NCBI RefSeq assembly: GCF_000979455.1
Contig: NZ_JJOY01000005.1
Span: 62,001 to 126,000, forward strand
Source of the DNA: Methanosarcina sp. 2.H.T.1A.6
Lineage (GTDB): Archaea; Halobacteriota; Methanosarcinia; Methanosarcinales; Methanosarcinaceae
Length of the DNA: 64,000 nt
Reading direction: 5' to 3'
In this document: positions 1 through 64,000 of the stretch, piece after piece
Layout of the letters: each line of letters begins with the position of its first letter
How positions within the stretch are numbered: position 1 is the first letter of the stretch
Notes under the pieces: model-generated
The model's database searches: none
What the model saw: only the letters and a program-made list of their open reading frames with translations
Told to the model about the DNA's origin: nothing
Translations under genes and position numbers: made by a program

Positions 1-1677
1 GTCTCTCATGCCAATTAACCCTGAAAAGACCATGTCTTCTTCGATCTTCTCTACAGGGATTTCCCCGAACGAAACTTTTTCGGGAGAAAAGTTTTCTTCA
101 AGCGGGCGGAAAGAAATGGCCATAACCCGCAGCGCTTGGTCAGCAAGCTCCTTAACCTGCTCGGAGATCTCCTGTTCGTGCTCGGGGGTTAAAGCTTTCA
201 TTTCGCCGTTGAGGAAAGTCTTCGTACACGAGGCAAGGATGACCTCTGGAGCTCCTTTTGAAAAAGTCACAAGCTCGGAATCAAAAAAGTTACCCGGATT
301 GTCCTCCAGTTTATTGAAGGTAGTCATTCTCTTACTTTCGGAAGAGAAAGGGATTTCTCCAAGCCGTGGATATTTCCGGTCAAGCTCGGATTTTTCAAAT
401 CCAGCCTTTGCCGCAGCGACTACAAGAGCTGCTTCTGTCGGGTCTCCTGTAATTTTCCATCCGTCTTCTTCTTCATGAAGGTTTGAATCGTTGCAGAGAG
501 CAGCCCCAAGCAAAAGAATCCGAAGATGTGTATTGTCCTCCGGTACTTCTGAATCTCCTATTTGAAATTTTCCCTCAGGGTTATACCCGTTTCCTGTGAC
601 CTTGAGGGTCTGCCCGTTAACATATATCTTTTCAACCGTCATTTTGTTCTGAGTAAGTGTGCCCGTCTTGTCAGAACAGATAACATCTGTAGCACCTAGC
701 GTTTCTACGGAAGGCAGTTTTCTTACAAGGGCATGCCTTTTGACCATGCGCCTTACTCCAAGCCCGAGCCCTACTGTCACAACCGCAGGAAGGGCTTCAG
801 GGATAGCGGCAACTGCAAGCGCAACACCCCAGAGAAACATGTCAAGAGGGGGAAAGCCGGAAAATACACCGAGCACTGCAACAAAAGCTACAATTACAAG
901 AGTTGCCCCGCCAATCAATCTGCCGAATTTATCAAGGCTTTCCTGCAGAGGGGTTCTGGACCTTTCTATTGTCCCGAGAAGCCCGGCAAGTTCTCCAAAA
1001 GAGGTTTTCATGCCTGTTGCCGTGACAACAGCCCTTCCTCTTCCATAGGCAACTGCAGTCCCTGCATAGACCATGTTCTTCCTGTCAGCTCCTGGGGTGT
1101 CTGCAGGCAGGGAACCGGTAATTTTCTGGACAGGCACGGATTCCCCGGTGAGCGAGGATTCGTCCACTTTAAGGTTGAACTCTTTACTTATCCTGGCATC
1201 TGCAGGAATGCGGTCCCCGGTTTGAAGCAGAATTATGTCCCCGGGAACCAGTTCTGTTGAGGGGATTTTTTTTTCGGTCCCATTTCTTATTACAACTGCT
1301 TCCGGAGACGTCATGGATTTGAGAAGCTCAATAGCTTTTTCAGCTCTGTACTCCTGCACAAAACCGAGAACTCCAGCAAGAAAAACAGTAAATAAAATCA
1401 CTATTGCATCAATGGATTCCCCAAGTAAAGCCGAAACAATGGAAGCAATTATCAGGATAAAAATTAAAATACTTTTAAATTGTGAGAGGAAGAGGCGAAA
1501 GACAGAGATTTCTTCTTTTTCTTTAAGTTCGTTTTTCCCATACTCTTCCAGTCTTTTTTCAGCTTCTCCGGAGCTCAGCCCTTCCTCTGATGTCTTCAGC
1601 TCTTCAAAAACCGAGCTAATTTCCTGATCGTAGTACAACCCTGACCCTCGTCTTTTTGTAACCCGATAGCTCTGCAC
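1..1677 (-). CDS. Cation-transporting P-type ATPase (P2-like), C-terminus cut by window
   Basis: ATP-driven cation pump of the cytoplasmic membrane. Translation of the minus strand shows the N-terminal cation ATPase region, TM helices, the actuator motif TGES, the TM4 motif PEALPAVVT, the phosphorylation motif SDKTGTLTQ and a nucleotide-binding region including FSKGAPE. It is cut in the P domain at SGLIGMRD, just before the usual PPR. PEALPAVVT and the overall pattern resemble Ca2+/Na+/H+ P2 pumps rather than heavy-metal P1B pumps, but the ion cannot be told from this part. The first in-frame candidate start after an upstream stop is GTG 1677. A TTG near 1640 is possible, and neither has a strong ribosome site. 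The last third of the protein lies outside the window. Confidence 0.9.
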   Translation of the reverse strand, partial: MQSYRVTKRRGSGLYYDQEISSVFEELKTSEEGLSSGEAEKRLEEYGKNELKEKEEISVFRLFLSQFKSILIFILIIASIVSALLGESIDAIVILFTVFLAGVLGFVQEYRAEKAIELLKSMTSPEAVVIRNGTEKKIPSTELVPGDIILLQTGDRIPADARISKEFNLKVDESSLTGESVPVQKITGSLPADTPGADRKNMVYAGTAVAYGRGRAVVTATGMKTSFGELAGLLGTIERSRTPLQESLDKFGRLIGGATLVIVAFVAVLGVFSGFPPLDMFLWGVALAVAAIPEALPAVVTVGLGLGVRRMVKRHALVRKLPSVETLGATDVICSDKTGTLTQNKMTVEKIYVNGQTLKVTGNGYNPEGKFQIGDSEVPEDNTHLRILLLGAALCNDSNLHEEEDGWKITGDPTEAALVVAAAKAGFEKSELDRKYPRLGEIPFSSESKRMTTFNKLEDNPGNFFDSELVTFSKGAPEVILASCTKTFLNGEMKALTPEHEQEISEQVKELADQALRVMAISFRPLEENFSPEKVSFGEIPVEKIEEDMVFSGLIGMRD

Positions 1678-1805
1678 TCAGTATGTACTGTGCTATAATA
1701 TAAATGAGTTTAATGTATATATAGCGGTTAGACATATCGATATGCAAAGGGGTTTTTATGTAATTTGCAATTCTACAAAACCTTTCCTGGAAAAAATATG
1801 TGGGG

Positions 1806-1856
1806 TCTATCTGTTTCTTTAGAATCTATCTGTTTCTTTAGAATCTATCTGTTTCT
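1806..1856. repeat. 19-bp tandem repeat, about 2.7 copies
   Basis: Two perfect 19-bp units (1806-1824 and 1825-1843), each TCTATCTGTTTCTTTAGAA, and a partial third lie in the AT-rich divergent spacer between the P-type ATPase and the FAD oxidoreductase. They sit about 80-130 bp before the latter gene. No function is implied. Confidence 0.85.
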
Positions 1857-1936
1857 CTATCTAGAAATTTCAAGGTTGTAAATGCCAATTCTCAAAAATT
1901 AACTTAAAAATTTAACGAACAGAGGGAAAAATATAC

Positions 1937-3250
1937 ATGAAGATAGTAATTATCGGAAGCGGACTTGCCGGTTTGTCAGCAGGTCACAGGCTCTGTACAT
2001 CTAACGAAGTAGTCGTTTTTGAAAAAGATCCGGATATTGGAGGAATGGCAGCAAGCTACTGTCTGGAACACTCCGGAATAAAATACTTTATTGAAAGGTA
2101 CTACCACCATATATTCAGGAGTGATTCGGAACTTCTTGCCCTTATAAGGGAACTTGGGCTTGAAAAGCAGATGCTATGGCTGGAAGCAAAAAACGCCTAT
2201 TTCGTGGATGGTAAGAACTATCCTATGAACACCCCTCTTGAGATCTTACACTTTAGCCCTCTTTCTATTCTTGACCTGGTAAAACTTGGCCTGCTGGTCT
2301 TCAGGATAAGACTGATAAAAGACACGGCGCCCTATGATCAAATAAAGGCAAAGGACTGGATCCTCGATACTGCAGGAAAGTCGGTGTATGAAAACTTTTT
2401 TGCTCCCCTGATGAAAAGCAAATTCGGAGACAATGCCGAAAACGTTTCTGCTGCCTGGCTAATCGGGCGGGTGAAAATAAGGTCGGATAGGGGAAAAGAA
2501 GGAGAGAAACTGGGGTACATGAGAGGAGGTTTTAACTCCCTTATAGAAGCCCTGGCAGGGGAAATAACTGCAAATGGGGGAGAGATCCAAACAACTAAGG
2601 AAGTAACGGAAATTGTGATCAAAGGCAATGCCGTACAGGGAGTGGTAGTTGGCGGGGATTTTATAGCCTGCGATGCAGTTATTTCAACTGTAGAACCAAT
2701 GGTACTGGACGCAATTACCGGAGGCAAGCTTGGAGCCCTGCATAATTCCTTACAAAATATCCGTTATCAAGGGACAGCGTGCGCTTTGATCGGGCTTGAC
2801 AGAAAGCTTATGGAAGATGGGAATTACTGGTTGAACATAAAAGCCGATGTGCCTTTTGGAGCCGTAATCGAGCACACTAATTATTTGCCTTTTGAAGATT
2901 ATGGTGAGCATCTGGTCTATGTGACGTCCTATTTCCAGGACGAAAAAAGTGCTCTCTGGACGCAAAAAGAAGAACAGGTCATTGATTCTTATCTGAGAGG
3001 GCTCGAAAAAATGTTTCCCGGATTCTCAAGAGAAGGGGTTCACTGGACGAAACTCTACCGTAGAATAGATACCGCTCCTGTATACGAACAGGGATACCTT
3101 AAAAATGTGCTTCCTTTTGCTGCAGGCCCATCCGGACTTTATCTTGCAGGTATGTTCTCATCAACCAACTATCCGGAAAGGAGTATGAACGGCTCGGTAA
3201 AAGCCGGGTTTGAATCGGCTGAACTGCTGATCAAAGAAAAAGGAAATTAA
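1937..3250 (+). CDS. FAD/NAD(P)-dependent oxidoreductase, protoporphyrinogen oxidase/amine oxidase-like
   Basis: A 437-residue flavoprotein. Residues 1-35 form a dinucleotide-binding fold with IGSGLAGLSAG and the acidic end of beta-2 at FEKD, followed by GGMAASY, the usual second part of the FAD site in amine oxidase/UDP-galactopyranose mutase relatives. A C-terminal FAD-binding segment with YLAGMFSSTNYPERSMNGSV closes the family pattern. Such proteins often serve isoprenoid, carotenoid or polysaccharide pathways in archaea, but the substrate cannot be told here because it stands alone. ATG 1937 follows an AT-rich leader with GAGGG about 10 bases upstream. Family assignment is secure, the reaction is not. 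Confidence 0.8.
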   Translation: MKIVIIGSGLAGLSAGHRLCTSNEVVVFEKDPDIGGMAASYCLEHSGIKYFIERYYHHIFRSDSELLALIRELGLEKQMLWLEAKNAYFVDGKNYPMNTPLEILHFSPLSILDLVKLGLLVFRIRLIKDTAPYDQIKAKDWILDTAGKSVYENFFAPLMKSKFGDNAENVSAAWLIGRVKIRSDRGKEGEKLGYMRGGFNSLIEALAGEITANGGEIQTTKEVTEIVIKGNAVQGVVVGGDFIACDAVISTVEPMVLDAITGGKLGALHNSLQNIRYQGTACALIGLDRKLMEDGNYWLNIKADVPFGAVIEHTNYLPFEDYGEHLVYVTSYFQDEKSALWTQKEEQVIDSYLRGLEKMFPGFSREGVHWTKLYRRIDTAPVYEQGYLKNVLPFAAGPSGLYLAGMFSSTNYPERSMNGSVKAGFESAELLIKEKGN

Positions 3251-3544
3251 ACTCAGGTAAAAACTAAGTTAAGACATTCATTAAGTTTATGGTCTATATC
3301 CGGGTGGGGGAGCTGTTTCCAAATCTATTAACTAAAATAATTATACAGAGATGAAATCCGGATATAAGAACATTTTGACTCAAACAGTAGTTCTGATTTG
3401 CTGTAGTTCCGAATGACTACTTTCACTCATTTTTAATTTTTCCATAATTGTTCATAAGAAAAGTCTTCGTTTCATCCATCCTGAATGTATAATCGAAACC
3501 GAAGAAATTCCGTTATTGCTGGAAATAATTGTCGAACAGCCTGT

Positions 3545-3685
3545 TTAGGGCGGAGTGGCCGCGTGCAATTTGATTTATCGGTACTTTAGCAAAGACCTCT
3601 TCCCCGGGCCTGGATAGGGCTCGGGGACATCTTCGTACTTCAGAATCTCCGGTCCGCCAAACTCATGAATCCTTACCACTTTAAT
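3545..3685 (-). pseudogene. Remnant of a zinc-type alcohol dehydrogenase/quinone oxidoreductase N-terminus
   Basis: Reading the minus strand from about 3679 gives VVRIHEFGGPEILKYEDVPE followed by PYPGPG, the classic N-terminus of medium-chain zinc dehydrogenases and quinone oxidoreductases. The frame then slips by one base, and the continuation EEVFAKV fits the family in another frame. Nothing of the catalytic or NAD-binding domains remains. It is a short decayed fragment in a gene-poor stretch. The rest of 3251-3900 shows no convincing gene. Confidence 0.6.
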
Positions 3686-3899
3686 ATTTTCACCTCTAAA
3701 AAAGGTCTCTTTAACCGTGACTCGTATTCATCCTATCCTGTCACGGGCATCCCCCTTTATGTGTTTACCTGTAAGAACCTGAGCCAGGGCTAAAGGTTCT
3801 GGCATCCCGGGTTTTCCATGACCTGAGAACTCATCCCCGCAGCATAATTGCTTTATTTTGCTTTTTACGCATCTCTCAGGTTCACTCTGCATTGCGTAC

Positions 3900-4157
3900 T
3901 TATCCACTCCCTCTATTTCCAGTAGCGTGGGTGAATCCCGCTGGGTATCCCGGATTTAAATAATAATCAAAATTATCAACCACGCCATCCCTGTATTTTC
4001 CGTCATTACTGCGGTTTATCTCTCCTTCTGTCAGGTCCGTTGGCAAATCTCCGGCTGCAGAACCGGAATTTTCCATACACTTTATCCAATCTATGTTTGC
4101 AGCCGGAAGTACAATAAATAGAATGAATACTAATAGCAGCAAAGCTCTCTTACCCAT
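3900..4157 (-). CDS. Small secreted or membrane-anchored hypothetical protein
   Basis: An 85-residue product starting at ATG 4157, preceded by a strong purine-rich site (GGGGGGAGAG, 8 bases away). An in-frame TTG at 4160 is less likely. Residues 1-20 form a signal peptide or anchor (KRALLLLVFILFIVLPA). The short mature part is hydrophilic, with an acidic stretch and a tail rich in Gly, Tyr and Asn. No family is recognised. The good ribosome site and signal sequence favour a real gene, though it sits between two gene remnants and could be a truncated N-terminus of a larger surface protein. Confidence 0.5.
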   Translation of the reverse strand: MGKRALLLLVFILFIVLPAANIDWIKCMENSGSAAGDLPTDLTEGEINRSNDGKYRDGVVDNFDYYLNPGYPAGFTHATGNRGSG

Positions 4158-4472
4158 CAAATTAACTCTCCCCCCATCTATTTATATTTCGATTATTCTA
4201 TTTCAATTATTCCTGTTTTTCTAAAAGAATGTTTAAAACCCTGGACTTCTCTAACTTTTTAGTTAAATTCTATACTTTAAAAGAAGAAGCTAAGGACCGG
4301 AGTTTTGCGGGCCTACATTTGCTACGTCGCCGATTCTGGCTTTTTGTTAAGCTAAAAATTAATCAAAAATAAGGCGTTTTCTTCAGTAACTTTTTCAAGG
4401 CTTTTTTCCTTTTCCCGTTTTAATCCCGGTTCACTCATTCAGTAAACGTTTGTCCCTTTATTTCAGTCGAAT

Positions 4473-4505
4473 ACCCCGCTAGCTTGCTGCGGGGTGCGCT
4501 AGCGC
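4473..4505. other. GC-rich hairpin plus adjacent palindrome
   Basis: ACCCCGC (4473-4479) pairs with GCGGGGT (4489-4495) around a 9-base loop, and the perfect palindrome GCGCTAGCGC follows at 4496-4505. In AT-rich surroundings this stands out. It lies just beyond the 3' end of the minus-strand membrane-protein remnant and may be a terminator or part of a dispersed repeat. Confidence 0.55.
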
Positions 4506-4514
4506 AATTTTGAT

Positions 4515-4855
4515 TTATTCGGCTTCTTTGAGCCCTTGCCTGAACCGCAGGACTGCTGCATAGACAAGCGTAAAAAACCCGGTTGACATGATCAACCCGT
4601 TGGCAACAAATGCCCCTTCTCCCGTGAAAGGCTCCCCATTTGGACCCCTCCTATAAAGAGCATGAGGGATGCAAGGATAGGTGTAAAAAGCGGGATTCTC
4701 CCCATCGTTTCAAGAGCGTGAAGGTAATCTTCGGATCCCATAAGTTTAACTCTATCTTCCCAACCTTTAATTTTTCCATGTAGAGTCTCGCCTTCGGGGT
4801 TCAGGTAAGTAAATGGATCGAATTTAGGATGTAATTTTGCTGGAAACGTCGCCAT
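4515..4855 (-). pseudogene. Frameshifted small membrane protein
   Basis: From ATG 4855 the minus strand encodes MATFPAKLHPKFDPF and so on, through a first hydrophobic segment (PLFTPILASLMLFIGG). Around 4635-4645 the frame changes, and the new frame carries on as a sensible protein: GEPFTGEGAFVANG, then a second hydrophobic segment (IMSTGFFTLVYAAVL) and a charged tail ending at TAA 4515. The total is 341 bases, not a multiple of three, so one indel separates two well-formed halves of a protein of about 113 residues with two TM helices. No function is recognised. A sequencing error would look the same. Confidence 0.55.
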
Positions 4856-5318
4856 TTGTAACAAATTTACACAAAATCAATCCTGATTGATGAGGAAATG
4901 AAGTATTCAAATACCCAACTTCCTAACATTTGAGTTAATTTTATATAACTGTACTATTTTTTAACATACTAATTAAATTTCAAATATTCGGTGTCCAGGC
5001 TTAAAACATTGTTCTTATATCCATGAGAGCAGCGAGGTAGCCGTGTTAATTATTCGGAGAACAGTGAAATTGGAAAATTTTCCGTGAGTGTCTGGTTTTT
5101 CAGGTCTTGATCTCAAAGACCTTTCTAAAATCTGAAGTTCATAGGTAAATCAGCCTCACTATCCTAACAGGACTGTTTTCTTGATCGTTTTGAGGTCACC
5201 TGTAGCGCTTTAGAGAAGGTCTCTCCCCTAAATCTCTGAGATCCGACTATTAATTCCGATAATTGTCCGAAAAATAGGTTTCGTTACAGAATTCAAGAAT
5301 TTTGTTACGGAGTTTACC
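4856..5318. other. AT-rich leader region of the NosD-like surface gene
   Basis: No gene is seen. A GGAG ends about 6 bases before ATG 5319. A TATA-like run (TTTATATAACTG) occurs near 4939-4950, but it is too far upstream to assign with confidence. Confidence 0.4.
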
Positions 5319-7904
5319 ATGTATCAAACAAAAAGAAAAAGCATAATCGTTTTCATAGCAGTTCTCGCGTTCAATCTCGTGATTACAGGAAATGCAGCAG
5401 CTATCGCAATTACGGTAAATGACAATACAGGTCTGGCTGCTGATTTTACATCCATTCAGGCTGCAGTAAATGCTGCAAATCCAGGCGATGAAATAATTGT
5501 CAAACCAGGCATTTACGAGGAAAATATTGAAATTACCAAATCTCTGACCATTCTTTCCGAATCCAGCAACTCTTCAGATACAATCATTCAGGCAGCTGAT
5601 AGTTCTAAAGACGTTTTCGGTATCTGGGCAAATGAAGTGAGCATTAAGGGCTTTAGCATAAGAGGATCGGACTCAGCTGCCGGGATTCACTTATATGGAG
5701 TTGCTGACTGCCGCATTGAGCATAATATACTCTCGAATAATAGCTGTGGCATCGATTTTTACATGTTTAGTTCAGGTAACACTCTGATTGATAATGATGT
5801 TTCGGATAGCCTGACAGGCATCAGCCTTGGTGACAGTCAGAACAATATTCTGAGAAATAACTCAGTTTCATACTGTAGCAGTGGAATTTCACTTTTTGAT
5901 TCTCCTGGCAACACACTGGAAAATAACACGGTTTCGGAAAATGACGGGGGTATTTCTCTTACAGGTGTGTCAAACGGTAATGTTCTGGTCAGCAATACTA
6001 TAAAGTCTAACACAAAAGTGGGCCTGCAAATCTACGAAACTTCCAGTAACCTCATTTATAACAACTATTTTAATAATGCAGTGAACGTGGAATCTGAACT
6101 GGCCGCAGGGGAAAATCTCTGGAATACAACGAGATCCGAAGGCACTAATATTGTAGGCGGGTCTCACCTTGGTGGTAACTTCTGGGGAAGACCTGACGGA
6201 ACTGTCTATCCGCTGGGTGGCAGGGATACTGACCTTGACGGCATCTTTGATTCCATGTATGATATTGAAGGCAGCGGAGTCATTGATTATTTCCCGCTCA
6301 AAGAATCGAAGTCCACGGTAATTACCGTAAGCAACAGTGCAGACCAGGCTGCAGATTTCACCTCCATCCAGGCTGCGGTATACAGTGCATATCCAGGGGA
6401 TACTATTCTTGTTTATCCGGGCATCTATGTGGAAAACGTAGAAATAAATGTAGAAGACCTGGTTGTTGTTTCAGCATCCGGCAGCCCTTCGGATACCAGA
6501 GTTCAGGCAGTCCGCAGCTCGGAGGATGTTTTCTTTGTCACAGCCGATGGAGTGGTGATTAGTGGGTTCAATGTTACAGGAAACATAAGTTCCTCCAATT
6601 CCGGAATTCACCTTTATGGGGTTGAAGATTGCCGCATTGAAAACAACGAATTATTTAACTATCAGGATACTCTTCAGAACTCTGTCGGGAACTATATTCA
6701 AGGAAATAATTTTATCTTAAATCCGGGATTCGGCATCCGTCTTGATTTCTCAGGCAACAACACTCTTAGCAACAACATAGTATCATATAGCAATGCCTGT
6801 ATCCTGTTGCGCAGCTCAAACGAAAATATACTTTTTAATAACAGGGTTTCCAACAGCAGTTACGGTATCTGGGTGGATTCTTCCCTCGACAATGTACTGG
6901 AAAATAATGCTGCAGCAAACAATAAGATCGGTATATATCTGAAAGCTTCCAGCAGAAACACAGTTTCCGGCAGTACGGCATTTGATAATTCCGGGTCCTG
7001 TATCAATCTGTTGGACTCAAGCGAAAATACGTTAAGTAACAATACAGCCTCAAACAGTAGCAATGTCTGTATTATTTTGCATAACTCCAGCGGAAACATC
7101 CTTGGCAATAACAAGGTATTTAACAGCAACTATGGTATCTGGCTGGATTCGTCAAGTAACGGTAATACTCTGAATGAGAACAGGGCGTCATATACTAATA
7201 AAGTGGGTATTTACCTGAAAGCTTCAAACGAAAATGTACTTGACAATAATATGGCATTAAACAACAAGAAGTATGGTATCAGTCTATGGGATTCTACTGC
7301 AAACGAACTGGAAAACAACACCGCTTCTTACAGTGAGGTCTCAATCCTTCTGCATAACGCCAGCAAAAATGTGCTTTCCAGCAATACAGCATCTGACAGC
7401 AGTTATGGTTTCTGGCTTGATTCTTTTAGCAATGACAATATACTGAGTGACAGCAGGGCACCAAACAATAGAATTGGCATCTACCTGAAAAGCTCCGGCA
7501 AAAACATTCTGATTGGCAACAGTATTAATTTAAATTCAAAGTACGGTATCTTTCTTAACTCTTCCGGCAATAATACGTTTAACAGCAATATAGTGGATTC
7601 GAATTCAGGATATGGCATTTGCATTCTTGACTCAAATAACAATATTATCTATAATAATTACCTTAACAACACGAAAAATCTATATTCCGAAGGAAAAAGT
7701 TCAGGCAATGTCTGGAATGTAAGCAAAAACTCAGGCACCAATATTGTTGGAAAATCTTTCCTGGGTGGGAACTTCTGGGCTTCACCTGAAGGGAATGGTT
7801 TCAGTCAGTCAAATCCAGACGCCGATGGTGATGGCATTTGTGAGACAGCTTACGATATGGGTAAAGGAAACATTGATTATCTGCCCCTTGCAGGTTCTTT
7901 TTAA
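5319..7904 (+). CDS. Large secreted NosD/PbH1 beta-helix surface protein with internal duplication
   Basis: An 861-residue cell-surface protein. Residues 1-30 are a signal peptide. The body is right-handed beta-helix (PbH1/NosD-type) repeats with N-rich turns such as NNTVSEN and many N-x-S/T sites. It is built from two homologous halves. Each starts with ADFTSIQAAV and a PGD...PGIY...NVEI motif (about residues 40-75 and 343-380). Each ends with GTNIVG...LGGNFW and an Asp-rich loop (DTDLDG near 300, DADGDG near 835) that looks Ca2+-binding. Related proteins are common in Methanosarcina envelopes. The ligand is unknown. GGAG lies 6 bases before the ATG. No C-terminal anchor is seen. Confidence 0.85.
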   Translation: MYQTKRKSIIVFIAVLAFNLVITGNAAAIAITVNDNTGLAADFTSIQAAVNAANPGDEIIVKPGIYEENIEITKSLTILSESSNSSDTIIQAADSSKDVFGIWANEVSIKGFSIRGSDSAAGIHLYGVADCRIEHNILSNNSCGIDFYMFSSGNTLIDNDVSDSLTGISLGDSQNNILRNNSVSYCSSGISLFDSPGNTLENNTVSENDGGISLTGVSNGNVLVSNTIKSNTKVGLQIYETSSNLIYNNYFNNAVNVESELAAGENLWNTTRSEGTNIVGGSHLGGNFWGRPDGTVYPLGGRDTDLDGIFDSMYDIEGSGVIDYFPLKESKSTVITVSNSADQAADFTSIQAAVYSAYPGDTILVYPGIYVENVEINVEDLVVVSASGSPSDTRVQAVRSSEDVFFVTADGVVISGFNVTGNISSSNSGIHLYGVEDCRIENNELFNYQDTLQNSVGNYIQGNNFILNPGFGIRLDFSGNNTLSNNIVSYSNACILLRSSNENILFNNRVSNSSYGIWVDSSLDNVLENNAAANNKIGIYLKASSRNTVSGSTAFDNSGSCINLLDSSENTLSNNTASNSSNVCIILHNSSGNILGNNKVFNSNYGIWLDSSSNGNTLNENRASYTNKVGIYLKASNENVLDNNMALNNKKYGISLWDSTANELENNTASYSEVSILLHNASKNVLSSNTASDSSYGFWLDSFSNDNILSDSRAPNNRIGIYLKSSGKNILIGNSINLNSKYGIFLNSSGNNTFNSNIVDSNSGYGICILDSNNNIIYNNYLNNTKNLYSEGKSSGNVWNVSKNSGTNIVGKSFLGGNFWASPEGNGFSQSNPDADGDGICETAYDMGKGNIDYLPLAGSF

Positions 7905-7958
7905 TGTTCCTTTTCCAATTCTCTTTTTTACTCTTGTTTTATCTGATTTTATCTGATT

Positions 7959-8498
7959 TTACTCCCGATCTTCCTCAAGGAACTTCTGCAGCCATACGAT
8001 ATCAAAATATTTCCCATATTTAGTTCCGACTTCCCGGAACTTTCCGCATTCAATAAAACCGTGTTTCAGATGAAAGTTCAGGCTGGCTTCATTTTTTGAG
8101 GACACATTTGCAAGGAGGCTTTTCATCTTTTTTTTGCTGGCTTCCGTACAGAGTTTGTCCAGCATCCCGGACCCAAGGCCTTTTCTTGTGTGCCCTGGCA
8201 GGATAAAATAGGAAACCACACCGGTGTGCCGGAAATTCGGGAATGGAAAATATGGTCTCAGGGCTCCGAGTCCTATTATTTTTCCCATTTCTTCAATAAC
8301 ATAAAAAGGAAAATGCTCATTTCCATCCTGCTCATTTTGACTCTGAACAGCTTGAAAAAACTCGGGGCCAACCGGAGTTTCGATATACGCTGCAAAACTA
8401 TTTTCAACGTAATAGTTAAAGACCTCAAGCATTCCGGATATATCTTCGGCTGTAGCTTCTCTTATTAAATACTTTTCGGAATATTTGCTTCCTTGCAT
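7959..8498 (-). CDS. GNAT N-acetyltransferase, phosphinothricin acetyltransferase-like
   Basis: A 179-residue soluble acetyl-CoA-dependent transferase. The order IREATAEDI (beta-1), VVSYFILPGHTRKGLGSGML (beta-4 and the acetyl-CoA-binding R-x-x-G-x-G motif, about residues 110-130) and ASLNFHLKHGFIECG (C-terminal GNAT motif) matches Pat-type acetyltransferases. Such enzymes acetylate phosphinothricin, methionine sulfoximine or amino acids, and the substrate cannot be fixed. It converges with the beta-helix gene across 54 bases. Confidence 0.8.
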   Translation of the reverse strand: MQGSKYSEKYLIREATAEDISGMLEVFNYYVENSFAAYIETPVGPEFFQAVQSQNEQDGNEHFPFYVIEEMGKIIGLGALRPYFPFPNFRHTGVVSYFILPGHTRKGLGSGMLDKLCTEASKKKMKSLLANVSSKNEASLNFHLKHGFIECGKFREVGTKYGKYFDIVWLQKFLEEDRE

Positions 8499-8973
8499 AT
8501 ATAAGTAGTCTGAAAATCAGTATTTAAATTTATTTGGTCAGTCCCTGCATTTCCTTGAATAACAGATTATATGCCTGAAACTTTGCATCAAATAGAGATT
8601 TATTTCTCCACCTCCTTATTTTTTATTCTACTTAGAGCTGCTTCTAATAGTTCTCCTTTAAATAATACGAGTCGTTGCTCCACGTTTTTTTTATTGGTCT
8701 GGATTTACTTTGGCTATTTGTCATGATTTATATTTATAATTAATTTTCAGTGCGAATATATTTATATACTTATGCTATTCTACTATTTCCTGCAGGTAAT
8801 TATACAAACCCTATCCTGCGTTTCAGACCGGATTTTGATTGTTTTAATGGGACATCAGAGTTCAGAGTGCTGAGATAAAATTATTTTTCAACAACTCAGA
8901 CAAGATCCAGCTCTGAGAGTAAAAACAAGAGAAAAGGAATTTTCTCAATATATTTCTAAGAAGTGAAAAATAG
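8499..8973. promoter_or_regulatory. Spacer with likely archaeal promoter for the downstream gene
   Basis: The spacer contains no gene. A strong TATA-like element (ATATTTATATACTTATG) at about 8757-8773 would start a plus-strand transcript near 8795. This would give the gene at 8974 a leader of about 180 bases. The position is inferred from archaeal TATA geometry only. Confidence 0.35.
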
Positions 8974-10035
8974 ATGTTCCTGAATGAAAACCGAATTGTA
9001 GAAAAAATCTGTGAACTTCCGACTAAACTTGGAGACATCTCCGAAAGCATCTTTGGAGGCATTAGCACCAAAAATGGGTTGCTGCACAGGCTTGCAGTTC
9101 CAGAAGGAAGCGATTCTGACTCGCTTTATCTTTGTGAAGGCCTCTGTAAACCCGTAATTTTAGAGCCTGAACTTATTTATCCCTACGTCTCAGGCGCATT
9201 TTCCGAAAAATTTGCATTTAACCCCTCACCTTATCGTTTTATGCTGCCTTATGAGCTGTCAGACAAAGGCAACAGGAAGGAGGGCAGAATAATCCCTCCA
9301 GAGGATCTGAAAGTCAGGTTCCCTATGGCATACGGGAGAATCCTGGAATTCAAAAATCAGTTCGATCACGATAACTCTCCTCTTGACTCCGCAGACTACT
9401 ATAGTGTAAGGGGCAAGAAACTTCTGGAGTACCTTGGCACTCCGAAAATCATTGCTACCGAAGGCTACCGTTTGCAGGCAGCCTACGACGCTTCCGGAAA
9501 CCATGTATTTGAGGGCGGCTGTGGTATTGTCCTTAAAGAACCGGAAAAATACCCTTATGTAACTGCAGTCCTTAACAGCCAGATTGCCAGACTTTTTCCA
9601 GCAGTTTGCGAGTCTGAGATGGTGTACTCAAGCTCTGTAACCCCTGCAGTAATGAAACGCTTCCCAATTGTATTTCCTGAAGACAGGCTGACTGAGGACC
9701 TGATCACTACTATTTCCGGCTATCTCATGTTCCTTAACCGGCAGAAATATGCAGCAGGAAATGGTGTTGCGGGCTGGCTTGATGAGCTTACGGGCTTTTA
9801 TGAGCAGATTTCAAACCTTCTGGTTATGGATGCCTACTTTGAAGATGGCATTGACCCGAAGCTTCTGAGTGCCCTTGAAGATAATATCCACCCATATGCA
9901 GGAGATATGGAATCTGAATGCAGTGAAAGCCTTCTGAGTGTACTCTACTACATAAAGCAGAAGATTTTCGAAACCTCTAACTTTAAAAAGTATGCATTTG
10001 ATGCCGAATTCTCTGGAGTTCTTAGTTTTCTCTAA
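8974..10035 (+). CDS. Free-standing TaqI-like specificity (target-recognition) domain protein, copy 1
   Basis: A 353-residue protein paralogous over its length to the one at 13245-14351. The start (LGDISESIFGGIST, about residues 19-32), the YP-containing stretch LIYPYVSGAF (68-77), FMLPYE, YGRILEFKNQ, GTPKIIAT (156-163), LQAAYDASGN and VTAVLNSQIARLF follow the order seen in the C-terminal specificity domain of TaqI/Eco57I/PglX-type adenine methyltransferases. No methyltransferase motif (such as NPPY) or nuclease motif is present, so it would be a recognition domain alone. The role is unknown and the family call rests on pattern memory. ATG 8974 aligns with the paralog's start. Confidence 0.55.
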   Translation: MFLNENRIVEKICELPTKLGDISESIFGGISTKNGLLHRLAVPEGSDSDSLYLCEGLCKPVILEPELIYPYVSGAFSEKFAFNPSPYRFMLPYELSDKGNRKEGRIIPPEDLKVRFPMAYGRILEFKNQFDHDNSPLDSADYYSVRGKKLLEYLGTPKIIATEGYRLQAAYDASGNHVFEGGCGIVLKEPEKYPYVTAVLNSQIARLFPAVCESEMVYSSSVTPAVMKRFPIVFPEDRLTEDLITTISGYLMFLNRQKYAAGNGVAGWLDELTGFYEQISNLLVMDAYFEDGIDPKLLSALEDNIHPYAGDMESECSESLLSVLYYIKQKIFETSNFKKYAFDAEFSGVLSFL

Positions 10036-10196
10036 TAAGTAGGAAATCTGAATAACTTCTATTTGAGGTTATTCAGAATCTCACTTTTACTCTTTTCTCT
10101 CAAGCATTTTCCAATATTTGACCTGCTATTTTTTAGATTTGACCCTTTATCCCAAAAATATTTCGCATACTATGTTAGCTGGGATGATCCTCTATT

Positions 10197-10361
10197 GTGA
10201 AACTAAATGCTAAGAAGATCAGATGGATTATCAGTCAAAAGAAGACGGAAGAAAGAATAGGCATAAAATTCTCTGATGAATTTGTGTTTCGAACTGAAGA
10301 TGCTTTGTCAGCATTTAATCCAGAGGAAATCTCCGAGAAGGCTATTTTAGAATTTTGTTAA
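10197..10361 (+). pseudogene. Short ORF, possible transposase N-terminal remnant
   Basis: GTG 10197 opens a 54-residue frame beginning MKLNAKKIRWIISQKKTEER. This resembles the lysine-rich helix that opens several Methanosarcina IS transposases. The rest (FSDEFVFRTEDALSAFNPEE) does not continue as an HTH or catalytic domain, so it is read as a remnant fused to other sequence. No terminal inverted repeats were seen. A genuine small protein is the alternative. Confidence 0.35.
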
Positions 10362-10643
10362 GCTCAGGTCCGGGCTTAAACTGTTCCTGACAGTAGCTGC
10401 GTGGTAACTACAACAGGAACTGAGATAAATTACTTTTGTTGTACATGCAATTTTTTCCGTACCTTCTTTTACCACTAAACAAAAGTTCTTATAGTCTATA
10501 TTTGCTATATTAAAACGCAGTTTATTAATTTTTGAATCACTGGGCAATAAATACAAATAATATTATATATTTTGCACACACGAGACTGCATATAATATAA
10601 CCTTTAACGCAAATTTCGAAAATCATTAGGAAGAGGGGGGCAA

Positions 10644-12434
10644 ATGGAGAGGTCATATCAGATAAAAATATTTCTTTTCATGTGCTTGATATTAAATTAC
10701 TCATGTACCGGAGAACTCGGAGTTTCCCGGGACACAAACAGTTCAAAAACTCTCACCAATATTAATCAAGGTAATATTCTACTTTTCACGGGCAACTATT
10801 CAGAGAATAATGGTGTTCCTGGAAATGCCTTTGTCGCAAAACTCCAGAATGGGACTTCCGATATACTGTATTCAACAATTTACGGGATCCATGAATCAAA
10901 AGTCATTTTTGATAATTCCTCGATGAGGTTAAAATATACAACTACAAGAGACTGCTCTCCAGTTTCTTACTTCATACTTCCGGTTGTAGATCCCATCACT
11001 AATTTTGGAACAGATACATATGTAGGATATTTCAGGAGCTCTTCAAAGACATTCAATTTTTGTAAATGTGCTTCCATTCCATTGATTCACTATCTTGAAC
11101 AATCGAAACAGGTAGGATCACTTTATATCTGCGGCTTTACGCCGATGGCCAAATGCACTTATCAAATTTCAATGGATATAAATACGGACGACCCTGAAAG
11201 TTTCGTTGAACTCAATAGTCCGGGTTCAAGGATGATAATTACCGAAATAGGTAACAAATCCGTCCTAAAAAGCTATTACAAAAGTCCTTCCGGCGAACTT
11301 AAATATGAAACCATATACCTGAAAAATGCCGGTGATAGATCTGATTTCAAAATAATCTTTGACGGGTACAACAAAACAAATACTATCGCCATAAATGATG
11401 GCACATACATAGTAACTCCATTTTATGATCTTGAGAGGCAGAAATTGCCTTATGTGGATTTCTCAAACGGGTACATCAAGTTCACGGGCTTTGTCATCGG
11501 AAAAGGAACATTCCTTGATGTGAATATACATAGCATAGACCAGTATGCGGACAGAAATTTCATAACAGCAATTGGAGATAACAGAATGCTTGCCTTTGGA
11601 CTTGATGGGCCGCATCCGAAAAATACGACGGGGCAGGGCATCAACTACCTTAATAGCAGAGGGGATAAAGGCACAATATGGTTTGATGTAGGACTTCTCA
11701 AGAAGTGCAATGAAACGGAAATTGAATACCTGCGGGGTCTGGTGGAAAACGATTCATGGGATACTGGCATACATTATTCCAAAGAATTGACCCTCCTTCC
11801 CCTCGAAGAAGCATACAGATTAATGGATGAGGAGTATTGGTACGTCTATGAAACAATAGGGGAGAAGCCGACAAACTGGTGTTCTTTGAGAAATAGTGAT
11901 AACATTACACACGCAATTTATGCATATGAAAACCTGGGAATGGTCTGGAGAAATGGAAACTCGGGGGTTCATGCTGAACAAAGTGTCGGAAACCTGGACG
12001 ACGATACCTGGGGATGGTGGGAAACAGCATCATCAGCCGGAATGGCATATCCGGTTTTTACCCACCAAACCGATAAAGACCCTTCTATAAAGTACTCTAT
12101 AAGCTACCCAAAATTCCAGGAATGGGCTGACAACTACGATTCAAATAATGTATCCATAGTGTCGTTTTACGAATATTACATGGTAAATAGCAATACCTAC
12201 GATGCATTTTTTGATTCTCTGGAATATAGGGATGATTATTTCACTTTCAAGGCAAACACAAATGGTGCCCGCGCACTCATAAATGTAAATATAAGTGCCG
12301 GGGACAACACGCAGGTCTACGACAATGCCTCGGGTGAATTCCTCGGTTACAAGGTCGAAGGGGATGGATCAATCACATTCCAGGTTGAAAATAACCACAC
12401 TTACAACATACATCCGGAGGGCACGGAACAGTGA
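10644..12434 (+). CDS. Secreted hypothetical protein (596 aa)
   Basis: No family is recognised. ATG 10644 follows a strong ribosome site (GGAAGAGGGGGG). Residues 8-22 are hydrophobic with a Cys at 21 (LILNYSC), fitting a signal peptide or lipoprotein signal. The mature protein carries several N-x-S/T sites, paired cysteines (FCKCAS), a central part with WFDVGLLKKC and WDTGIHYSKEL, a Trp-rich segment around residues 430-475 and a beta-rich C-terminal domain (GARALINVNIS...YNIHPEG) that could be a carbohydrate-binding sandwich. The WDTGIHYSKE region recalls polysaccharide deacetylases, but no catalytic set could be confirmed. An extracellular location is likely, the function unknown. Confidence 0.65.
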   Translation: MERSYQIKIFLFMCLILNYSCTGELGVSRDTNSSKTLTNINQGNILLFTGNYSENNGVPGNAFVAKLQNGTSDILYSTIYGIHESKVIFDNSSMRLKYTTTRDCSPVSYFILPVVDPITNFGTDTYVGYFRSSSKTFNFCKCASIPLIHYLEQSKQVGSLYICGFTPMAKCTYQISMDINTDDPESFVELNSPGSRMIITEIGNKSVLKSYYKSPSGELKYETIYLKNAGDRSDFKIIFDGYNKTNTIAINDGTYIVTPFYDLERQKLPYVDFSNGYIKFTGFVIGKGTFLDVNIHSIDQYADRNFITAIGDNRMLAFGLDGPHPKNTTGQGINYLNSRGDKGTIWFDVGLLKKCNETEIEYLRGLVENDSWDTGIHYSKELTLLPLEEAYRLMDEEYWYVYETIGEKPTNWCSLRNSDNITHAIYAYENLGMVWRNGNSGVHAEQSVGNLDDDTWGWWETASSAGMAYPVFTHQTDKDPSIKYSISYPKFQEWADNYDSNNVSIVSFYEYYMVNSNTYDAFFDSLEYRDDYFTFKANTNGARALINVNISAGDNTQVYDNASGEFLGYKVEGDGSITFQVENNHTYNIHPEGTEQ

Positions 12435-12533
12435 TCATTTCACTAGAAACAGAAATAACAATGGATGTTTGTTTTTTAAAACAATTGTGATTTATTCCAA
12501 AATCATTTCCCTTTTTTAATTTTTTTTATTGAG

Positions 12534-12652
12534 GTTGTATATCGGATATAGTTGTATATCGGATATAGTTGTATATCGGATATAGTTGTATATCGGATAT
12601 AGTTGTATATCGGATATAGTTGTATATCGGATATAGTTGTATAACGGATACA
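12534..12652. repeat. 17-bp tandem repeat, 7 units
   Basis: Six perfect copies of GTTGTATATCGGATATA (12534-12635) and one degenerate copy (12636-12652) lie 100 bp downstream of the secreted-protein gene. The unit contains the near-palindrome TATATCGGATATA. It is a variable-number tandem repeat. No spacers are present, so it is not a CRISPR. Confidence 0.95.
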
Positions 12653-12794
12653 GACGACTCACTATTCTACTTCTACTTTGTATTTGCTTCATGTATTGAA
12701 CTCCCCAATGGTTTTGAATCTGCAAAAGCATTTCCGGGTACAATACTTTTAGATTTTTGTGAAATGTTTATATACATTGACCTTTTCTAACCCA

Positions 12795-12960
12795 CGGGGT
12801 AAAAGTCTCTCAGGGCAGAATGCCAAGTTTTCCAGTCGGAATCACTGAGACCGTAAAAGGTTCAGATCTTTGCTGTTCAGAAGGATTAATTTCCCTGGCT
12901 CCTAATGCTGCGGGAGCATGAATCTTAATCCAGGCAGATTATTCCCCTCCTTAATGCTCG
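12795..12960 (+). ncRNA. Candidate structured RNA with its own promoter
   Basis: No ORF is present. A strong archaeal TATA element (TTTATATACATTG, 12766-12778) predicts a start near 12795. The sequence then folds. The GTCTCTCAG region near 12806-12814 can pair with CTGAGAC near 12846-12852, and ATGCT/AGCAT (about 12904-12918) forms a GC-looped hairpin. No known riboswitch consensus was recognised. It ends 280 bp before the second TaqI-like specificity gene, so it could be an sRNA or a leader of that gene. Transcription is inferred only. Confidence 0.35.
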
Positions 12961-13244
12961 AAAATTTTAACGAAAAACGATAGTCCTGAGAGAATTTTTA
13001 GCCTTTACAGGTCTGGATTAAAGGAGCCACTTATTAGAAGTTAATATGTATGGTCCAAATCCTTCCGGGTTTTTTATCTACGAGAAATGCATTTTCCGTT
13101 AACCCTTTTGTTTCCGGGATCAACTCTGAATGATTTTTTTTCTGGCGGGAATAAATCATTTTCTGATTAAGGATAAGTCTATTTATAGAAAGGATAAGTC
13201 TATTCATAAATAAATTCCACGATTATAACGAAGTGAAACCTATC

Positions 13245-14351
13245 ATGTTCTGGAGCAAAAACAGTATTATAGAAAAAGTTAGCAAGATTTCGAACACCCT
13301 GGATGATATTTCAGCAGATATTTTTTGTGGGATAAATACTGACAGCGAATATCTGCATAAGTTAAGCCTTTCGGAAAATGACTCTCCTGAAAACCCTTAT
13401 AAATGTATGGGCCTGAACAGGGAGATCAATCTCGAACGAGAACTTGTATATCCGTTTATAGACAGTGCCTTTTCTAACGAATATGCGGTTCACCCATCTC
13501 CTTATTGTTTCATGCTGCCTTACGAAATTAAAGCCGATGGTCTGAGGAAAGGGTGTCGACTCCTTGAACCTGAGGAATTGAAGGAAAGGTATCCCCTGAC
13601 ATATGCCCGGATTACGGAGTTTAAAAACAATTTTAAGCACAATTCCACATTTCTTTCTTCTGCAGATTACAGTGTTGGAGACTGCAAACTGCTGCAGTAC
13701 ATCAATATCCCGAAAATTGTCGTTTCGGATCATTACAGCTTGCAAGCTTCTTTTGACGCAGCAGGAAACAATCTCTTTGAAAAAGGTTGTGGAGTCGTAC
13801 TTCAAGACCCTTCCAGGTATTTTTACGTCCTCGCTGCACTTAACAGTTCAATTTCAAGGGTCTTTTCCGAGATCTGCCAGAATGACAGGCTTTACAATGG
13901 GAGCCTGAATCCGGGAGTTTTAAGGCGTTTCCCTATTGTTTTCCCTGAAGAGAAAAACCTTGAATCTCTGATAAGCACACTTTCCAGCTATCTGACCTAT
14001 ATTCACGGACAGATTTACCGGACTGCTTCTCCTAACATTTCCGGAAGTGAAGACTACGAGCTTCTAAAATTCTATGAGAGAATCGTAAATCTCCTTGTGC
14101 TGGACACTTATTTTACAAAAGATCTTGATCCCAGGTTCCTGGAAATCCTGGAGGAAAATATCGTGCATTTCGGAGAGTATCCAGAAGGCGGAAAATCCGG
14201 ATTCTCCGGTTTTGAAGATTCAAGATGTTTTATGAATGAGCTGCAGGCTGTAAAGCAGAAAATCCTGGACACTCCTGATTTTGGGAAGTGCAGGTTCAAC
14301 AGTGAATTTACCAATATCCTTGCAACTCTTAAAAACAATGGTGTCTGGTAA
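13245..14351 (+). CDS. Free-standing TaqI-like specificity domain protein, copy 2
   Basis: A 368-residue paralog of the protein at 8974-10035. Shared landmarks are LDDISADIFCGINTD, LVYPFIDSAF, FMLPYEI, YARITEFKN, NIPKIVVSDHYSLQASFDAAGN, GCGVVLQDP, LAALNSSISRVF and RRFPIVFPE. ATG 13245 is chosen because MFWSKNSIIEKV lines up with MFLNENRIVEKI of copy 1. A GTG at 13233 would add four residues. As in copy 1, methyltransferase and nuclease motifs are missing. The pair diverged well before the present but kept length and core motifs, which points to selection on an unknown function. A 24-bp-period direct repeat (AGGATAAGTCTATT, two copies near 13170-13205) precedes it. Confidence 0.55.
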   Translation: MFWSKNSIIEKVSKISNTLDDISADIFCGINTDSEYLHKLSLSENDSPENPYKCMGLNREINLERELVYPFIDSAFSNEYAVHPSPYCFMLPYEIKADGLRKGCRLLEPEELKERYPLTYARITEFKNNFKHNSTFLSSADYSVGDCKLLQYINIPKIVVSDHYSLQASFDAAGNNLFEKGCGVVLQDPSRYFYVLAALNSSISRVFSEICQNDRLYNGSLNPGVLRRFPIVFPEEKNLESLISTLSSYLTYIHGQIYRTASPNISGSEDYELLKFYERIVNLLVLDTYFTKDLDPRFLEILEENIVHFGEYPEGGKSGFSGFEDSRCFMNELQAVKQKILDTPDFGKCRFNSEFTNILATLKNNGVW

Positions 14352-14665
14352 GCAAATAAATCGCAATTATCTGGAGTTTTCCTTTAAGGATCTCCACCTT
14401 TTCTGTCAGGGTCCGGGTAATATAAATTTTATATTGAACCCTCCCAATATTTATTTCTAAGAATTTTATATCGTGGACAGTATAATCGTAATCTTATTTC
14501 TCTTTGCTTAAATACATAAATTTATATAGATAGTCTTTATGTTACTATTAAAACGTCTGGTGTTTTTTACTTCTATTTCCTGACTCTCCCCATTCGCTTA
14601 ATAATAATTGTAAAAAGGAAGGTCGTCTTATCAGCCTGCAAATACACACCGTTGCGTTTCCCTAT

Positions 14666-16399
14666 ATGGGGGCATTAATTTTTTCAGGGCTTATATCCAC
14701 TTTGCTTGCAATCAAAGCATACAAAGCCTTTAATTACCGCAGTTTGCCTTTTGCAAAGCATTTTATATTAATTATGCTTTGCATGGCTCTCTGGTCCGTG
14801 AATTACGCTTTTGAAATCGGATTCCTGGATATTGAGTTTAAGTATTTATTTGCCCATCTCCAGTACCTGGGGATCGCCTTTGCTCCTGTAGCGTGGTTTT
14901 TATTTGCAGCCGAATACTCTGGGGTATGCAGGCAGTTTGCACGAAAGTATGAGAAACTGCTTTTTCTTTTTCCCTGCCTTGCAATTCTATTGATGCTTAC
15001 AAACAGTATCCACGGGCTGTACTTTGAAGGTTTCTATCTTGATGCTTCAGGAGGCTTTCCTCTCCTTGTACTTAAGCATGGGCCATTTTTCTGGTTTTTT
15101 TATATCTACTCCTTTGGTTTGATCTTCGCAGGAATCTTTTTCTTTTTCAGGCAGTTTATCCACCTTACCGCACCTTATGGGACCCAGGCAGCCATTGCTC
15201 TTACTGCAGCTTGTGTTCCGGTGATTGGAAATCTACTTCACATAGCAAATATCGGGCCCTTTGAATTTTTTGATCCGACTCCTTTTTCCTTTGCAATAAC
15301 CGGTTTGATTCTCTTCTGGGGCACAATCCAGCATGAGTTCCTTAACATTATTCCAGTTGCCAGAGAGAGTGTGATAGAATCCATGAATGACGGGTACATT
15401 GTTGTGGACTTTTCAAACTCTATAGTGGATATTAATAAGGCAGCACTTGAACTCGCCGGAAAAGTAAGAAAAGAGGTCATGGGAGAAAACTTAAATGGCA
15501 TTTTCGGAGAGGGAGTGGAGATTTTTGGTGATTCGCCTGAGGGAAGTTTCGGCAGGGAAATTTCACTCAAGAGCGGTTTGGAAACAAGGTTCTTCACTGT
15601 CAGTGTCAGTCCCCTTATGACAAGGGATGATGCAGAGGGCAAGTTGGTAATGATCCATGATATTACGGAGATACATCGGTACCAGGAAGCTTTGAAACAG
15701 GCAAACAAGAAGATAAACCTCATGAGCAATATCACCAGGCACGATATTCTCAATCAGGTGAATGTACTTTCAGGGTATACCGAGCTTATCTCGGAAATGC
15801 TTCCTCCGGATGTAAAAGGAGACCGCAGGATCTCAAAATACCTCCGAAATCTTAACAAAGGCATTGAAACAATCCATAGCCAGATCATTTTCACAAAGGA
15901 TTACCAGGAACTCGGAGTTGTTTCCCCTACCTGGCAGTCTATAAGCAACATTGCAAAAGAGGCGGCATTTGCCTTTTCCGGGCAGGGATTAAAGTTTTCC
16001 ATAGAGGATAATGGGCTTGATGTATATGCCGACCCCCTGCTCAAAAAAGCTTTCTACAACCTGTTTGACAATGCAAGAAATCATGGAGATCACGTCAGCG
16101 AGATTGATGTAAGCTCTCATATAGTCGGGGAAAGTGTTGTAATCGAAGTAAAGGATAATGGCATAGGGGTCTCTCCTGTCATGAAAGAACTTATTTTTGA
16201 GAAATCCGTAGGTAGAAATACCGGGCTTGGTCTTTTCCTCGTCAGAGGCATACTTTCCATTACAGGCATGGAAATTAATGAAACAGGAATCGAAGGAGAA
16301 GGCGCAAGATTTGAAATTAGCGTTTCACCGGGAAACTGGCGCAGATCCTCTTCTGAGGGCGGACCTCATGAAATTAAGCAGTACCTGAATAAGCCATAA
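14666..16399 (+). CDS. Membrane sensor histidine kinase (7TM N-terminus, PAS, HATPase)
   Basis: Residues 1-225 hold about seven TM helices of the histidine-kinase 7TM sensor type (ALWSVNYAFEIG, LQYLGIAFAPVAWFLFAAEY). A PAS-like domain follows at about 235-340 (VIESMNDGYIVVDFSNSIVD). The phospho-acceptor box is NITRHDILNQVNVLSGY near 350-370. The ATPase N box LFDNARNHGD, G1 DNGIGVSP and G2 GRNTGLGLFLVRGI are all present. No response regulator is adjacent. The reading frame and family-like sequence continue upstream (QIHTVAFPY). A strong ribosome site (GGAAGG, 14617-14622) lies 43 bases before this ATG with no in-frame ATG, GTG or TTG between them, so the true start may be a non-standard codon. 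Confidence 0.85.
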   Translation: MGALIFSGLISTLLAIKAYKAFNYRSLPFAKHFILIMLCMALWSVNYAFEIGFLDIEFKYLFAHLQYLGIAFAPVAWFLFAAEYSGVCRQFARKYEKLLFLFPCLAILLMLTNSIHGLYFEGFYLDASGGFPLLVLKHGPFFWFFYIYSFGLIFAGIFFFFRQFIHLTAPYGTQAAIALTAACVPVIGNLLHIANIGPFEFFDPTPFSFAITGLILFWGTIQHEFLNIIPVARESVIESMNDGYIVVDFSNSIVDINKAALELAGKVRKEVMGENLNGIFGEGVEIFGDSPEGSFGREISLKSGLETRFFTVSVSPLMTRDDAEGKLVMIHDITEIHRYQEALKQANKKINLMSNITRHDILNQVNVLSGYTELISEMLPPDVKGDRRISKYLRNLNKGIETIHSQIIFTKDYQELGVVSPTWQSISNIAKEAAFAFSGQGLKFSIEDNGLDVYADPLLKKAFYNLFDNARNHGDHVSEIDVSSHIVGESVVIEVKDNGIGVSPVMKELIFEKSVGRNTGLGLFLVRGILSITGMEINETGIEGEGARFEISVSPGNWRRSSSEGGPHEIKQYLNKP

Positions 16400-16682
16400 A
16401 TACAGTTGAAAGGACCAGAATTAAGGTTGCAACAACCACGGCGATAAGTAGCTTACTTTCTTTTTTGTTCCTTTTCTCGGGTCTGGTCCCAAATTCCAGG
16501 ACAGTTCCTAAACTTACTCCAGCTCCAATTCCCATTGCAATGCCTATAGCTGCCCCTTCCGCAATACTATCCAGCGCAGGTCCAAGAATAAAAGCTCCAT
16601 AAAGGCTTCCAAGGGCGGCACCTATGGCAAAGGCTAGTATCATCCACTGGTTTTCTTGCTTATGATCATTCTGTTTTCCCAT
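16374..16682 (-). CDS. Small Gly-rich membrane protein
   Basis: A 102-residue protein with a polar start, two Gly/Ala-rich hydrophobic segments (about residues 14-62, including GAALGSLYGAFILG and AIGIAMGIGAGVSLG, glycine-zipper-like), a basic loop (TRPEKRNKKESK) and a C-terminal TM helix. No family name is recognised. Its 3' end overlaps the convergent sensor kinase gene by 26 bases. Confidence 0.65.
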   Translation of the reverse strand: MGKQNDHKQENQWMILAFAIGAALGSLYGAFILGPALDSIAEGAAIGIAMGIGAGVSLGTVLEFGTRPEKRNKKESKLLIAVVVATLILVLSTVFMAYSGTA

Positions 16683-16850
16683 CTTCTTCTCACCCGTTAA
16701 CTTCTACCTAATCTCTGTGAAGTTTTTTTAATTTATATCTTTTTATATCTTCTTCTTAGTATATTATAAAATAAGTAAATATTCTCTGGAAATCATTCTT
16801 TGAGTTAACAACTACATCTCAAATAATATCTAATTACATCTGGTGACAAA

Positions 16851-17876
16851 ATGAGTGAGATTACCCTAAAAGAGAGATTTGAAAGGGCACTGAAAGGCGA
16901 ATCCCCGGATATGGTTCCTGTCTGTTCGGTAACCCAGACAGGCACTGTCGAACTCATGGATATGACAGGAGCTTACTGGCCTCAGGCTAATTACGACTCC
17001 CACAAGATGGCGGCACTTGCCCTGGCAGGCCATGAGATTGCAGGGTTTGAAAACGTGCGCTGTCCTTTCTGCACTACGGTGCTTGCCGAAACCCTGGGCT
17101 GTACGGTAGCTGAAGGTAGTGTCGATATACAGCCTTATGTTACTGATTTTCCCTGCAAGAAAAAGAATGATGTTAAGAATCTTTCAATCCCCGGTCCTCT
17201 TCTTGAAAGCAGGCGGACATCGGTAGTGCTGGATGCGGTTGAAATTATGAAGAATAACGTCGGGGAAGATGTGCCTGTTGTTGCAGGGCTTGTGGGTCCT
17301 GCCGGACTTGCCTCTATGCTTGCCGGGATGAAAAACTACCTAATGTGGTTTGTGACAAACCCTGAAGTTATTGAGGAACTCATGGGAACTCTGACCGAAG
17401 CCTGTATAGAATACTCTAACGGTTTGCTGGAAAGAGGGGCAGATGCCGTAGTGCTTATAGACTCCGAAGCCGGCCCTGATATTATTGCCCCTCAGATGTT
17501 TGAGGCATCTGTTTTTCCACTCTACAGGAAATTCTGCAGGGAGGTTAAAGGATTAAAAATCCTCCATATGTGTGGGGACGCCACAGCTGTCCTTGACCCT
17601 CTTGCAGATGCCGGGTTTGAAGGAATCAGCATTGAAGAGAAGGTGGGCGTCAGTTTTGCAAAGAGAATTGTAGGCAACCGGGCACGCCTGATAGGAAATG
17701 TATCTCCCTCTGATACCCTGCTGACAAAAGGGCCTGAAGAGGTTATAATTGAAGCCCGGGCATGCCTTGAAGATGGAATCGATATTCTTGCTCCAGGCTG
17801 CGGGCTCGCTCCCCATACTCCGCTCGAGAATATAAAAGCGCTTTTCAGGGCAAGGGATGAGTACTGCTCATTGTGA
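16851..17876 (+). CDS. MtaA/MtbA-family methylcobalamin:coenzyme M methyltransferase
   Basis: A 341-residue uroporphyrinogen-decarboxylase-fold enzyme that moves a methyl group from a methylated corrinoid protein to coenzyme M in methylotrophic methanogenesis. VCSVTQTGTVELMD near the start, the zinc ligands H-x-C in LHMCGD (about residue 239) and Cys in LAPGCG (about 315), and the end TPLENIKAL are close to MtaA (methanol) and less like MtbA (methylamines). No mtaBC, mtmBC or corrinoid gene is nearby, so it is an orphan copy and its methyl donor system is unknown. GGTGA lies 6 bases before the ATG. Confidence 0.85.
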   Translation: MSEITLKERFERALKGESPDMVPVCSVTQTGTVELMDMTGAYWPQANYDSHKMAALALAGHEIAGFENVRCPFCTTVLAETLGCTVAEGSVDIQPYVTDFPCKKKNDVKNLSIPGPLLESRRTSVVLDAVEIMKNNVGEDVPVVAGLVGPAGLASMLAGMKNYLMWFVTNPEVIEELMGTLTEACIEYSNGLLERGADAVVLIDSEAGPDIIAPQMFEASVFPLYRKFCREVKGLKILHMCGDATAVLDPLADAGFEGISIEEKVGVSFAKRIVGNRARLIGNVSPSDTLLTKGPEEVIIEARACLEDGIDILAPGCGLAPHTPLENIKALFRARDEYCSL

Positions 17877-17947
17877 ATCTTTCGGAGGGGCTTTAGGAAG
17901 AACCTGCGGAGGCTGTTCTTTTAAAAAGTCCCGGGGAGTTTCTTCAC

Positions 17948-18841
17948 TTATTTTTCCGGAAGCTTCTCTGAATCATTCAGACTTATAATTACTGCTGAGC
18001 CCATAATTAAGGCGCAACCTGCAAGAGTTTCTGAAGACAGCGCAATTCCAAGCACTGCGATATCAAAAAATACCCCACTAACAGGTTCTATCAGAGAAAG
18101 GAGGCTTCCTGTCTGGGCTTTAAGGTTAGCAAGTCCTAGAATTGTAAAGATCTCTCCGAAACCTATGGATACTATCCCGAAAGCAGCAAGCACTTTCAGG
18201 TTGCTGTAAAGGACAGCCGGGGAAACTTCAAATGCAAACGGGCTCAGCAGCAAAAACGCAATCCCCATGGGCCAGAAGACGATTGCAAGCTCCGGGTATT
18301 CCGCTTTTAAAACTTTTACGTTCAGGATCAGAGCCGCAAAGACAACTCCCGAAAGCAGCCCTGCTATCATGCCCAGCATATAGGTGCCGGTAAGTTCAAT
18401 GCCGGAAAGTCCACCTTCGGGTCTGACTATCAGAAATACTCCTGTGATTGCGATGAAGAGGGCAGCTATACTTTCCTTTCCGATTTTCTCATTCAGGAGA
18501 AAAGGGGAAGCCAGCATTACATAGATTGGGGCTGTATACTGGAGTAGAATTGCAATGGATACACAGGTAATCTTCAGGCAGGTAAAATAGAGCAGCATGC
18601 ACGTAACCACGAGCACTCCCTGCAGGAACAGGCTTCCTTTCTTTTTCTTTAACCTGAGGTCCGAGGTTTTCCCTCTCGCTACTATATATATAGAAAGAAA
18701 CAGAAGCCCGAAGAACAACCTATAAAAGATTACTGGAGAAATAGCCATATCATGGATACGGGAAATAAAAAGCCCGTTCATGCTGTAGAACACGCAGCCT
18801 ATAATGACTGCCAGATGCGCCTTTTTTTTCTCCAGAAACAT
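17948..18841 (-). CDS. EamA/DMT-superfamily permease
   Basis: About ten TM helices in two EamA halves, each with a drug/metabolite-transporter pattern (ILLQYTAPIYVMLASPFLLNE in half 1, SLLSLIEPVSGVFFDIAVLG in half 2). ATG 18841 gives 297 residues starting MFLEKKKAHLAVIIG. A GTG at 18865 would add eight. A TATA-like element (AATATATAAG, about 18866-18875 on this strand) sits about 25-30 bases before ATG 18841, which suggests a nearly leaderless transcript. The transported compound is unknown. Confidence 0.8.
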   Translation of the reverse strand: MFLEKKKAHLAVIIGCVFYSMNGLFISRIHDMAISPVIFYRLFFGLLFLSIYIVARGKTSDLRLKKKKGSLFLQGVLVVTCMLLYFTCLKITCVSIAILLQYTAPIYVMLASPFLLNEKIGKESIAALFIAITGVFLIVRPEGGLSGIELTGTYMLGMIAGLLSGVVFAALILNVKVLKAEYPELAIVFWPMGIAFLLLSPFAFEVSPAVLYSNLKVLAAFGIVSIGFGEIFTILGLANLKAQTGSLLSLIEPVSGVFFDIAVLGIALSSETLAGCALIMGSAVIISLNDSEKLPEK

Positions 18842-18956
18842 TCTGCATGGATAGACGTGTAGCACTTATATATTTATTGGATATGTATTTGTCTCATATA
18901 TATTTATTGAAATATATTTCTCGTAAGTTAAGACCGGGTGAAGGTGGCTAATTCAA

Positions 18957-19298
18957 ATGAAGTCTTCCGCAGAAAATCACCCTAAAGCGGTCAGGGATAG
19001 AATCCCGGAAATTATCCGGAACTCTGGCAGAGAATGTGCTGCGAAAGAGCTTTCAGATCCTGAATTTCTTGTTGAGCTGGAAAGTAAGCTTGGAGAAGAA
19101 CTAGCTGAGTATCTTGAGAGTAAAGAGCTTGAGGAGCTTGCCGACCTGCTTGAAATTATCTATCAAATCGCAGAACTCCAGGGTTCTTCAAAAGAGAGCC
19201 TTGAAGCTCTCAGGCTGCAGAAAAAACTGGAAAAGGGAGGATTTGAAAAGAACCTGCTCCTGCTTTTATCTTTGCTTATCCAAGTTCAAAACTCGTAA
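18957..19298 (+). CDS. MazG-superfamily nucleotide pyrophosphohydrolase-like protein
   Basis: A 113-residue all-alpha protein. The opening AVRDRIPEIIRNSG and the acidic helices ESKLGEELAEYLES and EELADLLEIIYQIAEL provide the E-x-x-E...E-x-x-D set typical of MazG-like and phosphoribosyl-ATP pyrophosphohydrolase-like house-cleaning enzymes, which hydrolyse non-canonical NTPs using Mg2+. A strong GGTGAAGGTGG precedes ATG 18957. The 3' end overlaps the convergent acetyltransferase by 23 bases. Confidence 0.75.
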   Translation: MKSSAENHPKAVRDRIPEIIRNSGRECAAKELSDPEFLVELESKLGEELAEYLESKELEELADLLEIIYQIAELQGSSKESLEALRLQKKLEKGGFEKNLLLLLSLLIQVQNS

Positions 19299-20136
19299 CC
19301 CCATAAACCCCATCAAGCCTTATGTCAGGTTCTTTTCGGCTGTACATGCGGATAGTTTTGAACATCACATTCATGTTGTATCTCTTTGCGATTTCCATTG
19401 CTTTTTTATTGGGTTCGGGGACATCAAGATAAACGGTTTCCCCAGGAACTGAAGCTCTAAGAGCCCTGAATATTTTCTCTGCCGTGTCCCGGTCGTCTGC
19501 GAAAAGAGGGCCTATCTTATATCCTGCTCTGCACTTCCTTATCACACCGTACCCTTTCAGGTTTCCTTCTTCCAGTGCTGCAAAGGCGTAAGAGTCAGGT
19601 TGATTCACCCATTTCTCCAGAAAGCCGGACCTTGGGGCAGGAAACATCTTCCTGTCGTAGGCAAGCAGTTTTTCAAAAAGGACTTCCGAAGTCTTCATAA
19701 GTCCATCCGGGACTTCTCCTCCTCCCCTGCCTTCAAAACGCAGGTTGCTATAGGAGGATCTGAATTTCATAACCTGCTGGTATTTCTTTTCATTTTCCAC
19801 AACGCCGTCAAGCCCGATGTTCCTGTCTTCCAGATATTCCAGGCATTTTTCGGTCAGTTTCATTCCGATGCCTTTTTTCCGGAACTCGGGGTTGACTACA
19901 TAGAGCCCGAAAAACCCGAAAGAATCATCATAAGCGACAGCAGAAGCGCAGCCTACGGGCTTGCCTTCAACCTCTGCAATAAAAAAGCCTTTGTGATCGG
20001 CTTCGTAAAAAAGTTCTCCGTCATGGATGCCAGGGTTCCAGCCTTCTGCAGCTGCCATCTCAATTGCGAATCCGGCTTCTTCCCGGCGCATTTTTCGGAT
20101 TTCCAGTTTTCTTATTTTTTCCGAATTTTTTTCCAT
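19276..20136 (-). CDS. GNAT N-acetyltransferase with C-terminal extension (YitH-like)
   Basis: A 286-residue protein. Residues 10-150 are a GNAT domain (FGLYVVNPEFRKKGIGMKLTEK contains the acetyl-CoA R-x-x-G-x-G site). Residues 150-286 form a second domain of the kind following GNAT in YitH-like proteins (FPAPRSGFLEKWV, GYGVIRKCRAGYKIGPLFAD, VYLDVPEPNKKAMEIAKRYN). The substrate is unknown. It is transcribed toward the MazG-like gene. Confidence 0.8.
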   Translation of the reverse strand: MEKNSEKIRKLEIRKMRREEAGFAIEMAAAEGWNPGIHDGELFYEADHKGFFIAEVEGKPVGCASAVAYDDSFGFFGLYVVNPEFRKKGIGMKLTEKCLEYLEDRNIGLDGVVENEKKYQQVMKFRSSYSNLRFEGRGGGEVPDGLMKTSEVLFEKLLAYDRKMFPAPRSGFLEKWVNQPDSYAFAALEEGNLKGYGVIRKCRAGYKIGPLFADDRDTAEKIFRALRASVPGETVYLDVPEPNKKAMEIAKRYNMNVMFKTIRMYSRKEPDIRLDGVYGVTSFELG

Positions 20137-20221
20137 GACAGTTTATATTCTCACTTTCTATTTATTTTTTAAGTATCTTCTCTTGATCTGTTTTTTTGCC
20201 TGATATCAGAGTTTGCAGAGA

Positions 20222-21355
20222 TTAAATTTTTCTTCTCCTGTCTTTCCCTGAAGTCGCTCTAAGGTAAGCCGCTATAACTGCAGCTGATGCTGGATAGATG
20301 CCGAGAGGCGATTCTTTTGCTCCGGATTCGTCTTCAGTCCCCTTCTCTTCTTCGGCAGCTATGCCTGTCTCGGAAGCATCTTCTGTGAACATAAAGATGT
20401 CCATGGTACCTTTGCGTTTGTCCTGCCAGACTATACGGTTGCCGTTTATTGCAGGGTTGCTTTCATATTCAGATGCAGTGGAAACTGTCTTTTCCTGCCC
20501 CGTGGTGATGTCGTATATAAAGATGTTTGTTCCTTTAATCCTCCCGTCAGCCCATACTATTCTCCCGCCCGAGATAGCAGGGGTTTTCTGTGGGGATGGG
20601 TCAATACAAACAGGTATTTCTTTTTTGCTTGAAAGGTCATACATGTAGATATCAAGGTTTCCGGCACGCCTGTCCTCCCAGACAATGTAGTTTCCTTCAA
20701 TGACGGGGTTTGTCTGCCCTGCAGGGTCCGTAACCACAGGGCTTTCTTTGCCTGTATTGATATCGTACATGTAAATGTCGTCATTACCGTCACGCGTATC
20801 TTTCCAGACGATGATATTCCCCGAGACTGCAGGCTGGCTCTGATCTGCCTTATCTGTTGTTATCCGTGTTTCCTTTTTGGAGGTAATGTCATACATGTAA
20901 ATGTCAGTATCCTGATTCCTGCGGTCCGTCCAGACAATTATGTCGCCTGAGATTGCTGGCTCTTTCTGGTCTATCCTGTCCGAAGTAATCTGGGTTTTGG
21001 TCTCGGAGTTGATATCGTACATATAAATATCATAGTTGCCTCTCCTGTTGTCCGAGACCACGATGCGGTTACCTGAGATTGCCGGTTCTATTTCGTCTTT
21101 TGAGTCCTCGAACAGGGCAGATTCAGTCCTTCCAATGGTCATATCGTACAGATATATGTCCCAGTTTCCGTCCCGTTCATCCTGCCAGACAATGTAGTCT
21201 CCTGAGATTACAGGGCTGATCTGGTTGCTAAAAGCCGAGTTAACTTCCTGCTCGGTTCCTTTCAATGATTCGCTGGCAGCTGAACCTGCACATGCGCTCA
21301 GTACCATGAATAAAACAACCGAAATAAGTATAATTGAAAATTTGTTGTGCCTCAA
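20222..21355 (-). CDS. TolB-like beta-propeller surface lipoprotein
   Basis: After a signal sequence (FSIILISVVLFMVLSACAG, with a lipobox-like Cys) come about six to seven repeats of 44-46 residues, each with I-S-G-x-x-I-V-W-x-D-x-R and D-I-Y-M-Y-D, a TolB/DPP6-type beta-propeller. An acidic linker (ETGIAAEEEKGTEDE) leads to a short hydrophobic segment and the basic end KDRRRKI. The protein is likely extracellular. TTG 21355 is preferred because GGAAGTG lies 5 bases upstream and it gives a compact signal peptide. TTG 21382 is the alternative. Confidence 0.75.
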   Translation of the reverse strand: MRHNKFSIILISVVLFMVLSACAGSAASESLKGTEQEVNSAFSNQISPVISGDYIVWQDERDGNWDIYLYDMTIGRTESALFEDSKDEIEPAISGNRIVVSDNRRGNYDIYMYDINSETKTQITSDRIDQKEPAISGDIIVWTDRRNQDTDIYMYDITSKKETRITTDKADQSQPAVSGNIIVWKDTRDGNDDIYMYDINTGKESPVVTDPAGQTNPVIEGNYIVWEDRRAGNLDIYMYDLSSKKEIPVCIDPSPQKTPAISGGRIVWADGRIKGTNIFIYDITTGQEKTVSTASEYESNPAINGNRIVWQDKRKGTMDIFMFTEDASETGIAAEEEKGTEDESGAKESPLGIYPASAAVIAAYLRATSGKDRRRKI

Positions 21356-21641
21356 TATTACACTTCCAATATTCCCTCTCAAGCTTCAGTGTGGGTTTTT
21401 TGAGTATAGATACTTTCAACCTCGGATTAAATTTCGGTTTAAACTTCTAATTTTTTTCCAGTTAAAGTATTTTCCAGCATAGAATATTTCCAATAGCTGG
21501 GTAATTTCTAAAGAATGTATATCTCCCATAGTTTTTAGTGGTTTCCTGCAATTTAGTGTTTTCTTTATTTGAGGGGGCACTTCTCTAAAGTTCAATTCAA
21601 GATCCAGCGCTTAATTCAAGATCCAGCCCCACTTCTCAAAG

Positions 21642-22244
21642 TTAAATCTTCTCAAGCTCAACTTTATTTCTTGTCAGGTTTGCCAGTTTTTCAAGAAATT
21701 TCTCTTCAAAACTCTTTTTTACAAGGAAAATAAATTCGACAGCATCAGAATATTTTTCTTCCTCTACTTTTCCGTGTTCCTCAATGAGATTCTTAATCTT
21801 CTGAATCTCCGGATATCCGAAACGTATCCTGAACCTTACCTCTTCAAAGACCTCAACAGTACCTGCTTCTTCAATAGCTGAAATTGCAGTTTCCCTGTAC
21901 GCCCTGGAAAGCCCCCCAAAGCCCAGCTTTATTCCCCCAAAATACCGGGTAACAACTACAGCTACATTACAGAGCCCTTTTGATTCGAGGACCTTAAAAA
22001 CGGGTTTTCCTGAGCTGCCCGCAGGTTCTCCGTCATCATCGTATCTGAGGGCAAAGGAACTCCCTTCTTTTACAAAATAAGCTGAAACATTATGGTTTGC
22101 ATCTTCATGCAGCTCTTTTATCTCTTTTATGAAAGCTTTTGCTTCGGTTTCATTTTTTACTTGCCTGGCATATCCTATAAATATGGAGTTTTTGAATTCT
22201 CTTTGGGCTCTGCCAGAGCTTCTCAGGGTTTTATAATTATTCAG
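21642..22244 (-). CDS. IMPACT/YigZ family protein, apparently with a CTG start
   Basis: The minus strand encodes a full YigZ/IMPACT (UPF0029) protein of about 200 residues: NNYKTLRSSG, SIFIGYARQV, HNVSAYFVKEG, the signature DDDGEPAGSSGKPVFKVLES, VVVTRYFGGIKLGFGGLSRA, then the C-terminal ferredoxin-like domain to TAA 21642. The frame is open from a stop near 22370 but holds no ATG, GTG or TTG anywhere. CTG 22244, directly before NNYKTLR, has GAGGA placed 7 bases upstream, so it is the best start. A start codon lost by mutation is the alternative. YigZ homologs bind nucleic acid or ribosomes, and the exact role is unsettled. Confidence 0.75.
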   Translation of the reverse strand: MNNYKTLRSSGRAQREFKNSIFIGYARQVKNETEAKAFIKEIKELHEDANHNVSAYFVKEGSSFALRYDDDGEPAGSSGKPVFKVLESKGLCNVAVVVTRYFGGIKLGFGGLSRAYRETAISAIEEAGTVEVFEEVRFRIRFGYPEIQKIKNLIEEHGKVEEEKYSDAVEFIFLVKKSFEEKFLEKLANLTRNKVELEKI

Positions 22245-22657
22245 GGTCTTATCCTCGGCACTTTTTTGATCAGTTTTATACTTGAGGCTTTAAAGTTTTG
22301 CAGCTGCGCGCCGGACGAACATTCTGATATCTTTAAATAATTTTCTGCTGCCTGACGACTCGCGGCTTTTCCATCCTTTCACTTCTTTCGTCTACATTGA
22401 CTCATTTGTGGACTCCTATTTTTCAATATACTCCTGCCATATCTGTTAATCTTAACCCATTCCCACATATTCTCTTGCAGGAAAATCCGTTGGAACTACT
22501 CTGAATCATTCGGTCTCTTATTTTTTTACCATATCGAAAAGTTTTAATCTAATTGGTTGGTCATGCATAAATATCTCATATAAATGTCTCATGTTTTTAT
22601 ATGAGGTGGTATATGAGATGGGTGTTAAAAAGGAAGAGAATTATAGAGGTAATATTA

Positions 22658-22981
22658 ATGAAAAAAATGTTTAAGATCATTGCAATGCTCCTTGTAATTG
22701 CTACTGTTGTCTTTGCAGCCGGCTGTGCTGACAAGGCCGCTGAACCAGCAGAAGAAGGAGCTTCAGAAGAAGTGACTGATGAACTCCCAGTAGCAGAAGA
22801 TGGAAATTCAACTGAAAACGAAGTTATGGCTGACGTCCCAGCTGACGAAAACGTCACTGACCTCAACGCAACTGACCTCAACGCAACTGACGACGCTGAC
22901 CTCAACGCAACTGACGACGCTGACCTCAACGCAACTGAAGACGCTGACGACAACGCAACTGAAGAAGAAATCACTGAATAA
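22658..22981 (+). CDS. Small acidic lipoprotein with NAT sequon repeats
   Basis: A 107-residue protein. Residues 1-23 are a lipoprotein signal ending in the lipobox FAAGC. The mature part is extremely acidic, and its C-terminal third repeats DLNATD / DADLNAT about five times, each an N-x-T glycosylation sequon. ATG 22658 has GAGGT 7 bases upstream. The frame remains open to 22601, but those residues look like leader. The signal-peptide DNA is almost identical to that of the ABC-transporter lipoprotein 1 kb downstream. It is probably a surface-anchored, glycosylated tether. No family is recognised. Confidence 0.75.
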   Translation: MKKMFKIIAMLLVIATVVFAAGCADKAAEPAEEGASEEVTDELPVAEDGNSTENEVMADVPADENVTDLNATDLNATDDADLNATDDADLNATEDADDNATEEEITE

Positions 22982-23009
22982 GCAGTATAATTTCTAAATA
23001 ACAATTCGC

Positions 23010-23041
23010 GTAGCCTTTTAAGGCTACACATTTCTTTTTTT
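23010..23041 (+). terminator. Hairpin and T-tract terminator after the acidic lipoprotein
   Basis: GTAGCC (23010-23015) pairs with GGCTAC (23022-23027) around TTTTAA, followed by ATTTCTTTTTTT. This is a classic terminator shape 29 bases after the stop. Confidence 0.75.
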
Positions 23042-23728
23042 AAACACTCGGATATAATCAGTTTATAGCCGTGTAAAACCTGCAATAAGGTATTTTTATA
23101 AAATTCCCATGTCAGAGCATTTCTCTTGCTTTTCTGTCACAAACCCATAAGTACTAAACACAATCTGGCAAAAATTGGAACTAGATGGTAAATATTAAGC
23201 TCACTGAAATCTTCTGAAGATATCAGTTTTCCAGATCAAATATTACTAATAGGTTTCTGGGTAAAGCCACATTAACATCAACATTTTTTCTCATTCGAGC
23301 CCCGGCAAGAATTACAAATTTCTTTTATTTGCTTCCGGTGTACACTCAAACTTTCTTCCCTCTCCTTGAATTATACCTGAACTTTCTACTCTACAGGGGG
23401 TGCATACAGAGCCATTCAGTGGACTCAATAAATAAATGGAAACACATGTTTGCAAATTAGTTGAGCATTCCTGTCCTGTGAAAAGTACAAAAGAGATGTC
23501 AGTTTTTTACCGGGTGTTGCGTCCTGCCGCAATGTTCAGTGTTTAACTCAGTTTTATTAACTTTCAGGCTTTTCTATTTAAGTTCTCTTTCTAGTTTAAA
23601 AAATTTTACTTTGCGATCTGAAGAAATTAATTTAAACTCCAAAGCTATTAATCTTTTGTCTTACTATTTATAAAAGTTTGATTATTTTACATACTCAATA
23701 TTGAGGAAGAGTTTTCAGAGGTACTGAT
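23042..23728. other. Long spacer upstream of the amino-acid ABC transporter
   Basis: No gene is seen in nearly 700 bases. A GAGGT site precedes ATG 23729, and an AT-rich TTATTTTACATACTCAATA near 23680-23700 could hold promoter elements. Confidence 0.4.
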
Positions 23729-24595
23729 ATGCAGAAACTGTTAAAGATAATATCCCTACTCCTTGTAATTGCTACTGTTGTCTTTGCAGCCGGCTGTGCT
23801 GAGCAGGGTGGAGAGGAAGCGGCAGAAGGAGCCGTCGAAGAAGTCGCCGAAGAAAGTGTTCCAGCTGATAACGGATCTGATGCTGTTTTCCGTTCTTCTG
23901 ACGGAGAAATGCCCACCTACGTTGTAGGCACTGAAGCCCAGTTCCCGCCCTTTGAGATTGTGGATTCCAAGGGAAATGTGATCGGTTTTGACGTTGATCT
24001 CATGAACGCCATTGCAGAAGACCAGGGCTTTAAGGTTGAGTATCTTGACCAGGACTTTGCTGGCCTTATCCCGGCTCTTCAGACCGGAAATGTTGACATT
24101 ATTGCCTCAGGTATGACAATCACCGATGAACGTGAAGAACAGGTTGACTTCAGTGAACCTTATATCAACGCAGGCCTGGCTCTTGCCGTACTCATTGGCA
24201 ATGAAGACATTCAGAGTATTGACGACCTGAAGGGCAAGACCGTTGCTGTTCAGACCGGATCCACCGGGTTCCTGAAGGCAGAAGAGCTCCAGAAAGCCGG
24301 AATCATTGCTGAGATCAAGGACTTCCCACATGTAAATGAAGCCATTGAAGAACTCAAGATCGGCGGTGCCGATGCAATGATCAATGACCTGCCTGTCACG
24401 GAAGCTTTCATCGCAGCCCAGCCCGATGTAATCGAGATTGTTGGCGAGCCCCTTAACAGTGAAGACTATGGCTTTGCCGTCCGCACTGGTAACACCGAAC
24501 TCCTCACCAAAATCAACGCCGGTATTGAGAACGTCAAAGCCAGCGGCAAGTATGACGAACTCCTTACAAAACTCCCAACCTACATGGAAGAGTAA
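23729..24595 (+). CDS. Polar amino-acid ABC transporter substrate-binding lipoprotein
   Basis: A 288-residue type 3 solute-binding protein. It has a lipoprotein signal with lipobox FAAGC at about residue 23, then an acidic linker, then the SBP_bac_3 fold: YVVGTEAQFPPFEIVD, IGFDVDLMNAIAED, NVDIIASGMTITDEREEQVDFS, GKTVAVQTGSTG, DAMINDLPV and EDYGFAVRTGNTEL. These motifs are those of glutamine, arginine and cystine binding proteins, and the exact ligand is not determinable. It is followed after a terminator-like hairpin by its permease and ATPase. Confidence 0.92.
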   Translation: MQKLLKIISLLLVIATVVFAAGCAEQGGEEAAEGAVEEVAEESVPADNGSDAVFRSSDGEMPTYVVGTEAQFPPFEIVDSKGNVIGFDVDLMNAIAEDQGFKVEYLDQDFAGLIPALQTGNVDIIASGMTITDEREEQVDFSEPYINAGLALAVLIGNEDIQSIDDLKGKTVAVQTGSTGFLKAEELQKAGIIAEIKDFPHVNEAIEELKIGGADAMINDLPVTEAFIAAQPDVIEIVGEPLNSEDYGFAVRTGNTELLTKINAGIENVKASGKYDELLTKLPTYMEE

Positions 24596-24610
24596 ATCTA
24601 ACTGTAACTC

Positions 24611-24660
24611 GAGAGCCTGGCACATTTTGTGCTGCTCTCCCGTCTCTTTTCTTTTTGCTT
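24611..24660 (+). terminator. Hairpin terminator or attenuator between binding protein and permease
   Basis: GAGAGC (24611-24616) pairs with GCTCTC (24634-24639), with inner GCAC/GTGC pairing, followed by a T/C-rich tract. It would allow the binding protein to be made in excess over the membrane genes, which begin 400 bases later. That spacer (24660-25041) shows no gene. Confidence 0.65.
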
Positions 24661-25041
24661 CTGCTCTTTTTATATAATTTCTTCAATATTCGATCAAATC
24701 TTTTGATTTTCTTTTTGCCTGAATTATCTAACATCTCATTTCCAAAATATGTCCACTGATATATTTGTTACAAATGATTGGTTTTATATAATGGAAAAGT
24801 GTTTTCAATTATATATTTCTGTAAAACGCGTATTTGCACTGGATGCAACTTTAAAATCCCTCGCTTGAAAGGCGTTGTTGTAGTCCATTTGCAGAGATAT
24901 TTGTTGAAGAGGAACCCCCATTCAGGTGGACCCGGATGGCTGTATAATTTGAGCTCAAATCTGAGCTAAACATCTCCCACAGATCTATCATTTGTATAAT
25001 GTAATTCATTTTATATATCCATAAATAACTGAGGTTAGAGT

Positions 25042-25737
25042 TTGTCTCTTTTAGCGTCCTACCTTGAACACGCTATAACTGTATTTCCGAGTTTGTTGAG
25101 GGGAGCGGTAATCACCATAGAGGTCACTACCTTTGCGATATTTTTCGGGCTAATCCTGGGGACAATTGCAGCTTTCGGAAAGCTCTCTAAAAGATCGGTT
25201 TTCAAAATTCCGAGTACAATGTATGTTGATTTTATCAGGGGAACTCCTCTTTTCGTGCAGATCCTGCTTTTTTACTACGGAATCCCTGGCCTTATTTTCG
25301 GGCTTACAGGAGATCCTTTCATGATCGACCCGATTATCGCGGGTATTGCGGTATGCAGTATTAACAGCGGGGCTTACAATGCTGAGATTGTGCGCGCAGG
25401 CATCAAATCTGTTGACAGAGGGCAGATGGAAGCTGCCCGTTCCCTGGGTATGGCCGAAGGGCAGGCAATGAGGGAAGTTATCGTGCCGCAGGCTGTAAGG
25501 TTGATTATCCCTCCTCTCGGAAACGAGTTTATAGCCCTTTTGAAAGATTCGTCCCTGCTTGCAATCATCAGCGTGCATGAGCTTTCCAAAAATGGGATGC
25601 TTTATGTCTCAAAGACCTTTGCCACTTTCCCGACATACATCTCAGTTGCCCTTGTGTACCTGGCCCTGACCATGGGAATTTCCCGCGTGCTTAATTACAT
25701 TGAGAGGAGGCTTGGCGTAAGTGATAGAAGTGAATAA
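25042..25737 (+). CDS. Polar amino-acid ABC transporter permease
   Basis: A 231-residue HisM/GlnP-type permease with about five TM helices. The EAA loop ([22 protein letters not shown], about residues 131-152) is the ATPase contact. [17 protein letters not shown] is typical of the family. The start is TTG 25042, with GAGGT 6 bases upstream. Its end overlaps the ATPase start by 17 bases, so the two are translationally coupled. Confidence 0.92.
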
Positions 25738-26443
25738 CCTCCACAAAAATTTCGGAAGCTTGAAAGTCCTTAAAGGAATAACCGAAAAAGTTGAAGATAG
25801 CGAGGTGGTCTGCGTGATAGGCCCCTCAGGTTCCGGAAAAAGTACCTTCCTCCGCTGCCTGAACCTTCTTGAAACCCCTACCTCGGGAGATATCTGGATT
25901 GATGGGGAAAAGGTCACTGACCCTAAAGTGAATATCAACAAGATCCGCGAGGAAGTCGGAATGGTCTTTCAGCGTTTCAACCTCTTCCCCCACATGACCG
26001 CTCTTAAAAACGTAGCCATTGCTCCTATGAAGGTCCGCGGCCTTTCCGAAAAAGAAGCTTACGACCGCGCCCACGACCTACTAAAAAAAGTAGGGCTCGA
26101 AGACAAGGCCAATGTGTACCCCAGTTCCCTTTCCGGAGGGCAGCAGCAGAGGGTCGCAATCGCCAGGGCTCTTGCTATGCACCCGAAGGTAATGCTCTTT
26201 GATGAGCCCACCTCCGCACTTGATCCCGAGATGGTCGGAGAAGTCTTAAACGTCATGAAAGACCTTGCAAAAGAAGGTATGACAATGGTTGTTGTGACCC
26301 ACGAAATGGGCTTTGCCAGAGAAGTCGGGGACCGCGTTCTCTTTATGGACGACGGTATCATAGTCGAAAAAGGCACACCCCATGAAATCTTCTACAATGC
26401 TCAGAATGAGAGGACAAAGTCATTTTTGAGTAAGGTTCTGTAA
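25721..26443 (+). CDS. Polar amino-acid ABC transporter ATP-binding protein
   Basis: A 240-residue GlnQ/HisP-type ATPase: Walker [10 protein letters not shown] (about 34-42), Q-loop [10 protein letters not shown], signature [15 protein letters not shown], Walker [16 protein letters not shown] and H-loop VVTHEMGFA. The start is GTG 25721 inside the permease gene, with GAGGAGG 10 bases upstream. With the lipoprotein and permease it makes a complete amino-acid importer. Confidence 0.95.
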
Positions 26444-26667
26444 TAAGATTCTGTATCTCATTATAAATTAATGATATATCCATTGTGATAAACAGAAACC
26501 TTACCTTTTTCATTCTGATTTTTTTGTTTCGAGCGGAATAAACTTTAGGCGCTACACCTATTTTATATTCCTGAACTTTCTCCCTTTTACAACGGTTTTA
26601 ATTTATACTCATTATTTTTATGGAATGATCTCCCTTATTTACCACTATTGTTACTGAGGCCCAAAAA

Positions 26668-27570
26668 ATGAAAGAAACCCTGAAAGCCTACATCGACCTC
26701 ACTCGTGCTCATTTCCTTCCTGCCTGGCCCCTTATTTTTTGCTCCGGGTTGGTGCTTGCTTTTGCTAATTACGGCGGTTTTTCCTGGGCACTAATTATCA
26801 AGGCTGCCCTGATAGGCTTGCTGGGGTTCGAAGCCGGCTTCGTGCTCAACGATTACGTGGACAGAAAAAGAGACCGGCTTGATGTGGAGAATACCCTTAC
26901 AAAGTACTGGAGACCTTTTAAAGAGAGACCCCTTCCCTCAGGGAAGATCACTTCAAAAAATGCCTTCTGGCTGTTTCTCCTGCTTGCAGGTGTTACTTCA
27001 GCCCTGATCTTCACCCTTCCCTATCCGAATTCACTCTATGTCTTTGCAATCATGCTGTACTCTTATGGCATTGAGGCTTTTTACCAGGTGAAAAAAAGAG
27101 ACCAGAAGCTCCCTATTGCCCAGCTTCTCGGAAGGACTGACTTCACCCTTTTTCCGGCAGCAGGTTATCTCTGCTACGGGCAGCCGGATATGACCATGCT
27201 GCTCTATATGGTTTTTTTCTATCCCTGGACGATGGCTCATCTGGGATTGAACGACTTTATCGACCTGGAAAATGACCGGGCAAGAGGCATGAATTCGATA
27301 GCCGTCCTTTATGGTGCAAAAGGGACTATGTACTGGGTTACAGGCTTTACGCTCCTGCATTTCTTTGCAGCTATCTTCTTCCTCAGGGAGCTCGGGCCTA
27401 TTGCTCACTACGGCTTTCTTGCAGGTTTTGCACTCCTTGCAGGGGCAAACCTTTATCTATGGAAAGAAAAAAGTCCAGGTGCGGGTTTGAGAATACTGCC
27501 TGTTTACCACGGAACTCTGGTAATCTATGCAGTTTCGATCATTCTTGATTTCTTATATTATATTTCGTGA
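26668..27570 (+). CDS. UbiA-family prenyltransferase
   Basis: A 300-residue integral membrane enzyme with about eight to nine TM helices. The two aspartate-rich motifs that bind Mg-prenyl diphosphate are present: NDYVDRKRD (about residues 61-69) and NDFIDLENDR (about 195-204), the latter followed by GMNSIAVLYG. UbiA enzymes prenylate quinone precursors, heme, chlorophyll or archaeal lipid glycerol phosphates, and the acceptor is not evident. It converges with the deiminase-like gene across 6 bases. GAGG precedes the ATG. Confidence 0.85.
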   Translation: MKETLKAYIDLTRAHFLPAWPLIFCSGLVLAFANYGGFSWALIIKAALIGLLGFEAGFVLNDYVDRKRDRLDVENTLTKYWRPFKERPLPSGKITSKNAFWLFLLLAGVTSALIFTLPYPNSLYVFAIMLYSYGIEAFYQVKKRDQKLPIAQLLGRTDFTLFPAAGYLCYGQPDMTMLLYMVFFYPWTMAHLGLNDFIDLENDRARGMNSIAVLYGAKGTMYWVTGFTLLHFFAAIFFLRELGPIAHYGFLAGFALLAGANLYLWKEKSPGAGLRILPVYHGTLVIYAVSIILDFLYYIS

Positions 27571-27576
27571 AATCCG

Positions 27577-28590
27577 TCATGCCTTTTCCACGGCTTTCAC
27601 TCTCTTTTTTAGCTTAATCTTATTTTTTCTCCTGCAGAGTCTCAGGGTATGGCAGCGAAGGCTTCCCCCTCCCGCAAGCAGGGCTTCAGGGTGGAAAGGA
27701 ATTATCTCAACACCTTCTCCTGAAAGGCTTTTCCTTGTGTCCTGATCAAGTGCAATGTCATAGTGGAAGATGGTCCCGCTTTCAAGGGGGACAAAAGAAC
27801 AGGCAAGGCGGCTTTGCTCGGAGTCCGAAACAGGTATGATCTCCATGTCTTTCTCCTGCATGAACTCTTTAAAATCGATTCTTTCTCTGGAGTCTTTCGT
27901 AAACAGGCAGGTCTCTTCAAAGGCTGGAAGGTAAGCAAGGGCAAGGTCTTCTCTTATTCGATTGAAGACCGTATCAGGGTGCATGTAGCGCCTGGCTTTA
28001 GGAATGCGGGCGTAGATGACTTCATCAAACTCGCTCAGGATATTCAAAATAAATTCCCGGATAAAGGGATAGGTATGCCTTTCCGTATCAGCAACAAAAA
28101 TCGTCTCTTTTGAGAGCAGGAGACAGCCTTCAAAAAATCCTTCTTCCCCGTTGAACTCATTGAGTATGGGAATTCCCAGGTTGTTCAGAGCTTCCTTTAC
28201 GACAACCTCTTCATTTTCCCTTGCAGGAGGACGCATTTTTGAAAGAATTGCGCCTTTTCTGGAAATAACCGCAGTGTCATGCAGGAAGGTAATATTTGGC
28301 ATCCTGTTTATCAGGTCTCTTTTTTCTGTCACATGGTCTGCAAGCTCATAGACCCTGACTCCATTTGATTCCAGCAGGGCCTGGTAACGCCTGTGTTCTT
28401 CAATATATCCGGAAATATCAGGGACCTCATCGTAAAGCCAGTGTTTATAGTTCGATTCGTTGACCAGGGCGAGTTCATCTCCCGGAGTATGCACAAGTAC
28501 ACTTTTCAGCTTCCCCAGGTCATCACAGCCGTAAGCAATACTCGATCCGGTTTTTTTCACCCCATTCAATTTTTCTATCCGGCAACCCAT
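27577..28590 (-). CDS. Arginine deiminase/amidinotransferase-superfamily enzyme
   Basis: A 337-residue guanidine-modifying fold. It opens LKSVLVHTPGDEL (ADI strand 1), then FLHDTAVIS (counterpart of FTRDxxV), EEGFFEGCLLL (catalytic Glu region; ADI normally has EGGD, here the Asp is not conserved), YMHPDTVF (catalytic H-x-D) and GGGSLRCHT (nucleophilic Cys near the C-terminus). It probably hydrolyses or transfers the guanidine/amidine group of an arginine-like substrate. ATG 28590 is chosen because GGAGG lies 8 bases upstream; the longer ATG at 28605 would contain this site. It is last in a three-gene run after a radical SAM enzyme and an EgtD-like methyltransferase. Confidence 0.75.
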   Translation of the reverse strand: MGCRIEKLNGVKKTGSSIAYGCDDLGKLKSVLVHTPGDELALVNESNYKHWLYDEVPDISGYIEEHRRYQALLESNGVRVYELADHVTEKRDLINRMPNITFLHDTAVISRKGAILSKMRPPARENEEVVVKEALNNLGIPILNEFNGEEGFFEGCLLLSKETIFVADTERHTYPFIREFILNILSEFDEVIYARIPKARRYMHPDTVFNRIREDLALAYLPAFEETCLFTKDSRERIDFKEFMQEKDMEIIPVSDSEQSRLACSFVPLESGTIFHYDIALDQDTRKSLSGEGVEIIPFHPEALLAGGGSLRCHTLRLCRRKNKIKLKKRVKAVEKA

Positions 28591-28623
28591 GTCCAGAACC
28601 TCCATTCTAATTTATTGTCATTC

Positions 28624-29655
28624 TCATATGCGTTTTTTTGCAAGGATCATCACATTTCTTCTGTCTTCACTCAGGAAAGCCTTGAGAACCTCAAATCCGC
28701 AGATGTTTAGAAAAGCGATAATCTGGTCATATGTATATTTATATGTAAAACCCATGCGTATGACGTCTCCCTCCCTGAAGCCTATGGTCTCTGGCCCGAT
28801 CCTGATCTCAGCGTCCTTCAGGATATTCAGGCTCTTCCGGGTCCTATACAGTGCCCCTATTTTGGAATCCACATGTGCAAGCAAAAGCTCGAAGTCGAAA
28901 TCCTCAGGAGCCATTCCGTACTGAAGCAGGGGGTACATATTGAAGAGCGCATTTTCTCTTGAGGCATATGTGCCCAGGATAGATTTCCTTGAAGACTGTG
29001 CCTCTTCACCTGAACCCTGTGAAGGAAGAAGGTTGGCATCGAAGAAGAATAGGTCTCCCTGCTCAAGGTTTTCATAGATCAGCTGAAGAATGAATTCAGG
29101 CTCATAATTGCAAAACGTGTTTCCCAGAATGCAAAACAAAACCGGGGGTCGCCAGTGTTTTTTAAGGAGAGGCATGTCCTCGATAAAGCCGACTATCCCT
29201 TTCTTTTCTACAGGCAGGTCCTTTACCTTTTCAAGGGCGATGTCTACAAACTGGCTGTTTATATCGACGGGATAATAGTGTGTTGATACTTTTTCGAAGG
29301 CTTGTTTTTCAGCCCGTTTTTTCTTTATTAGCTCTTCTAGAAGAATTCTTTCTTTTTCCCCACTCCCTACTCCCACACTCACAAGGTTCATGCAGGCAGG
29401 AATGAATCTGACGATCGAAGCAACATTCTCCTCAAGCATTATCTTGAGCTGCCGGGCAACAGGAAACGTTTTGGATTCATCCAGCTTCAGCCAGTTATTT
29501 GCCCCTCCCGCGCCTGTATACAGAAGATAATCGGGCAGTTCGAACTTCTTCAGGCTCTCATACAGCTTCTCTTCGGGGTCTTTTTCGCTGATAGTTACGA
29601 TCTTTTCTTCTTTCTCCGGAGCCTGTTCTAATCTCGCTTTTCCTGTGCTGTCCAA
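28624..29655 (-). CDS. EgtD-like (histidine-specific) SAM-dependent methyltransferase
   Basis: A 343-residue protein resembling the methyltransferase family that includes EgtD, which trimethylates histidine in ergothioneine synthesis. Visible elements are VSVGVGSGEKE (SAM motif I, about residues 90-100), THYYPVDINSQFVDIAL, FCILGNTFCNYEPE (counterpart of the EgtD PGSTIGNF segment), LFFFDANLL and the C-terminal MGFTYKYTYDQI. No EgtB (sulfoxide synthase) gene is nearby, so ergothioneine is unlikely. The start is TTG 29655. Eighteen bases separate it from a longer-start version of the deiminase-like gene, so they are probably cotranscribed. Confidence 0.7.
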   Translation of the reverse strand: MDSTGKARLEQAPEKEEKIVTISEKDPEEKLYESLKKFELPDYLLYTGAGGANNWLKLDESKTFPVARQLKIMLEENVASIVRFIPACMNLVSVGVGSGEKERILLEELIKKKRAEKQAFEKVSTHYYPVDINSQFVDIALEKVKDLPVEKKGIVGFIEDMPLLKKHWRPPVLFCILGNTFCNYEPEFILQLIYENLEQGDLFFFDANLLPSQGSGEEAQSSRKSILGTYASRENALFNMYPLLQYGMAPEDFDFELLLAHVDSKIGALYRTRKSLNILKDAEIRIGPETIGFREGDVIRMGFTYKYTYDQIIAFLNICGFEVLKAFLSEDRRNVMILAKKRI

Positions 29656-29751
29656 CTTCTCACTTCTCCCAGGGTCATTTCATAATATATATGCCCCGCA
29701 CTTAATAAATTTATTTACTATCAATTATATGGACCGCTTTTTATTGTTTTA

Positions 29752-30918
29752 TCATTCTTTGAAGCACTGCTTACATTCCATCTTCAGGGCTTCGAGTGGG
29801 CCGGCTCCGTTATTTATCCCGACGCTATAAGCGTATCCGCGGCAGCCTATGCATTCTTCCATGTGTTCACAGTTCCCGCATCTGCCTTCCAGCACTTTGT
29901 CGATATTCCTTACATATTTGAAGAGATCGGAGTCATAGATCTCCCTCAGGCTCATCCTGTTTATGTTATAGGGATATTCCCCGTTAACCCTTAGTGCGGG
30001 ATGTTCGTCCAGTTTTGTAGGTGCACAGGGCCTGACATTTCCTTCTATATTGATGTACAGGCTGTAAAGGTGTTGAAGGCAGCCGCTTGCAGTGATCGGG
30101 GTATAGGGCAGCCAGTCGTATCCGTAATATTTCCTGTCTATTTCCAGCAATTTTAACTTGTACTCTTTTATCTCGTCGGCTGTGAGCAGTTTATCTTCAA
30201 GTTCATCATTTGCCCTGCCTGTTGGAGTGAGAATCTCCATGTTAGGAAAGATATTGTTCTGTCTGCAGAAGTGCCAGATCTCCTCAATCTCTTCAAGGTT
30301 CATTTTATTGCTCACGAAAGAGACTCCCAGGCGGAGTTTCCCAGGCTCGGCAGGGTTTGAAAAGCCTGCTTTTATCAGATTTTCAAGTCCGGTTTTTATA
30401 TCCTCGAAAGCCCCTTCCCTGCCTGCCAGATAGTTCTGGACCTCAGGCCTGAGGGAATCGAGCTTTCCCATAATAGAGGCGTTGTGTTCATACAGAAACC
30501 CTGCAAGTTCCTCTGTCATCAAAACAGTATTTGAAAAAAGCATCGGAATGATCCCAAGGGAATCAATGCAGGCAATCAGTTCTCTAAAGTTAGGGTAAAG
30601 AGTCGGTTCTCCTCCCCCTATCACCACCACAGACCTGATCCCCAGTTCTTTTGCTTCGGATATTATGCGTTTAAGGACATTAAAATCAGCTATTTTTACT
30701 GAATCCTCTCCACTTTGTGCATAGCAGTAGCGACAGTGGAGGTTACATGATGTGTTTGTTTCAAGCCGTATGGCCAGAAGCCTGTTTGAGTTCCTCGCTT
30801 CATAGGCTTCCTGTGCCCCGTACATGTATCCCCTCAGGACAGGGGGTGGTGAAAACAGGCTCAACGCATCGAAATTTTTTGATTCTTTCCCCAACATATT
30901 AAAAGGTATATATATCAC
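29752..30918 (-). CDS. Radical SAM/SPASM-type enzyme
   Basis: A 388-residue protein. The SAM-cleaving [4Fe-4S] motif is C58-x3-C62-x2-C65 (SCNLHCRYCYAQ), followed by the SAM-binding GGGEPTLYP. The C-terminus carries extra cysteines (SGCLQHLY, VRPCAPTK, GRCGNCEHMEECIGCRGYAY, then CKQC) like the auxiliary-cluster SPASM/twitch domains of peptide-modifying and cofactor-building enzymes. No precursor peptide is seen next to it. It is first in a run with the EgtD-like methyltransferase (96-base gap) and the deiminase-like enzyme. The start is GTG 30918 or ATG 30897; GGGTG upstream fits the ATG loosely. Confidence 0.85.
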   Translation of the reverse strand: MIYIPFNMLGKESKNFDALSLFSPPPVLRGYMYGAQEAYEARNSNRLLAIRLETNTSCNLHCRYCYAQSGEDSVKIADFNVLKRIISEAKELGIRSVVVIGGGEPTLYPNFRELIACIDSLGIIPMLFSNTVLMTEELAGFLYEHNASIMGKLDSLRPEVQNYLAGREGAFEDIKTGLENLIKAGFSNPAEPGKLRLGVSFVSNKMNLEEIEEIWHFCRQNNIFPNMEILTPTGRANDELEDKLLTADEIKEYKLKLLEIDRKYYGYDWLPYTPITASGCLQHLYSLYINIEGNVRPCAPTKLDEHPALRVNGEYPYNINRMSLREIYDSDLFKYVRNIDKVLEGRCGNCEHMEECIGCRGYAYSVGINNGAGPLEALKMECKQCFKE

Positions 30919-31121
30919 CCTTTATCAAGTTACAAGAAACTAAGTGATATTTTCGAGATAAGATGGTTTATTTTGTTCTGATGTTTTTGATTTTCTATTT
31001 CTTATTTGTTTTAGTTTTGTTTCAATGTTTATCCCCTTTTTTCATTGAAATTGCCTATTTTTTCTACTGATTTTTTCTACTGATTTTTTTCTAATATACT
31101 CTGTTCTCAAGTTTCTTATAG

Positions 31122-32090
<969 letters not shown>

Positions 32091-32259
32091 GCTTCATTTT
32101 CTTAAATTAGGGAATCCGGATACAGGAAAATGAAGCTCTTGATTTTTCCCATTCCATATTTCTGAGCCTGAAAAGATTAGGGGTGAGAAATAAGAGCTGC
32201 ATTCCTGAAATCATGTCCCTTTTGGAAGTTATATCCAAAAAAATCTTGAGTTTGAGTAT

Positions 32260-32592
32260 TTATTTTTCATCTCCTGCGCAGCTGCAGGAAATGTTGCCTT
32301 TCAGGATCTCTTTCCAGTCGCCTATCACGTCGTGGGTCCAGCAGTCGTCGGCTCCTGCGGCTTCCCTCATGACCAGGGCAAAGATGTATGAGAGTTCCTT
32401 GACCGTAGCTCCTGCTTCGAGGGCACCCTTGAAGTGCTTCAGGACGCAGGGCTTTGACCTGCCTTTGATGGAGAGGGCAAAGCAGATGAACTGGTAGGTC
32501 TTTTCATCGATCATCCGTTTTTCGGCATAAAGCTGGTCAATTTCGTCCAGCTTCTGGGTGAATTCAGGGAAAAATTCTTCCAGCATTTTCAT
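32260..32592 (-). CDS. Carboxymuconolactone decarboxylase (AhpD-like) family protein
   Basis: A 110-residue all-alpha protein. YQFICFALSIKGRSKPCVLKHFKGALEAGAT is the core CMD motif, but the usual C-x2-C-x3-H redox pair has only one cysteine (PCVLKHF). Extra cysteines occur near the end (DDCWTH and SCSCAGDEK). AhpD-type relatives are peroxidase adaptors, and the missing Cys argues for another role. GGAG lies 8 bases before the ATG. Confidence 0.8.
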   Translation of the reverse strand: MKMLEEFFPEFTQKLDEIDQLYAEKRMIDEKTYQFICFALSIKGRSKPCVLKHFKGALEAGATVKELSYIFALVMREAAGADDCWTHDVIGDWKEILKGNISCSCAGDEK

Positions 32593-32723
32593 TTATACGG
32601 CTCCTTTTTTACCTGCAAACTTGCAGGTTCACACTGTTAAGACGGTACACATATTATGATATTTTTTTATATTTAAGTATTAGTTCAAAATCTTTTGAAA
32701 TCATTATCTCTTTAATCGTTCTT

Positions 32724-32880
32724 CTACTCAGTGAGGTTATCTGCAAGGTAGCCATTTACGCCGTGCTCAATAATGTCCGAAACTCCGCTGTGGTTCATTG
32801 CTATAAAAGGGACCTTTTTTGAAATCGCTTCAAGAATTGGAATCCCGACCCCCTCGTTTCTGGACTGGTGAGCAGGTTGA
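32724..32880 (-). pseudogene. C-terminal fragment of a group 1 glycosyltransferase
   Basis: Minus-strand translation ends EGVGIPILEAISKKVPFIAM followed by NHSGVSDIIEHGVNGYLADN, the nucleotide-sugar-binding helix of GT4-type glycosyltransferases (E-x-F/V-G-x-P-x-x-E-A). About 50 residues survive. The N-terminal domain and true end are gone, and upstream sequence is the antisense of another gene remnant. Confidence 0.7.
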
Positions 32881-32884
32881 TAAT

Positions 32885-32992
32885 GCAGAAGGGGAAAAGG
32901 TTCTGTACAGTGGTCTTGAAGTCCAGGCTTCAAATTGTACGGAATGCGGGCAATGTGAAGATAAGTGCCCACAGAAAACTCCTCTCGGATAA
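32885..32992 (+). pseudogene. C-terminal ferredoxin tail of an aldo/keto reductase
   Basis: Plus-strand codons give EVQASNCTECGQCEDKCPQ, then a short tail to TAA 32992. This is the C-x2-C-x2-C-x3-CP cluster that ends archaeal and clostridial aldo/keto reductases. The reductase barrel is absent. It abuts the glycosyltransferase fragment on the other strand. Confidence 0.65.
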
Positions 32993-33992
32993 ATGTTAAC
33001 AGAAGTTATTGAATTATTCGGAAAATGATCTTATTTGGAAAAATGTTTCCGAATTTCTCTGGCTTTACTGTTCTATTTCCGAAGCCTCATGTTTTACATG
33101 AGATAATTCCGATGACTAGTTACCAGCTCTCTTAAACCGGAGTTTATACTTTGTAGTATAAAACAGCATCAGGCGACGCATAAAATGTGGGGTATAACAA
33201 AAATAGCTAAATTCCCATTATGTAGGGTATAACACATAATCCTTATAACAAGACGCCCTATATTGTTTTCTTCCTTATAGGGAAGGGGCAAACACATAAG
33301 TACCAATCTTTGGGCAAATTCAAGATGTGGTGACGCCAAAATTGAATTAAATGGATTTGGAACTTAATTAATTTTTTGTTATATCTACACAATATCAATA
33401 GCTATAGCCCGATTTTCACGATATCTTATAAACTCCGGTTTTATTCGCGTTTTCTGAGTGTAATCTTCTCTCCATAGTACTGACGCATCTTTCCTGGCAG
33501 CGTCGCAGCCGAAGTAGGCAGAATAAGAATATTTTTTAAAAATTCTCGTTTTAACCGACCTTCCGCAGATGTCTTCAAAAAAAGAACATTTTTCTTGATG
33601 TCGTTTTTGGAGAATTATTCGAAAATCTGCAGTTATTATCTCAACTGAAACTTTGGGAAATGGCTGCCGAAATCTTTGAATGAAGGCAAAAGGTCGAAAA
33701 TTTTGGAAAATTTCAAAAATACGTGTTTGAGTAACTAGAGCGGTTTTCATGAAAAACGAGAGCATGAATACTTATGAAAAATGAATGGACATCTGCGGAA
33801 AGTGGGTTACAGGCTTTTGGAGTGCTTTGCTGCCTCGTGGCTAAGAAATCTACTAAGGGCTGGTATGTTTTCCCTGAAAGCCTGTAGAGGCTCTAAATAA
33901 TTCAAAAAAGAAAGGAAGTCGGTCATGGCTAAATTGCCTGAATTAATATTTTCCATCTATCTGTGAATCCAATTCCTACTTTGGACTATTCT
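32993..33992. other. Gene-poor stretch with hairpins and one doubtful ORF
   Basis: TTTATACT/AGTATAAA (about 33145-33166) and CCCTATA/TATAGGG (about 33252-33285) are hairpins. A 126-codon minus-strand frame (33385-33765, starting MLSFFMKTAL) is rich in Arg, Phe and Ile and has no recognisable fold, so I do not call it a gene. ACATCTGCGGAA occurs here on both strands (plus 33789, minus about 33560), suggesting a decayed repeat element. Confidence 0.4.
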
Positions 33993-34388
33993 TCAGTTAG
34001 TAACTTTCTTATTCATGTATAAAAGGATTAAAAGTATTGTAAGATAACCTCCCGTTATAATCGTAGTCTGATTAATTTCTATATTCAACAAGGTTGCAAT
34101 TATTATTACAATAAGCCATATGAAAAAACCCAGTAAATTACTTTTAAGACCTATTATGTCATCAGTTCTCTTTTTTTCGTCAATTACTTTCCTTGAGACT
34201 ATATAATGCCCCACTATTATGAAGAAAACGATAAGACCAGTATTAACCCAAACAACTATTTGATTAGAAAAATGTAATACATCGCTCGTCTTAAAAGATA
34301 ACCTAAACATAATAAAACTAAGTACAATGCCTAACATTAATCCAAAAATCTCTTCAGGTTTGAGTTTTTGTATTTTCACAAATATCAC
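33993..34388 (-). CDS. Four-helix membrane protein, hypothetical
   Basis: A 131-residue protein with about four TM helices (GLMLGIVLSFIMFRLSF, IVVWVNTGLIVFFIIVG, LLGFFIWLIVIIIATLL, TTIITGGYLTILLILLY) joined by short basic loops. The start is GTG 34388 or GTG 34379. No family is recognised, and it lies alone between two long spacers. Low GC matches its surroundings. Confidence 0.6.
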   Translation of the reverse strand: MIFVKIQKLKPEEIFGLMLGIVLSFIMFRLSFKTSDVLHFSNQIVVWVNTGLIVFFIIVGHYIVSRKVIDEKKRTDDIIGLKSNLLGFFIWLIVIIIATLLNIEINQTTIITGGYLTILLILLYMNKKVTN

Positions 34389-34770
34389 TTTTTAAATTTA
34401 ATTTTTATAATCATCTTACTTCAGGTCGTGGAGTGAGTTACTGAAAACCAAGAGTCTCCAAATCTCTCTATATTTATTTCAAACATGGAGTCTGTGCTCG
34501 TTTTTTCAGATTTGATCAATGATTCACCCCACTACCTTACTTCAAATTAATTAGGAATTACATATCTATAATGCCAAATTATGTACAATAGACACCATAG
34601 TTGAAATTTAAGTTTTAGAAAGCTATGAGTTTATTGCTGTTGATTTTTATAGTTTAGGCCGTAAGTCCTATTAACTTAGATTTGAAGTACGAGAGAACCT
34701 AATTCAAAAAATATAAAAGGACGAACTTGTTTAAATTTCGTCCTCTTGTTGCCTCATTCATGGTGTATGT

Positions 34771-35646
34771 TTATGGGTTTGATATGTCTAAGCTGTTCCA
34801 TAAAGTGTAAGAAGAAACTCTAAAGTATAGAGGCACTGTTCGCCACATCCCAGCAAGGTAAACGGGAGCCCATGTGTCAGATTCCCAGTACCAAATGCAG
34901 TCCTGTTCATCAAGAAGTGCTTCACTAGTTTGTGAAGTCAACATAGCTGCCAAAAGTCCTCCAGCAACTCCACCAACTATATTTCCAACATAATAACCAA
35001 TTGTCGCTCCAGCAACAATTGGGGCACACTGAGCTATCGCAGCTGAATCATATTTGTTAATATGATGATGGGTAAGTACATCGCCATCTATATAAAAGGC
35101 CTCATAATCATACGCATCATATGTAGTATAATCTGGATGGTTATATTTTATACCAGATCCCTTGATGAACGTTACACCATCCCAATCATATAGTGTTGTT
35201 CCACGTGAAAGATTGGTCTGACTAGAGGGTTTTTCTAGTATTTTGCTAGTTTCACCTGGTTTAATAGGGTTGTACTCTGAAGTCACTGTGTTAACTAATT
35301 TCCCTTCGATGTATACATCAGTCTTGTATTTTCCAGCTTCTTGTGAAACTTCATAATTAAAGGTGGTTACTTCATTAGTTGTCAGATTCTTCAATTCCAT
35401 TTTTGCTTCAGTATAATTAGAATTAGACTCAAAAGATATGAGCATGTCTCCGACTTGTACTATTGTAGTGGTGTCAGTAAATTCAATCTCTTTGAATTCA
35501 GGCGTTTTCTCAATAATCTTTTTTCCTTTCTGGTCAGAAGATACCGAAGAAAGTCCATCAGCCTGTGCCGTAACAGCCGGCACAAAAGCAATACTTGCAA
35601 GAAGTACTGCCATAAACATTGCAATTATTTTAAGTTTCTTAGTCAT
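34771..35646 (-). CDS. Secreted protein with glycine-zipper segment, hypothetical
   Basis: A 291-residue protein. Residues 1-28 are a signal peptide (IIAMFMAVLLASIAFVPAVTAQA). A beta-rich domain follows (about 50-130, VQVGDMLISFESNSNYTEA). Next come YDWDGVTFIKGSG and a His-rich THHHINKYD, then a hydrophobic Gly-rich segment near 205-235 (AGATIGYYVGNIVGGVAGGLLAA). The C-terminus is Trp/Tyr-rich. The layout recalls Gly-zipper toxins or bacteriocin-like proteins, but no family was identified. AGGAGG lies 8 bases before the ATG. Confidence 0.65.
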   Translation of the reverse strand: MTKKLKIIAMFMAVLLASIAFVPAVTAQADGLSSVSSDQKGKKIIEKTPEFKEIEFTDTTTIVQVGDMLISFESNSNYTEAKMELKNLTTNEVTTFNYEVSQEAGKYKTDVYIEGKLVNTVTSEYNPIKPGETSKILEKPSSQTNLSRGTTLYDWDGVTFIKGSGIKYNHPDYTTYDAYDYEAFYIDGDVLTHHHINKYDSAAIAQCAPIVAGATIGYYVGNIVGGVAGGLLAAMLTSQTSEALLDEQDCIWYWESDTWAPVYLAGMWRTVPLYFRVSSYTLWNSLDISNP

Positions 35647-35654
35647 TATTTTAT

Positions 35655-35674
35655 CCTCCTTATTCCCTAGGAGG
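35655..35674 (-). promoter_or_regulatory. Hairpin occluding the ribosome-binding site of the secreted-protein gene
   Basis: In the mRNA, CCTCCT (35674-35669) can pair perfectly with AGGAGG (35660-35655), the ribosome site of the 291-residue secreted protein, around an 8-base loop. A TATA-like GTGTATTTAAG lies upstream near 35688-35698. This suggests translational control, for example by temperature or a ligand or protein that opens the stem. Confidence 0.5.
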
Positions 35675-36466
35675 CAGACTCAGCAAGCTTAAATACACGC
35701 AAAGCTAACATAACTCATGCCTTTAGGGCGTATTTTGTGGAGTTCGGGCGGTACCTGGAAAGCACTTCTGAACTCCCTAAATCCCTTCGATCTAACTCCT
35801 TATAAGTTTTCTGGCCAGATCATCAAACTATCTGTTTTTCATACCTGTTTTGAGTCTGCAATTACTCTGAATCTTTGATTGTTAGAGAGTTCGGCTAAAA
35901 AGTATATACAAGTATATATATATGAGCATCCGCTACATCAACATTCAAATATTTATATAAAAGCGATCCTCCTCCGCTCAGATGCTTATATCCACCTTTT
36001 CAGCTTGTAGAACCTCAAAATCACGCCAAAATTCGTAAGGCTTACTAAAATTCGCCTTCGTATCAAAACATCGGTGCTTTGGAAATTTGGAAGTTCAATC
36101 AAAAATTTCCAAACTTCCTTAATATAGAACGAATGGTCCCAAAAACGAGTACATTTTCAAAGTTTTAAAGGATCTCTGGTAGAAATTGATCCAGTTATAT
36201 TCTCAGCAAAGCTGGATAGATTTCAACTTTAGTCTAAAATGAGTCCGTTAAAGCCTGTAACAGAGCAATTTGAATGGCCTGATCAGGGATTAGAGCTGCC
36301 AGTTATATATCCAACTATTCCTGCTATACCCGACTCCTGATTTCTCATCATCGGCACAGTTATCTATGGCTCAGTTAACTATATCACTAATTTGATTAAT
36401 AAAAGTCAGATTAAATAGATAGATAATAGTCGGATTAAGAATATAGTATGAAAAGAGGTACATAGA
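35675..36466. other. AT-rich spacer
   Basis: No gene is seen. A TATA-like element (AAATATTTATATAAAAG, about 35946-35962) could drive a plus-strand transcript, but nothing recognisable follows for 500 bases. Confidence 0.35.
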
Positions 36467-36655
36467 ATGAGCCTTATTTCTTTTGATGCTAAAAAGTGCA
36501 CAGCATGCGGAATCTGCTCCATTATCTGCCCGGAAAACATAATTATGCCCGGAGAAAGCGGAGTTCCTTCCATACATGCCGAATACGAAGCCTTCTGTGT
36601 TGCATCTGAATGCCCTACAAGCCAGGATTACTCTTTTGATATGTTTAGGTTCTAA
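36467..36655 (+). pseudogene. Truncated ferredoxin head of a nitroreductase-type protein
   Basis: A 62-residue frame with one intact [4Fe-4S] motif (KKCTACGICSIICPENII). Next comes GVPSIHAEYEAFCVASECPT, which looks like the second cluster of two-cluster ferredoxin/nitroreductase fusions with its C-x2-C spacing destroyed. The nitroreductase domain is absent. ATG 36467 lacks a clear ribosome site. It may be a decayed gene rather than a functional mini-ferredoxin. Confidence 0.55.
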
Positions 36656-37509
36656 TCCTTCTTATCGTGGAACTTGCATCTGAATAAATTCCACAGGCTC
36701 TGGCAACATCATGGAAAAAGTGCTGTTGCAAGATCCGAGATACCGCCCAATAATTATGATCCATTGTATTATCGTTCGGAGACCTGTTCAAGACATCAAG
36801 CATATATGTATCCAAAAAGTCTCGGGCAACGGCAACATACAGCGCTGGCGGATTTCTCTTATAACTGGCTTCTATAGTCATCTCTGGATATAATGCAACA
36901 TTTTTATATTTGAAATAAGTATATTATTCTTGCAATGAGCTTGGATATGTTTACTACGCATGATATTGCTAAGGCAACCATTAGTTCCTGCAACAAAAAC
37001 GAGCAGATGAGACTTCAAGCTTTATTAAAATCGGAATTTTATTAAAATCGGAATTTTATTAAAATCGGAATTTTATTAAATTCAGAATTGTATTAAATTC
37101 AGAATTGTATTAGCTGTAGGTTTTACCTCAGAGCTTCTAGAACTATATTGATGATAAGGCGTTTTCATCAACAGCATCTTCCTTGGAGGGAGTATATTGC
37201 TTTTCGACAGCTCTTGAAGAAAACCACAGCGTATCTACCACATCTTAAAATTCACCCAATCGAAACGACAATAGAATAATATTTCTATCTGTCTAGTTTA
37301 TATAATTCCTATTCATATATAACCAAAACGATGAAGATTTTTACTTTGCGATTAGAATATTCCAATGGCATTGGACATGACAACTCCCCTTGGAACCTAT
37401 CCATTTTGTTATGAGTTTCGAATAGTATGGGATTTATCCTGAATTTATTGAGGATTTTCCAGTGAACTTATAACTTTTTGTTATAATATATTCTAAGTGA
37501 GACAAACCC
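36656..37509. other. Spacer with unassigned short frames
   Basis: A 78-codon minus-strand frame (36645-36881) and a 36-codon plus frame (36935-37045, MSLDMFTTHDIAKATISSCN) have no recognisable homology. The second ends inside the 17-bp tandem repeat at 37021 and may be a truncated gene. TATA-like sequence near 37480 (TATAATATATT) could serve the regulator gene at 37510. Confidence 0.35.
37021..37105. repeat. 17-bp tandem repeat, 5 units
   Basis: Three perfect copies of TTTATTAAAATCGGAAT (37021-37071) and two diverged copies (37072-37105, ...AAATTCAGAAT) occur. The unit length equals that of the unrelated repeat at 12534. Confidence 0.9.
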
Positions 37510-38379
37510 ATGAGCCAAGTTTCTGGTACCAGTTCTTCGTTGCTTGACGCAATTTTCCTTTCTGAAAAAAGAAAGAACCTTCTTCTGCTGTTAAAAGAGG
37601 AGGGTCCTAAAAGCAGTGACGAGATCAAAAATGCATTTGATTTTCCCTGGAAGTCAATGATTCCCCAGATCAAAAAACTGGTTGATTTGGGTCTGGTTAT
37701 CCAGACAGATGGGGTATATTCTCTTTCTGAAATGGGGATAGTTATAGCCACAAATGCACAGTTTTTGCTAAACACCCTTAAGATATATGAGGAAAACAGG
37801 GATTTCTGGTCCGAACATGATTTGAGTTCAATTCCTTTTCATTTTCTCACAAGAATCGGAGAATTGGGGCAGTGTAAGGTCCTGAAACCCGATCTATCTC
37901 ATATATTCAAAGTTCAGGAAGATATTGTAAAATGTATGCTGGCCTCTTCCCGCATTATGGTATTTGTTTCTGCCATTCATCCAGCTTACCATCTGCTCTG
38001 TCTGGAATTAATTGAAATGGGTATTGATGTTACAATTATCCTTACGGAATCGGTTTTCGAGAGTATCCGGGACGAGTGCCTCTCTGATTCAGCCACACCT
38101 TTTAGTGACAGTTCGGTTCTTAACATGGCTCTTCCGGAATACAAGAAGAAGGTACAGCTTCTTTTGAACTGTGAAAATTCTCATTTTTTTGTATCTGAGG
38201 GCGAAGAAAAACCGATGATGTTGGTAGTAACCGATAAGGTCTTTGCGCTTTCTCTACTTGATAAAAATGAACGAATTGACCGTCAATACATTGTAAGTTT
38301 TGAGCCCGGTGCTCTAAAATGGGGAGAAGAACTTTTTATATATTACAAAAAGAATTCCAGGCAGGTTTTTTCTCTCTGA
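37510..38379 (+). CDS. Winged-helix regulator with DUF1724-like domain, Msr-type
   Basis: A 289-residue putative transcription factor. Residues 10-75 are an ArsR-like winged helix (SEKRKNLLLLLKEEGPKSSDEIKNAF, then IQTDGVYSLSEMG). Residues 130-289 form the effector domain seen in Methanosarcina Msr regulators of methyltransferase genes (ASSRIMVFVSAIHPAYH, FVSEGEEKPMMLVVTD, FEPGALKWGEELFIYY). The regulated genes are not evident. The nearest methyltransferase, at 38541, is a generic SAM enzyme. Confidence 0.75.
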   Translation: MSQVSGTSSSLLDAIFLSEKRKNLLLLLKEEGPKSSDEIKNAFDFPWKSMIPQIKKLVDLGLVIQTDGVYSLSEMGIVIATNAQFLLNTLKIYEENRDFWSEHDLSSIPFHFLTRIGELGQCKVLKPDLSHIFKVQEDIVKCMLASSRIMVFVSAIHPAYHLLCLELIEMGIDVTIILTESVFESIRDECLSDSATPFSDSSVLNMALPEYKKKVQLLLNCENSHFFVSEGEEKPMMLVVTDKVFALSLLDKNERIDRQYIVSFEPGALKWGEELFIYYKKNSRQVFSL

Positions 38380-38540
38380 GTTTTCTCGATTCGTTCTTTT
38401 TAAGGCTGGAACGTTTTTGAAACTCTGTTTTTTGATTTTGTTCTCCTGCCTTTAAAGAAGGTATAGCAGAAAGTCCTTCCGGGTTCGGCAGTCTTATGGA
38501 GTTCTTCTACCCCCTTTTCCCCGCCTGTCTTTCTTTGCCC

Positions 38541-39245
38541 TTATTTTCGCATTGTTACCAGGTACAGTTTTCTTGGGAGCTCGCCTTCTTCAAATTCTTC
38601 CAGCTCGAAGCTCCCGTAACCTTTTGCAAGGTGCTCAACCTTTTCTATGCTGAAAAAGTGCACTATAAAGCCACCTGCAATTTCGTACATGTCTTCTCCC
38701 CTGTGTTTTCCGGTCCCGTAATGGGCATCTCCGGTGTGCCTGGCTGTATAGATATTTATTCCACCTGGCTTGAGTACCCTTTTAATCTCCTTGCAGAGAA
38801 ATTCCAGTTCCTCTGTGGTCAGGGCCATGCAGTAAAGCATATGAGAATAGCACGCATCAAAAGTCCCATCTTCAAAAGGAAGAGGATTTCTTACATCATG
38901 CCTGAGGGCTGTAACATATTCCCCTAATCCCGCTTCTTCAGCTTTTTCTTTTATCGCTTTTGGCCCGCTTTCAGTATAATCGAGCGAATGGACTGAAAAA
39001 CCCCGGCTGGCAAAAAAGCAGGTATCTCTTCCCTGACCTCCTCCAAGTTCCAGGATTTTCTGTTTTCCTTCTTTTTCAAAAACAGATGTCGCTTTTCTGG
39101 CAGGATAACTTGGCTTGTCCCCAAATCTCGAGCAGGTGTTTGAAAACACTTTCTCCCAGTGAGGCTGCTGCTCGTTAAGGATTTCTTTTTCCGTGCCGTA
39201 TTCTACTTTTTCACTACCCGTGTCTTCCAGATTCATCTCATGCAC
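38541..39245 (-). CDS. SAM-dependent methyltransferase
   Basis: A 234-residue class I methyltransferase: motif I KILELGGGQGRDTCFFA (about 68-84), motif II HSLDYTESG, motif IV RHDVRNPLPFEDGTFDACYS and post-motif VLKPGGINIYTARH. GGGQGRDT recalls tellurite-resistance TehB-like and thiopurine methyltransferase relatives. It is convergent with the Msr-like regulator. The substrate is unknown. Confidence 0.8.
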   Translation of the reverse strand: MHEMNLEDTGSEKVEYGTEKEILNEQQPHWEKVFSNTCSRFGDKPSYPARKATSVFEKEGKQKILELGGGQGRDTCFFASRGFSVHSLDYTESGPKAIKEKAEEAGLGEYVTALRHDVRNPLPFEDGTFDACYSHMLYCMALTTEELEFLCKEIKRVLKPGGINIYTARHTGDAHYGTGKHRGEDMYEIAGGFIVHFFSIEKVEHLAKGYGSFELEEFEEGELPRKLYLVTMRK

Positions 39246-40341
39246 TTCCTTCTGGTTGAGTTCCCTTTGATCTTCATTATTACTATTTTATACGCGGACT
39301 TTTAATATAACTGTCTATTTTATTATCAAGTGGACAGAAAGCGAATAGGAAAGGGTTAATCTTCTACTAATCATTCTAATCAGAACGGCTTAAGGTATTC
39401 TCAACTAAAAAAGAGTGAATTGTTCTGAACTGAAAAAAGGATTCAGTTATAATGAACTAAATGATGGTTAAGTTATCCTGATAAAAAAAGTAAATCATTC
39501 AGGCTTTCGCGGATGTAAACCTATTCCTGATAAAAAAGATTTAATCATTCAGGCTTTCACGGACGTAAACCTATTTCTCACTACTACAGAATAAAATGAA
39601 ATGGAGGTTTGCCCGAGAGAAAATTTCTCCCTCGAGCGACATTTTATATTGGATATTGAAAACTGGTTTGGTTTTTGAGTTCTTTTTTAAAGGAGAAAAC
39701 TTTCTCACTCTTCATCTATGGCACTGACATACCTGGGAAATAAGAGCATGTAATTTTCCTGGTAAAACTTTCCATCTTTGCTGATATTGAGATTCCACAT
39801 TATCTCCGGTTCTCTAGTTATTCCTTTAGCTTGAATTTTCTTATTCCTCCCTGGTTCACCTCTCGGTTTTAAGAGTTTGTTCTTTTTTCTCTCCTGATGG
39901 ACATCTCCCGGGGCTGCACACTTCCCGGGATAAGCGCCAGCTGATTGCAGGTCTGTTTGCTTTGCAGGATAGAGGATTAATTTCTATCCACTTTAATTAA
40001 AACTCGAAAACTACGTAAGGGTATGGATTTGGGTAACAGGTCTTAGTTATGAAGATAATGAGCTCAAGCTATCTGGTTTTTATCTCTAACGTCCTGATTT
40101 GTGAGCCCTGTCCGGGCAAAGAAAAAATAAGGCTTTATATCCATTCATTTTTTGAGTCGGGAAGAACTAAATTTCTGTGTTTTCGGAACCAGACCCTCCA
40201 GGAAGTGGCTTTGCTTTCTTCCTCTCACGTACCCTTTATTTTTTCTTTCCCCAACAAAGGTTTCCATTTGGGCCGGCGTTCCAACTGGTGTTTCAACTGG
40301 TGGTTCTACAGGTGTTTCTACAGGTGTAATGCAGAGCCTAT
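39246..40341. other. 1.1-kb spacer
   Basis: No gene is supported. The stretch contains the 49/50-bp duplication at 39477-39575. Near 40268-40330 there are short GGTGTTTC(A/T)AC(A/T)GGTG repeats just past the iscU stop. Confidence 0.4.
39477..39575. repeat. 49/50-bp tandem duplication
   Basis: The units 39477-39525 and 39526-39575 differ at a few positions. Both run from CCTGATAAAAAA through AATCATTCAGGCTTTC to GTAAACCTATT. The copies sit in the spacer upstream of the methyltransferase gene. Confidence 0.85.
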
Positions 40342-41004
40342 TCAGGCTGTAAACACTACGTCCACTCTTTCCACATCCCACAAAGCTCCCAGTTTTTCCA
40401 TTACATCCTCTTTTATTGCCGAAGCAAACTGGTGGTCCGCAGGCAGGTCAACAACCACCCTTACTACTCCATCTTCGACACTCGTTTTAAGGATTAGATT
40501 CGTGCGGATAATGTCAAGACCGGTTAGTGGATTCATAACGTGCTTGAGCCTCCGCCGGATAACATCTTCAGTTGTAGGCTCTTTCTCAGTAACAAGCCCA
40601 TGCTTTTCCTCGTAGTCACGGATTGCAGCACGCAGGCCCTCAACTGCAAGCACGGAGCAGTGGGCTTTAATCGGAGGAAGCCCTCCCAGTTCTTCAGAAG
40701 CCTGTTTCCATGTTATTTTCTTTGCTTCATCCAGAGTTTTTCCCCGTGCAAGGTCTGTGATTACAGATCCTGTGGCAATATTTGAAGCACACCCGTAAGA
40801 TTCGAATTTTACATCTTCAATAACCTTTGTTTCAGGTTCTACTTTTATATATACGGCGACCATATCCCCACATGCCGGACTTCCTTCCAGGCCCTTTCCA
40901 TCAGGATTCTCTATTTTCCCTACATTATGCGGGTTCCTGAAATGCTCCAGCACTTTTTCGCTATAAGGAAACTTTATAGTCTCACCTTTCCTTTCTACTT
41001 TCAT
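40342..41004 (-). CDS. iscU: IscU/NifU-like Fe-S scaffold fused to a MIP18-like domain
   Basis: A 220-residue protein. Residues 10-140 are an IscU scaffold with the three cluster-binding cysteines: SPACGDM (Cys45), SYGCASN (Cys72) and KAHCSV (near 115). Residues 145-220 form a DUF59/MIP18-like domain (LKHVMNPLTGLDIIRTNLI), related to factors delivering clusters to targets. It is 77 bases downstream of the cysteine desulfurase. The fusion of scaffold and delivery domain is notable. GAGAGGAAG precedes the ATG. Confidence 0.88.
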   Translation of the reverse strand: MKVERKGETIKFPYSEKVLEHFRNPHNVGKIENPDGKGLEGSPACGDMVAVYIKVEPETKVIEDVKFESYGCASNIATGSVITDLARGKTLDEAKKITWKQASEELGGLPPIKAHCSVLAVEGLRAAIRDYEEKHGLVTEKEPTTEDVIRRRLKHVMNPLTGLDIIRTNLILKTSVEDGVVRVVVDLPADHQFASAIKEDVMEKLGALWDVERVDVVFTA

Positions 41005-41081
41005 CTTCCTCTCTCCCTTTCCTTTTCTTTTCCTGCCTGTTCCTGCCTTTTTTACGTGTTCTCTTTTCTCCTTCTTTCAGC

Positions 41082-42236
41082 TCATTTTTTCGCAAGCGGA
41101 CTTATTTCCCTGAGCCTTGCCACAATTTCACTCATGGCATCAATTGCCGAATCCGCATCCTCCATACGGTTGTAACGCCCGAAAGTAAAACGTACCGAGC
41201 CGTGAGCCCTCTCATGGTCTCCACCAATTCCTCTTATCACGTGACTGGCTTCAAGGGAGCGGGAAAAACAGGCCGAACCCGTGCTAACTGCAAATCCTCT
41301 CATATCCATATGCAGAGTTACGGATTCGCCCTCTACATAGTGGAAAGTCAGGTTTGCATTCTGAGGCAGACGTTTTTTGCGGTTTCCATTGAGGGTGACC
41401 TCCGAGATTTCGGAAAGGGCTCTATCAATTACCCGATTCCTCATAGCTTCGAGCTGCCGGTTTTCTTCTTCAGTTACAAGCTCCACAGCTGTTGCAAAAC
41501 CTGCGGCTCCGGGAATATTCTCCACGCCTGCTCTCATGTTAAATTCCTGAAAGCCCCCGTCCATGAATTTAGTTATGGGCGTGTCTTTCCGGACATAGAG
41601 TGCCCCTATTCCTCTGGGTCCGTGAATTGTATGGGCGGACAACGTCACCAGGTCTACGGGCAATTCCTTCACATTAAGGGGAAGCCGGGTAAAGCTGTGG
41701 GTAGCATCGGTATGCAGGAGCACGTCTTTTTCTTCACATATCTCAGAAATAGCCTTAAGGTCCTGGGCAGTCCCTATTTCCTGATTGGCGTACTGGATCG
41801 AGACAAGGGCGGTTTCTTTTGTAATTGCTTTTTTGAGCCCTTCAAGGTCTGCAAACCCTTCGGCATTCACATCCAGAAAAGTTACATCAAAGCCCTGCTT
41901 CTGGAGGGTTTTTGCCGTATTTAATACCGGAAAATCCTCTATCTTCGAGACGATAATATGCTTGCCTTTCTTTTCCCTAAGGGCCCAGGTTGCTCCTTTA
42001 AGCGCCATGTTGCTTGATTCCGTATCCCCTGAAGTGAACACAATTTCTTCGGAATCCGCACCAAGCCTTGAAGCTATACCTTCCCTGGAATTTTCCAGCC
42101 CCTCCTTTGCATCGATGCCCATAGAATAACCAAACTCAGACGTCGCTACTGCATAAGTATCAAAAAAGTAAGGCTTCATTGCTTCAAGCACCCTCTCATC
42201 CAGCCGGGTACATGCAGCATTGTCAAGATAAATCAT
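41082..42236 (-). CDS. iscS: Cysteine desulfurase (IscS/NifS)
   Basis: A 384-residue PLP enzyme that takes sulfur from cysteine for Fe-S cluster and thiolation pathways. IYLDNAACTR opens the protein. EIVFTSGDTESSNMALKG, LHTDATHSF and the PLP-lysine segment LVTLSAHTIHGPRG follow, with the catalytic cysteine loop at STGSACFSRS (about 325). SAHTIHGPRG differs from the usual SxHKxxGPxG: the expected PLP lysine appears as Thr, which should be re-read carefully. It lies between the DsrE-like gene and iscU on the same strand. Confidence 0.85.
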   Translation of the reverse strand: MIYLDNAACTRLDERVLEAMKPYFFDTYAVATSEFGYSMGIDAKEGLENSREGIASRLGADSEEIVFTSGDTESSNMALKGATWALREKKGKHIIVSKIEDFPVLNTAKTLQKQGFDVTFLDVNAEGFADLEGLKKAITKETALVSIQYANQEIGTAQDLKAISEICEEKDVLLHTDATHSFTRLPLNVKELPVDLVTLSAHTIHGPRGIGALYVRKDTPITKFMDGGFQEFNMRAGVENIPGAAGFATAVELVTEEENRQLEAMRNRVIDRALSEISEVTLNGNRKKRLPQNANLTFHYVEGESVTLHMDMRGFAVSTGSACFSRSLEASHVIRGIGGDHERAHGSVRFTFGRYNRMEDADSAIDAMSEIVARLREISPLAKK

Positions 42237-42387
42237 ATTTTCAAATATCTCTTCCCCCTCCTCAGATTAAACTCAATTTATATTGAGATTCGCAACCGAA
42301 ACGGACGTGATGAGGTTTAAGAATCGAAGCAAAACCCACAAGTTCCGGACTAAAATGACAATTCTAAATCCGGAAATCCTTTCTGGA

Positions 42388-42807
42388 TCAGATAAAGAGA
42401 GTTATGTTTGCATTTCTTGCTTCCTGGATATACGTGCCAACAGCTCCCCATTCGTCCACTAATTCCGTTCGAAGCTCTTCTTTTGTTATGCCCATTATCT
42501 CCATGGTCATTTCACAGGCTATGATCTTTCCGCCAAGTTCCTTGAAATCACTCATCAGCCTTTCAAGGGAAGCTACATTGGCTTTATCCATCCTCTTTTT
42601 GATCATCTGCCTGCCCATGCCCATCATATTCATTTTGGAAAGCGGCCCCTTTTCAAGTTCCCCTTTTTTAAGCCGCATGAGCCCCCAGAAAGTGAAGTAT
42701 ATGGAGGCTTCCATTCCCATTGCCAGGGCTCCGTTTCCTATTATGAGCGCACTGTATACCTTGTCCATATCCCCGCTATGCAGGACAATAACTGCTTTTT
42801 CCCCCAT
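42388..42807 (-). CDS. DsrE/DsrF-like sulfur-relay family protein
   Basis: A 139-residue protein starting VIVLHSGDMDKVYSALIIGN, with FFTFWGLM-type sequence (FTFWGLMRLKKG) and the conserved cysteine KIIACEMTMEIMG near residue 98. This is the peroxiredoxin-like DsrE subfamily usually encoded next to TusA. It is thought to carry persulfide sulfur. ATG 42807 is preferred to GTG 42813 because GGAG would overlap the GTG. It starts 19 bases after tusA ends. Confidence 0.8.
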   Translation of the reverse strand: MGEKAVIVLHSGDMDKVYSALIIGNGALAMGMEASIYFTFWGLMRLKKGELEKGPLSKMNMMGMGRQMIKKRMDKANVASLERLMSDFKELGGKIIACEMTMEIMGITKEELRTELVDEWGAVGTYIQEARNANITLFI

Positions 42808-42826
42808 TTCCACTCCTTTTCCGGGC

Positions 42827-43054
42827 TTACCTCCGGATCTTTATCTCCCACTCTTTTCCTCCCTCTTTGTCTTCGATCTCCAGCACCTTGAGTCCCATCG
42901 CCTCACATGCCATGGGAATCTCTTTTTTTGATGCCGGATGCGTGCCCTTTACTATTACAAGGTCTCCTGGAGAGGCTCTTTTGAATGCTTTTCTGCACTC
43001 TACCAGCGGGACCGGGCAGGTCTGCCCTCTAACATCTACTTCCAGCTCTGCCAC
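42827..43054 (-). CDS. tusA: TusA-like sulfur carrier protein
   Basis: A 75-residue SirA/TusA protein with the sulfur-carrying cysteine in DVRGQTCPVPLVE (Cys13), followed by FKRASPGDLVIVKG and a C-terminal strand. GTG 43054 has GGGGGT about 9 bases upstream. The TTG at 43069 would add five residues. As first gene of a run with dsrE, iscS and iscU it probably passes sulfur from the desulfurase to thiolation or cluster assembly. Confidence 0.85.
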   Translation of the reverse strand: MAELEVDVRGQTCPVPLVECRKAFKRASPGDLVIVKGTHPASKKEIPMACEAMGLKVLEIEDKEGGKEWEIKIRR

Positions 43055-43247
43055 TGTTCTTACCCCCAAAGTAAGAGAAATGGAAGGTTTCTAAAGATAA
43101 CTATGCCTTCTTCCCCTAAATTCACTATATTCCAAAAAATATATTATCGTTTCGTATTGAAAATATTATCCCGGAGCTGTCTCTTCTCTCTGGTTATTCA
43201 CCTGTCTTTTGCCGGTGTCATTTTTTACTTAAAGTTTTTCTTTTTCC

Positions 43248-43667
43248 TCACAGGGCTTTTCTTATCTTTTCCGCAACTTCTTCCAGATTGGTAGTATCGG
43301 GTTCAGTCCATACAATTGATTTTATTCCTCGTCCTCCATCCCCTTTTTTTCTTGGAATAACGTGTACATGTACATGGGGAACTTCCTGTCCTGCTACTTC
43401 CCCGTTATTTATGCCGACGTTCGATCCTTCTGCTGAAAATGCTTTCTCAACCGCAGCAGTAACTTTTCTTGCAGCTTCAAAAAGCAGGGCAATGTCTTCT
43501 GCATTCATATCCGTAAAATTGCTGAAATGTTTTTTAGGAGCAACGAGCGTATGCCCCTCGCTTGCCGGGTAAATGTCAAGAAATGCGTAAACGGCATCAT
43601 CCTCATATATCCTGTTTGAAGGGATTTCCCCTGATATTATCTTGCAAAAAAGGCAGTTTTCTGTCAT
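43248..43667 (-). CDS. HIT-family nucleotide hydrolase/transferase
   Basis: A 139-residue HINT-type protein. CLFCKIISGEIPS (zinc-type N-terminus), FLDIYPASEGHTLVAPKKH and the histidine triad QEVPHVHVHVIPR (about 97-109) are complete. It hydrolyses purine nucleoside phosphoramidates in characterised relatives. ATG 43667 follows GGGGAT; the frame upstream to 43700 is leader. Confidence 0.9.
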   Translation of the reverse strand: MTENCLFCKIISGEIPSNRIYEDDAVYAFLDIYPASEGHTLVAPKKHFSNFTDMNAEDIALLFEAARKVTAAVEKAFSAEGSNVGINNGEVAGQEVPHVHVHVIPRKKGDGGRGIKSIVWTEPDTTNLEEVAEKIRKAL

Positions 43668-43711
43668 ACGGTATCCCCATAAAGGTTTAGGAGGGTACAC
43701 TTATATCAGGA

Positions 43712-43767
43712 TTCTGTTATCAGAGTTCTGTTATCAGAGTTCTGTTATCAGAGTTCTGTTTTCAGGG
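43712..43767. repeat. 14-bp tandem repeat, 4 units
   Basis: TTCTGTTATCAGAG is repeated perfectly three times (43712-43753), and a fourth copy has two changes (43754-43767). It lies immediately upstream of the HIT gene, where its promoter would be expected. Confidence 0.9.
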
Positions 43768-43887
43768 TTCTGTTTCTTGAATAAGTTTTTATTACAATCC
43801 GGATGCCAACTCTATTTTATCTATTCTAAAGTTACCCTGGAATCCATTTTTTAGCCTCGAATCAGAATCCGGAAGATTAAAATCAAT

Positions 43888-44118
43888 ATGATCGGTTATA
43901 TTGCAGGTGCCCTGACAACTATAGCTTTTTCCCCTCCGCTTATAAACGCCCCGACAACGAAATCCACAAAAGATATATCTCTTCTAATGCTGCTTTGCTC
44001 GACTTCTTGCATGGTTCTCTGGCTGTTCTACTGAATCCAGGTAGACGATCCTGCAATAATTGCTGCAAACAGCGTCTCCGTTATACTGGCTTCATTCTCT
44101 TCCGGGACTCAAGCTTAA
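43888..44118 (+). pseudogene. SemiSWEET (MtN3-like) sugar transporter with internal stop
   Basis: ATG 43888 gives MIGYIAGALTTIAFSPPLIN, then TKSTKDISLLMLL and MVLWLFY. A TGA replaces the next codon, after which the same frame continues as PAIIAANSVSVILASF to TAA 44118. This is a complete 77-codon SemiSWEET layout (three TM helices). The normal PQ motif is changed to PP. One nonsense change and loss of the PQ motif suggest a recently inactivated gene. UGA is not a recoded codon known in Methanosarcina (pyrrolysine uses UAG). Confidence 0.7.
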
Positions 44119-44315
44119 AAATGAATTTACAGGTTTAGTCCTTGAGTTCTGCAAAAAAATTTGAGGGTATAATTATAAAAATTCCTTTCTTTGGAAGTGA
44201 CGTATAATGGTTCAGCTATATATTTAATATGAGGGCCAACTATATCCTTAATAATTATCAAATCAAATTTATATTAATTTCCGGTTCGACTTGCTTTAAC
44301 ATGGGGGTCTAAACA

Positions 44316-44672
44316 ATGGGTAGAACCATAAGTGGCGCATTAATAGGTATGGTCTGTACTATAATTTTTTATTTTATTCCGGTCGTAAACTCAGTAGCTC
44401 CTTTTCTGGGAGGCTTACTGGCGGGTTATTATGCAGACGGAGGCTTTGGAGGAGGGCTTAAGTCCGGATTCCTTATGACGGTTTTCATGATAATCCCTGG
44501 CTTTCTTCTTGGGGGAGTCCTTGTGACCGTTCTGCGGGATGCCCCTGTCCTTGGGGGGTTTGTAGCAGCCTCTACTTTCATAATTACAATAGTTATCATA
44601 GCTCATACCGCGATAACAGGCATTATTGGCTCTGTAGTCGGGGCTCTTCTGGCTGGAAGAAAACTGGTCTGA
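44316..44672 (+). CDS. DUF5518-like Gly-rich membrane protein
   Basis: A 118-residue protein with about four TM helices and small-residue packing motifs: ISGALIGMVCTIIFYFIP, APFLGGLLAGYYADGG, LMTVFMIIPGFLLGGVLV, ITGIIGSVVGALLAGR. The pattern matches DUF5518 proteins common in methanogens and haloarchaea, of unknown role. ATG 44316 follows GGGGGT. Confidence 0.7.
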   Translation: MGRTISGALIGMVCTIIFYFIPVVNSVAPFLGGLLAGYYADGGFGGGLKSGFLMTVFMIIPGFLLGGVLVTVLRDAPVLGGFVAASTFIITIVIIAHTAITGIIGSVVGALLAGRKLV

Positions 44673-44749
44673 AAATCGGTATGTTTAAGAGTTAAAAATC
44701 TGTCTCTTTTGAGCATAGAATAAATAGGGGTTGAAGAAAAGGAATCTTT

Positions 44750-46972
44750 TCAGATCTTTTTCTTCAGAACAAAGTACTCTGCAATGATCATAAACAGAGG
44801 CAGGGAAATAGCAAGAAGTATTTTAGCCATTCCCATCGGCTTTTTTCCTGTGCCGCCTTCTCTTTCTGCACTGCTGTTCAGGATTGCCTTCCCTTCGCCG
44901 TTCCAGCTTCTCAGAGTTTCCTGTATTCCATCTTCATCTCCTTCTACAGTTCCCTCTTCTCCCGTATATTCACTTATTGCAAATGAAGAATAACCAGGCG
45001 TTTTTGCCCTGAAATAAACATAGTTTTTGTCTTCACCTGTTTTTTTGGTGCTTAGCGGTTGCCATTTGCTATCGTACCACAGAAGGGTTATATTGGATTC
45101 ATCAACACTGTTGTTTTTTATCCATTCCTTTTCAACTTTAAACCCTGTATAGCTGTTCTTAAGGGAAGCCGGAAGCCCTGCTCCTTTATTTCCCAGCCAG
45201 ATGTTTAATTGCCTGTATATCCTGCCAGGAGGCTGCTTCTTTACAAAAATGGATTTTCCCTTAAGCACTTCTACGGTTGCTGTTGTTTTCTTAAAGGTCT
45301 TCATCGGGTCAAACTCGATATATGTGATACATGTGACGTTTTTCGCGAAATCATATTTGACATGGTAGCCACTCATAATGTTCCTTGTATCAAGCTCTTT
45401 GACCTCTACATTCTTAGCTGGCTCTTTGGAAACGCCACTTCCCATACTGCTGCTTTTCCTACTGGAACTGGAACCTGAATTGGAATCGGAGCTTCCTTCA
45501 TTGCCGGGAGTAGTCTGTTTGGAGATACTTACAGTCCTGGTTAGTTCATTGTTTGTTTCGTCTTCCTCACGTATGGCATTTCCGTCATCTGCTACCATTC
45601 TCACATTTATGTTTCCTTCTGCCTCAGGAACCCAGTGAAGAGTACCTTTTGTGGTTTCCCCTACGGCAGTTGCTGGCATCGATACTTTACCGGTCTGAGT
45701 TACATTATTCCCGTTGATATAATATTTTAGCTCGCTGCTTGCCGAGTCCCTGAGCCCATTGTTCTTTATTGATATTGTGAAATTAATGTCATCTCCTACT
45801 CTGGGCGCTTCCGGGTTTAAAGAAAGCGACTCTACTATAAGGTCCGGAAGTATGGTTTTTACGTTTATAATTTTTGTGAATTGATTGTTATCTTCATTAC
45901 TTTCATGAACGTCTGAACCAGAGTCAATAATTACTCTTACTTCCATTTGTCCTTCTCTATCCGGGACAAGAGAGAAGATGACATCTGCTCCTTCACCTCT
46001 TGAAAGAGCTGGAATCTGAATATCATCCTGTGTGGGGGCGGTTCCGTTAATATAATATTTTGCCCGGACTTCCTCAGAGGGGTACGTACCCCGGTTCTTT
46101 ACTTTCAGGGTGAGGTTCAGGGTCTTTCCGAGTTCACCCTCAGCCGATTCAGGCACGATATCTTCAATTATCAGGTCAGGAATAAACTCTTTTGCTACTG
46201 TTACGGTGGATGTTTTTTCATTGTTCTCTTCGTTGCTCTCATCTACGAGGTAGCCCTCATCAACAACTGCTTTTATGTCTACAGATCCTTCTTCTATCGG
46301 AAACCATGTATATAAGGCATAGTTGCTTTCCTCCCTGGATAACCTGGGCACATTCCAGTAGTTAACAGCACTTCCGTTAATGTAGAGTGTCAGAGTTGTC
46401 TTTTGTGATGCCGATGTTCCCTGGTTCTTCACACTTATCCATATATTCTGATGTTTTCCTGGGCTGGGATTTTCAGGGAGTTCAAGAGTGTCTATTATCA
46501 GGTCCGGGAATCTGTTCTTTTTGAAAGTTATAAACCCCGCCGTTTTGACGTTATTATCCTCATTGCTTTCTTCCACTGAATCTTTTTCATCTACCTTTGC
46601 ACTTATCTCCACTGTACTTTCAGTTTCCGATATCCATGAAAACGATATTTGTTCACTGTTTCCAGCTTCTATTTCAGGGACTGAGCTTTCTCCTATCTGA
46701 CTCCCGTTGCTATAAAAAACCAGATTTGTTGTTCCTGAAGTTGCATCTCCCTGGTTTTTTACTGTTGCTGTGATGGTCACCTGTTCTCCGGTTTCTGGAT
46801 TAACCGGGTTCCAGAAAAGATCCTCAATTACCAGGTCAGGCAGTAAAATAGTTATATTTCCGTCATCCTCGGAAGGTATGTCCTCAGCTGCAGCAACCGT
46901 AACAGGCATAATTCCAGGAATTAGCATTATTATCAACAAATAAATCAAATAATGAAAAAAACTTATTTTCAT
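44750..46972 (-). CDS. Surface protein with four CARDB repeats and PGF-pre-PGF domain
   Basis: A 740-residue envelope protein. A signal peptide (LIYLLIIMLIPGIMPVTVAAA) is followed by four CARDB adhesion-type repeats of about 110 residues, each starting PDLI(I/V)E and ending E-S-N-E-(D/E)-N-N. Then come a Ser/Gly linker, a PGF-pre-PGF domain (about 520-670, with YVYFRAKTPGYSSFAISEY) and a C-terminal TM helix (MAKILLAISLPLFMIIAEYF). Probably anchored in the S-layer or membrane. ATG 46972 has GGAGG 9 bases upstream; the longer frame to 47023 is leader. Confidence 0.85.
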   Translation of the reverse strand: MKISFFHYLIYLLIIMLIPGIMPVTVAAAEDIPSEDDGNITILLPDLVIEDLFWNPVNPETGEQVTITATVKNQGDATSGTTNLVFYSNGSQIGESSVPEIEAGNSEQISFSWISETESTVEISAKVDEKDSVEESNEDNNVKTAGFITFKKNRFPDLIIDTLELPENPSPGKHQNIWISVKNQGTSASQKTTLTLYINGSAVNYWNVPRLSREESNYALYTWFPIEEGSVDIKAVVDEGYLVDESNEENNEKTSTVTVAKEFIPDLIIEDIVPESAEGELGKTLNLTLKVKNRGTYPSEEVRAKYYINGTAPTQDDIQIPALSRGEGADVIFSLVPDREGQMEVRVIIDSGSDVHESNEDNNQFTKIINVKTILPDLIVESLSLNPEAPRVGDDINFTISIKNNGLRDSASSELKYYINGNNVTQTGKVSMPATAVGETTKGTLHWVPEAEGNINVRMVADDGNAIREEDETNNELTRTVSISKQTTPGNEGSSDSNSGSSSSRKSSSMGSGVSKEPAKNVEVKELDTRNIMSGYHVKYDFAKNVTCITYIEFDPMKTFKKTTATVEVLKGKSIFVKKQPPGRIYRQLNIWLGNKGAGLPASLKNSYTGFKVEKEWIKNNSVDESNITLLWYDSKWQPLSTKKTGEDKNYVYFRAKTPGYSSFAISEYTGEEGTVEGDEDGIQETLRSWNGEGKAILNSSAEREGGTGKKPMGMAKILLAISLPLFMIIAEYFVLKKKI

Positions 46973-47652
46973 TTTTATTAGCCTCCGTCCCCACACATCT
47001 ATGAATATAAATTTCTGGTACATCAGTAGCTTATTAACAAGTAGCTATATAATTCATCGAAATTAAGTTTCTTATTTTTATCTCGGAATAAATTTTCCGG
47101 TAAACTCCTGATCCAAAATATTTATACCTTGAACGAGGGTTACTTCGTACAATACGTTACTTCTCCTGCTTCATATTTAAGGCTCGACACTTTCAATTAT
47201 CTAATCATTGAAAAAAGTTTGGCAGTTCGAGTATCAGCCTTCTTGAGGCTTTTCTCTTTGGGTTCTTGCAGGTTCAAACCTAACATAATATAAATTTATC
47301 TATATCTGTTTATTTCATCCAATTAACCAAATCCCGGAAGATTTTCTTTTTGAATCTATTACAGCTGCTCATTAATGTATCAAAATTCCGTAGTAGATGC
47401 CCTTTTATTTCTCCTTTCTCCAGATGTTACAGCTCATGAGTTGTACTATCTAAAATCTGCAAGCGATAGAAGGAGAGAAAAAGTCTAAAGAATTGATTTC
47501 TAAAATAGAAATGAAAAAGTAAACTATAAAACGAACAGTATACAACGTAATATATTACCTATTACATATAATATATATAATATAATTTACAAAATATATT
47601 ATTTAAAATGTAATGTATATAAACACTCCAAAAAGATAACGTTTAAAAAGAC
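46973..47652. other. AT-rich spacer
   Basis: No gene is seen. Around 47545-47625 the sequence is almost pure A/T with overlapping TATATTA palindromes. It lies downstream of the 393-residue hypothetical gene and upstream of the CARDB gene, and probably contains the latter's promoter. Confidence 0.4.
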
Positions 47653-48825
47653 TTAGACGATCAGGTATTTACTGTCCTTAATCTGAGCCCTACTGTCCAC
47701 GCCAAGTATTTCGGCAATCTCAACGCCTTCGCTTCCTACATCGGAAAGACGGATATACATTTCAGCCTTTGAGATATACTTTTCAGTTCTTGTTCCGTCG
47801 GCTTCTTCCATTTTGATGGTAATTTCTTCTTTATTAAGCCCTTTTGTCAGACACTCATGGACGATCACACCGTACTGTTCGGCAATTACTTTCAGGCAGT
47901 CGAAAATCTGGTTTGTAGAGACGGCATCTTCTTCGTCAAGCAGGACTTTTGAAAGGGTATAGGTTCGGATATTTGTCCGGAGGTAATTCTGGATCTTCTC
48001 CGGAATTTTAGCAAGAACCTTCATATCTATAAGAGCACCAAGCTCTTTGTCGGCAGTAATCTCTTTATCATCTTCATATACAAAGTACTTGAGCCCGCTG
48101 CCTTCTATCCTGAACTTCCGGTTTGCTTTTTTATTTTCAAGAACAAGACGGATATTTCTTTCGCTGTCATATTCAAGGGAACTTACGAGAAACTCGGAGA
48201 GGTCCTGCATTTTTATTTTCTCTTCTTTTCGCAGGATTCCTGTCCTTGTCCATCCCGGCAGGCTCAAGCTATCAATAAGCCTCTCTACTGTCAGAGGCTC
48301 TTCTGTAAACCAGAGTTTATAATAGTATTGCAAGCCTGAAACCGAACCTTCTACTTCCCCTGAAACTCCGCTTATACTGCTGGAAAGCTCAAATCTCTTT
48401 TTGGCTCCATATATTCCTGAGATCAAAAAAGGATTGAGAACCTCAAGAACCTTGCTCTCAATTTTTTGACACTCCTGAGCGGTTCCATTTTCAATTTTTC
48501 TGGACTCTATTTCAAGAATTTCATGCTTTCGCCCGAAATTTTCATTGCAGGTGATCAGAATTGAGTCAGCACAGGGTACTAAATCCTCTGTACCTATCTC
48601 TTTTATTAATTTATTAACCAATGAGCTGAGTTTCTCTTCGAAGATATTCATTCCAGTTATTCTGTTGTTCAATTCATGGAGTGCTTCTTTATTTTTGCAC
48701 TTAAGTTCTATTATGGAATTCTCCAGAGGGATTACTCGGGCAGTTATGTCTATGTATGATTTCAGATCTTCAATGAAATCCCTCTGTACAGGCAGTTCCG
48801 TAGAGTCCTGGTAAACATATTTCAT
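47653..48825 (-). CDS. Conserved-looking cytoplasmic protein of unknown function (390 aa)
   Basis: No family is recognised. There are no TM segments or signal peptide. The N-terminal 110 residues are helical and charged (coiled-coil-like, LHELNNRITGMNIFEEKLSS). The middle is alpha/beta (FVYEDDKEITADKELGALIDMK). Residues 300-390 (AVSTNQIFDCLKVIAEQYGV and ISKAEMYIRLSDVGSEGVEI) could be a winged-helix-like end. ATG 48825 is chosen with GGGTG just upstream; GTG 48834 is alternative. It is on the same strand as tyrS, but 175 bases separate them. Confidence 0.6.
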   Translation of the reverse strand: MKYVYQDSTELPVQRDFIEDLKSYIDITARVIPLENSIIELKCKNKEALHELNNRITGMNIFEEKLSSLVNKLIKEIGTEDLVPCADSILITCNENFGRKHEILEIESRKIENGTAQECQKIESKVLEVLNPFLISGIYGAKKRFELSSSISGVSGEVEGSVSGLQYYYKLWFTEEPLTVERLIDSLSLPGWTRTGILRKEEKIKMQDLSEFLVSSLEYDSERNIRLVLENKKANRKFRIEGSGLKYFVYEDDKEITADKELGALIDMKVLAKIPEKIQNYLRTNIRTYTLSKVLLDEEDAVSTNQIFDCLKVIAEQYGVIVHECLTKGLNKEEITIKMEEADGTRTEKYISKAEMYIRLSDVGSEGVEIAEILGVDSRAQIKDSKYLIV

Positions 48826-49000
48826 AAAAAGCACCCTGGATATCTGAACTAACTTTCCAAATATTCTATGCCTTATAGCTATATAACATTTTATCCAGGA
48901 TCTTCAGGCATTTTTATGTGACGTCCTACTCCCCATAAGAATGTGCCTTCACCCCGGATTTTTTCTAAAATTTTCTGGAAGGGGTTTACCCTTCCGGAAT

Positions 49001-49954
49001 TCATAGAAGAACTTTTCGGACAGGGTCCAGAATCTCATTTATATATTTTGCAGCTGCATTTTTAAGGTCCATTGGGTGGACTTTTTCTTCTATAAAGTCA
49101 CTTTCCATCTCAGCGTAACTGTGGTATGTGAGGTTTCCACCGAATTTCTCAGGCCTTTCAATAACAACTGTTTCGTATCTTGGGATGATATGATAGCGGA
49201 AAAGAGCAAGAATCGGGTTTTCTTCTACGTCTCCTATCTTGCAGAAAGCTTTCTTAAACTTCTTGTAGATCTCTTCTTCCGTATCATCTACTGAAATAAA
49301 ATTGTCCTTTGAAGAAGCCATCTTGGTTCCGTCAAGCCCAAGGAGAATAGGAGTGTGAATACAGATCGGTGCTTCAAATCCGAGGTTCTTTAAATTTTCG
49401 CGGGCAAGCATGTGGATTTTCCTCTGGTCAATCCCTCCGACCGCCACATCCACTCCGAGCATGGCAATATCAATAGCCTGCATCAGGGGATATACCATCT
49501 GGGAAACTGTCGGGTCGTCCATTGCACGCCCTACTTCGTCCATGCTCCTCTTTGCCCTGTTAAGGGTGACTGTTCTTGAAAGTTTGAGCACATTTAACAT
49601 GTACTCGGCTCCCAGCTGGAAGTCTGACCCGTAAACGAAATCAGTTTGTACTTCATCAAGCCCGAGAGCGATAAAGCAGCGCCGGTTGTAGTCTGCAATC
49701 TTCTTGACCTCTTCCAGAGTGCCTTTCTTGTTCATATAAGCGTGTACATCTGCAAGCAGGACAGTGATTTTGAATCCTGCTTTTTGCAAATCTATTAATT
49801 TGTTTACGGTAAGGACATGCCCCATATGGATTTTTCCGCTCGGTTCGTATCCTACGTAAGCACGGGGGGTTTCTTTATTTTTAAGGAGTCCTTCCAATTC
49901 TTCTTCGGTAACAATTTCCTGAACATTTCTTCTTATAAGCTCAAGTCTGTCCAT
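49001..49954 (-). CDS. tyrS: Tyrosyl-tRNA synthetase, archaeal type
   Basis: A 317-residue class I synthetase. The HIGH-type motif is HMGH (residues 43-46), and the KMSKS-type motif is KMASS near residue 212. The tyrosine pocket is shown by YVGYEPSG, MQAIDIAMLGVDVAVGG and DQRKIHMLARE. Length is that of short archaeal/eukaryotic TyrRS without a bacterial S4 domain. GGAATG precedes the ATG. It lies 39 bases downstream of thg1, so two tRNA-maturation functions appear cotranscribed. Confidence 0.95.
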   Translation of the reverse strand: MDRLELIRRNVQEIVTEEELEGLLKNKETPRAYVGYEPSGKIHMGHVLTVNKLIDLQKAGFKITVLLADVHAYMNKKGTLEEVKKIADYNRRCFIALGLDEVQTDFVYGSDFQLGAEYMLNVLKLSRTVTLNRAKRSMDEVGRAMDDPTVSQMVYPLMQAIDIAMLGVDVAVGGIDQRKIHMLARENLKNLGFEAPICIHTPILLGLDGTKMASSKDNFISVDDTEEEIYKKFKKAFCKIGDVEENPILALFRYHIIPRYETVVIERPEKFGGNLTYHSYAEMESDFIEEKVHPMDLKNAAAKYINEILDPVRKVLL

Positions 49955-49993
49955 TACATCTACATTCCTTTTCTTTTTTTATTCTGAAACACT

Positions 49994-50725
49994 TCAGTTT
50001 CTATTAATAAGTTTCTCTAAAAACGGTATCCCTTCTTCGGATTTGAATTTCGGGATTTCCCAGTTCTGAGTTATTTTTCTTCGCAGGGATTTTTCCTCTT
50101 TGCCAGATACCGGATTGAAACCATGGGTTTCATATTCTTCGTTTGATATAATGATTCCTCTCCTCTGCCAGGCAGGAAGCGCCGCAAGATTGATGCCTCT
50201 CTCAAAAAGCATCTCATGAATTTTCCATTCTTTTTTTCCTTTCAGACACTTTGCAGCTTCATTCTTCCCCACACCTTCGTTCCTGAGGGCATAGTATCCC
50301 CAGGCTGCCACAAAGTTGCGCCAGGCTTCCAGTTGCCTCCAGTGAAAGTACTCAGGAATTTCCTCTTTTTGAAGAGCTACCAATCTGGAATCAAAAGCTA
50401 TGGGTTCTTCAAGCCGCAGTTCTATCGTAAGGGCACTTCCCAGAAAGCTCGCCACAACAGAATCTATTTTTTCCACCCTGCCGTCAAAAGGAAGGTCTGC
50501 GAAAAGAAAACTGACTTCATCTGAAAAAGTATAGGCAAAAAGAGGGCTTAAACCGCTTTTTTCGATGAAGAGTTCGGCAGTGTTCGCCATCGCTCTGGCG
50601 AAGGTTTTATCATAGGGTTTCTCAAAGCCCAGGCCTGAAAGTGTATTTTTGAAATTCCTGCCGTCAGCGCGCAAGACCACTGGCGGGATACAGCGCATTT
50701 CAGCATAGATTTCCCGGTTTTTCAT
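49994..50725 (-). CDS. thg1: tRNA-His guanylyltransferase (Thg1)
   Basis: A 243-residue reverse polymerase that can add G to the 5' end of tRNA-His or repair tRNA 5' ends. RADGRNFKN supplies the first metal ligand (Asp21, Gly22) and FSDEVSFLF the second (Asp69). Codon 142 is TGG (50300-50302), giving AAW. My recollection of published work is that M. acetivorans has UAG-encoded pyrrolysine here. ATG 50725 matches the family N-terminus MKNREIYAEMRC; the frame is open to 50821 inside the PRC-barrel gene but that extension is not homologous. Confidence 0.92.
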   Translation of the reverse strand: MKNREIYAEMRCIPPVVLRADGRNFKNTLSGLGFEKPYDKTFARAMANTAELFIEKSGLSPLFAYTFSDEVSFLFADLPFDGRVEKIDSVVASFLGSALTIELRLEEPIAFDSRLVALQKEEIPEYFHWRQLEAWRNFVAAWGYYALRNEGVGKNEAAKCLKGKKEWKIHEMLFERGINLAALPAWQRRGIIISNEEYETHGFNPVSGKEEKSLRRKITQNWEIPKFKSEEGIPFLEKLINRN

Positions 50726-50745
50726 ATGACTTTTCGAAAGACCAT

Positions 50746-51003
50746 TCAGTCTTCTTTCCTCTTTTTGTATCTCTGGATAACGTCTCTGATTATTATAATG
50801 TCTGCTGCTGTTATAACCCACCGGTAGGGAATAATAATACCTCTGCTGCTTAGATCAAAAAGTTCCCTGTTAATGTCCGAAACAGCAAGTCCTGTTACTT
50901 TCTGTTCCTCTACATCAATTACAAGGTCCTGCAATTTCCCTACATAAACACCGTTGTTTGTGTATATGCTTAGGCCAAAGAGTGATGTGAGTTCTTCGCG
51001 CAT
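50746..51003 (-). CDS. PRC-barrel domain protein
   Basis: An 85-residue PRC-barrel: LFGLSIYTNNGVYVGKLQDL, VIDVEEQKVTGLAV, then a strand and a basic tail (RYKKRKED). In bacteria such domains bind RNA or partner proteins (RimM), and stand-alone archaeal copies are of unknown role. It is 20 bases upstream of thg1, consistent with an operon with thg1 and tyrS. Confidence 0.85.
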   Translation of the reverse strand: MREELTSLFGLSIYTNNGVYVGKLQDLVIDVEEQKVTGLAVSDINRELFDLSSRGIIIPYRWVITAADIIIIRDVIQRYKKRKED

Positions 51004-51353
51004 TATATCCCAGCTCTATTAATTAATTTAAGTTATCTATGCATCCTAAATTTATTTAAATATCTTCCTCTACCTTATATGAAAAACATACTTATATATC
51101 TTACAGTTTTACTGAGCTCTCTTCTCTATTAAAAATATAGTTCCAGATTCTACAGTTCTACTTAAACTTAATGTTTACGATTAACGAATTATCTATTGCC
51201 TTTCTCTGAGAAAAAGGATTTTTAATCTGTTTTCTATAATAAATACTCCGTGTTTAAGTTAGTCAGAGGTGGTGTTTTTCTCGATTTAATTTTTTTCCGA
51301 ATTGTCCTGGCCGTGGGAATGGAAACTTTAAATTCATAGTGCTTTAGCAGGAA

Positions 51354-51381
51354 ACCCGTTAAATCTTTAGATTTAGCGGGT
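51354..51381. other. Strong 12-bp hairpin in the spacer upstream of the PRC-barrel gene
   Basis: ACCCGTTAAATC (51354-51365) pairs with GATTTAGCGGGT (51370-51381) through one G-U pair around a 4-base loop. No T-tract follows on the plus strand. The rest of 51004-51667 holds no gene, apart from a 16-bp repeat of TTTCTTTTGTTAAACC (51560-51606, about three copies) downstream of mdh. Confidence 0.6.
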
Positions 51382-51667
51382 AGTTAACTCACCTTCTCTT
51401 CTCCGAATTGATCAATAAGGATTAACTTTGTTTTTGTATTTTTTAGAGACATTTAAAAACAGAAATAAACTGGTAAATTGGGCAGGCTTCTGAGTTTCTT
51501 ATAACCTGCCTAAAAAACCTGCCGAAAAAAATGTACTGATTTTTCCGTCAACTGAAACTTTTCTTTTGTTAAACCTTTCTTTTGTTAAACCTTTCTTTTG
51601 TTAATACTTACCTTTCAGCTCTGATCTGTTTATTACGCCTCTTATGGTTTATTTTTTGGTTTCTTTT

Positions 51668-52591
51668 TTATATGTCTAGCTGTGAGATTCCCCTTCTTAT
51701 CGTTTCTGAGGATTTTCTTAATATCTCAGACTGGCTTTCATCAAGTTCGAGTTCCAGGATTTCTTCTATCCCATTTGCTCCCAGTTTTACGGGCACTCCG
51801 AAGTAAATCCCTTCCTGCCCATACTGTCCCTCAAGATATGCAGACGCCGGAAGAATGCGCTTTGAATCTTTAAGCACGGCTTCTGCCATGCGCACAATGG
51901 CTGCAGACGGGGCATAAAATGCACTTCCCTGTTTGAGAAGTCCTACGATTTCGGCTCCTCCATTCACTGTCCTTTCTACAAGCCTGGCAATTGTCTCATC
52001 CGGAAGCAGTTCCGGAAGCGGAACTCCCGAGATTGTGGTATACTGGGGGAGGGGAACCATAAGGTCTCCGTGGCCTCCTATAACCATTGCTTCGACATCC
52101 TTTTTCGAACACTTCAGTTCTTCTGCTATAAAGCTTGCAAAACGACCTGTATCAAGAACTCCGCTCATCCCGAAGACCTTTTTTGGCTCAAAGCCCGTTG
52201 CTTTCATAGCTACATATGTTATAATGTCAAGTGGGTTTGTGACATTTATAACAATGGAGTTCGGAGAATACTCTGCAATATTTCGGGATACCTCTCCTAT
52301 TATTTTTGAATTGGTTTTAATAAGGTCTTCCCTGCTCATTCCGGGCTTTCTGGCAATCCCGGCTGTAATAATCACCAGGTCAGAGTCTGCAATGTCTGCA
52401 TAATCATTAGTACCTGTTACCTGTGTATCATAATCATTTATTGCTCCTGCCTGCATGAGGTCAAGAGCTTTTCCCTGTGGTAGTCCTTCCACAATATCTG
52501 TCATGACAATTTCGCCCAGTTCCAGTTCAGCTAGCCGCTGGACTGTGGTCGCACCTACATTTCCTGCACCAATTACGGAAATTTTAGCCAT
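51668..52591 (-). CDS. mdh: Malate dehydrogenase (lactate/malate dehydrogenase family)
   Basis: A 307-residue NAD(P)-dependent dehydrogenase. GAGNVGATTVQ is the nucleotide-binding loop and MTDI ends beta-2. ITAGIARKPGMSRED contains the substrate-binding Arg of the malate loop. VTNPLDIITYV, MSGVLDTGRF and the catalytic histidine in IGGHGDLMVP complete the site. ARKPGMSR favours malate over lactate. ATG 52591 gives the usual MAKISVIGAG. The frame is open three codons further. Confidence 0.95.
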   Translation of the reverse strand: MAKISVIGAGNVGATTVQRLAELELGEIVMTDIVEGLPQGKALDLMQAGAINDYDTQVTGTNDYADIADSDLVIITAGIARKPGMSREDLIKTNSKIIGEVSRNIAEYSPNSIVINVTNPLDIITYVAMKATGFEPKKVFGMSGVLDTGRFASFIAEELKCSKKDVEAMVIGGHGDLMVPLPQYTTISGVPLPELLPDETIARLVERTVNGGAEIVGLLKQGSAFYAPSAAIVRMAEAVLKDSKRILPASAYLEGQYGQEGIYFGVPVKLGANGIEEILELELDESQSEILRKSSETIRRGISQLDI

Positions 52592-53067
52592 TACTTGCAC
52601 ACCCGTATAAAAGATTCATTTGCAGGAAGCTTTCTCGACTCCTGCCTGTAAAAATCGATCCTTAATTTCTAATCGGTTTGGTGGTAACTATATCTTAGTA
52701 TTTATTTTTTTGGCTTTCTAGAAGTCCTGAACTTGTGTTTTTTCCCCAATCTTATTAAGTTGAACTCTATAAATCCTCTTTATATTTTGCCCCCGAAAGA
52801 AATAAAGAATACTCTATATTATCACTGACTAAGTATATTAACCTTGTCGGTGTGGATCCGGAACGATTCCGTACGGCAAGGTCGACTCTTAAATACATGT
52901 CCGAACGAATTGACCCGGATTTATGTCTATTTAGTGAACATTTTCCCTGTTCTGATCATTTAATGTAGGGTTTATATTTATTGAAAGCCACTGTCTGCGT
53001 TCTATATCACTTTCAGTCCTCATGCAGTATTTTTATTAAAGATCACCTACAATGGTTCAGGGGAAAA
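52592..53067. other. Spacer with coding-like remnant and hairpin
   Basis: A plus-strand frame from about 52786 to a TAG near 52968 reads sensibly (NLVGVDPERFRTARSTLKYM, then SERIDPDLCLFSEHFPC) but has no start before Met in LKYM. The same DNA makes a hairpin: ACCTTG (52841-52846) with CAAGGT (52877-52882), enclosing CGGAA-CGA-TTCCG (52859-52871). It may be a gene fragment or a structured leader. It is not identified. Confidence 0.35.
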
Positions 53068-53817
53068 ATGCTAAAGAACACATATATTCACATTCCGGGC
53101 GTAGGAAAAGCTCTTGAGCAGAAGATCTGGGCTTCAGGAATAAATACCTGGGAAGAGTTCCTGGAAATGGAAGATAGAATCTCAATTCCTTTATCAAGGA
53201 AAACCAGAATATGTGACGAAATAAAGATGTCTTCTAGACATCTGGCTGCAAGAGATTGCTTCTTTTTTTCACAGCGTCTCCCTTCTGCAGAACACTGGAG
53301 GACTTATTCTCTGTTTTCTGACTCTGTCGCTTTCTTTGACATCGAAACCACAGGGCTTTCCCCCAGCAGGGACAGGATTACCGTTGTTGGAATCTATGAC
53401 GGGAATGAGTCCAAAATGTATGTGAGGGGAATCAATCTTGATGACATCGTGGAGGAGTTTTCAAAATACAAGCTCCTCGTGTCCTTTAACGGAGCCCGCT
53501 TTGATATTCCTTTCATAAAATCCGAATTTCCCGAAATCGAATTCAAGCAGCTCCACATCGACCTGATGTATCCCCTCCGGCGTATCGGGTATGGCGGGGG
53601 TCTCAAAAATATCGAGAAGGTGCTCGGGATCTGCAGAAGTGAGGATACGGATGGTATGGATGGATTTGATGCGGTCCGGCTCTGGAGGAAGTATGAGAAG
53701 GGCGATAGGGAAGCTCTGGACCTGCTTCTTAAATATAACCGGGAGGATATAGTAAATCTGAAAACTATTATTGAACTTACTTACCCGAAAATGGTTGAAA
53801 AAGCTTTGAAGACGTGA
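53068..53817 (+). CDS. RNase H-like DEDD exonuclease (YprB-type) with HhH-like N-terminus
   Basis: A 249-residue protein. Residues 5-45 resemble a helix-hairpin-helix (IHIPGVGKALEQKIW). Residues 90-245 are a ribonuclease H-fold exonuclease with acidic residues in VAFFDIETTGL, LLVSFNGARFDIPFI and NREDIVNLKTII, the DEDD pattern of YprB-like proteins. ATG 53068 follows GGGG closely and begins just before the HhH; the frame is open to 52981 but that extension has no match to the fold. The function is probably nucleic-acid processing. Confidence 0.8.
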   Translation: MLKNTYIHIPGVGKALEQKIWASGINTWEEFLEMEDRISIPLSRKTRICDEIKMSSRHLAARDCFFFSQRLPSAEHWRTYSLFSDSVAFFDIETTGLSPSRDRITVVGIYDGNESKMYVRGINLDDIVEEFSKYKLLVSFNGARFDIPFIKSEFPEIEFKQLHIDLMYPLRRIGYGGGLKNIEKVLGICRSEDTDGMDGFDAVRLWRKYEKGDREALDLLLKYNREDIVNLKTIIELTYPKMVEKALKT

Positions 53818-54046
53818 AACAGTGCAGTTTTCCTCCCCTGATGTCGCCAAAAAGTAGAAATGTCAGCAATATGTATATATTGTCAGTTAATAACTTATAC
53901 ACTCCTATTGCTGTTCTGGATTTTGGCCTTACTGATTCACTGCTAACTTTTATGGCAAAATCTTGTATGTAAATCTTGTATGTAATTGAACAGGCTCGCT
54001 GTGGTATTGAACGTTATCTATATGCTCTGAAACAAAGGGGAATTTA

Positions 54047-54787
54047 ATGGCAGTAACACTGAAGTTCGGGGATAAAGTCACTGTGGCGGATGTAAGAAAA
54101 CTCCACGATATGGAAGATGTGGTATTTGATAGGGAATGGTTTGAAAGGGTAGATGAAAGAAATAAAGACATGTATTACATGTTCAGGGATCTTGCCAAAA
54201 ATGATGCTGATCTTGAGAACATTAAAACCCACCACCTCAGATATGACATTACAAGAATCCCTCCCGGAATGCTTGGGTCAGAATATATTAAAACCGTAGG
54301 TCACTACCATCCGCAGGTTCCCGGAACCGATGTCTCCTATCCTGAGATTTACCAGGTGCTTGAAGGTTCTGCTACTTATCTACTGCAGAAAGTGGAGCCT
54401 GGAGAAGAGGACATTGTTCTGGATGTGGCAGTAATCAAAGCAGAAACAGGAGATATGGTGCTTGTCCCGCCCGGGTACGGGCATGTAACAATAAACGCTT
54501 CAGAAAAGAGTCTTGAGATGGCAAACTGGGTTTGCCGTGATTTCTCTTCGGTCTATGAGCCTGTAAAAAGACTTTCCGGAGCTGCCTATTTCCTTCTTAA
54601 AGATGGCTTTGCCAAAAACCCTCTTTACAGGGATATCCCATCCATTCGTTATGTCAAACCACTGAGCTTTGATGAACTCAGGCTTGATTCCGGAGAAAAT
54701 ATGTATGATCTTTTGCATAGAGCTGACAAACTAAGATTCTTAACGGCTCCGCAGGATTTTATGGGTTTCTTAGCGGGAGTGTTGTGA
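54047..54787 (+). CDS. pgi: Cupin-type phosphoglucose isomerase
   Basis: A 246-residue archaeal cPGI converting glucose-6-phosphate and fructose-6-phosphate, metal-dependent and unrelated to the classical enzyme. The cupin motif is TVGHYHPQ...YPEIYQVLEG (about 84-110), and the second motif is MVLVPPGYGHVTIN (about 144-157). The metal ligands would be the two His of HYH, the Glu of YPEIY and the His of YGHV. GGGGAA precedes the ATG. It probably serves gluconeogenesis and glycogen metabolism. Confidence 0.93.
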   Translation: MAVTLKFGDKVTVADVRKLHDMEDVVFDREWFERVDERNKDMYYMFRDLAKNDADLENIKTHHLRYDITRIPPGMLGSEYIKTVGHYHPQVPGTDVSYPEIYQVLEGSATYLLQKVEPGEEDIVLDVAVIKAETGDMVLVPPGYGHVTINASEKSLEMANWVCRDFSSVYEPVKRLSGAAYFLLKDGFAKNPLYRDIPSIRYVKPLSFDELRLDSGENMYDLLHRADKLRFLTAPQDFMGFLAGVL

Positions 54788-55008
54788 AAAGGATTCCGAG
54801 TTTCTCATGATATACACGAGCTCACGTTCTAATACATTTTTCCTGAAGACTCCTCTGAGAAACCTTTATTTTTATCTTTTTTTATTATAGCCTTTAAGGC
54901 AGGGGACTTACAGACAGAGGGTTGATGCCAATCGGGAGGATGTTTTTCTTCCATACTAATACACAACTTATAATAGGTATAAATACTTTCAATTACAGGA
55001 GGGTTGAA

Positions 55009-55767
55009 ATGCAAAAAAATGGATACCGTATTCAGTTTACATCATCCCGAATCAGAGATCTCATGTACAGGACTACATTTGATCCGAAGAAAATGGATGG
55101 AGACGTCATACTTAATCTCTCGCTTATCGATAAAAAAGACTTGGACGATGTGCTCGGGATCTTCAAGATGGTTATCTCAAGCGGACTTTCCGTGACCCCT
55201 TACGTAAAAGTAATTTCCGAAGGGGAATCAATCGGAAACCTGACCATTGAAAACGGAAAGGTAGGGGTCGGGACTGTTTGCAGTATAACTATTGACGGCG
55301 TACTGCTAAAAGCAGGAATTCCTGTAAATCCGAAGCTTGGCGGTGTTGTCCAGATACGAAACGGAATTCCTGTACGTTTTACCGATGTGCTGACATATGT
55401 AAGTACAACTGTAGATCCCCTGGAAGTCCTGATGTCTCAGGGAATCACTTCCGTATCTGAAATGCTCAGGACAGGTTCAGGCAAGGTTCTCGCAAACCTG
55501 AGGGAAGCTCCCATGGTTGCAAGAGATGCGATTGAAAGTAGCCTTTCTGACCTTCTTGATGCAGGCTTCAGCGGAATTCTGGAAGTGGGAGAACCAAACA
55601 CAAGAGTTCTTGATGTCCCTATTGAGAGAGACCACCTCGGAATAGTTGTCATTGGAGGAACAAATCCGATGGCTGTTGTGCAGGAGTATGGAATTCCTAT
55701 AGACACAAGCGCAATGTCAAGGTTAATTTCTTTCAAGGAAATGAGCCGGATCGAAGATCTGGTCTGA
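55009..55767 (+). CDS. NrpR-type regulatory domain protein without HTH (NrpRII-like)
   Basis: A 252-residue protein that is a single NrpR regulatory domain (DUF128): [81 protein letters not shown] and [11 protein letters not shown]. NrpR represses nitrogen-fixation and glutamine-synthetase genes and senses 2-oxoglutarate. Because no winged helix is present, it resembles the NrpRII partner described in M. mazei, which works with a DNA-binding NrpRI. A strong AGGAGGG lies 5 bases before ATG 55009, and a TATA-like TATAATAGGTATAAATAC lies just upstream, giving a short leader. Confidence 0.85.
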
Positions 55768-55878
55768 AACCTGCTTATTACCTCTATTCCAGAAACCCCC
55801 GTCCTTCATTCACCGAGCCTTGAATTTGCTTTTCGTGGTATCCGGCTTTCCGGAATGATTTCCGGAGGGCAGCCTACA

Positions 55879-57279
55879 TTATCTTGAATTTGCTTTCCGT
55901 CGAAGCTGTTCTCCTATGAAAAGGTCCAGCTTTCGGGCAAACTCTTCTTTTACGTTCTCAGGAATAGTTGCCCCTGCGGCAATATCGTGTCCGCCGCCTG
56001 CCCCGCCGACTTCTGCCGAGACAGTTGACATTGCTTCAGATAAGTTTACTCCTCTGCGGATCAGGTCCTGCGTCCCTCTTGCTGAGACCTTAACTCCTCC
56101 CTCTGTTTTTGCAAAGGCAATAATTGGAAGATTCCTGTTTTCAACTATTGTGGAACTCATGCCTGCAATTATTCCTACAATGGTTTCCTTTATCTGCGAA
56201 CCTGCATCAAAGTACTGGATGTTATTGAGCTGAGTAATGCCATTTTCTTTTACGTACAGAAGCCCGTTAACGAGGTTTTGCCTGTGTTCAGCAAGCAGTT
56301 TTTTGGCATCTTCGTAGGCGTTTTCCCTGTCCCCCATGCAGACTGCAAGCCCGATGTCAGCATGGTCGTACCGGGCAGTAGCATTGAGAAGAGTGGAAAA
56401 CTCTGATGCATCTCTCATTTCCGTTCCTTCCTTTTCATTGAGAAGGACGTACACCTCGCCTATCAGGCGCTCGATCCTGTATGACGGTATTCCTGATTTA
56501 AGGCAATACTGGATAAGCCCTGAGACAATTTTCTGTTTTTCCGAAACCTCAAGTTCTATCCAGCGCCTCCAGCGCTCGTCCTGACTGTGGCGAATATTCA
56601 GGGAATGAAGAAATTCTATGCAAGCTTCTTCATCTCCGGTAAGTCCGGGAAGGTAAGGATCGGAAGAGTACTGCAGAAGTTTGTAGATTGGGCGGGTCTG
56701 CTTTCCGAACAGGGTCAGGTCTTTTTTGAATTCGAGGTTCCCTCCTCTCACTCCTTCTTCCAGAATTTCCCTGTTAATTCCTACAAGCTGCCCCATTTTC
56801 AGGTGCTGCATATCCCCTACAGCCCCTACTATGGCAAGTGAGGAAAGGTCCCTGTTTTTTCCGAGGGCTGAAGCCAGAAGGTAAGTGGTTCCAGAACCGC
56901 TCAGTTCGTAAGAACCGTTCGCCCCAAAAAGGTGTGGGTTGAGGTGAAACTCCAGAGTTCCCTGAGGCTGGTGGTGGTCTGAGACAACAGCATTGATCCT
57001 GCGGGATTTTATATGTTCGCACATCCCGCTTCCGAGATCCGTAAAAACTATTAACTCATGGTTTTCGTCTGCGAGAGTGTCAAGGGCTTTTTCATCGAGT
57101 TGCTTTACAAAACGTGCTGTATATTCGATATTTCCCCTTTCAAGAGCTGTGCAGATTATCCCTGCAGAAGTCAGTCCGTCTGCATCTATATGAGATACTA
57201 CATGCACTGACCTGTGTTTTCTTATCTCTTCGGCACACCTGCCGGCTTCTTTTCTAAATGCTTCCATAATTTCAGTCAT
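55879..57279 (-). CDS. Archaeal RecJ-like DHH phosphoesterase
   Basis: A 466-residue single-strand nuclease-like protein. SHIDADGLTSAG (about 28-39), IVFTDLGSGM and VVSDHHQPQG (DHH motif, about 95-104) make the two-metal site. LAIVGAVGDMQ follows. The C-terminal DHHA1 domain has VSAEVGGAGGGHDIAAGAT. Archaeal RecJ-like proteins (GAN and relatives) associate with the CMG replisome or act in repair and RNA decay. GGAG lies 6 bases before the ATG. A PD-(D/E)XK protein gene ends 32 bases upstream. Confidence 0.9.
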   Translation of the reverse strand: MTEIMEAFRKEAGRCAEEIRKHRSVHVVSHIDADGLTSAGIICTALERGNIEYTARFVKQLDEKALDTLADENHELIVFTDLGSGMCEHIKSRRINAVVSDHHQPQGTLEFHLNPHLFGANGSYELSGSGTTYLLASALGKNRDLSSLAIVGAVGDMQHLKMGQLVGINREILEEGVRGGNLEFKKDLTLFGKQTRPIYKLLQYSSDPYLPGLTGDEEACIEFLHSLNIRHSQDERWRRWIELEVSEKQKIVSGLIQYCLKSGIPSYRIERLIGEVYVLLNEKEGTEMRDASEFSTLLNATARYDHADIGLAVCMGDRENAYEDAKKLLAEHRQNLVNGLLYVKENGITQLNNIQYFDAGSQIKETIVGIIAGMSSTIVENRNLPIIAFAKTEGGVKVSARGTQDLIRRGVNLSEAMSTVSAEVGGAGGGHDIAAGATIPENVKEEFARKLDLFIGEQLRRKANSR

Positions 57280-57311
57280 TACTTTCTCCGAGATTCTCTG
57301 CTAGCTTCAGT

Positions 57312-57815
57312 TTAACTGTCTTTTTCCCAGCGATTTTTTCTTCCCCATTCTTTAGGGTTTATCATGTAATCTTTTCCATCTCTTTTCATTTCCGGAAAAT
57401 TTCGGATTTCCTGTATTGTTAGTTTAAGATTTTTTGCATGATAACTCTTCTCCAGCTCTTCCCAGGGGACCATATATGCTTCCCTGTCATGACCTGTCCC
57501 GAGGCGAAGCTCTACTGCAAGGAATCCCCTCCTTCCCGATCTATTCAGGTAGTCTGAAATCCTGTCTATTTGATGGATGCCTTTTTTGTCTACAGTAAAA
57601 TGCTGGGTGAAGTAAAGTGCGTTTGCTCCTTTCTCCACAGAGATACTTTTACATTCGATCCCCAGGTACAGGTCAGGGTCAAGGGAATCTACAAGCACGT
57701 CAAGGAACTGAGAAGTAAACCTGTGTTGCTTAAGCCGGTAGGAGATGGCTCTTATGCCTTTTTCCTCAATGTATGCGTTAAATGAGTTTACAAGCACATG
57801 TTCGAACTCGGTCAT
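57312..57815 (-). CDS. PD-(D/E)XK nuclease-like protein, Hjc-related
   Basis: A 167-residue protein with a plausible restriction-endonuclease fold. An N-terminal helix (FEHVLVNSFNAYIEEKG) leads to a Asp-containing strand (FLDVLVDSLDPDLYLGIECKS) supplying D...E-x-K. A following helix (DRISDYLNRSG) and a strand (RGFLAVELRLG) resemble the archaeal Holliday-junction resolvase Hjc but the protein is longer and the start differs from classical Hjc. It lies directly upstream of, and probably cotranscribed with, the RecJ-like gene, consistent with recombination or repair. Confidence 0.65.
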   Translation of the reverse strand: MTEFEHVLVNSFNAYIEEKGIRAISYRLKQHRFTSQFLDVLVDSLDPDLYLGIECKSISVEKGANALYFTQHFTVDKKGIHQIDRISDYLNRSGRRGFLAVELRLGTGHDREAYMVPWEELEKSYHAKNLKLTIQEIRNFPEMKRDGKDYMINPKEWGRKNRWEKDS

Positions 57816-58459
57816 AAAATCCGTTCTCCTGTTTTTCTCTATTTTACTTAAGCTTTTTATTTAAAACATAAGGGCAATGCCCGGGTTTATTTTCTATTTT
57901 CTTTCGGATAGCAAAGATGATACAGACGGGAAACATATTATGAATTCCAGTAGCACTATAATGCATGTGGACAATAGATAATGAATGCTGGTGGCACAGG
58001 TATGCATACCGAAGACAGATAATATGGGTTTTAGGGTAGGTTTCTGGTAAGAGTAAAGATGTTATCGGTCAGGCACTGATAAAAGTAATGCATATCAGGC
58101 TCAGTAATATTTCTACATCAATAATATTCTTGTATCACTGGTAGTTGCTAAAATGTACTGATGTATGAAATAAGGTTCCTGTATGAGAAAATATCTAATT
58201 ACATCTAATTTGTTATTTCTAAAAGAAATTTTTATCCTGAAGGATAGTTTTCTTTAAAAGCTTGCTGGTGACTGGAACTCTTAAATTAATTAATTCCGAG
58301 AGACACGTTTTCCGATACATTTTTTCCTGCATCAGCTCTGGAACTTATAGGATTTGCTTCAGGATATGTCTCTGAATATTTAAAAAAAGTTTAAGCAGGG
58401 AATTCTGCCGGAGAATGAACGCCGATCAGAATTTTGATCGGCTTATTTAGAACTTTATT
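57816..58459. other. Spacer with diverged repeat and hairpin
   Basis: No gene is supported. A diverged repeat of about 41 bp (ending GATAAT near 57980 and 58021) is visible. A perfect hairpin, GCCGATCA...TGATCGGC (58421-58442), lies 18 bases past the DUF1699 stop and is a likely terminator for that gene. Confidence 0.55.
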
Positions 58460-58855
58460 TTAATTTGATATGATAAAGGTTACAAACTCCGGGCTGAGCC
58501 TTGTTTCCCTTACAAGTCTTTCTATAGTGTCTTCATCGGAGTTTCCCTCTTCTTTCAGTTCCTTTATACGGTCAAATACATGTTGGGAAACTTCGGAATA
58601 TTCGTTAATGTCTTTTCTGTGGCCCCACACATCGCCCTCAAGCAAAGCAATGTTCTGCATCGATAGATACATCTGTGCAGAACTGGAAATCGTTCTCTTG
58701 TATGAGCTTGGGATGTGGATCGCTTTTACTTCTGGACACTTCAGAATGAGCTTAAAAATGTCCTTGTTGGATGGTCTGAATGCAAGATGGACAATTTCCT
58801 CATTGAGTTTTAAAGTGTCAATTTCTTCTTTTGAGCTTACAACTCTAATTTTCAT
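58460..58855 (-). CDS. DUF1699 family protein
   Basis: A 131-residue soluble protein: MKIRVVSSKEEIDTLKLNEEIVHLAFRPS, VKAIHIPSSYKRTISSSAQMYL, EGDVWGHRKDINEY and a charged C-terminal helical part (IKELKEEGNSDEDTIERLV). This pattern is that of DUF1699, known mainly from Methanosarcina and of unknown function. ATG 58855 has GGTG 6 bases upstream; a GTG at 58864 overlaps that site. Its promoter region contains GTTTGATTTAGG repeats. Confidence 0.8.
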   Translation of the reverse strand: MKIRVVSSKEEIDTLKLNEEIVHLAFRPSNKDIFKLILKCPEVKAIHIPSSYKRTISSSAQMYLSMQNIALLEGDVWGHRKDINEYSEVSQHVFDRIKELKEEGNSDEDTIERLVRETRLSPEFVTFIISN

Positions 58856-58879
58856 TTTTATCACCGCTCTTTCCAGGTT

Positions 58880-58980
58880 TTTTAGAGTTTGTTTTAGGGT
58901 TTGATTTAGGGTTTGATTTAGGGTTTAATTTAAGGTTTCTCAGGTTTGATTTAGGGTTTCTCAGGTTTAATTTTGGGTTT
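58880..58980. repeat. Imperfect GTTTGATTTAG-type repeats upstream of DUF1699
   Basis: About eight copies of the core (A/T)GGTTT, most inside GGTTTGATTTA or GGTTTCTCA units of 11-15 bp, occupy 58880-58980. This is directly upstream of the minus-strand DUF1699 start. The T-rich, GGTTT-phased pattern resembles telomeric repeats by chance and could be a regulatory array. Confidence 0.75.
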
Positions 58981-59339
58981 GTTTTTGTCTTTAAAATTCA
59001 AAACATGAGTGGGGTTTTCGGAGCTGATATATTACGTTTTTTATTATGTTAATGTCTCATAATATTTATTTTTTTATGAATGTTTTTTTATTTTTATTTT
59101 AATCAAAAATTTATTCTTGAAACCAAATCTCTTAATTGCCTCATGTTTTGCATTTTATAATTATTTTCTTTTTCAGGTTTATATAGTTCATATATTACGG
59201 ATTTACCTTAAAATGTGACCCGTAGTTTTTTCTGAAGCTTTAAGAGTATTTTTCGGAAAACCAAAAGTTGACATCTTTATATTTTTTATATAACTTGTAA
59301 ATATTTTGTACAATTCGTGAAGACGGGTATACGATATTG

Positions 59340-59430
59340 TACCATACTATTTAACATTTCTCTGTAAATCTCCCTGTTAAATGTGTAGATTCGAATGCGC
59401 TGGACAGGGAGTCCAGTTTAATAATTATTT
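59340..59430 (+). ncRNA. Candidate small RNA with terminal hairpin and T-tract
   Basis: In a 1.4-kb gene-free stretch, ACATTT (59354-59359) can pair with AAATGT (59379-59384). CTGGAC-AGGGA-GTCCAG (59400-59416) then forms a perfect hairpin followed by TTTAATAATTATTTTTTAT, a terminator shape. A TATA-like ATACGATATTGT lies upstream near 59330. Nothing else is visible in 58990-60030. Expression is inferred only. Confidence 0.35.
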
Positions 59431-60031
59431 TTTATAGGTTGTCTTTCCTCATTTTATAGGTACTTAGAACAGAATATTCCTCCCCAATCATTTTTATATT
59501 TTTCATTTTCTATATAACCCCCCGCATTCTCTAAAATTGATATTTTAACTGAATTTTTTTTTATAATGAACTCTTTAGTCTCTGGTTAGTTTAATTTTAC
59601 TAACGCAGAAATTTTGACTTGCGCTTTAATATTATTATTCAGTTGACTTACTTTATTTACACAGTACTATTTATATTTTTACATTAATTATATTTGAGAG
59701 ACCTTATATCTTTAAAATATAAGTGGTTATTATAAGGGAAAAGTTATAATAACCAATTTTATCAATTTCTCTTTATTGCCTTGCTTGTTGAGGTTTTAGC
59801 CCTTTTTTCCTCTTAACTTTTTAGACCCAAATCGAAACCCTGGTCTACTCTACAACTAAAAAACCAAAGTTCCATATTTATCCTATTGAATTTTATTAAA
59901 ATGTTTTTACAAATTAATATTTATATATTTTTCTTTACTCTACTTTTTTAAACCCAAAATCTGAAATAAACTGTCAGGAGCAAGCTGATAAAAAGTCCCG
60001 TTTTTATAAAAATCTATTATAATAATATCCG

Positions 60032-60300
60032 GTGTATAAAGGGAGTTGAAAAAATAGTTAGTGGGGAAGCCAGACACTTGAAACATAATGTGGGGAGAAA
60101 ACGGTAAGTGCTTAAGATGGTGTTCCCGGATGTATTCTGATAGATGCTAGAAAAGCAAATATAGTGCCAAAAAGTCCCTATAAGGACAACTATATGCAGG
60201 AATCTCAAGGGTTCCAGTAACTCTGGATAGGTTCAGGAACCCAAAAGGTTGTGTAAAGTACCGGTGGAAAACTCAGTTTAAGGCATGTAGTGGAAGATAG
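60032..60300 (+). ncRNA. Structured RNA, possible 5' remnant of a group II intron
   Basis: No ORF is present. GTGTATAAAGGG resembles a group II intron 5' end (GUGYG). The block GGGGAAGCCAGACACTT ... AAGTGCTTAAGATGGTGTTCCC can fold with GGGAA/TTCCC (near 60063 and 60133) and CACTT/AAGTG. GGGTTCC (about 60207) pairs with GGAACCC (about 60236). This pattern recalls domain I of bacterial CL-type introns, which Methanosarcina carry. No domain V, reverse transcriptase or 3' boundary is present, so if correct it is a truncated piece. It ends just before the convergent elp3 stop. Confidence 0.35.
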
Positions 60301-60308
60301 CCATCTTT

Positions 60309-61952
60309 TTAGCCCCTCAGAGTTTTTGACATATAAGCTCCGTCAAGAGTATATCCGAGTTTTCGGTAGTATTCCCTGGCACCTATTCCACTGATTATTG
60401 CAAGTTTCCTGTAGCCGGATTCATATGCCGTTTTTTCAGCGTGCTCAATAAGTTCTTTTCCATAGCCCCGGTGCTGCCATTCCTTTTGTTTTGCCCCTTT
60501 TCCTACAGGTACCATGGAGCCGTAAACGTGCAGTTCTCTTATAAGGGCAGAGTCCTGGAGTTCCTGGCGATGGGGGGTAGCCGGGAAGCGCAAACGCGTA
60601 AAACCTATAAGGACATCTGCCGAAAGGTCCTCAAAAGCAATGAAATGTTCTGTACCGTTACAGGCTTCGTAAGTTTCCATCGTAAGCTCGATGTCTTTCT
60701 CGTTTATCCCTCTCCCTTTCAAGCTATTGTGCCCGACTTCCCTACAGCGTATACAGTGGCATTTGCCTCCTTTTTCCCGAAGTTTTTCCTCTGCAAGCTG
60801 CCTGAGGTTACTCTTTCTGACGCCTGCAAATATTTGATTGGCGGGAATATCACGCTGGATGCGCTGGAGTCTTACCCATTTAGGCAGGACAGCTTTTATG
60901 TCTGCAACAAGTTCTGCAGCCTCTTCATCTGAAAGTGCCTGATATTCCCCGTTTTCCCACATTCTGTGCAGAGGGGTGCCTTCAGTTACAAGGGTTGGAT
61001 AAATTTTGAGGTAATCCGGCATGAAACGCGGATCTTCAAAGAGCTTTTTAAACCCTCTCAGGTCGAGTTGTGAATCTGATCCCGGGAGGTGGGGCATCAT
61101 GTGAAAGCCTACCTTAAATGCGCTGTCTCTTAAAACTTGGTTAGCCCTTACAATTTCTGCAACACCATGTCCTCTCTGCATTCTGGTTAAGACAAAGTCA
61201 TAAACACTCTGGACTCCAAGCTCGACTTTTGTTCCTCCAAGCCTGAGGAACTCGTCCACATGTTCTTCTCTTGCCCAGTCGGGACGTGTCTCAAATGTTA
61301 TTCCCACGTTACGGATATCAGCTATTTCGTTAGCTTTCTGAACCTCTTCAAGCGGAATGTAAGGGACTGATTTTCCGATCTTCCAGGCATTTTCCCTCCA
61401 TTCAGCGCCTGTGAGATCGTTCATTGCTTCAAGGCAACGTTTGCTAAACCATTCCTGATAGTCGAGGCTGCGTGCTGAAAATGTGCCTCCCATAACTATC
61501 AGCTCTACCTTCTCCACATCGTGGCCGATCTCCCTTAGCTGAGATAGCCTGGACTGAACCTGGGCGTAAGGGTCGAACTCGTGTTGAATGGCTCTCATTG
61601 CTGCAGGTTCTTTTCCCATGTAGCTCTGAGGGGATTTAAATGCTGATTTTGGGCCTCCCGGGCAGGGCAGACAAACTCCATGAGGGCATGGGGCGGGAGA
61701 GGTCATTACAGCAATTACTGCAACTCCGGAAATTGTCCTTACGGGTTTTCGCCTGAGGAACTCCTTTATTAGGGCCCGCTCTTCAGGTGTACCCTGCATA
61801 ATGATATCTCCATTTCTGGGCAGGCTGGCAAGATGATGTCTCTTACTCACATCTTTTTTTTCTTTGTTCAACTGGACTTCGTCTTTTATTTCACCGGCAA
61901 GTACCTTTTCAAGTACACTTCTGCAGGCCCTGTTATAATCAGCTTCCTTCAT
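60309..61952 (-). CDS. elp3: Elp3, tRNA uridine(34) acetyl/carboxymethyl-modifying enzyme
   Basis: A 547-residue protein with radical SAM and lysine-acetyltransferase-like domains. The Fe-S cysteines are C89, C94 and C97 in CPHGVCLPCPGG. Next come VELIVMGGTFSA, ITFETRPDW, KVELGVQSVYD and HMMPHLPGSD. The C-terminus is a GNAT fold (HRGYGKELIEHAEK, the acetyl-CoA site, then ISGIGAREYYRKLGY). It makes the cm5U-type modification of wobble uridine in tRNA using acetyl-CoA and SAM. GGAATATGAA precedes the ATG. Confidence 0.95.
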   Translation of the reverse strand: MKEADYNRACRSVLEKVLAGEIKDEVQLNKEKKDVSKRHHLASLPRNGDIIMQGTPEERALIKEFLRRKPVRTISGVAVIAVMTSPAPCPHGVCLPCPGGPKSAFKSPQSYMGKEPAAMRAIQHEFDPYAQVQSRLSQLREIGHDVEKVELIVMGGTFSARSLDYQEWFSKRCLEAMNDLTGAEWRENAWKIGKSVPYIPLEEVQKANEIADIRNVGITFETRPDWAREEHVDEFLRLGGTKVELGVQSVYDFVLTRMQRGHGVAEIVRANQVLRDSAFKVGFHMMPHLPGSDSQLDLRGFKKLFEDPRFMPDYLKIYPTLVTEGTPLHRMWENGEYQALSDEEAAELVADIKAVLPKWVRLQRIQRDIPANQIFAGVRKSNLRQLAEEKLREKGGKCHCIRCREVGHNSLKGRGINEKDIELTMETYEACNGTEHFIAFEDLSADVLIGFTRLRFPATPHRQELQDSALIRELHVYGSMVPVGKGAKQKEWQHRGYGKELIEHAEKTAYESGYRKLAIISGIGAREYYRKLGYTLDGAYMSKTLRG

Positions 61953-62389
61953 TTCATATTCCGTCTTTCCGGCATTTATTCCCGGCTATTTCTTTCGGCA
62001 GCAGTTTCTGATGAAAGTGGTTTGAGACTGATCTCTAAGTAATGGAATTCCCTTAACGGATTTTTTAAATTTTCGTTAGTCTGAATTTCCAATAAACTTG
62101 CTTTATCTAAATATTGAAACCTGCTGCTGTACCTCTCTAAAAAAAGATAATTTTCGATCTTTATCTTTTATACTAAAGATCGTTTGTTTGAATTTTCATT
62201 TTTTATTGTATAGCACACTCAATTTTTGCTGTTGTATTGTTATTGTATTATATCTATAGACACAACGTTGAGTATAGTACATGCATAATGACGACTGAAC
62301 CATCTCGCAGGCATGTCTGTATCGTGTGCTTGATTGTTTTTTCCAGACCTTTTTATTTACTTCTCTAACCATCCGCAGGTCCAGTTTGA
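61953..62389. other. AT-rich spacer upstream of elp3
   Basis: No gene is seen. TATA-like sequence (AAAGATAAAAGAT, minus strand near 62160-62175) is too loose to assign as the elp3 promoter. Confidence 0.35.
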
Positions 62390-62965
62390 TCAGCAGATGT
62401 CGTATCCGATGATAAAAGTCCCCTGCCCTACCCGCGGCTTGAGGCCCATTACAGACCTGATGTACTCGTCTGAAGGGGTGGATGGGGACGCGAGCACGGT
62501 ATTAGCCACGTTGCTCACACATTCTACTTCTTTACAACTCTGGGGAGGGAGTACAACAGTCATCGGTTCTTTTTTTGTGCTCTGCGGCTTTGGTACTGCA
62601 TTTCTGTAAATTACAAAATTTCCCATCACCATCATATCCTTGCAATTTTTACATTCTTCGAGTTTTTCGGGGTCATAGACATCTTCACCTACTTTCTCCC
62701 CATACTGCATTAGAATGACATTTGGTCCCTCTGGCCAGACGTAGTCCATGTTGGTTGTAAAGGCTATGATTACCTGGCGTTTGAAAACCTCTTTGATCCC
62801 CTGGTTATCTCCGATTCCCATGCCCATCAAGACCGCCCCTTCGGCTTTTTTCTCGAGCTCAAATATTTTCTCTTTATCTTCTTCATTCAAAATGTATGTA
62901 TCTTCCACGCCTTTGATGGCTTTAATCCTGCAGAGGACATTCTGGATAATATCTTGACATTCCAA
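62390..62965 (-). CDS. Hypothetical Cys-containing protein (191 aa)
   Basis: No family is recognised with confidence. It is a soluble alpha/beta protein: GAVLMGMGIGDNQGIKEVFK, QVIIAFTTNMDYVWPEG, a paired-cysteine motif EECKNCKDMM near residue 107, then VVLPPQSCKEVECVSNVANT and GLKPRVGQGTFIIGYDIC at the end. The spaced cysteines (C-x2-C and C-x3-C) suggest metal or thiol chemistry, as in methanogen-specific redox proteins. TTG 62965 is the start, with GGGGT 7 bases upstream; the nearby ATG is out of frame. Confidence 0.6.
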   Translation of the reverse strand: MECQDIIQNVLCRIKAIKGVEDTYILNEEDKEKIFELEKKAEGAVLMGMGIGDNQGIKEVFKRQVIIAFTTNMDYVWPEGPNVILMQYGEKVGEDVYDPEKLEECKNCKDMMVMGNFVIYRNAVPKPQSTKKEPMTVVLPPQSCKEVECVSNVANTVLASPSTPSDEYIRSVMGLKPRVGQGTFIIGYDIC

Positions 62966-63622
62966 AGCTGATACCCCATGTTGTTTTTAATCCTATGTTG
63001 CATTGTTCAGGTATAAAATATGATCTTATATAGGTTATCTGTATAATGTCAGGTGCCTTATTTTCAGGGCATCCTTTCTTCAGACTATTTTCTACTCTTT
63101 TCTTTTATATATTTTTCTTATATTATATTTCATCTATTATATCGTCAATTTCTAATATTCTGTATGATTATACTATACCCCGAGTAAAATAGACAATTTT
63201 CGGCTTTTATTTTTATAAAAATTATAAAAGTCCGTGCGATAAATAACTGAATTGTTTCAAAAGTTTATTTTCACTTTTACCCATAATCCTCTGATTTGCC
63301 AGCTTTACCTTACTATTTTCTGAACTGATCTTTTTTCCTGCTGGACGATGTGCTCAGTAACAGAGCACATGTAAAATGCACACCCTATTATAGAGTTTCA
63401 AGCCTAGTATCTTTTTGGAAGATGCCTGACAACATATAATATGGGACGTATTCAGACTGTATAAATTATCACTCCCTGCTCAGGTTATGCAGTTGAGAAA
63501 AGGATGGCATGTGCGAAGTGTCGATATTTTTCCTGATTTCAGAAGTTTTCAAAATGGATAAATATCAAATAAATGGTGTTTTTACATAATCATTTTTTAA
63601 AATTAGTATTGTTTCAAATTAT
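62966..63622. other. AT-rich spacer
   Basis: No gene, hairpin or repeat of note is seen across about 650 bases. Several T-rich runs occur around 63100-63250. Confidence 0.4.
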
Positions 63623-63796
63623 TTAGTTACTCCTCTCTAAACACATTACCTTTTTTCCATAGTGTTTTATAAGTATTTCTACTTCATCTTCTCTGTTAAC
63701 CTCTGACGAATATTCTGCCCGGGTTCTTTCGACATTTACCGTCATTTGTATCGTTGTTTTGCGCTTTTCTTCTTCAATTCCCCTGAAATAGACCAC
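63623..63796 (-). CDS. Small charged protein (57 aa), hypothetical
   Basis: GTG 63796 opens a 57-residue frame: MVYFRGIEEEKRKTTIQMTV, then NVERTRAEYSSEVNREDEVE, then ILIKHYGKKVMCLERSN to TAA 63623. Codon use and charge balance look coding, with alternating beta-strand-like segments. An AT-rich element (AATTGCATTATTAAATC) lies about 10-25 bases upstream of the start, so a leaderless mRNA is possible. A shorter start at ATG 63745 is also possible. No family is recognised. Confidence 0.5.
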   Translation of the reverse strand: MVYFRGIEEEKRKTTIQMTVNVERTRAEYSSEVNREDEVEILIKHYGKKVMCLERSN

Positions 63797-63862
63797 AAAA
63801 GATTTAATAATGCAATTATTTTATAGAACACTTGTAATCCAATTTAGAGGGATAAGGAGGGA

Positions 63863-64000
63863 ATGAAATCCTCTTCGGCAATCGACGAAATTGATAAGTC
63901 TGATTTGGTGAAGAATGGTGAAACCCTTTAAGTGTTTGATCCCGACACTTCTTCTTACATACGATATATCTTAACAAACATGGAGGAAACAATAATATGA
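63863..64000 (+). pseudogene. Small ORF interrupted by one in-frame TAA
   Basis: ATG 63863 follows a near-perfect ribosome site (AAGGAGGG). It reads MKSSSAIDEIDKSDLVKNGE followed by TL, hits TAA at 63929-63931, and continues in the same frame as VFDPDTSSYIRYILTNMEET, ending at the TGA that closes the window. Both halves look coding, so this may be a 45-residue protein with a nonsense change (CTT TTA to CTT TAA is one base). Alternatively it is a genuine 22-residue leader peptide for a gene starting at about 63997, which has GGAGG before it. Confidence 0.45.

What the first reader, a model, noticed from the sequence alone, without database searches (positions are those of the whole stretch)
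27577..30918. Uncharacterised three-enzyme run: radical SAM/SPASM, EgtD-like methyltransferase, arginine-deiminase-like enzyme
Three same-strand genes with short gaps (96 and about 33 bases) encode a SPASM-type radical SAM enzyme, a methyltransferase resembling histidine-specific EgtD, and a guanidine-acting ADI-fold enzyme whose EGGD motif is altered. No EgtB, transporter, precursor peptide or known cofactor gene accompanies them. The combination suggests a pathway that modifies an amino acid such as histidine or arginine, or a small peptide or cofactor. I know of no described pathway with this trio.
Basis: partly seen in the sequence, partly recalled or inferred. Interest (0 to 1): 0.8.

Follow-up and report, generated by a model that had tools for sequence, protein, structure and literature searches.

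The report
Orphan three-enzyme amino-acid pathway in Methanosarcina
Three neighbouring genes in methane-making Methanosarcina archaea travel together as one unit, and one lone planctomycete bacterium also carries the set; their enzymes look able to build an unknown modified amino acid, probably related to arginine, that matches no pathway I could find described.

Summary
The trio is real and is a conserved functional unit. All three genes sit side by side, same strand and order, in 22 of 150 Methanosarcinales genomes (Methanosarcina and a sister genus; one copy decayed, one with a frameshift). An intact trio with overlapping reading frames lies in a Phycisphaerae (planctomycete) genome at 63/42/55% identity and with local GC content, so it has crossed domains and is under strong selection (dN/dS 0.03-0.14). 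A 24-bp element just upstream occurs once in the genome and is conserved at nearly every archaeal trio.

The methyltransferase has the whole EgtD fold (Z 33) and keeps residues that hold an amino acid's amino group, but the histidine-contacting Glu282 is Gly: an amino-acid N-methyltransferase, probably not a histidine one. The ADI-like enzyme keeps the Cys/His/Glu/Asp/Asp machinery and three predicted carboxylate-binding residues, but lost the Asp of EGGD. The radical SAM enzyme has a 7-Cys SPASM domain. No conserved precursor peptide was found.

Best reading: an orphan operon making an N-methylated, radically modified arginine-family metabolite. Substrate and product are not shown. True ergothioneine-type (EanA) methyltransferases occur in sister genera, never together with the trio.

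The parts
29752..30897 (-). CX3CX2C (C51, C55, C58) plus SPASM cysteines C273-X17-C291 ... C340-X2-C343-X5-C349-X2-C352-X22-C375 (numbering from ATG 30897).
   Evidence: Pfam PF04055 and PF13186; all listed Cys invariant in the alignments, including the planctomycete
28624..29655 (-). EgtD-fold amino-acid N-methyltransferase (PF10017), 343 aa, TTG start preceded by GGGAGAAGTGAG. Keeps N183 and Y230 (EgtD N166, Y206); F64, G302 and T304 replace Y56, E282 and S284.
   Evidence: AlphaFold model pLDDT 84.6 matches EgtD at Z 33.2 over 298 residues; hhalign residue mapping
27577..28590 (-). ADI-fold guanidine-modifying-type enzyme, 337 aa from ATG 28590 with a GGAGG site. C313, H204, E154, D105, D206 and N99, R124, R171 invariant; EGGD replaced by EGC with a 2-residue deletion.
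   Evidence: low-confidence model (pLDDT 58.8) still places it with ADI and arginine dihydrolases, Z 13
30922..30945 (-). Conserved cis-element ACTTAGTTTCTT-N5-TTGATAA upstream of the radical SAM gene: candidate operator, promoter or leader element.
   Evidence: Present upstream of the radical SAM gene in nearly all archaeal loci while the rest of the upstream DNA does not align (not found in L057); only one exact copy in the genome; absent upstream of the trio in planctomycete L061

Best explanation
The three genes form one biosynthetic operon for a small, still unknown metabolite built on an alpha-amino acid other than histidine, most likely arginine or a compound derived from it. SHOWN by comparison: the trio is one conserved, horizontally transferable unit under purifying selection, and the catalytic residues of each enzyme are kept. 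INFERRED: (1) the EgtD-like enzyme methylates the alpha-amino group of an amino acid, possibly up to the betaine, using SAM; (2) the ADI-like enzyme attacks a guanidine- or amidine-type carbon with Cys313, forming a thiouronium-type intermediate, and either hydrolyses it (to a ureido or citrulline-like group) or passes the amidino group to an acceptor; (3) the radical SAM/SPASM enzyme activates a C-H bond of the same skeleton, its first auxiliary cluster apparently having only three Cys ligands, so that one iron could bind substrate. The order of steps, the exact substrate and the role of the product are unknown. A dedicated upstream element presumably controls expression.
For: Unit: each of the three genes is found in the same 22 of 150 Methanosarcinales genomes (the methyltransferase also in G073), adjacent to each other; the radical SAM protein is in only 2 of 136 genera of the phylum sample. 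The Phycisphaerae contig L061 carries the same order with the radical SAM and methyltransferase genes overlapping and a 12-base second gap, GC 0.606 against 0.602 for the stretch, and 63/42/55% identity. Archaeal outliers L057 and L059 also have overlapping or 1-base-apart first genes. dN/dS 0.03-0.14 where computable. Genomes that lost one part lost more: G115 keeps the radical SAM gene but has a broken methyltransferase and a truncated ADI gene; G073 lost the radical SAM gene, the element and the ADI gene. Active sites: EgtD fold, Z 33, with amino-group ligand N166 and carboxylate ligand Y206 kept, S284 to Thr, but E282 to Gly and Y56 to Phe (ligand roles from PMC8593015). ADI: catalytic Cys/His/Glu/Asp/Asp plus the counterparts of N160, R185 and R243, which I recall as binding the arginine alpha-carboxylate, all invariant. 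No conserved ORF in the gaps or upstream.
Against: Nothing identifies the substrate. The loss of the Asp of EGGD and of the counterpart of ADI Arg401 means plain arginine deimination cannot be assumed. The ADI model is weak (pLDDT 58.8), so the active-site geometry is untested. Radical SAM/SPASM enzymes often act on peptides or proteins, and the closest NCBIfam models are tetrapyrrole enzymes (NirJ2, AhbD). With a Gly at the Glu282 position, a cationic arginine side chain in the methyltransferase pocket is not obviously favoured; a neutral citrulline-like intermediate would fit as well.
Confidence: 0.45

Rival explanations
1. The trio modifies a ribosomal peptide or a protein residue (RiPP-like maturation, or tailoring of an Arg/His residue of a cellular protein): the radical SAM enzyme forms a crosslink or epimer, the ADI-like enzyme converts peptidyl-Arg, and the methyltransferase caps the N-terminus. 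The precursor would be encoded elsewhere.
For: SPASM enzymes are common peptide maturases and the best PDB sequence match is SkfB. A SPASM AuxI cluster with three Cys ligands occurs in the peptide maturase CteB (PMC10452713).
Against: No conserved small ORF in the gaps or upstream, and no room for one between the genes of the planctomycete. The conserved carboxylate-binding residues of the ADI-like enzyme and the EgtD-type pocket fit free amino acids. I recognised no RiPP precursor-binding (RRE) domain, though none was specifically searched for.
Confidence: 0.2
2. A histidine-derived, ergothioneine- or ovothiol-like thiol or betaine pathway: the methyltransferase makes hercynine, the radical SAM enzyme or the ADI-like Cys functionalises the imidazole C2 carbon. 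It would replace the EanA/EanB ergothioneine operon of sister genera.
For: EgtD fold. True EgtD/EanA (above cut-off) occurs in 28 genomes of sister genera and never in a trio genome. The ADI superfamily includes 2-nitroimidazole nitrohydrolase, which hydrolyses an imidazole C2 position (function recalled).
Against: The histidine-contacting Glu282 is Gly in every member; score 57.6 against the EgtD cut-off of 290.9. No EgtB over the cut-off in the genome. The exclusive distribution is a clade-level pattern and may reflect only one or two events.
Confidence: 0.15
3. A tetrapyrrole- or cofactor-related pathway: the radical SAM enzyme, most like AhbD/NirJ2, modifies a heme-, F430- or other cofactor-type molecule, and the other two enzymes supply an amino-acid side chain.
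For: Best NCBIfam scores of the radical SAM protein are NirJ2, the tungsten-cofactor maturase and AhbD; its Cys pattern resembles the AhbD SPASM motif.
Against: Those scores are only about a fifth of the curated cut-offs; no tetrapyrrole gene recognised beside the trio; sister genera that I expect to make heme and F430 lack the trio.
Confidence: 0.1
4. Unrelated neighbours: three independent enzymes that happen to lie together in Methanosarcina.
For: The wider neighbourhood (UbiA, SplB-like, CMD) is also syntenic within the genus, so adjacency within the genus alone would prove little.
Against: The same three genes in the same order, the first two overlapping, in a planctomycete whose surrounding genes are different.
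Confidence: 0.03

Closest known systems
EgtD / EanA, L-histidine N-alpha-methyltransferase (PF10017, TIGR03438; PDB 4PIO, 4UY6)
   Same: Complete fold including the substrate-recognition domain (Z 33, 298 residues); amino-group Asn166 and carboxylate Tyr206 kept; Ser284 as Thr.
   Different: Glu282 to Gly, Tyr56 to Phe; far below the EgtD cut-off (57.6 against 290.9 bits); no EgtB or EanB partner beside it.
Arginine deiminase (ArcA, TIGR01078) and arginine dihydrolase (ArgZ/AgrE)
   Same: Fold (Z 13); catalytic Cys/His/Glu and the two guanidine-binding Asp; N160/R185/R243 equivalents.
   Different: 337 aa against about 410, so a shortened form; EGGD replaced by EGC with a 2-residue deletion; Arg401 equivalent is Gly; 92 bits against a cut-off of 489.
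AhbD / NirJ2-type radical SAM/SPASM enzymes
   Same: CX3CX2C and a C-X17-C ... CX2CX5CX2C ... C arrangement as in AhbD (PMC10452713); best NCBIfam scores.
   Different: Bit scores 85-97 against a cut-off of 500; no Cys at the position of AhbD C223, so AuxI seems to have three Cys ligands.
EanB-EanA anaerobic ergothioneine operon of methylotrophic methanogens
   Same: Family Methanosarcinaceae; a PF10017 methyltransferase in an anaerobic operon (noted for Methanococcoides vulcani in PMC7278568).
   Different: Rhodanese, SufS-like and SufE-like partners instead of radical SAM and ADI-like; true EgtD signature; never in the same genome as the trio.

Membership tests
EgtD / EanA (histidine-specific methyltransferase) | Score above the curated equivalog cut-off TIGR03438 | tested here: not met
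   57.6 against 290.9 bits; all trio genomes below cut-off
EgtD / EanA (histidine-specific methyltransferase) | EgtD fold over the full length | tested here: met
   Z 33.2, 298 aligned, rmsd 2.8 to 4uy6
EgtD / EanA (histidine-specific methyltransferase) | Residues for the substrate amino and carboxyl groups (N166, Y206, Y56, S284) | tested here: inconclusive
   N166 and Y206 kept, S284 to Thr, Y56 to Phe
EgtD / EanA (histidine-specific methyltransferase) | Histidine side-chain contact Glu282 | tested here: not met
   Invariant Gly302
Ergothioneine pathway | EgtB or EanB partner | tested here: not met
   No EgtB over cut-off in the genome, three weak partial hits only; no rhodanese in the trio; an unlinked EanB elsewhere was not searched for
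Arginine deiminase (ArcA) | Score above curated cut-off TIGR01078 | tested here: not met
   92 against 489 bits
Arginine deiminase (ArcA) | Catalytic Cys, His, Glu and two Asp | tested here: met
   C313, H204, E154, D105, D206 aligned to ADI and invariant
Arginine deiminase (ArcA) | EGGD motif | tested here: not met
   EGC with a 2-residue deletion in all members
Arginine deiminase (ArcA) | Deimination of free L-arginine | not testable with these tools
   needs enzyme assay
Radical SAM/SPASM superfamily | CX3CX2C plus SPASM cysteines, Pfam cut-offs | tested here: met
   invariant Cys
AhbD / NirJ2 (heme pathway) | Curated equivalog cut-off | tested here: not met
   84.6 and 97.2 against 500 bits
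RiPP maturation system | Linked conserved precursor peptide | tested here: not met
   No conserved ORF in gaps or upstream of the operon; an unlinked precursor is not excluded

The most novel reading that the evidence does not exclude
The trio makes a previously unknown class of anaerobic metabolite (for example a radically modified arginine- or citrulline-type betaine) that takes over, in Methanosarcina, the place that the EanA/EanB ergothioneine operon has in sister genera, and that has been passed between archaea and a planctomycete as a three-gene cassette.
Probability: 0.2. Interest if true: 0.85.

Novelty: new variant of a known kind. Interest (0 to 1): 0.62.

Why it matters
Most small-molecule chemistry of methanogens outside the methanogenesis cofactors is unexplored. 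This is a compact, three-gene pathway in a genus with model strains in which genes can be deleted, so product discovery is directly testable. It would give a non-histidine specificity in the EgtD family, a new reaction for a divergent ADI-type enzyme, and a radical SAM reaction with a possible small-molecule substrate.

Tried and rejected
Relatives outside Methanosarcina and its sister genus: one scan of about 85,000 species genomes found 18 Methanosarcinaceae-type loci plus one Phycisphaerae locus; the scan uses exact short patterns, so more divergent trios may be missed. 392 Planctomycetota genomes: only that one trio; 12 distant ADI-like relatives, of which the 11 loci fetched have no methyltransferase or radical SAM partner beside them. 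Viral contigs: no relative of the ADI-like protein, one 26% partial radical SAM match. Plasmids: only 26-28% ADI-family matches, no methyltransferase. A regulon sharing the upstream element: none; 3-mismatch matches at background level. Rfam: nothing in 26500-32700. A link to methanophenazine through the neighbouring UbiA gene was considered: UbiA is convergent, duplicated in some relatives and not seen beside the trio in L032, L033 and L043, so it was dropped. Literature searches for the trio, EgtD in archaea, trimethylarginine and Methanosarcina arginine deiminase gave no matching pathway.
Full report
WHAT IS THERE. Three minus-strand genes lie at 30897-29752 (radical SAM/SPASM), 29655-28624 (PF10017 methyltransferase) and 28590-27577 (ADI-like). 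The starts used here come from comparison with relatives: most radical SAM homologues start at the ATG that corresponds to 30897, and the ADI-like homologues at the ATG at 28590, which follows GGAGG.

IS IT A UNIT? In 150 Methanosarcinales genomes each protein is found in the same 22 genomes as a near relative (67-93% identity apart from decayed copies), in Methanosarcina and one sister genus, with the three genes adjacent. In a 393-genome sample of the phylum the radical SAM protein is in 2 of 136 genera. Of the other Methanosarcina, G057 and G147 have none of the three, and G073 keeps an intact methyltransferase gene while the DNA of the radical SAM gene with its upstream element, and of the ADI-like gene, is missing. 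G115, counted among the 22, keeps an intact radical SAM gene beside a broken methyltransferase and a 68-residue ADI remnant. Parts therefore tend to be lost together.

THE PLANCTOMYCETE COPY. One scan of about 85,000 species genomes found the ADI-like protein in Methanosarcinaceae and in a single other genome, Phycisphaerae bacterium MAG49. There the radical SAM, methyltransferase and ADI-like genes stand in the same order, the first two overlapping and the last two 12 bases apart, at 63, 42 and 55% identity. Its GC is 0.606 against 0.602 for the stretch and 0.45 for the window trio, and its neighbours are bacterial, so it is not archaeal contamination. Among 392 Planctomycetota genomes no other has it. 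The direction of transfer cannot be told from one sequence. This copy is the strongest evidence that the trio is one pathway, because synteny within Methanosarcina extends to neighbouring genes as well. dN/dS between the window and relatives is 0.03-0.14 where synonymous sites are not saturated.

THE UPSTREAM ELEMENT. Upstream DNA of the radical SAM gene does not align among relatives except for ACTTAGTTTCTT-N5-TTGATAA, 24 bases before the start in most Methanosarcina and farther away in others. It was not found in the outlier L057. It occurs once in the genome; 3-mismatch matches are at the level of the control (7 besides the true site, against 6 for the reversed pattern). It is absent from the planctomycete. 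It is a candidate operator, promoter or leader element; its mode of action is unknown.

THE METHYLTRANSFERASE. The AlphaFold model (pLDDT 84.6) matches EgtD over its whole length (Z 33.2, 298 residues, rmsd 2.8); the next fold family is at Z 17.7. A profile alignment maps EgtD Y39, N166 and Y206 to invariant Y46, N183 and Y230. In EgtD, Asn166 holds the alpha-amino group and Tyr56, Tyr206 and Ser284 the carboxylate (PMC8593015); that Glu282 contacts the imidazole, and that the M252V/E282A variant (PDB 4pip) takes tryptophan, is from my own knowledge. Here Y56 is Phe, S284 is Thr and E282 is Gly in every member. The inference is an amino-acid N-methyltransferase that does not recognise histidine in the EgtD manner.

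THE ADI-LIKE ENZYME. The model is poor (pLDDT 58.8) but still ranks ADI and arginine dihydrolases first (Z 13). Sequence alignment to ADI maps D166, E224, H278, D280 and C406 of the Pseudomonas enzyme to invariant D105, E154, H204, D206 and C313. N160, R185 and R243, which I recall as binding the arginine carboxylate, map to invariant N99, R124 and R171. EGGD is EGC with two residues missing, and the R401 position is Gly308. The chemistry of the family (Cys attack on a guanidine-type carbon) is therefore plausible, the exact reaction open.

THE RADICAL SAM ENZYME. It has CX3CX2C and the SPASM arrangement C273-X17-C291-X48-C340-X2-C343-X5-C349-X2-C352-X22-C375. Compared with Methanosarcina barkeri AhbD (PMC10452713), the equivalent of C223 is missing, leaving three Cys for AuxI; in CteB-like enzymes such an open site takes part in substrate binding. 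NCBIfam scores to NirJ2 and AhbD are far below cut-off, so it is not one of them.

CONTRAST WITH ERGOTHIONEINE. In the same family of archaea, 28 genomes of sister genera carry a true EgtD/EanA above the cut-off. In five that I opened, it lies in an operon with a 420-residue rhodanese protein, a SufS-like desulfurase and, in at least four, a SufE-like protein, and where read its signature GETIHTENSHKYT keeps Glu282 and Ser284. EanA and EanB in methanogens have been noted before (PMC7278568). No genome has both EanA and the trio. This is a clade-level pattern, so at most suggestive of replacement.

WHAT IT MOST LIKELY DOES. I commit to an operon for an N-methylated, radically modified metabolite of the arginine family. 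Shown: unit, selection, transfer, conserved catalytic residues, loss of the EgtD histidine contact. Inferred: substrate class, reactions, order. My estimates: functional unit 0.95; free small molecule rather than peptide 0.7; non-histidine amino-acid methylation 0.6; arginine family 0.45.

LIMITS. No assay, no transcript data, no ligand. The scan for relatives used exact peptide patterns and may miss distant trios. The literature library lacks most subscription papers and preprints, so a description could exist that I did not see.

Noticed in passing
L121-L125 (G144, G093, G121, G019, G037): Operon in other Methanosarcinaceae: double-rhodanese protein (EanB-like), true EgtD/EanA, SufS-like desulfurase and, in at least four of the five, a SufE-like protein: an apparent anaerobic ergothioneine operon with its own sulfur-supply enzymes. 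EanA and EanB adjacency was noted before (PMC7278568); the SufS/SufE linkage was not mentioned there.
   Followed up: partly
L034:8467, L036:7176, L038:7283 (radical SAM codon about 80 from the ATG); also L049, L055, L056; L032 and L035 in the methyltransferase at codon 11: In-frame TAG codons at one fixed position of the radical SAM gene in several Methanosarcina genomes, with the protein conserved beyond it: probable pyrrolysine codon or readthrough.
   Followed up: partly
L024:12504 region, L026, L028: In some Methanosarcina the radical SAM gene has no recognisable ATG start where the others have one (an in-frame TAA or no ATG), and the upstream element lies farther away. The start used there is unclear.
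   Followed up: no
26668-27570 and L025, L026, L028, L031, L035, L040, L042: A UbiA-family prenyltransferase gene (NCBIfam PRK12871, 590 bits) convergent with the trio has a second, about 59-65% identical copy beside it in several Methanosarcina.
   Followed up: no
L120 (G073), 7285-7292 and 8448-8460: Near-exact absence of two of the three genes while the middle gene stays intact without the upstream element.
   Followed up: partly
22601-22981: Small lipoprotein-like ORF ending in repeated DLNATDDA units, next to the amino-acid ABC transporter genes.
   Followed up: no
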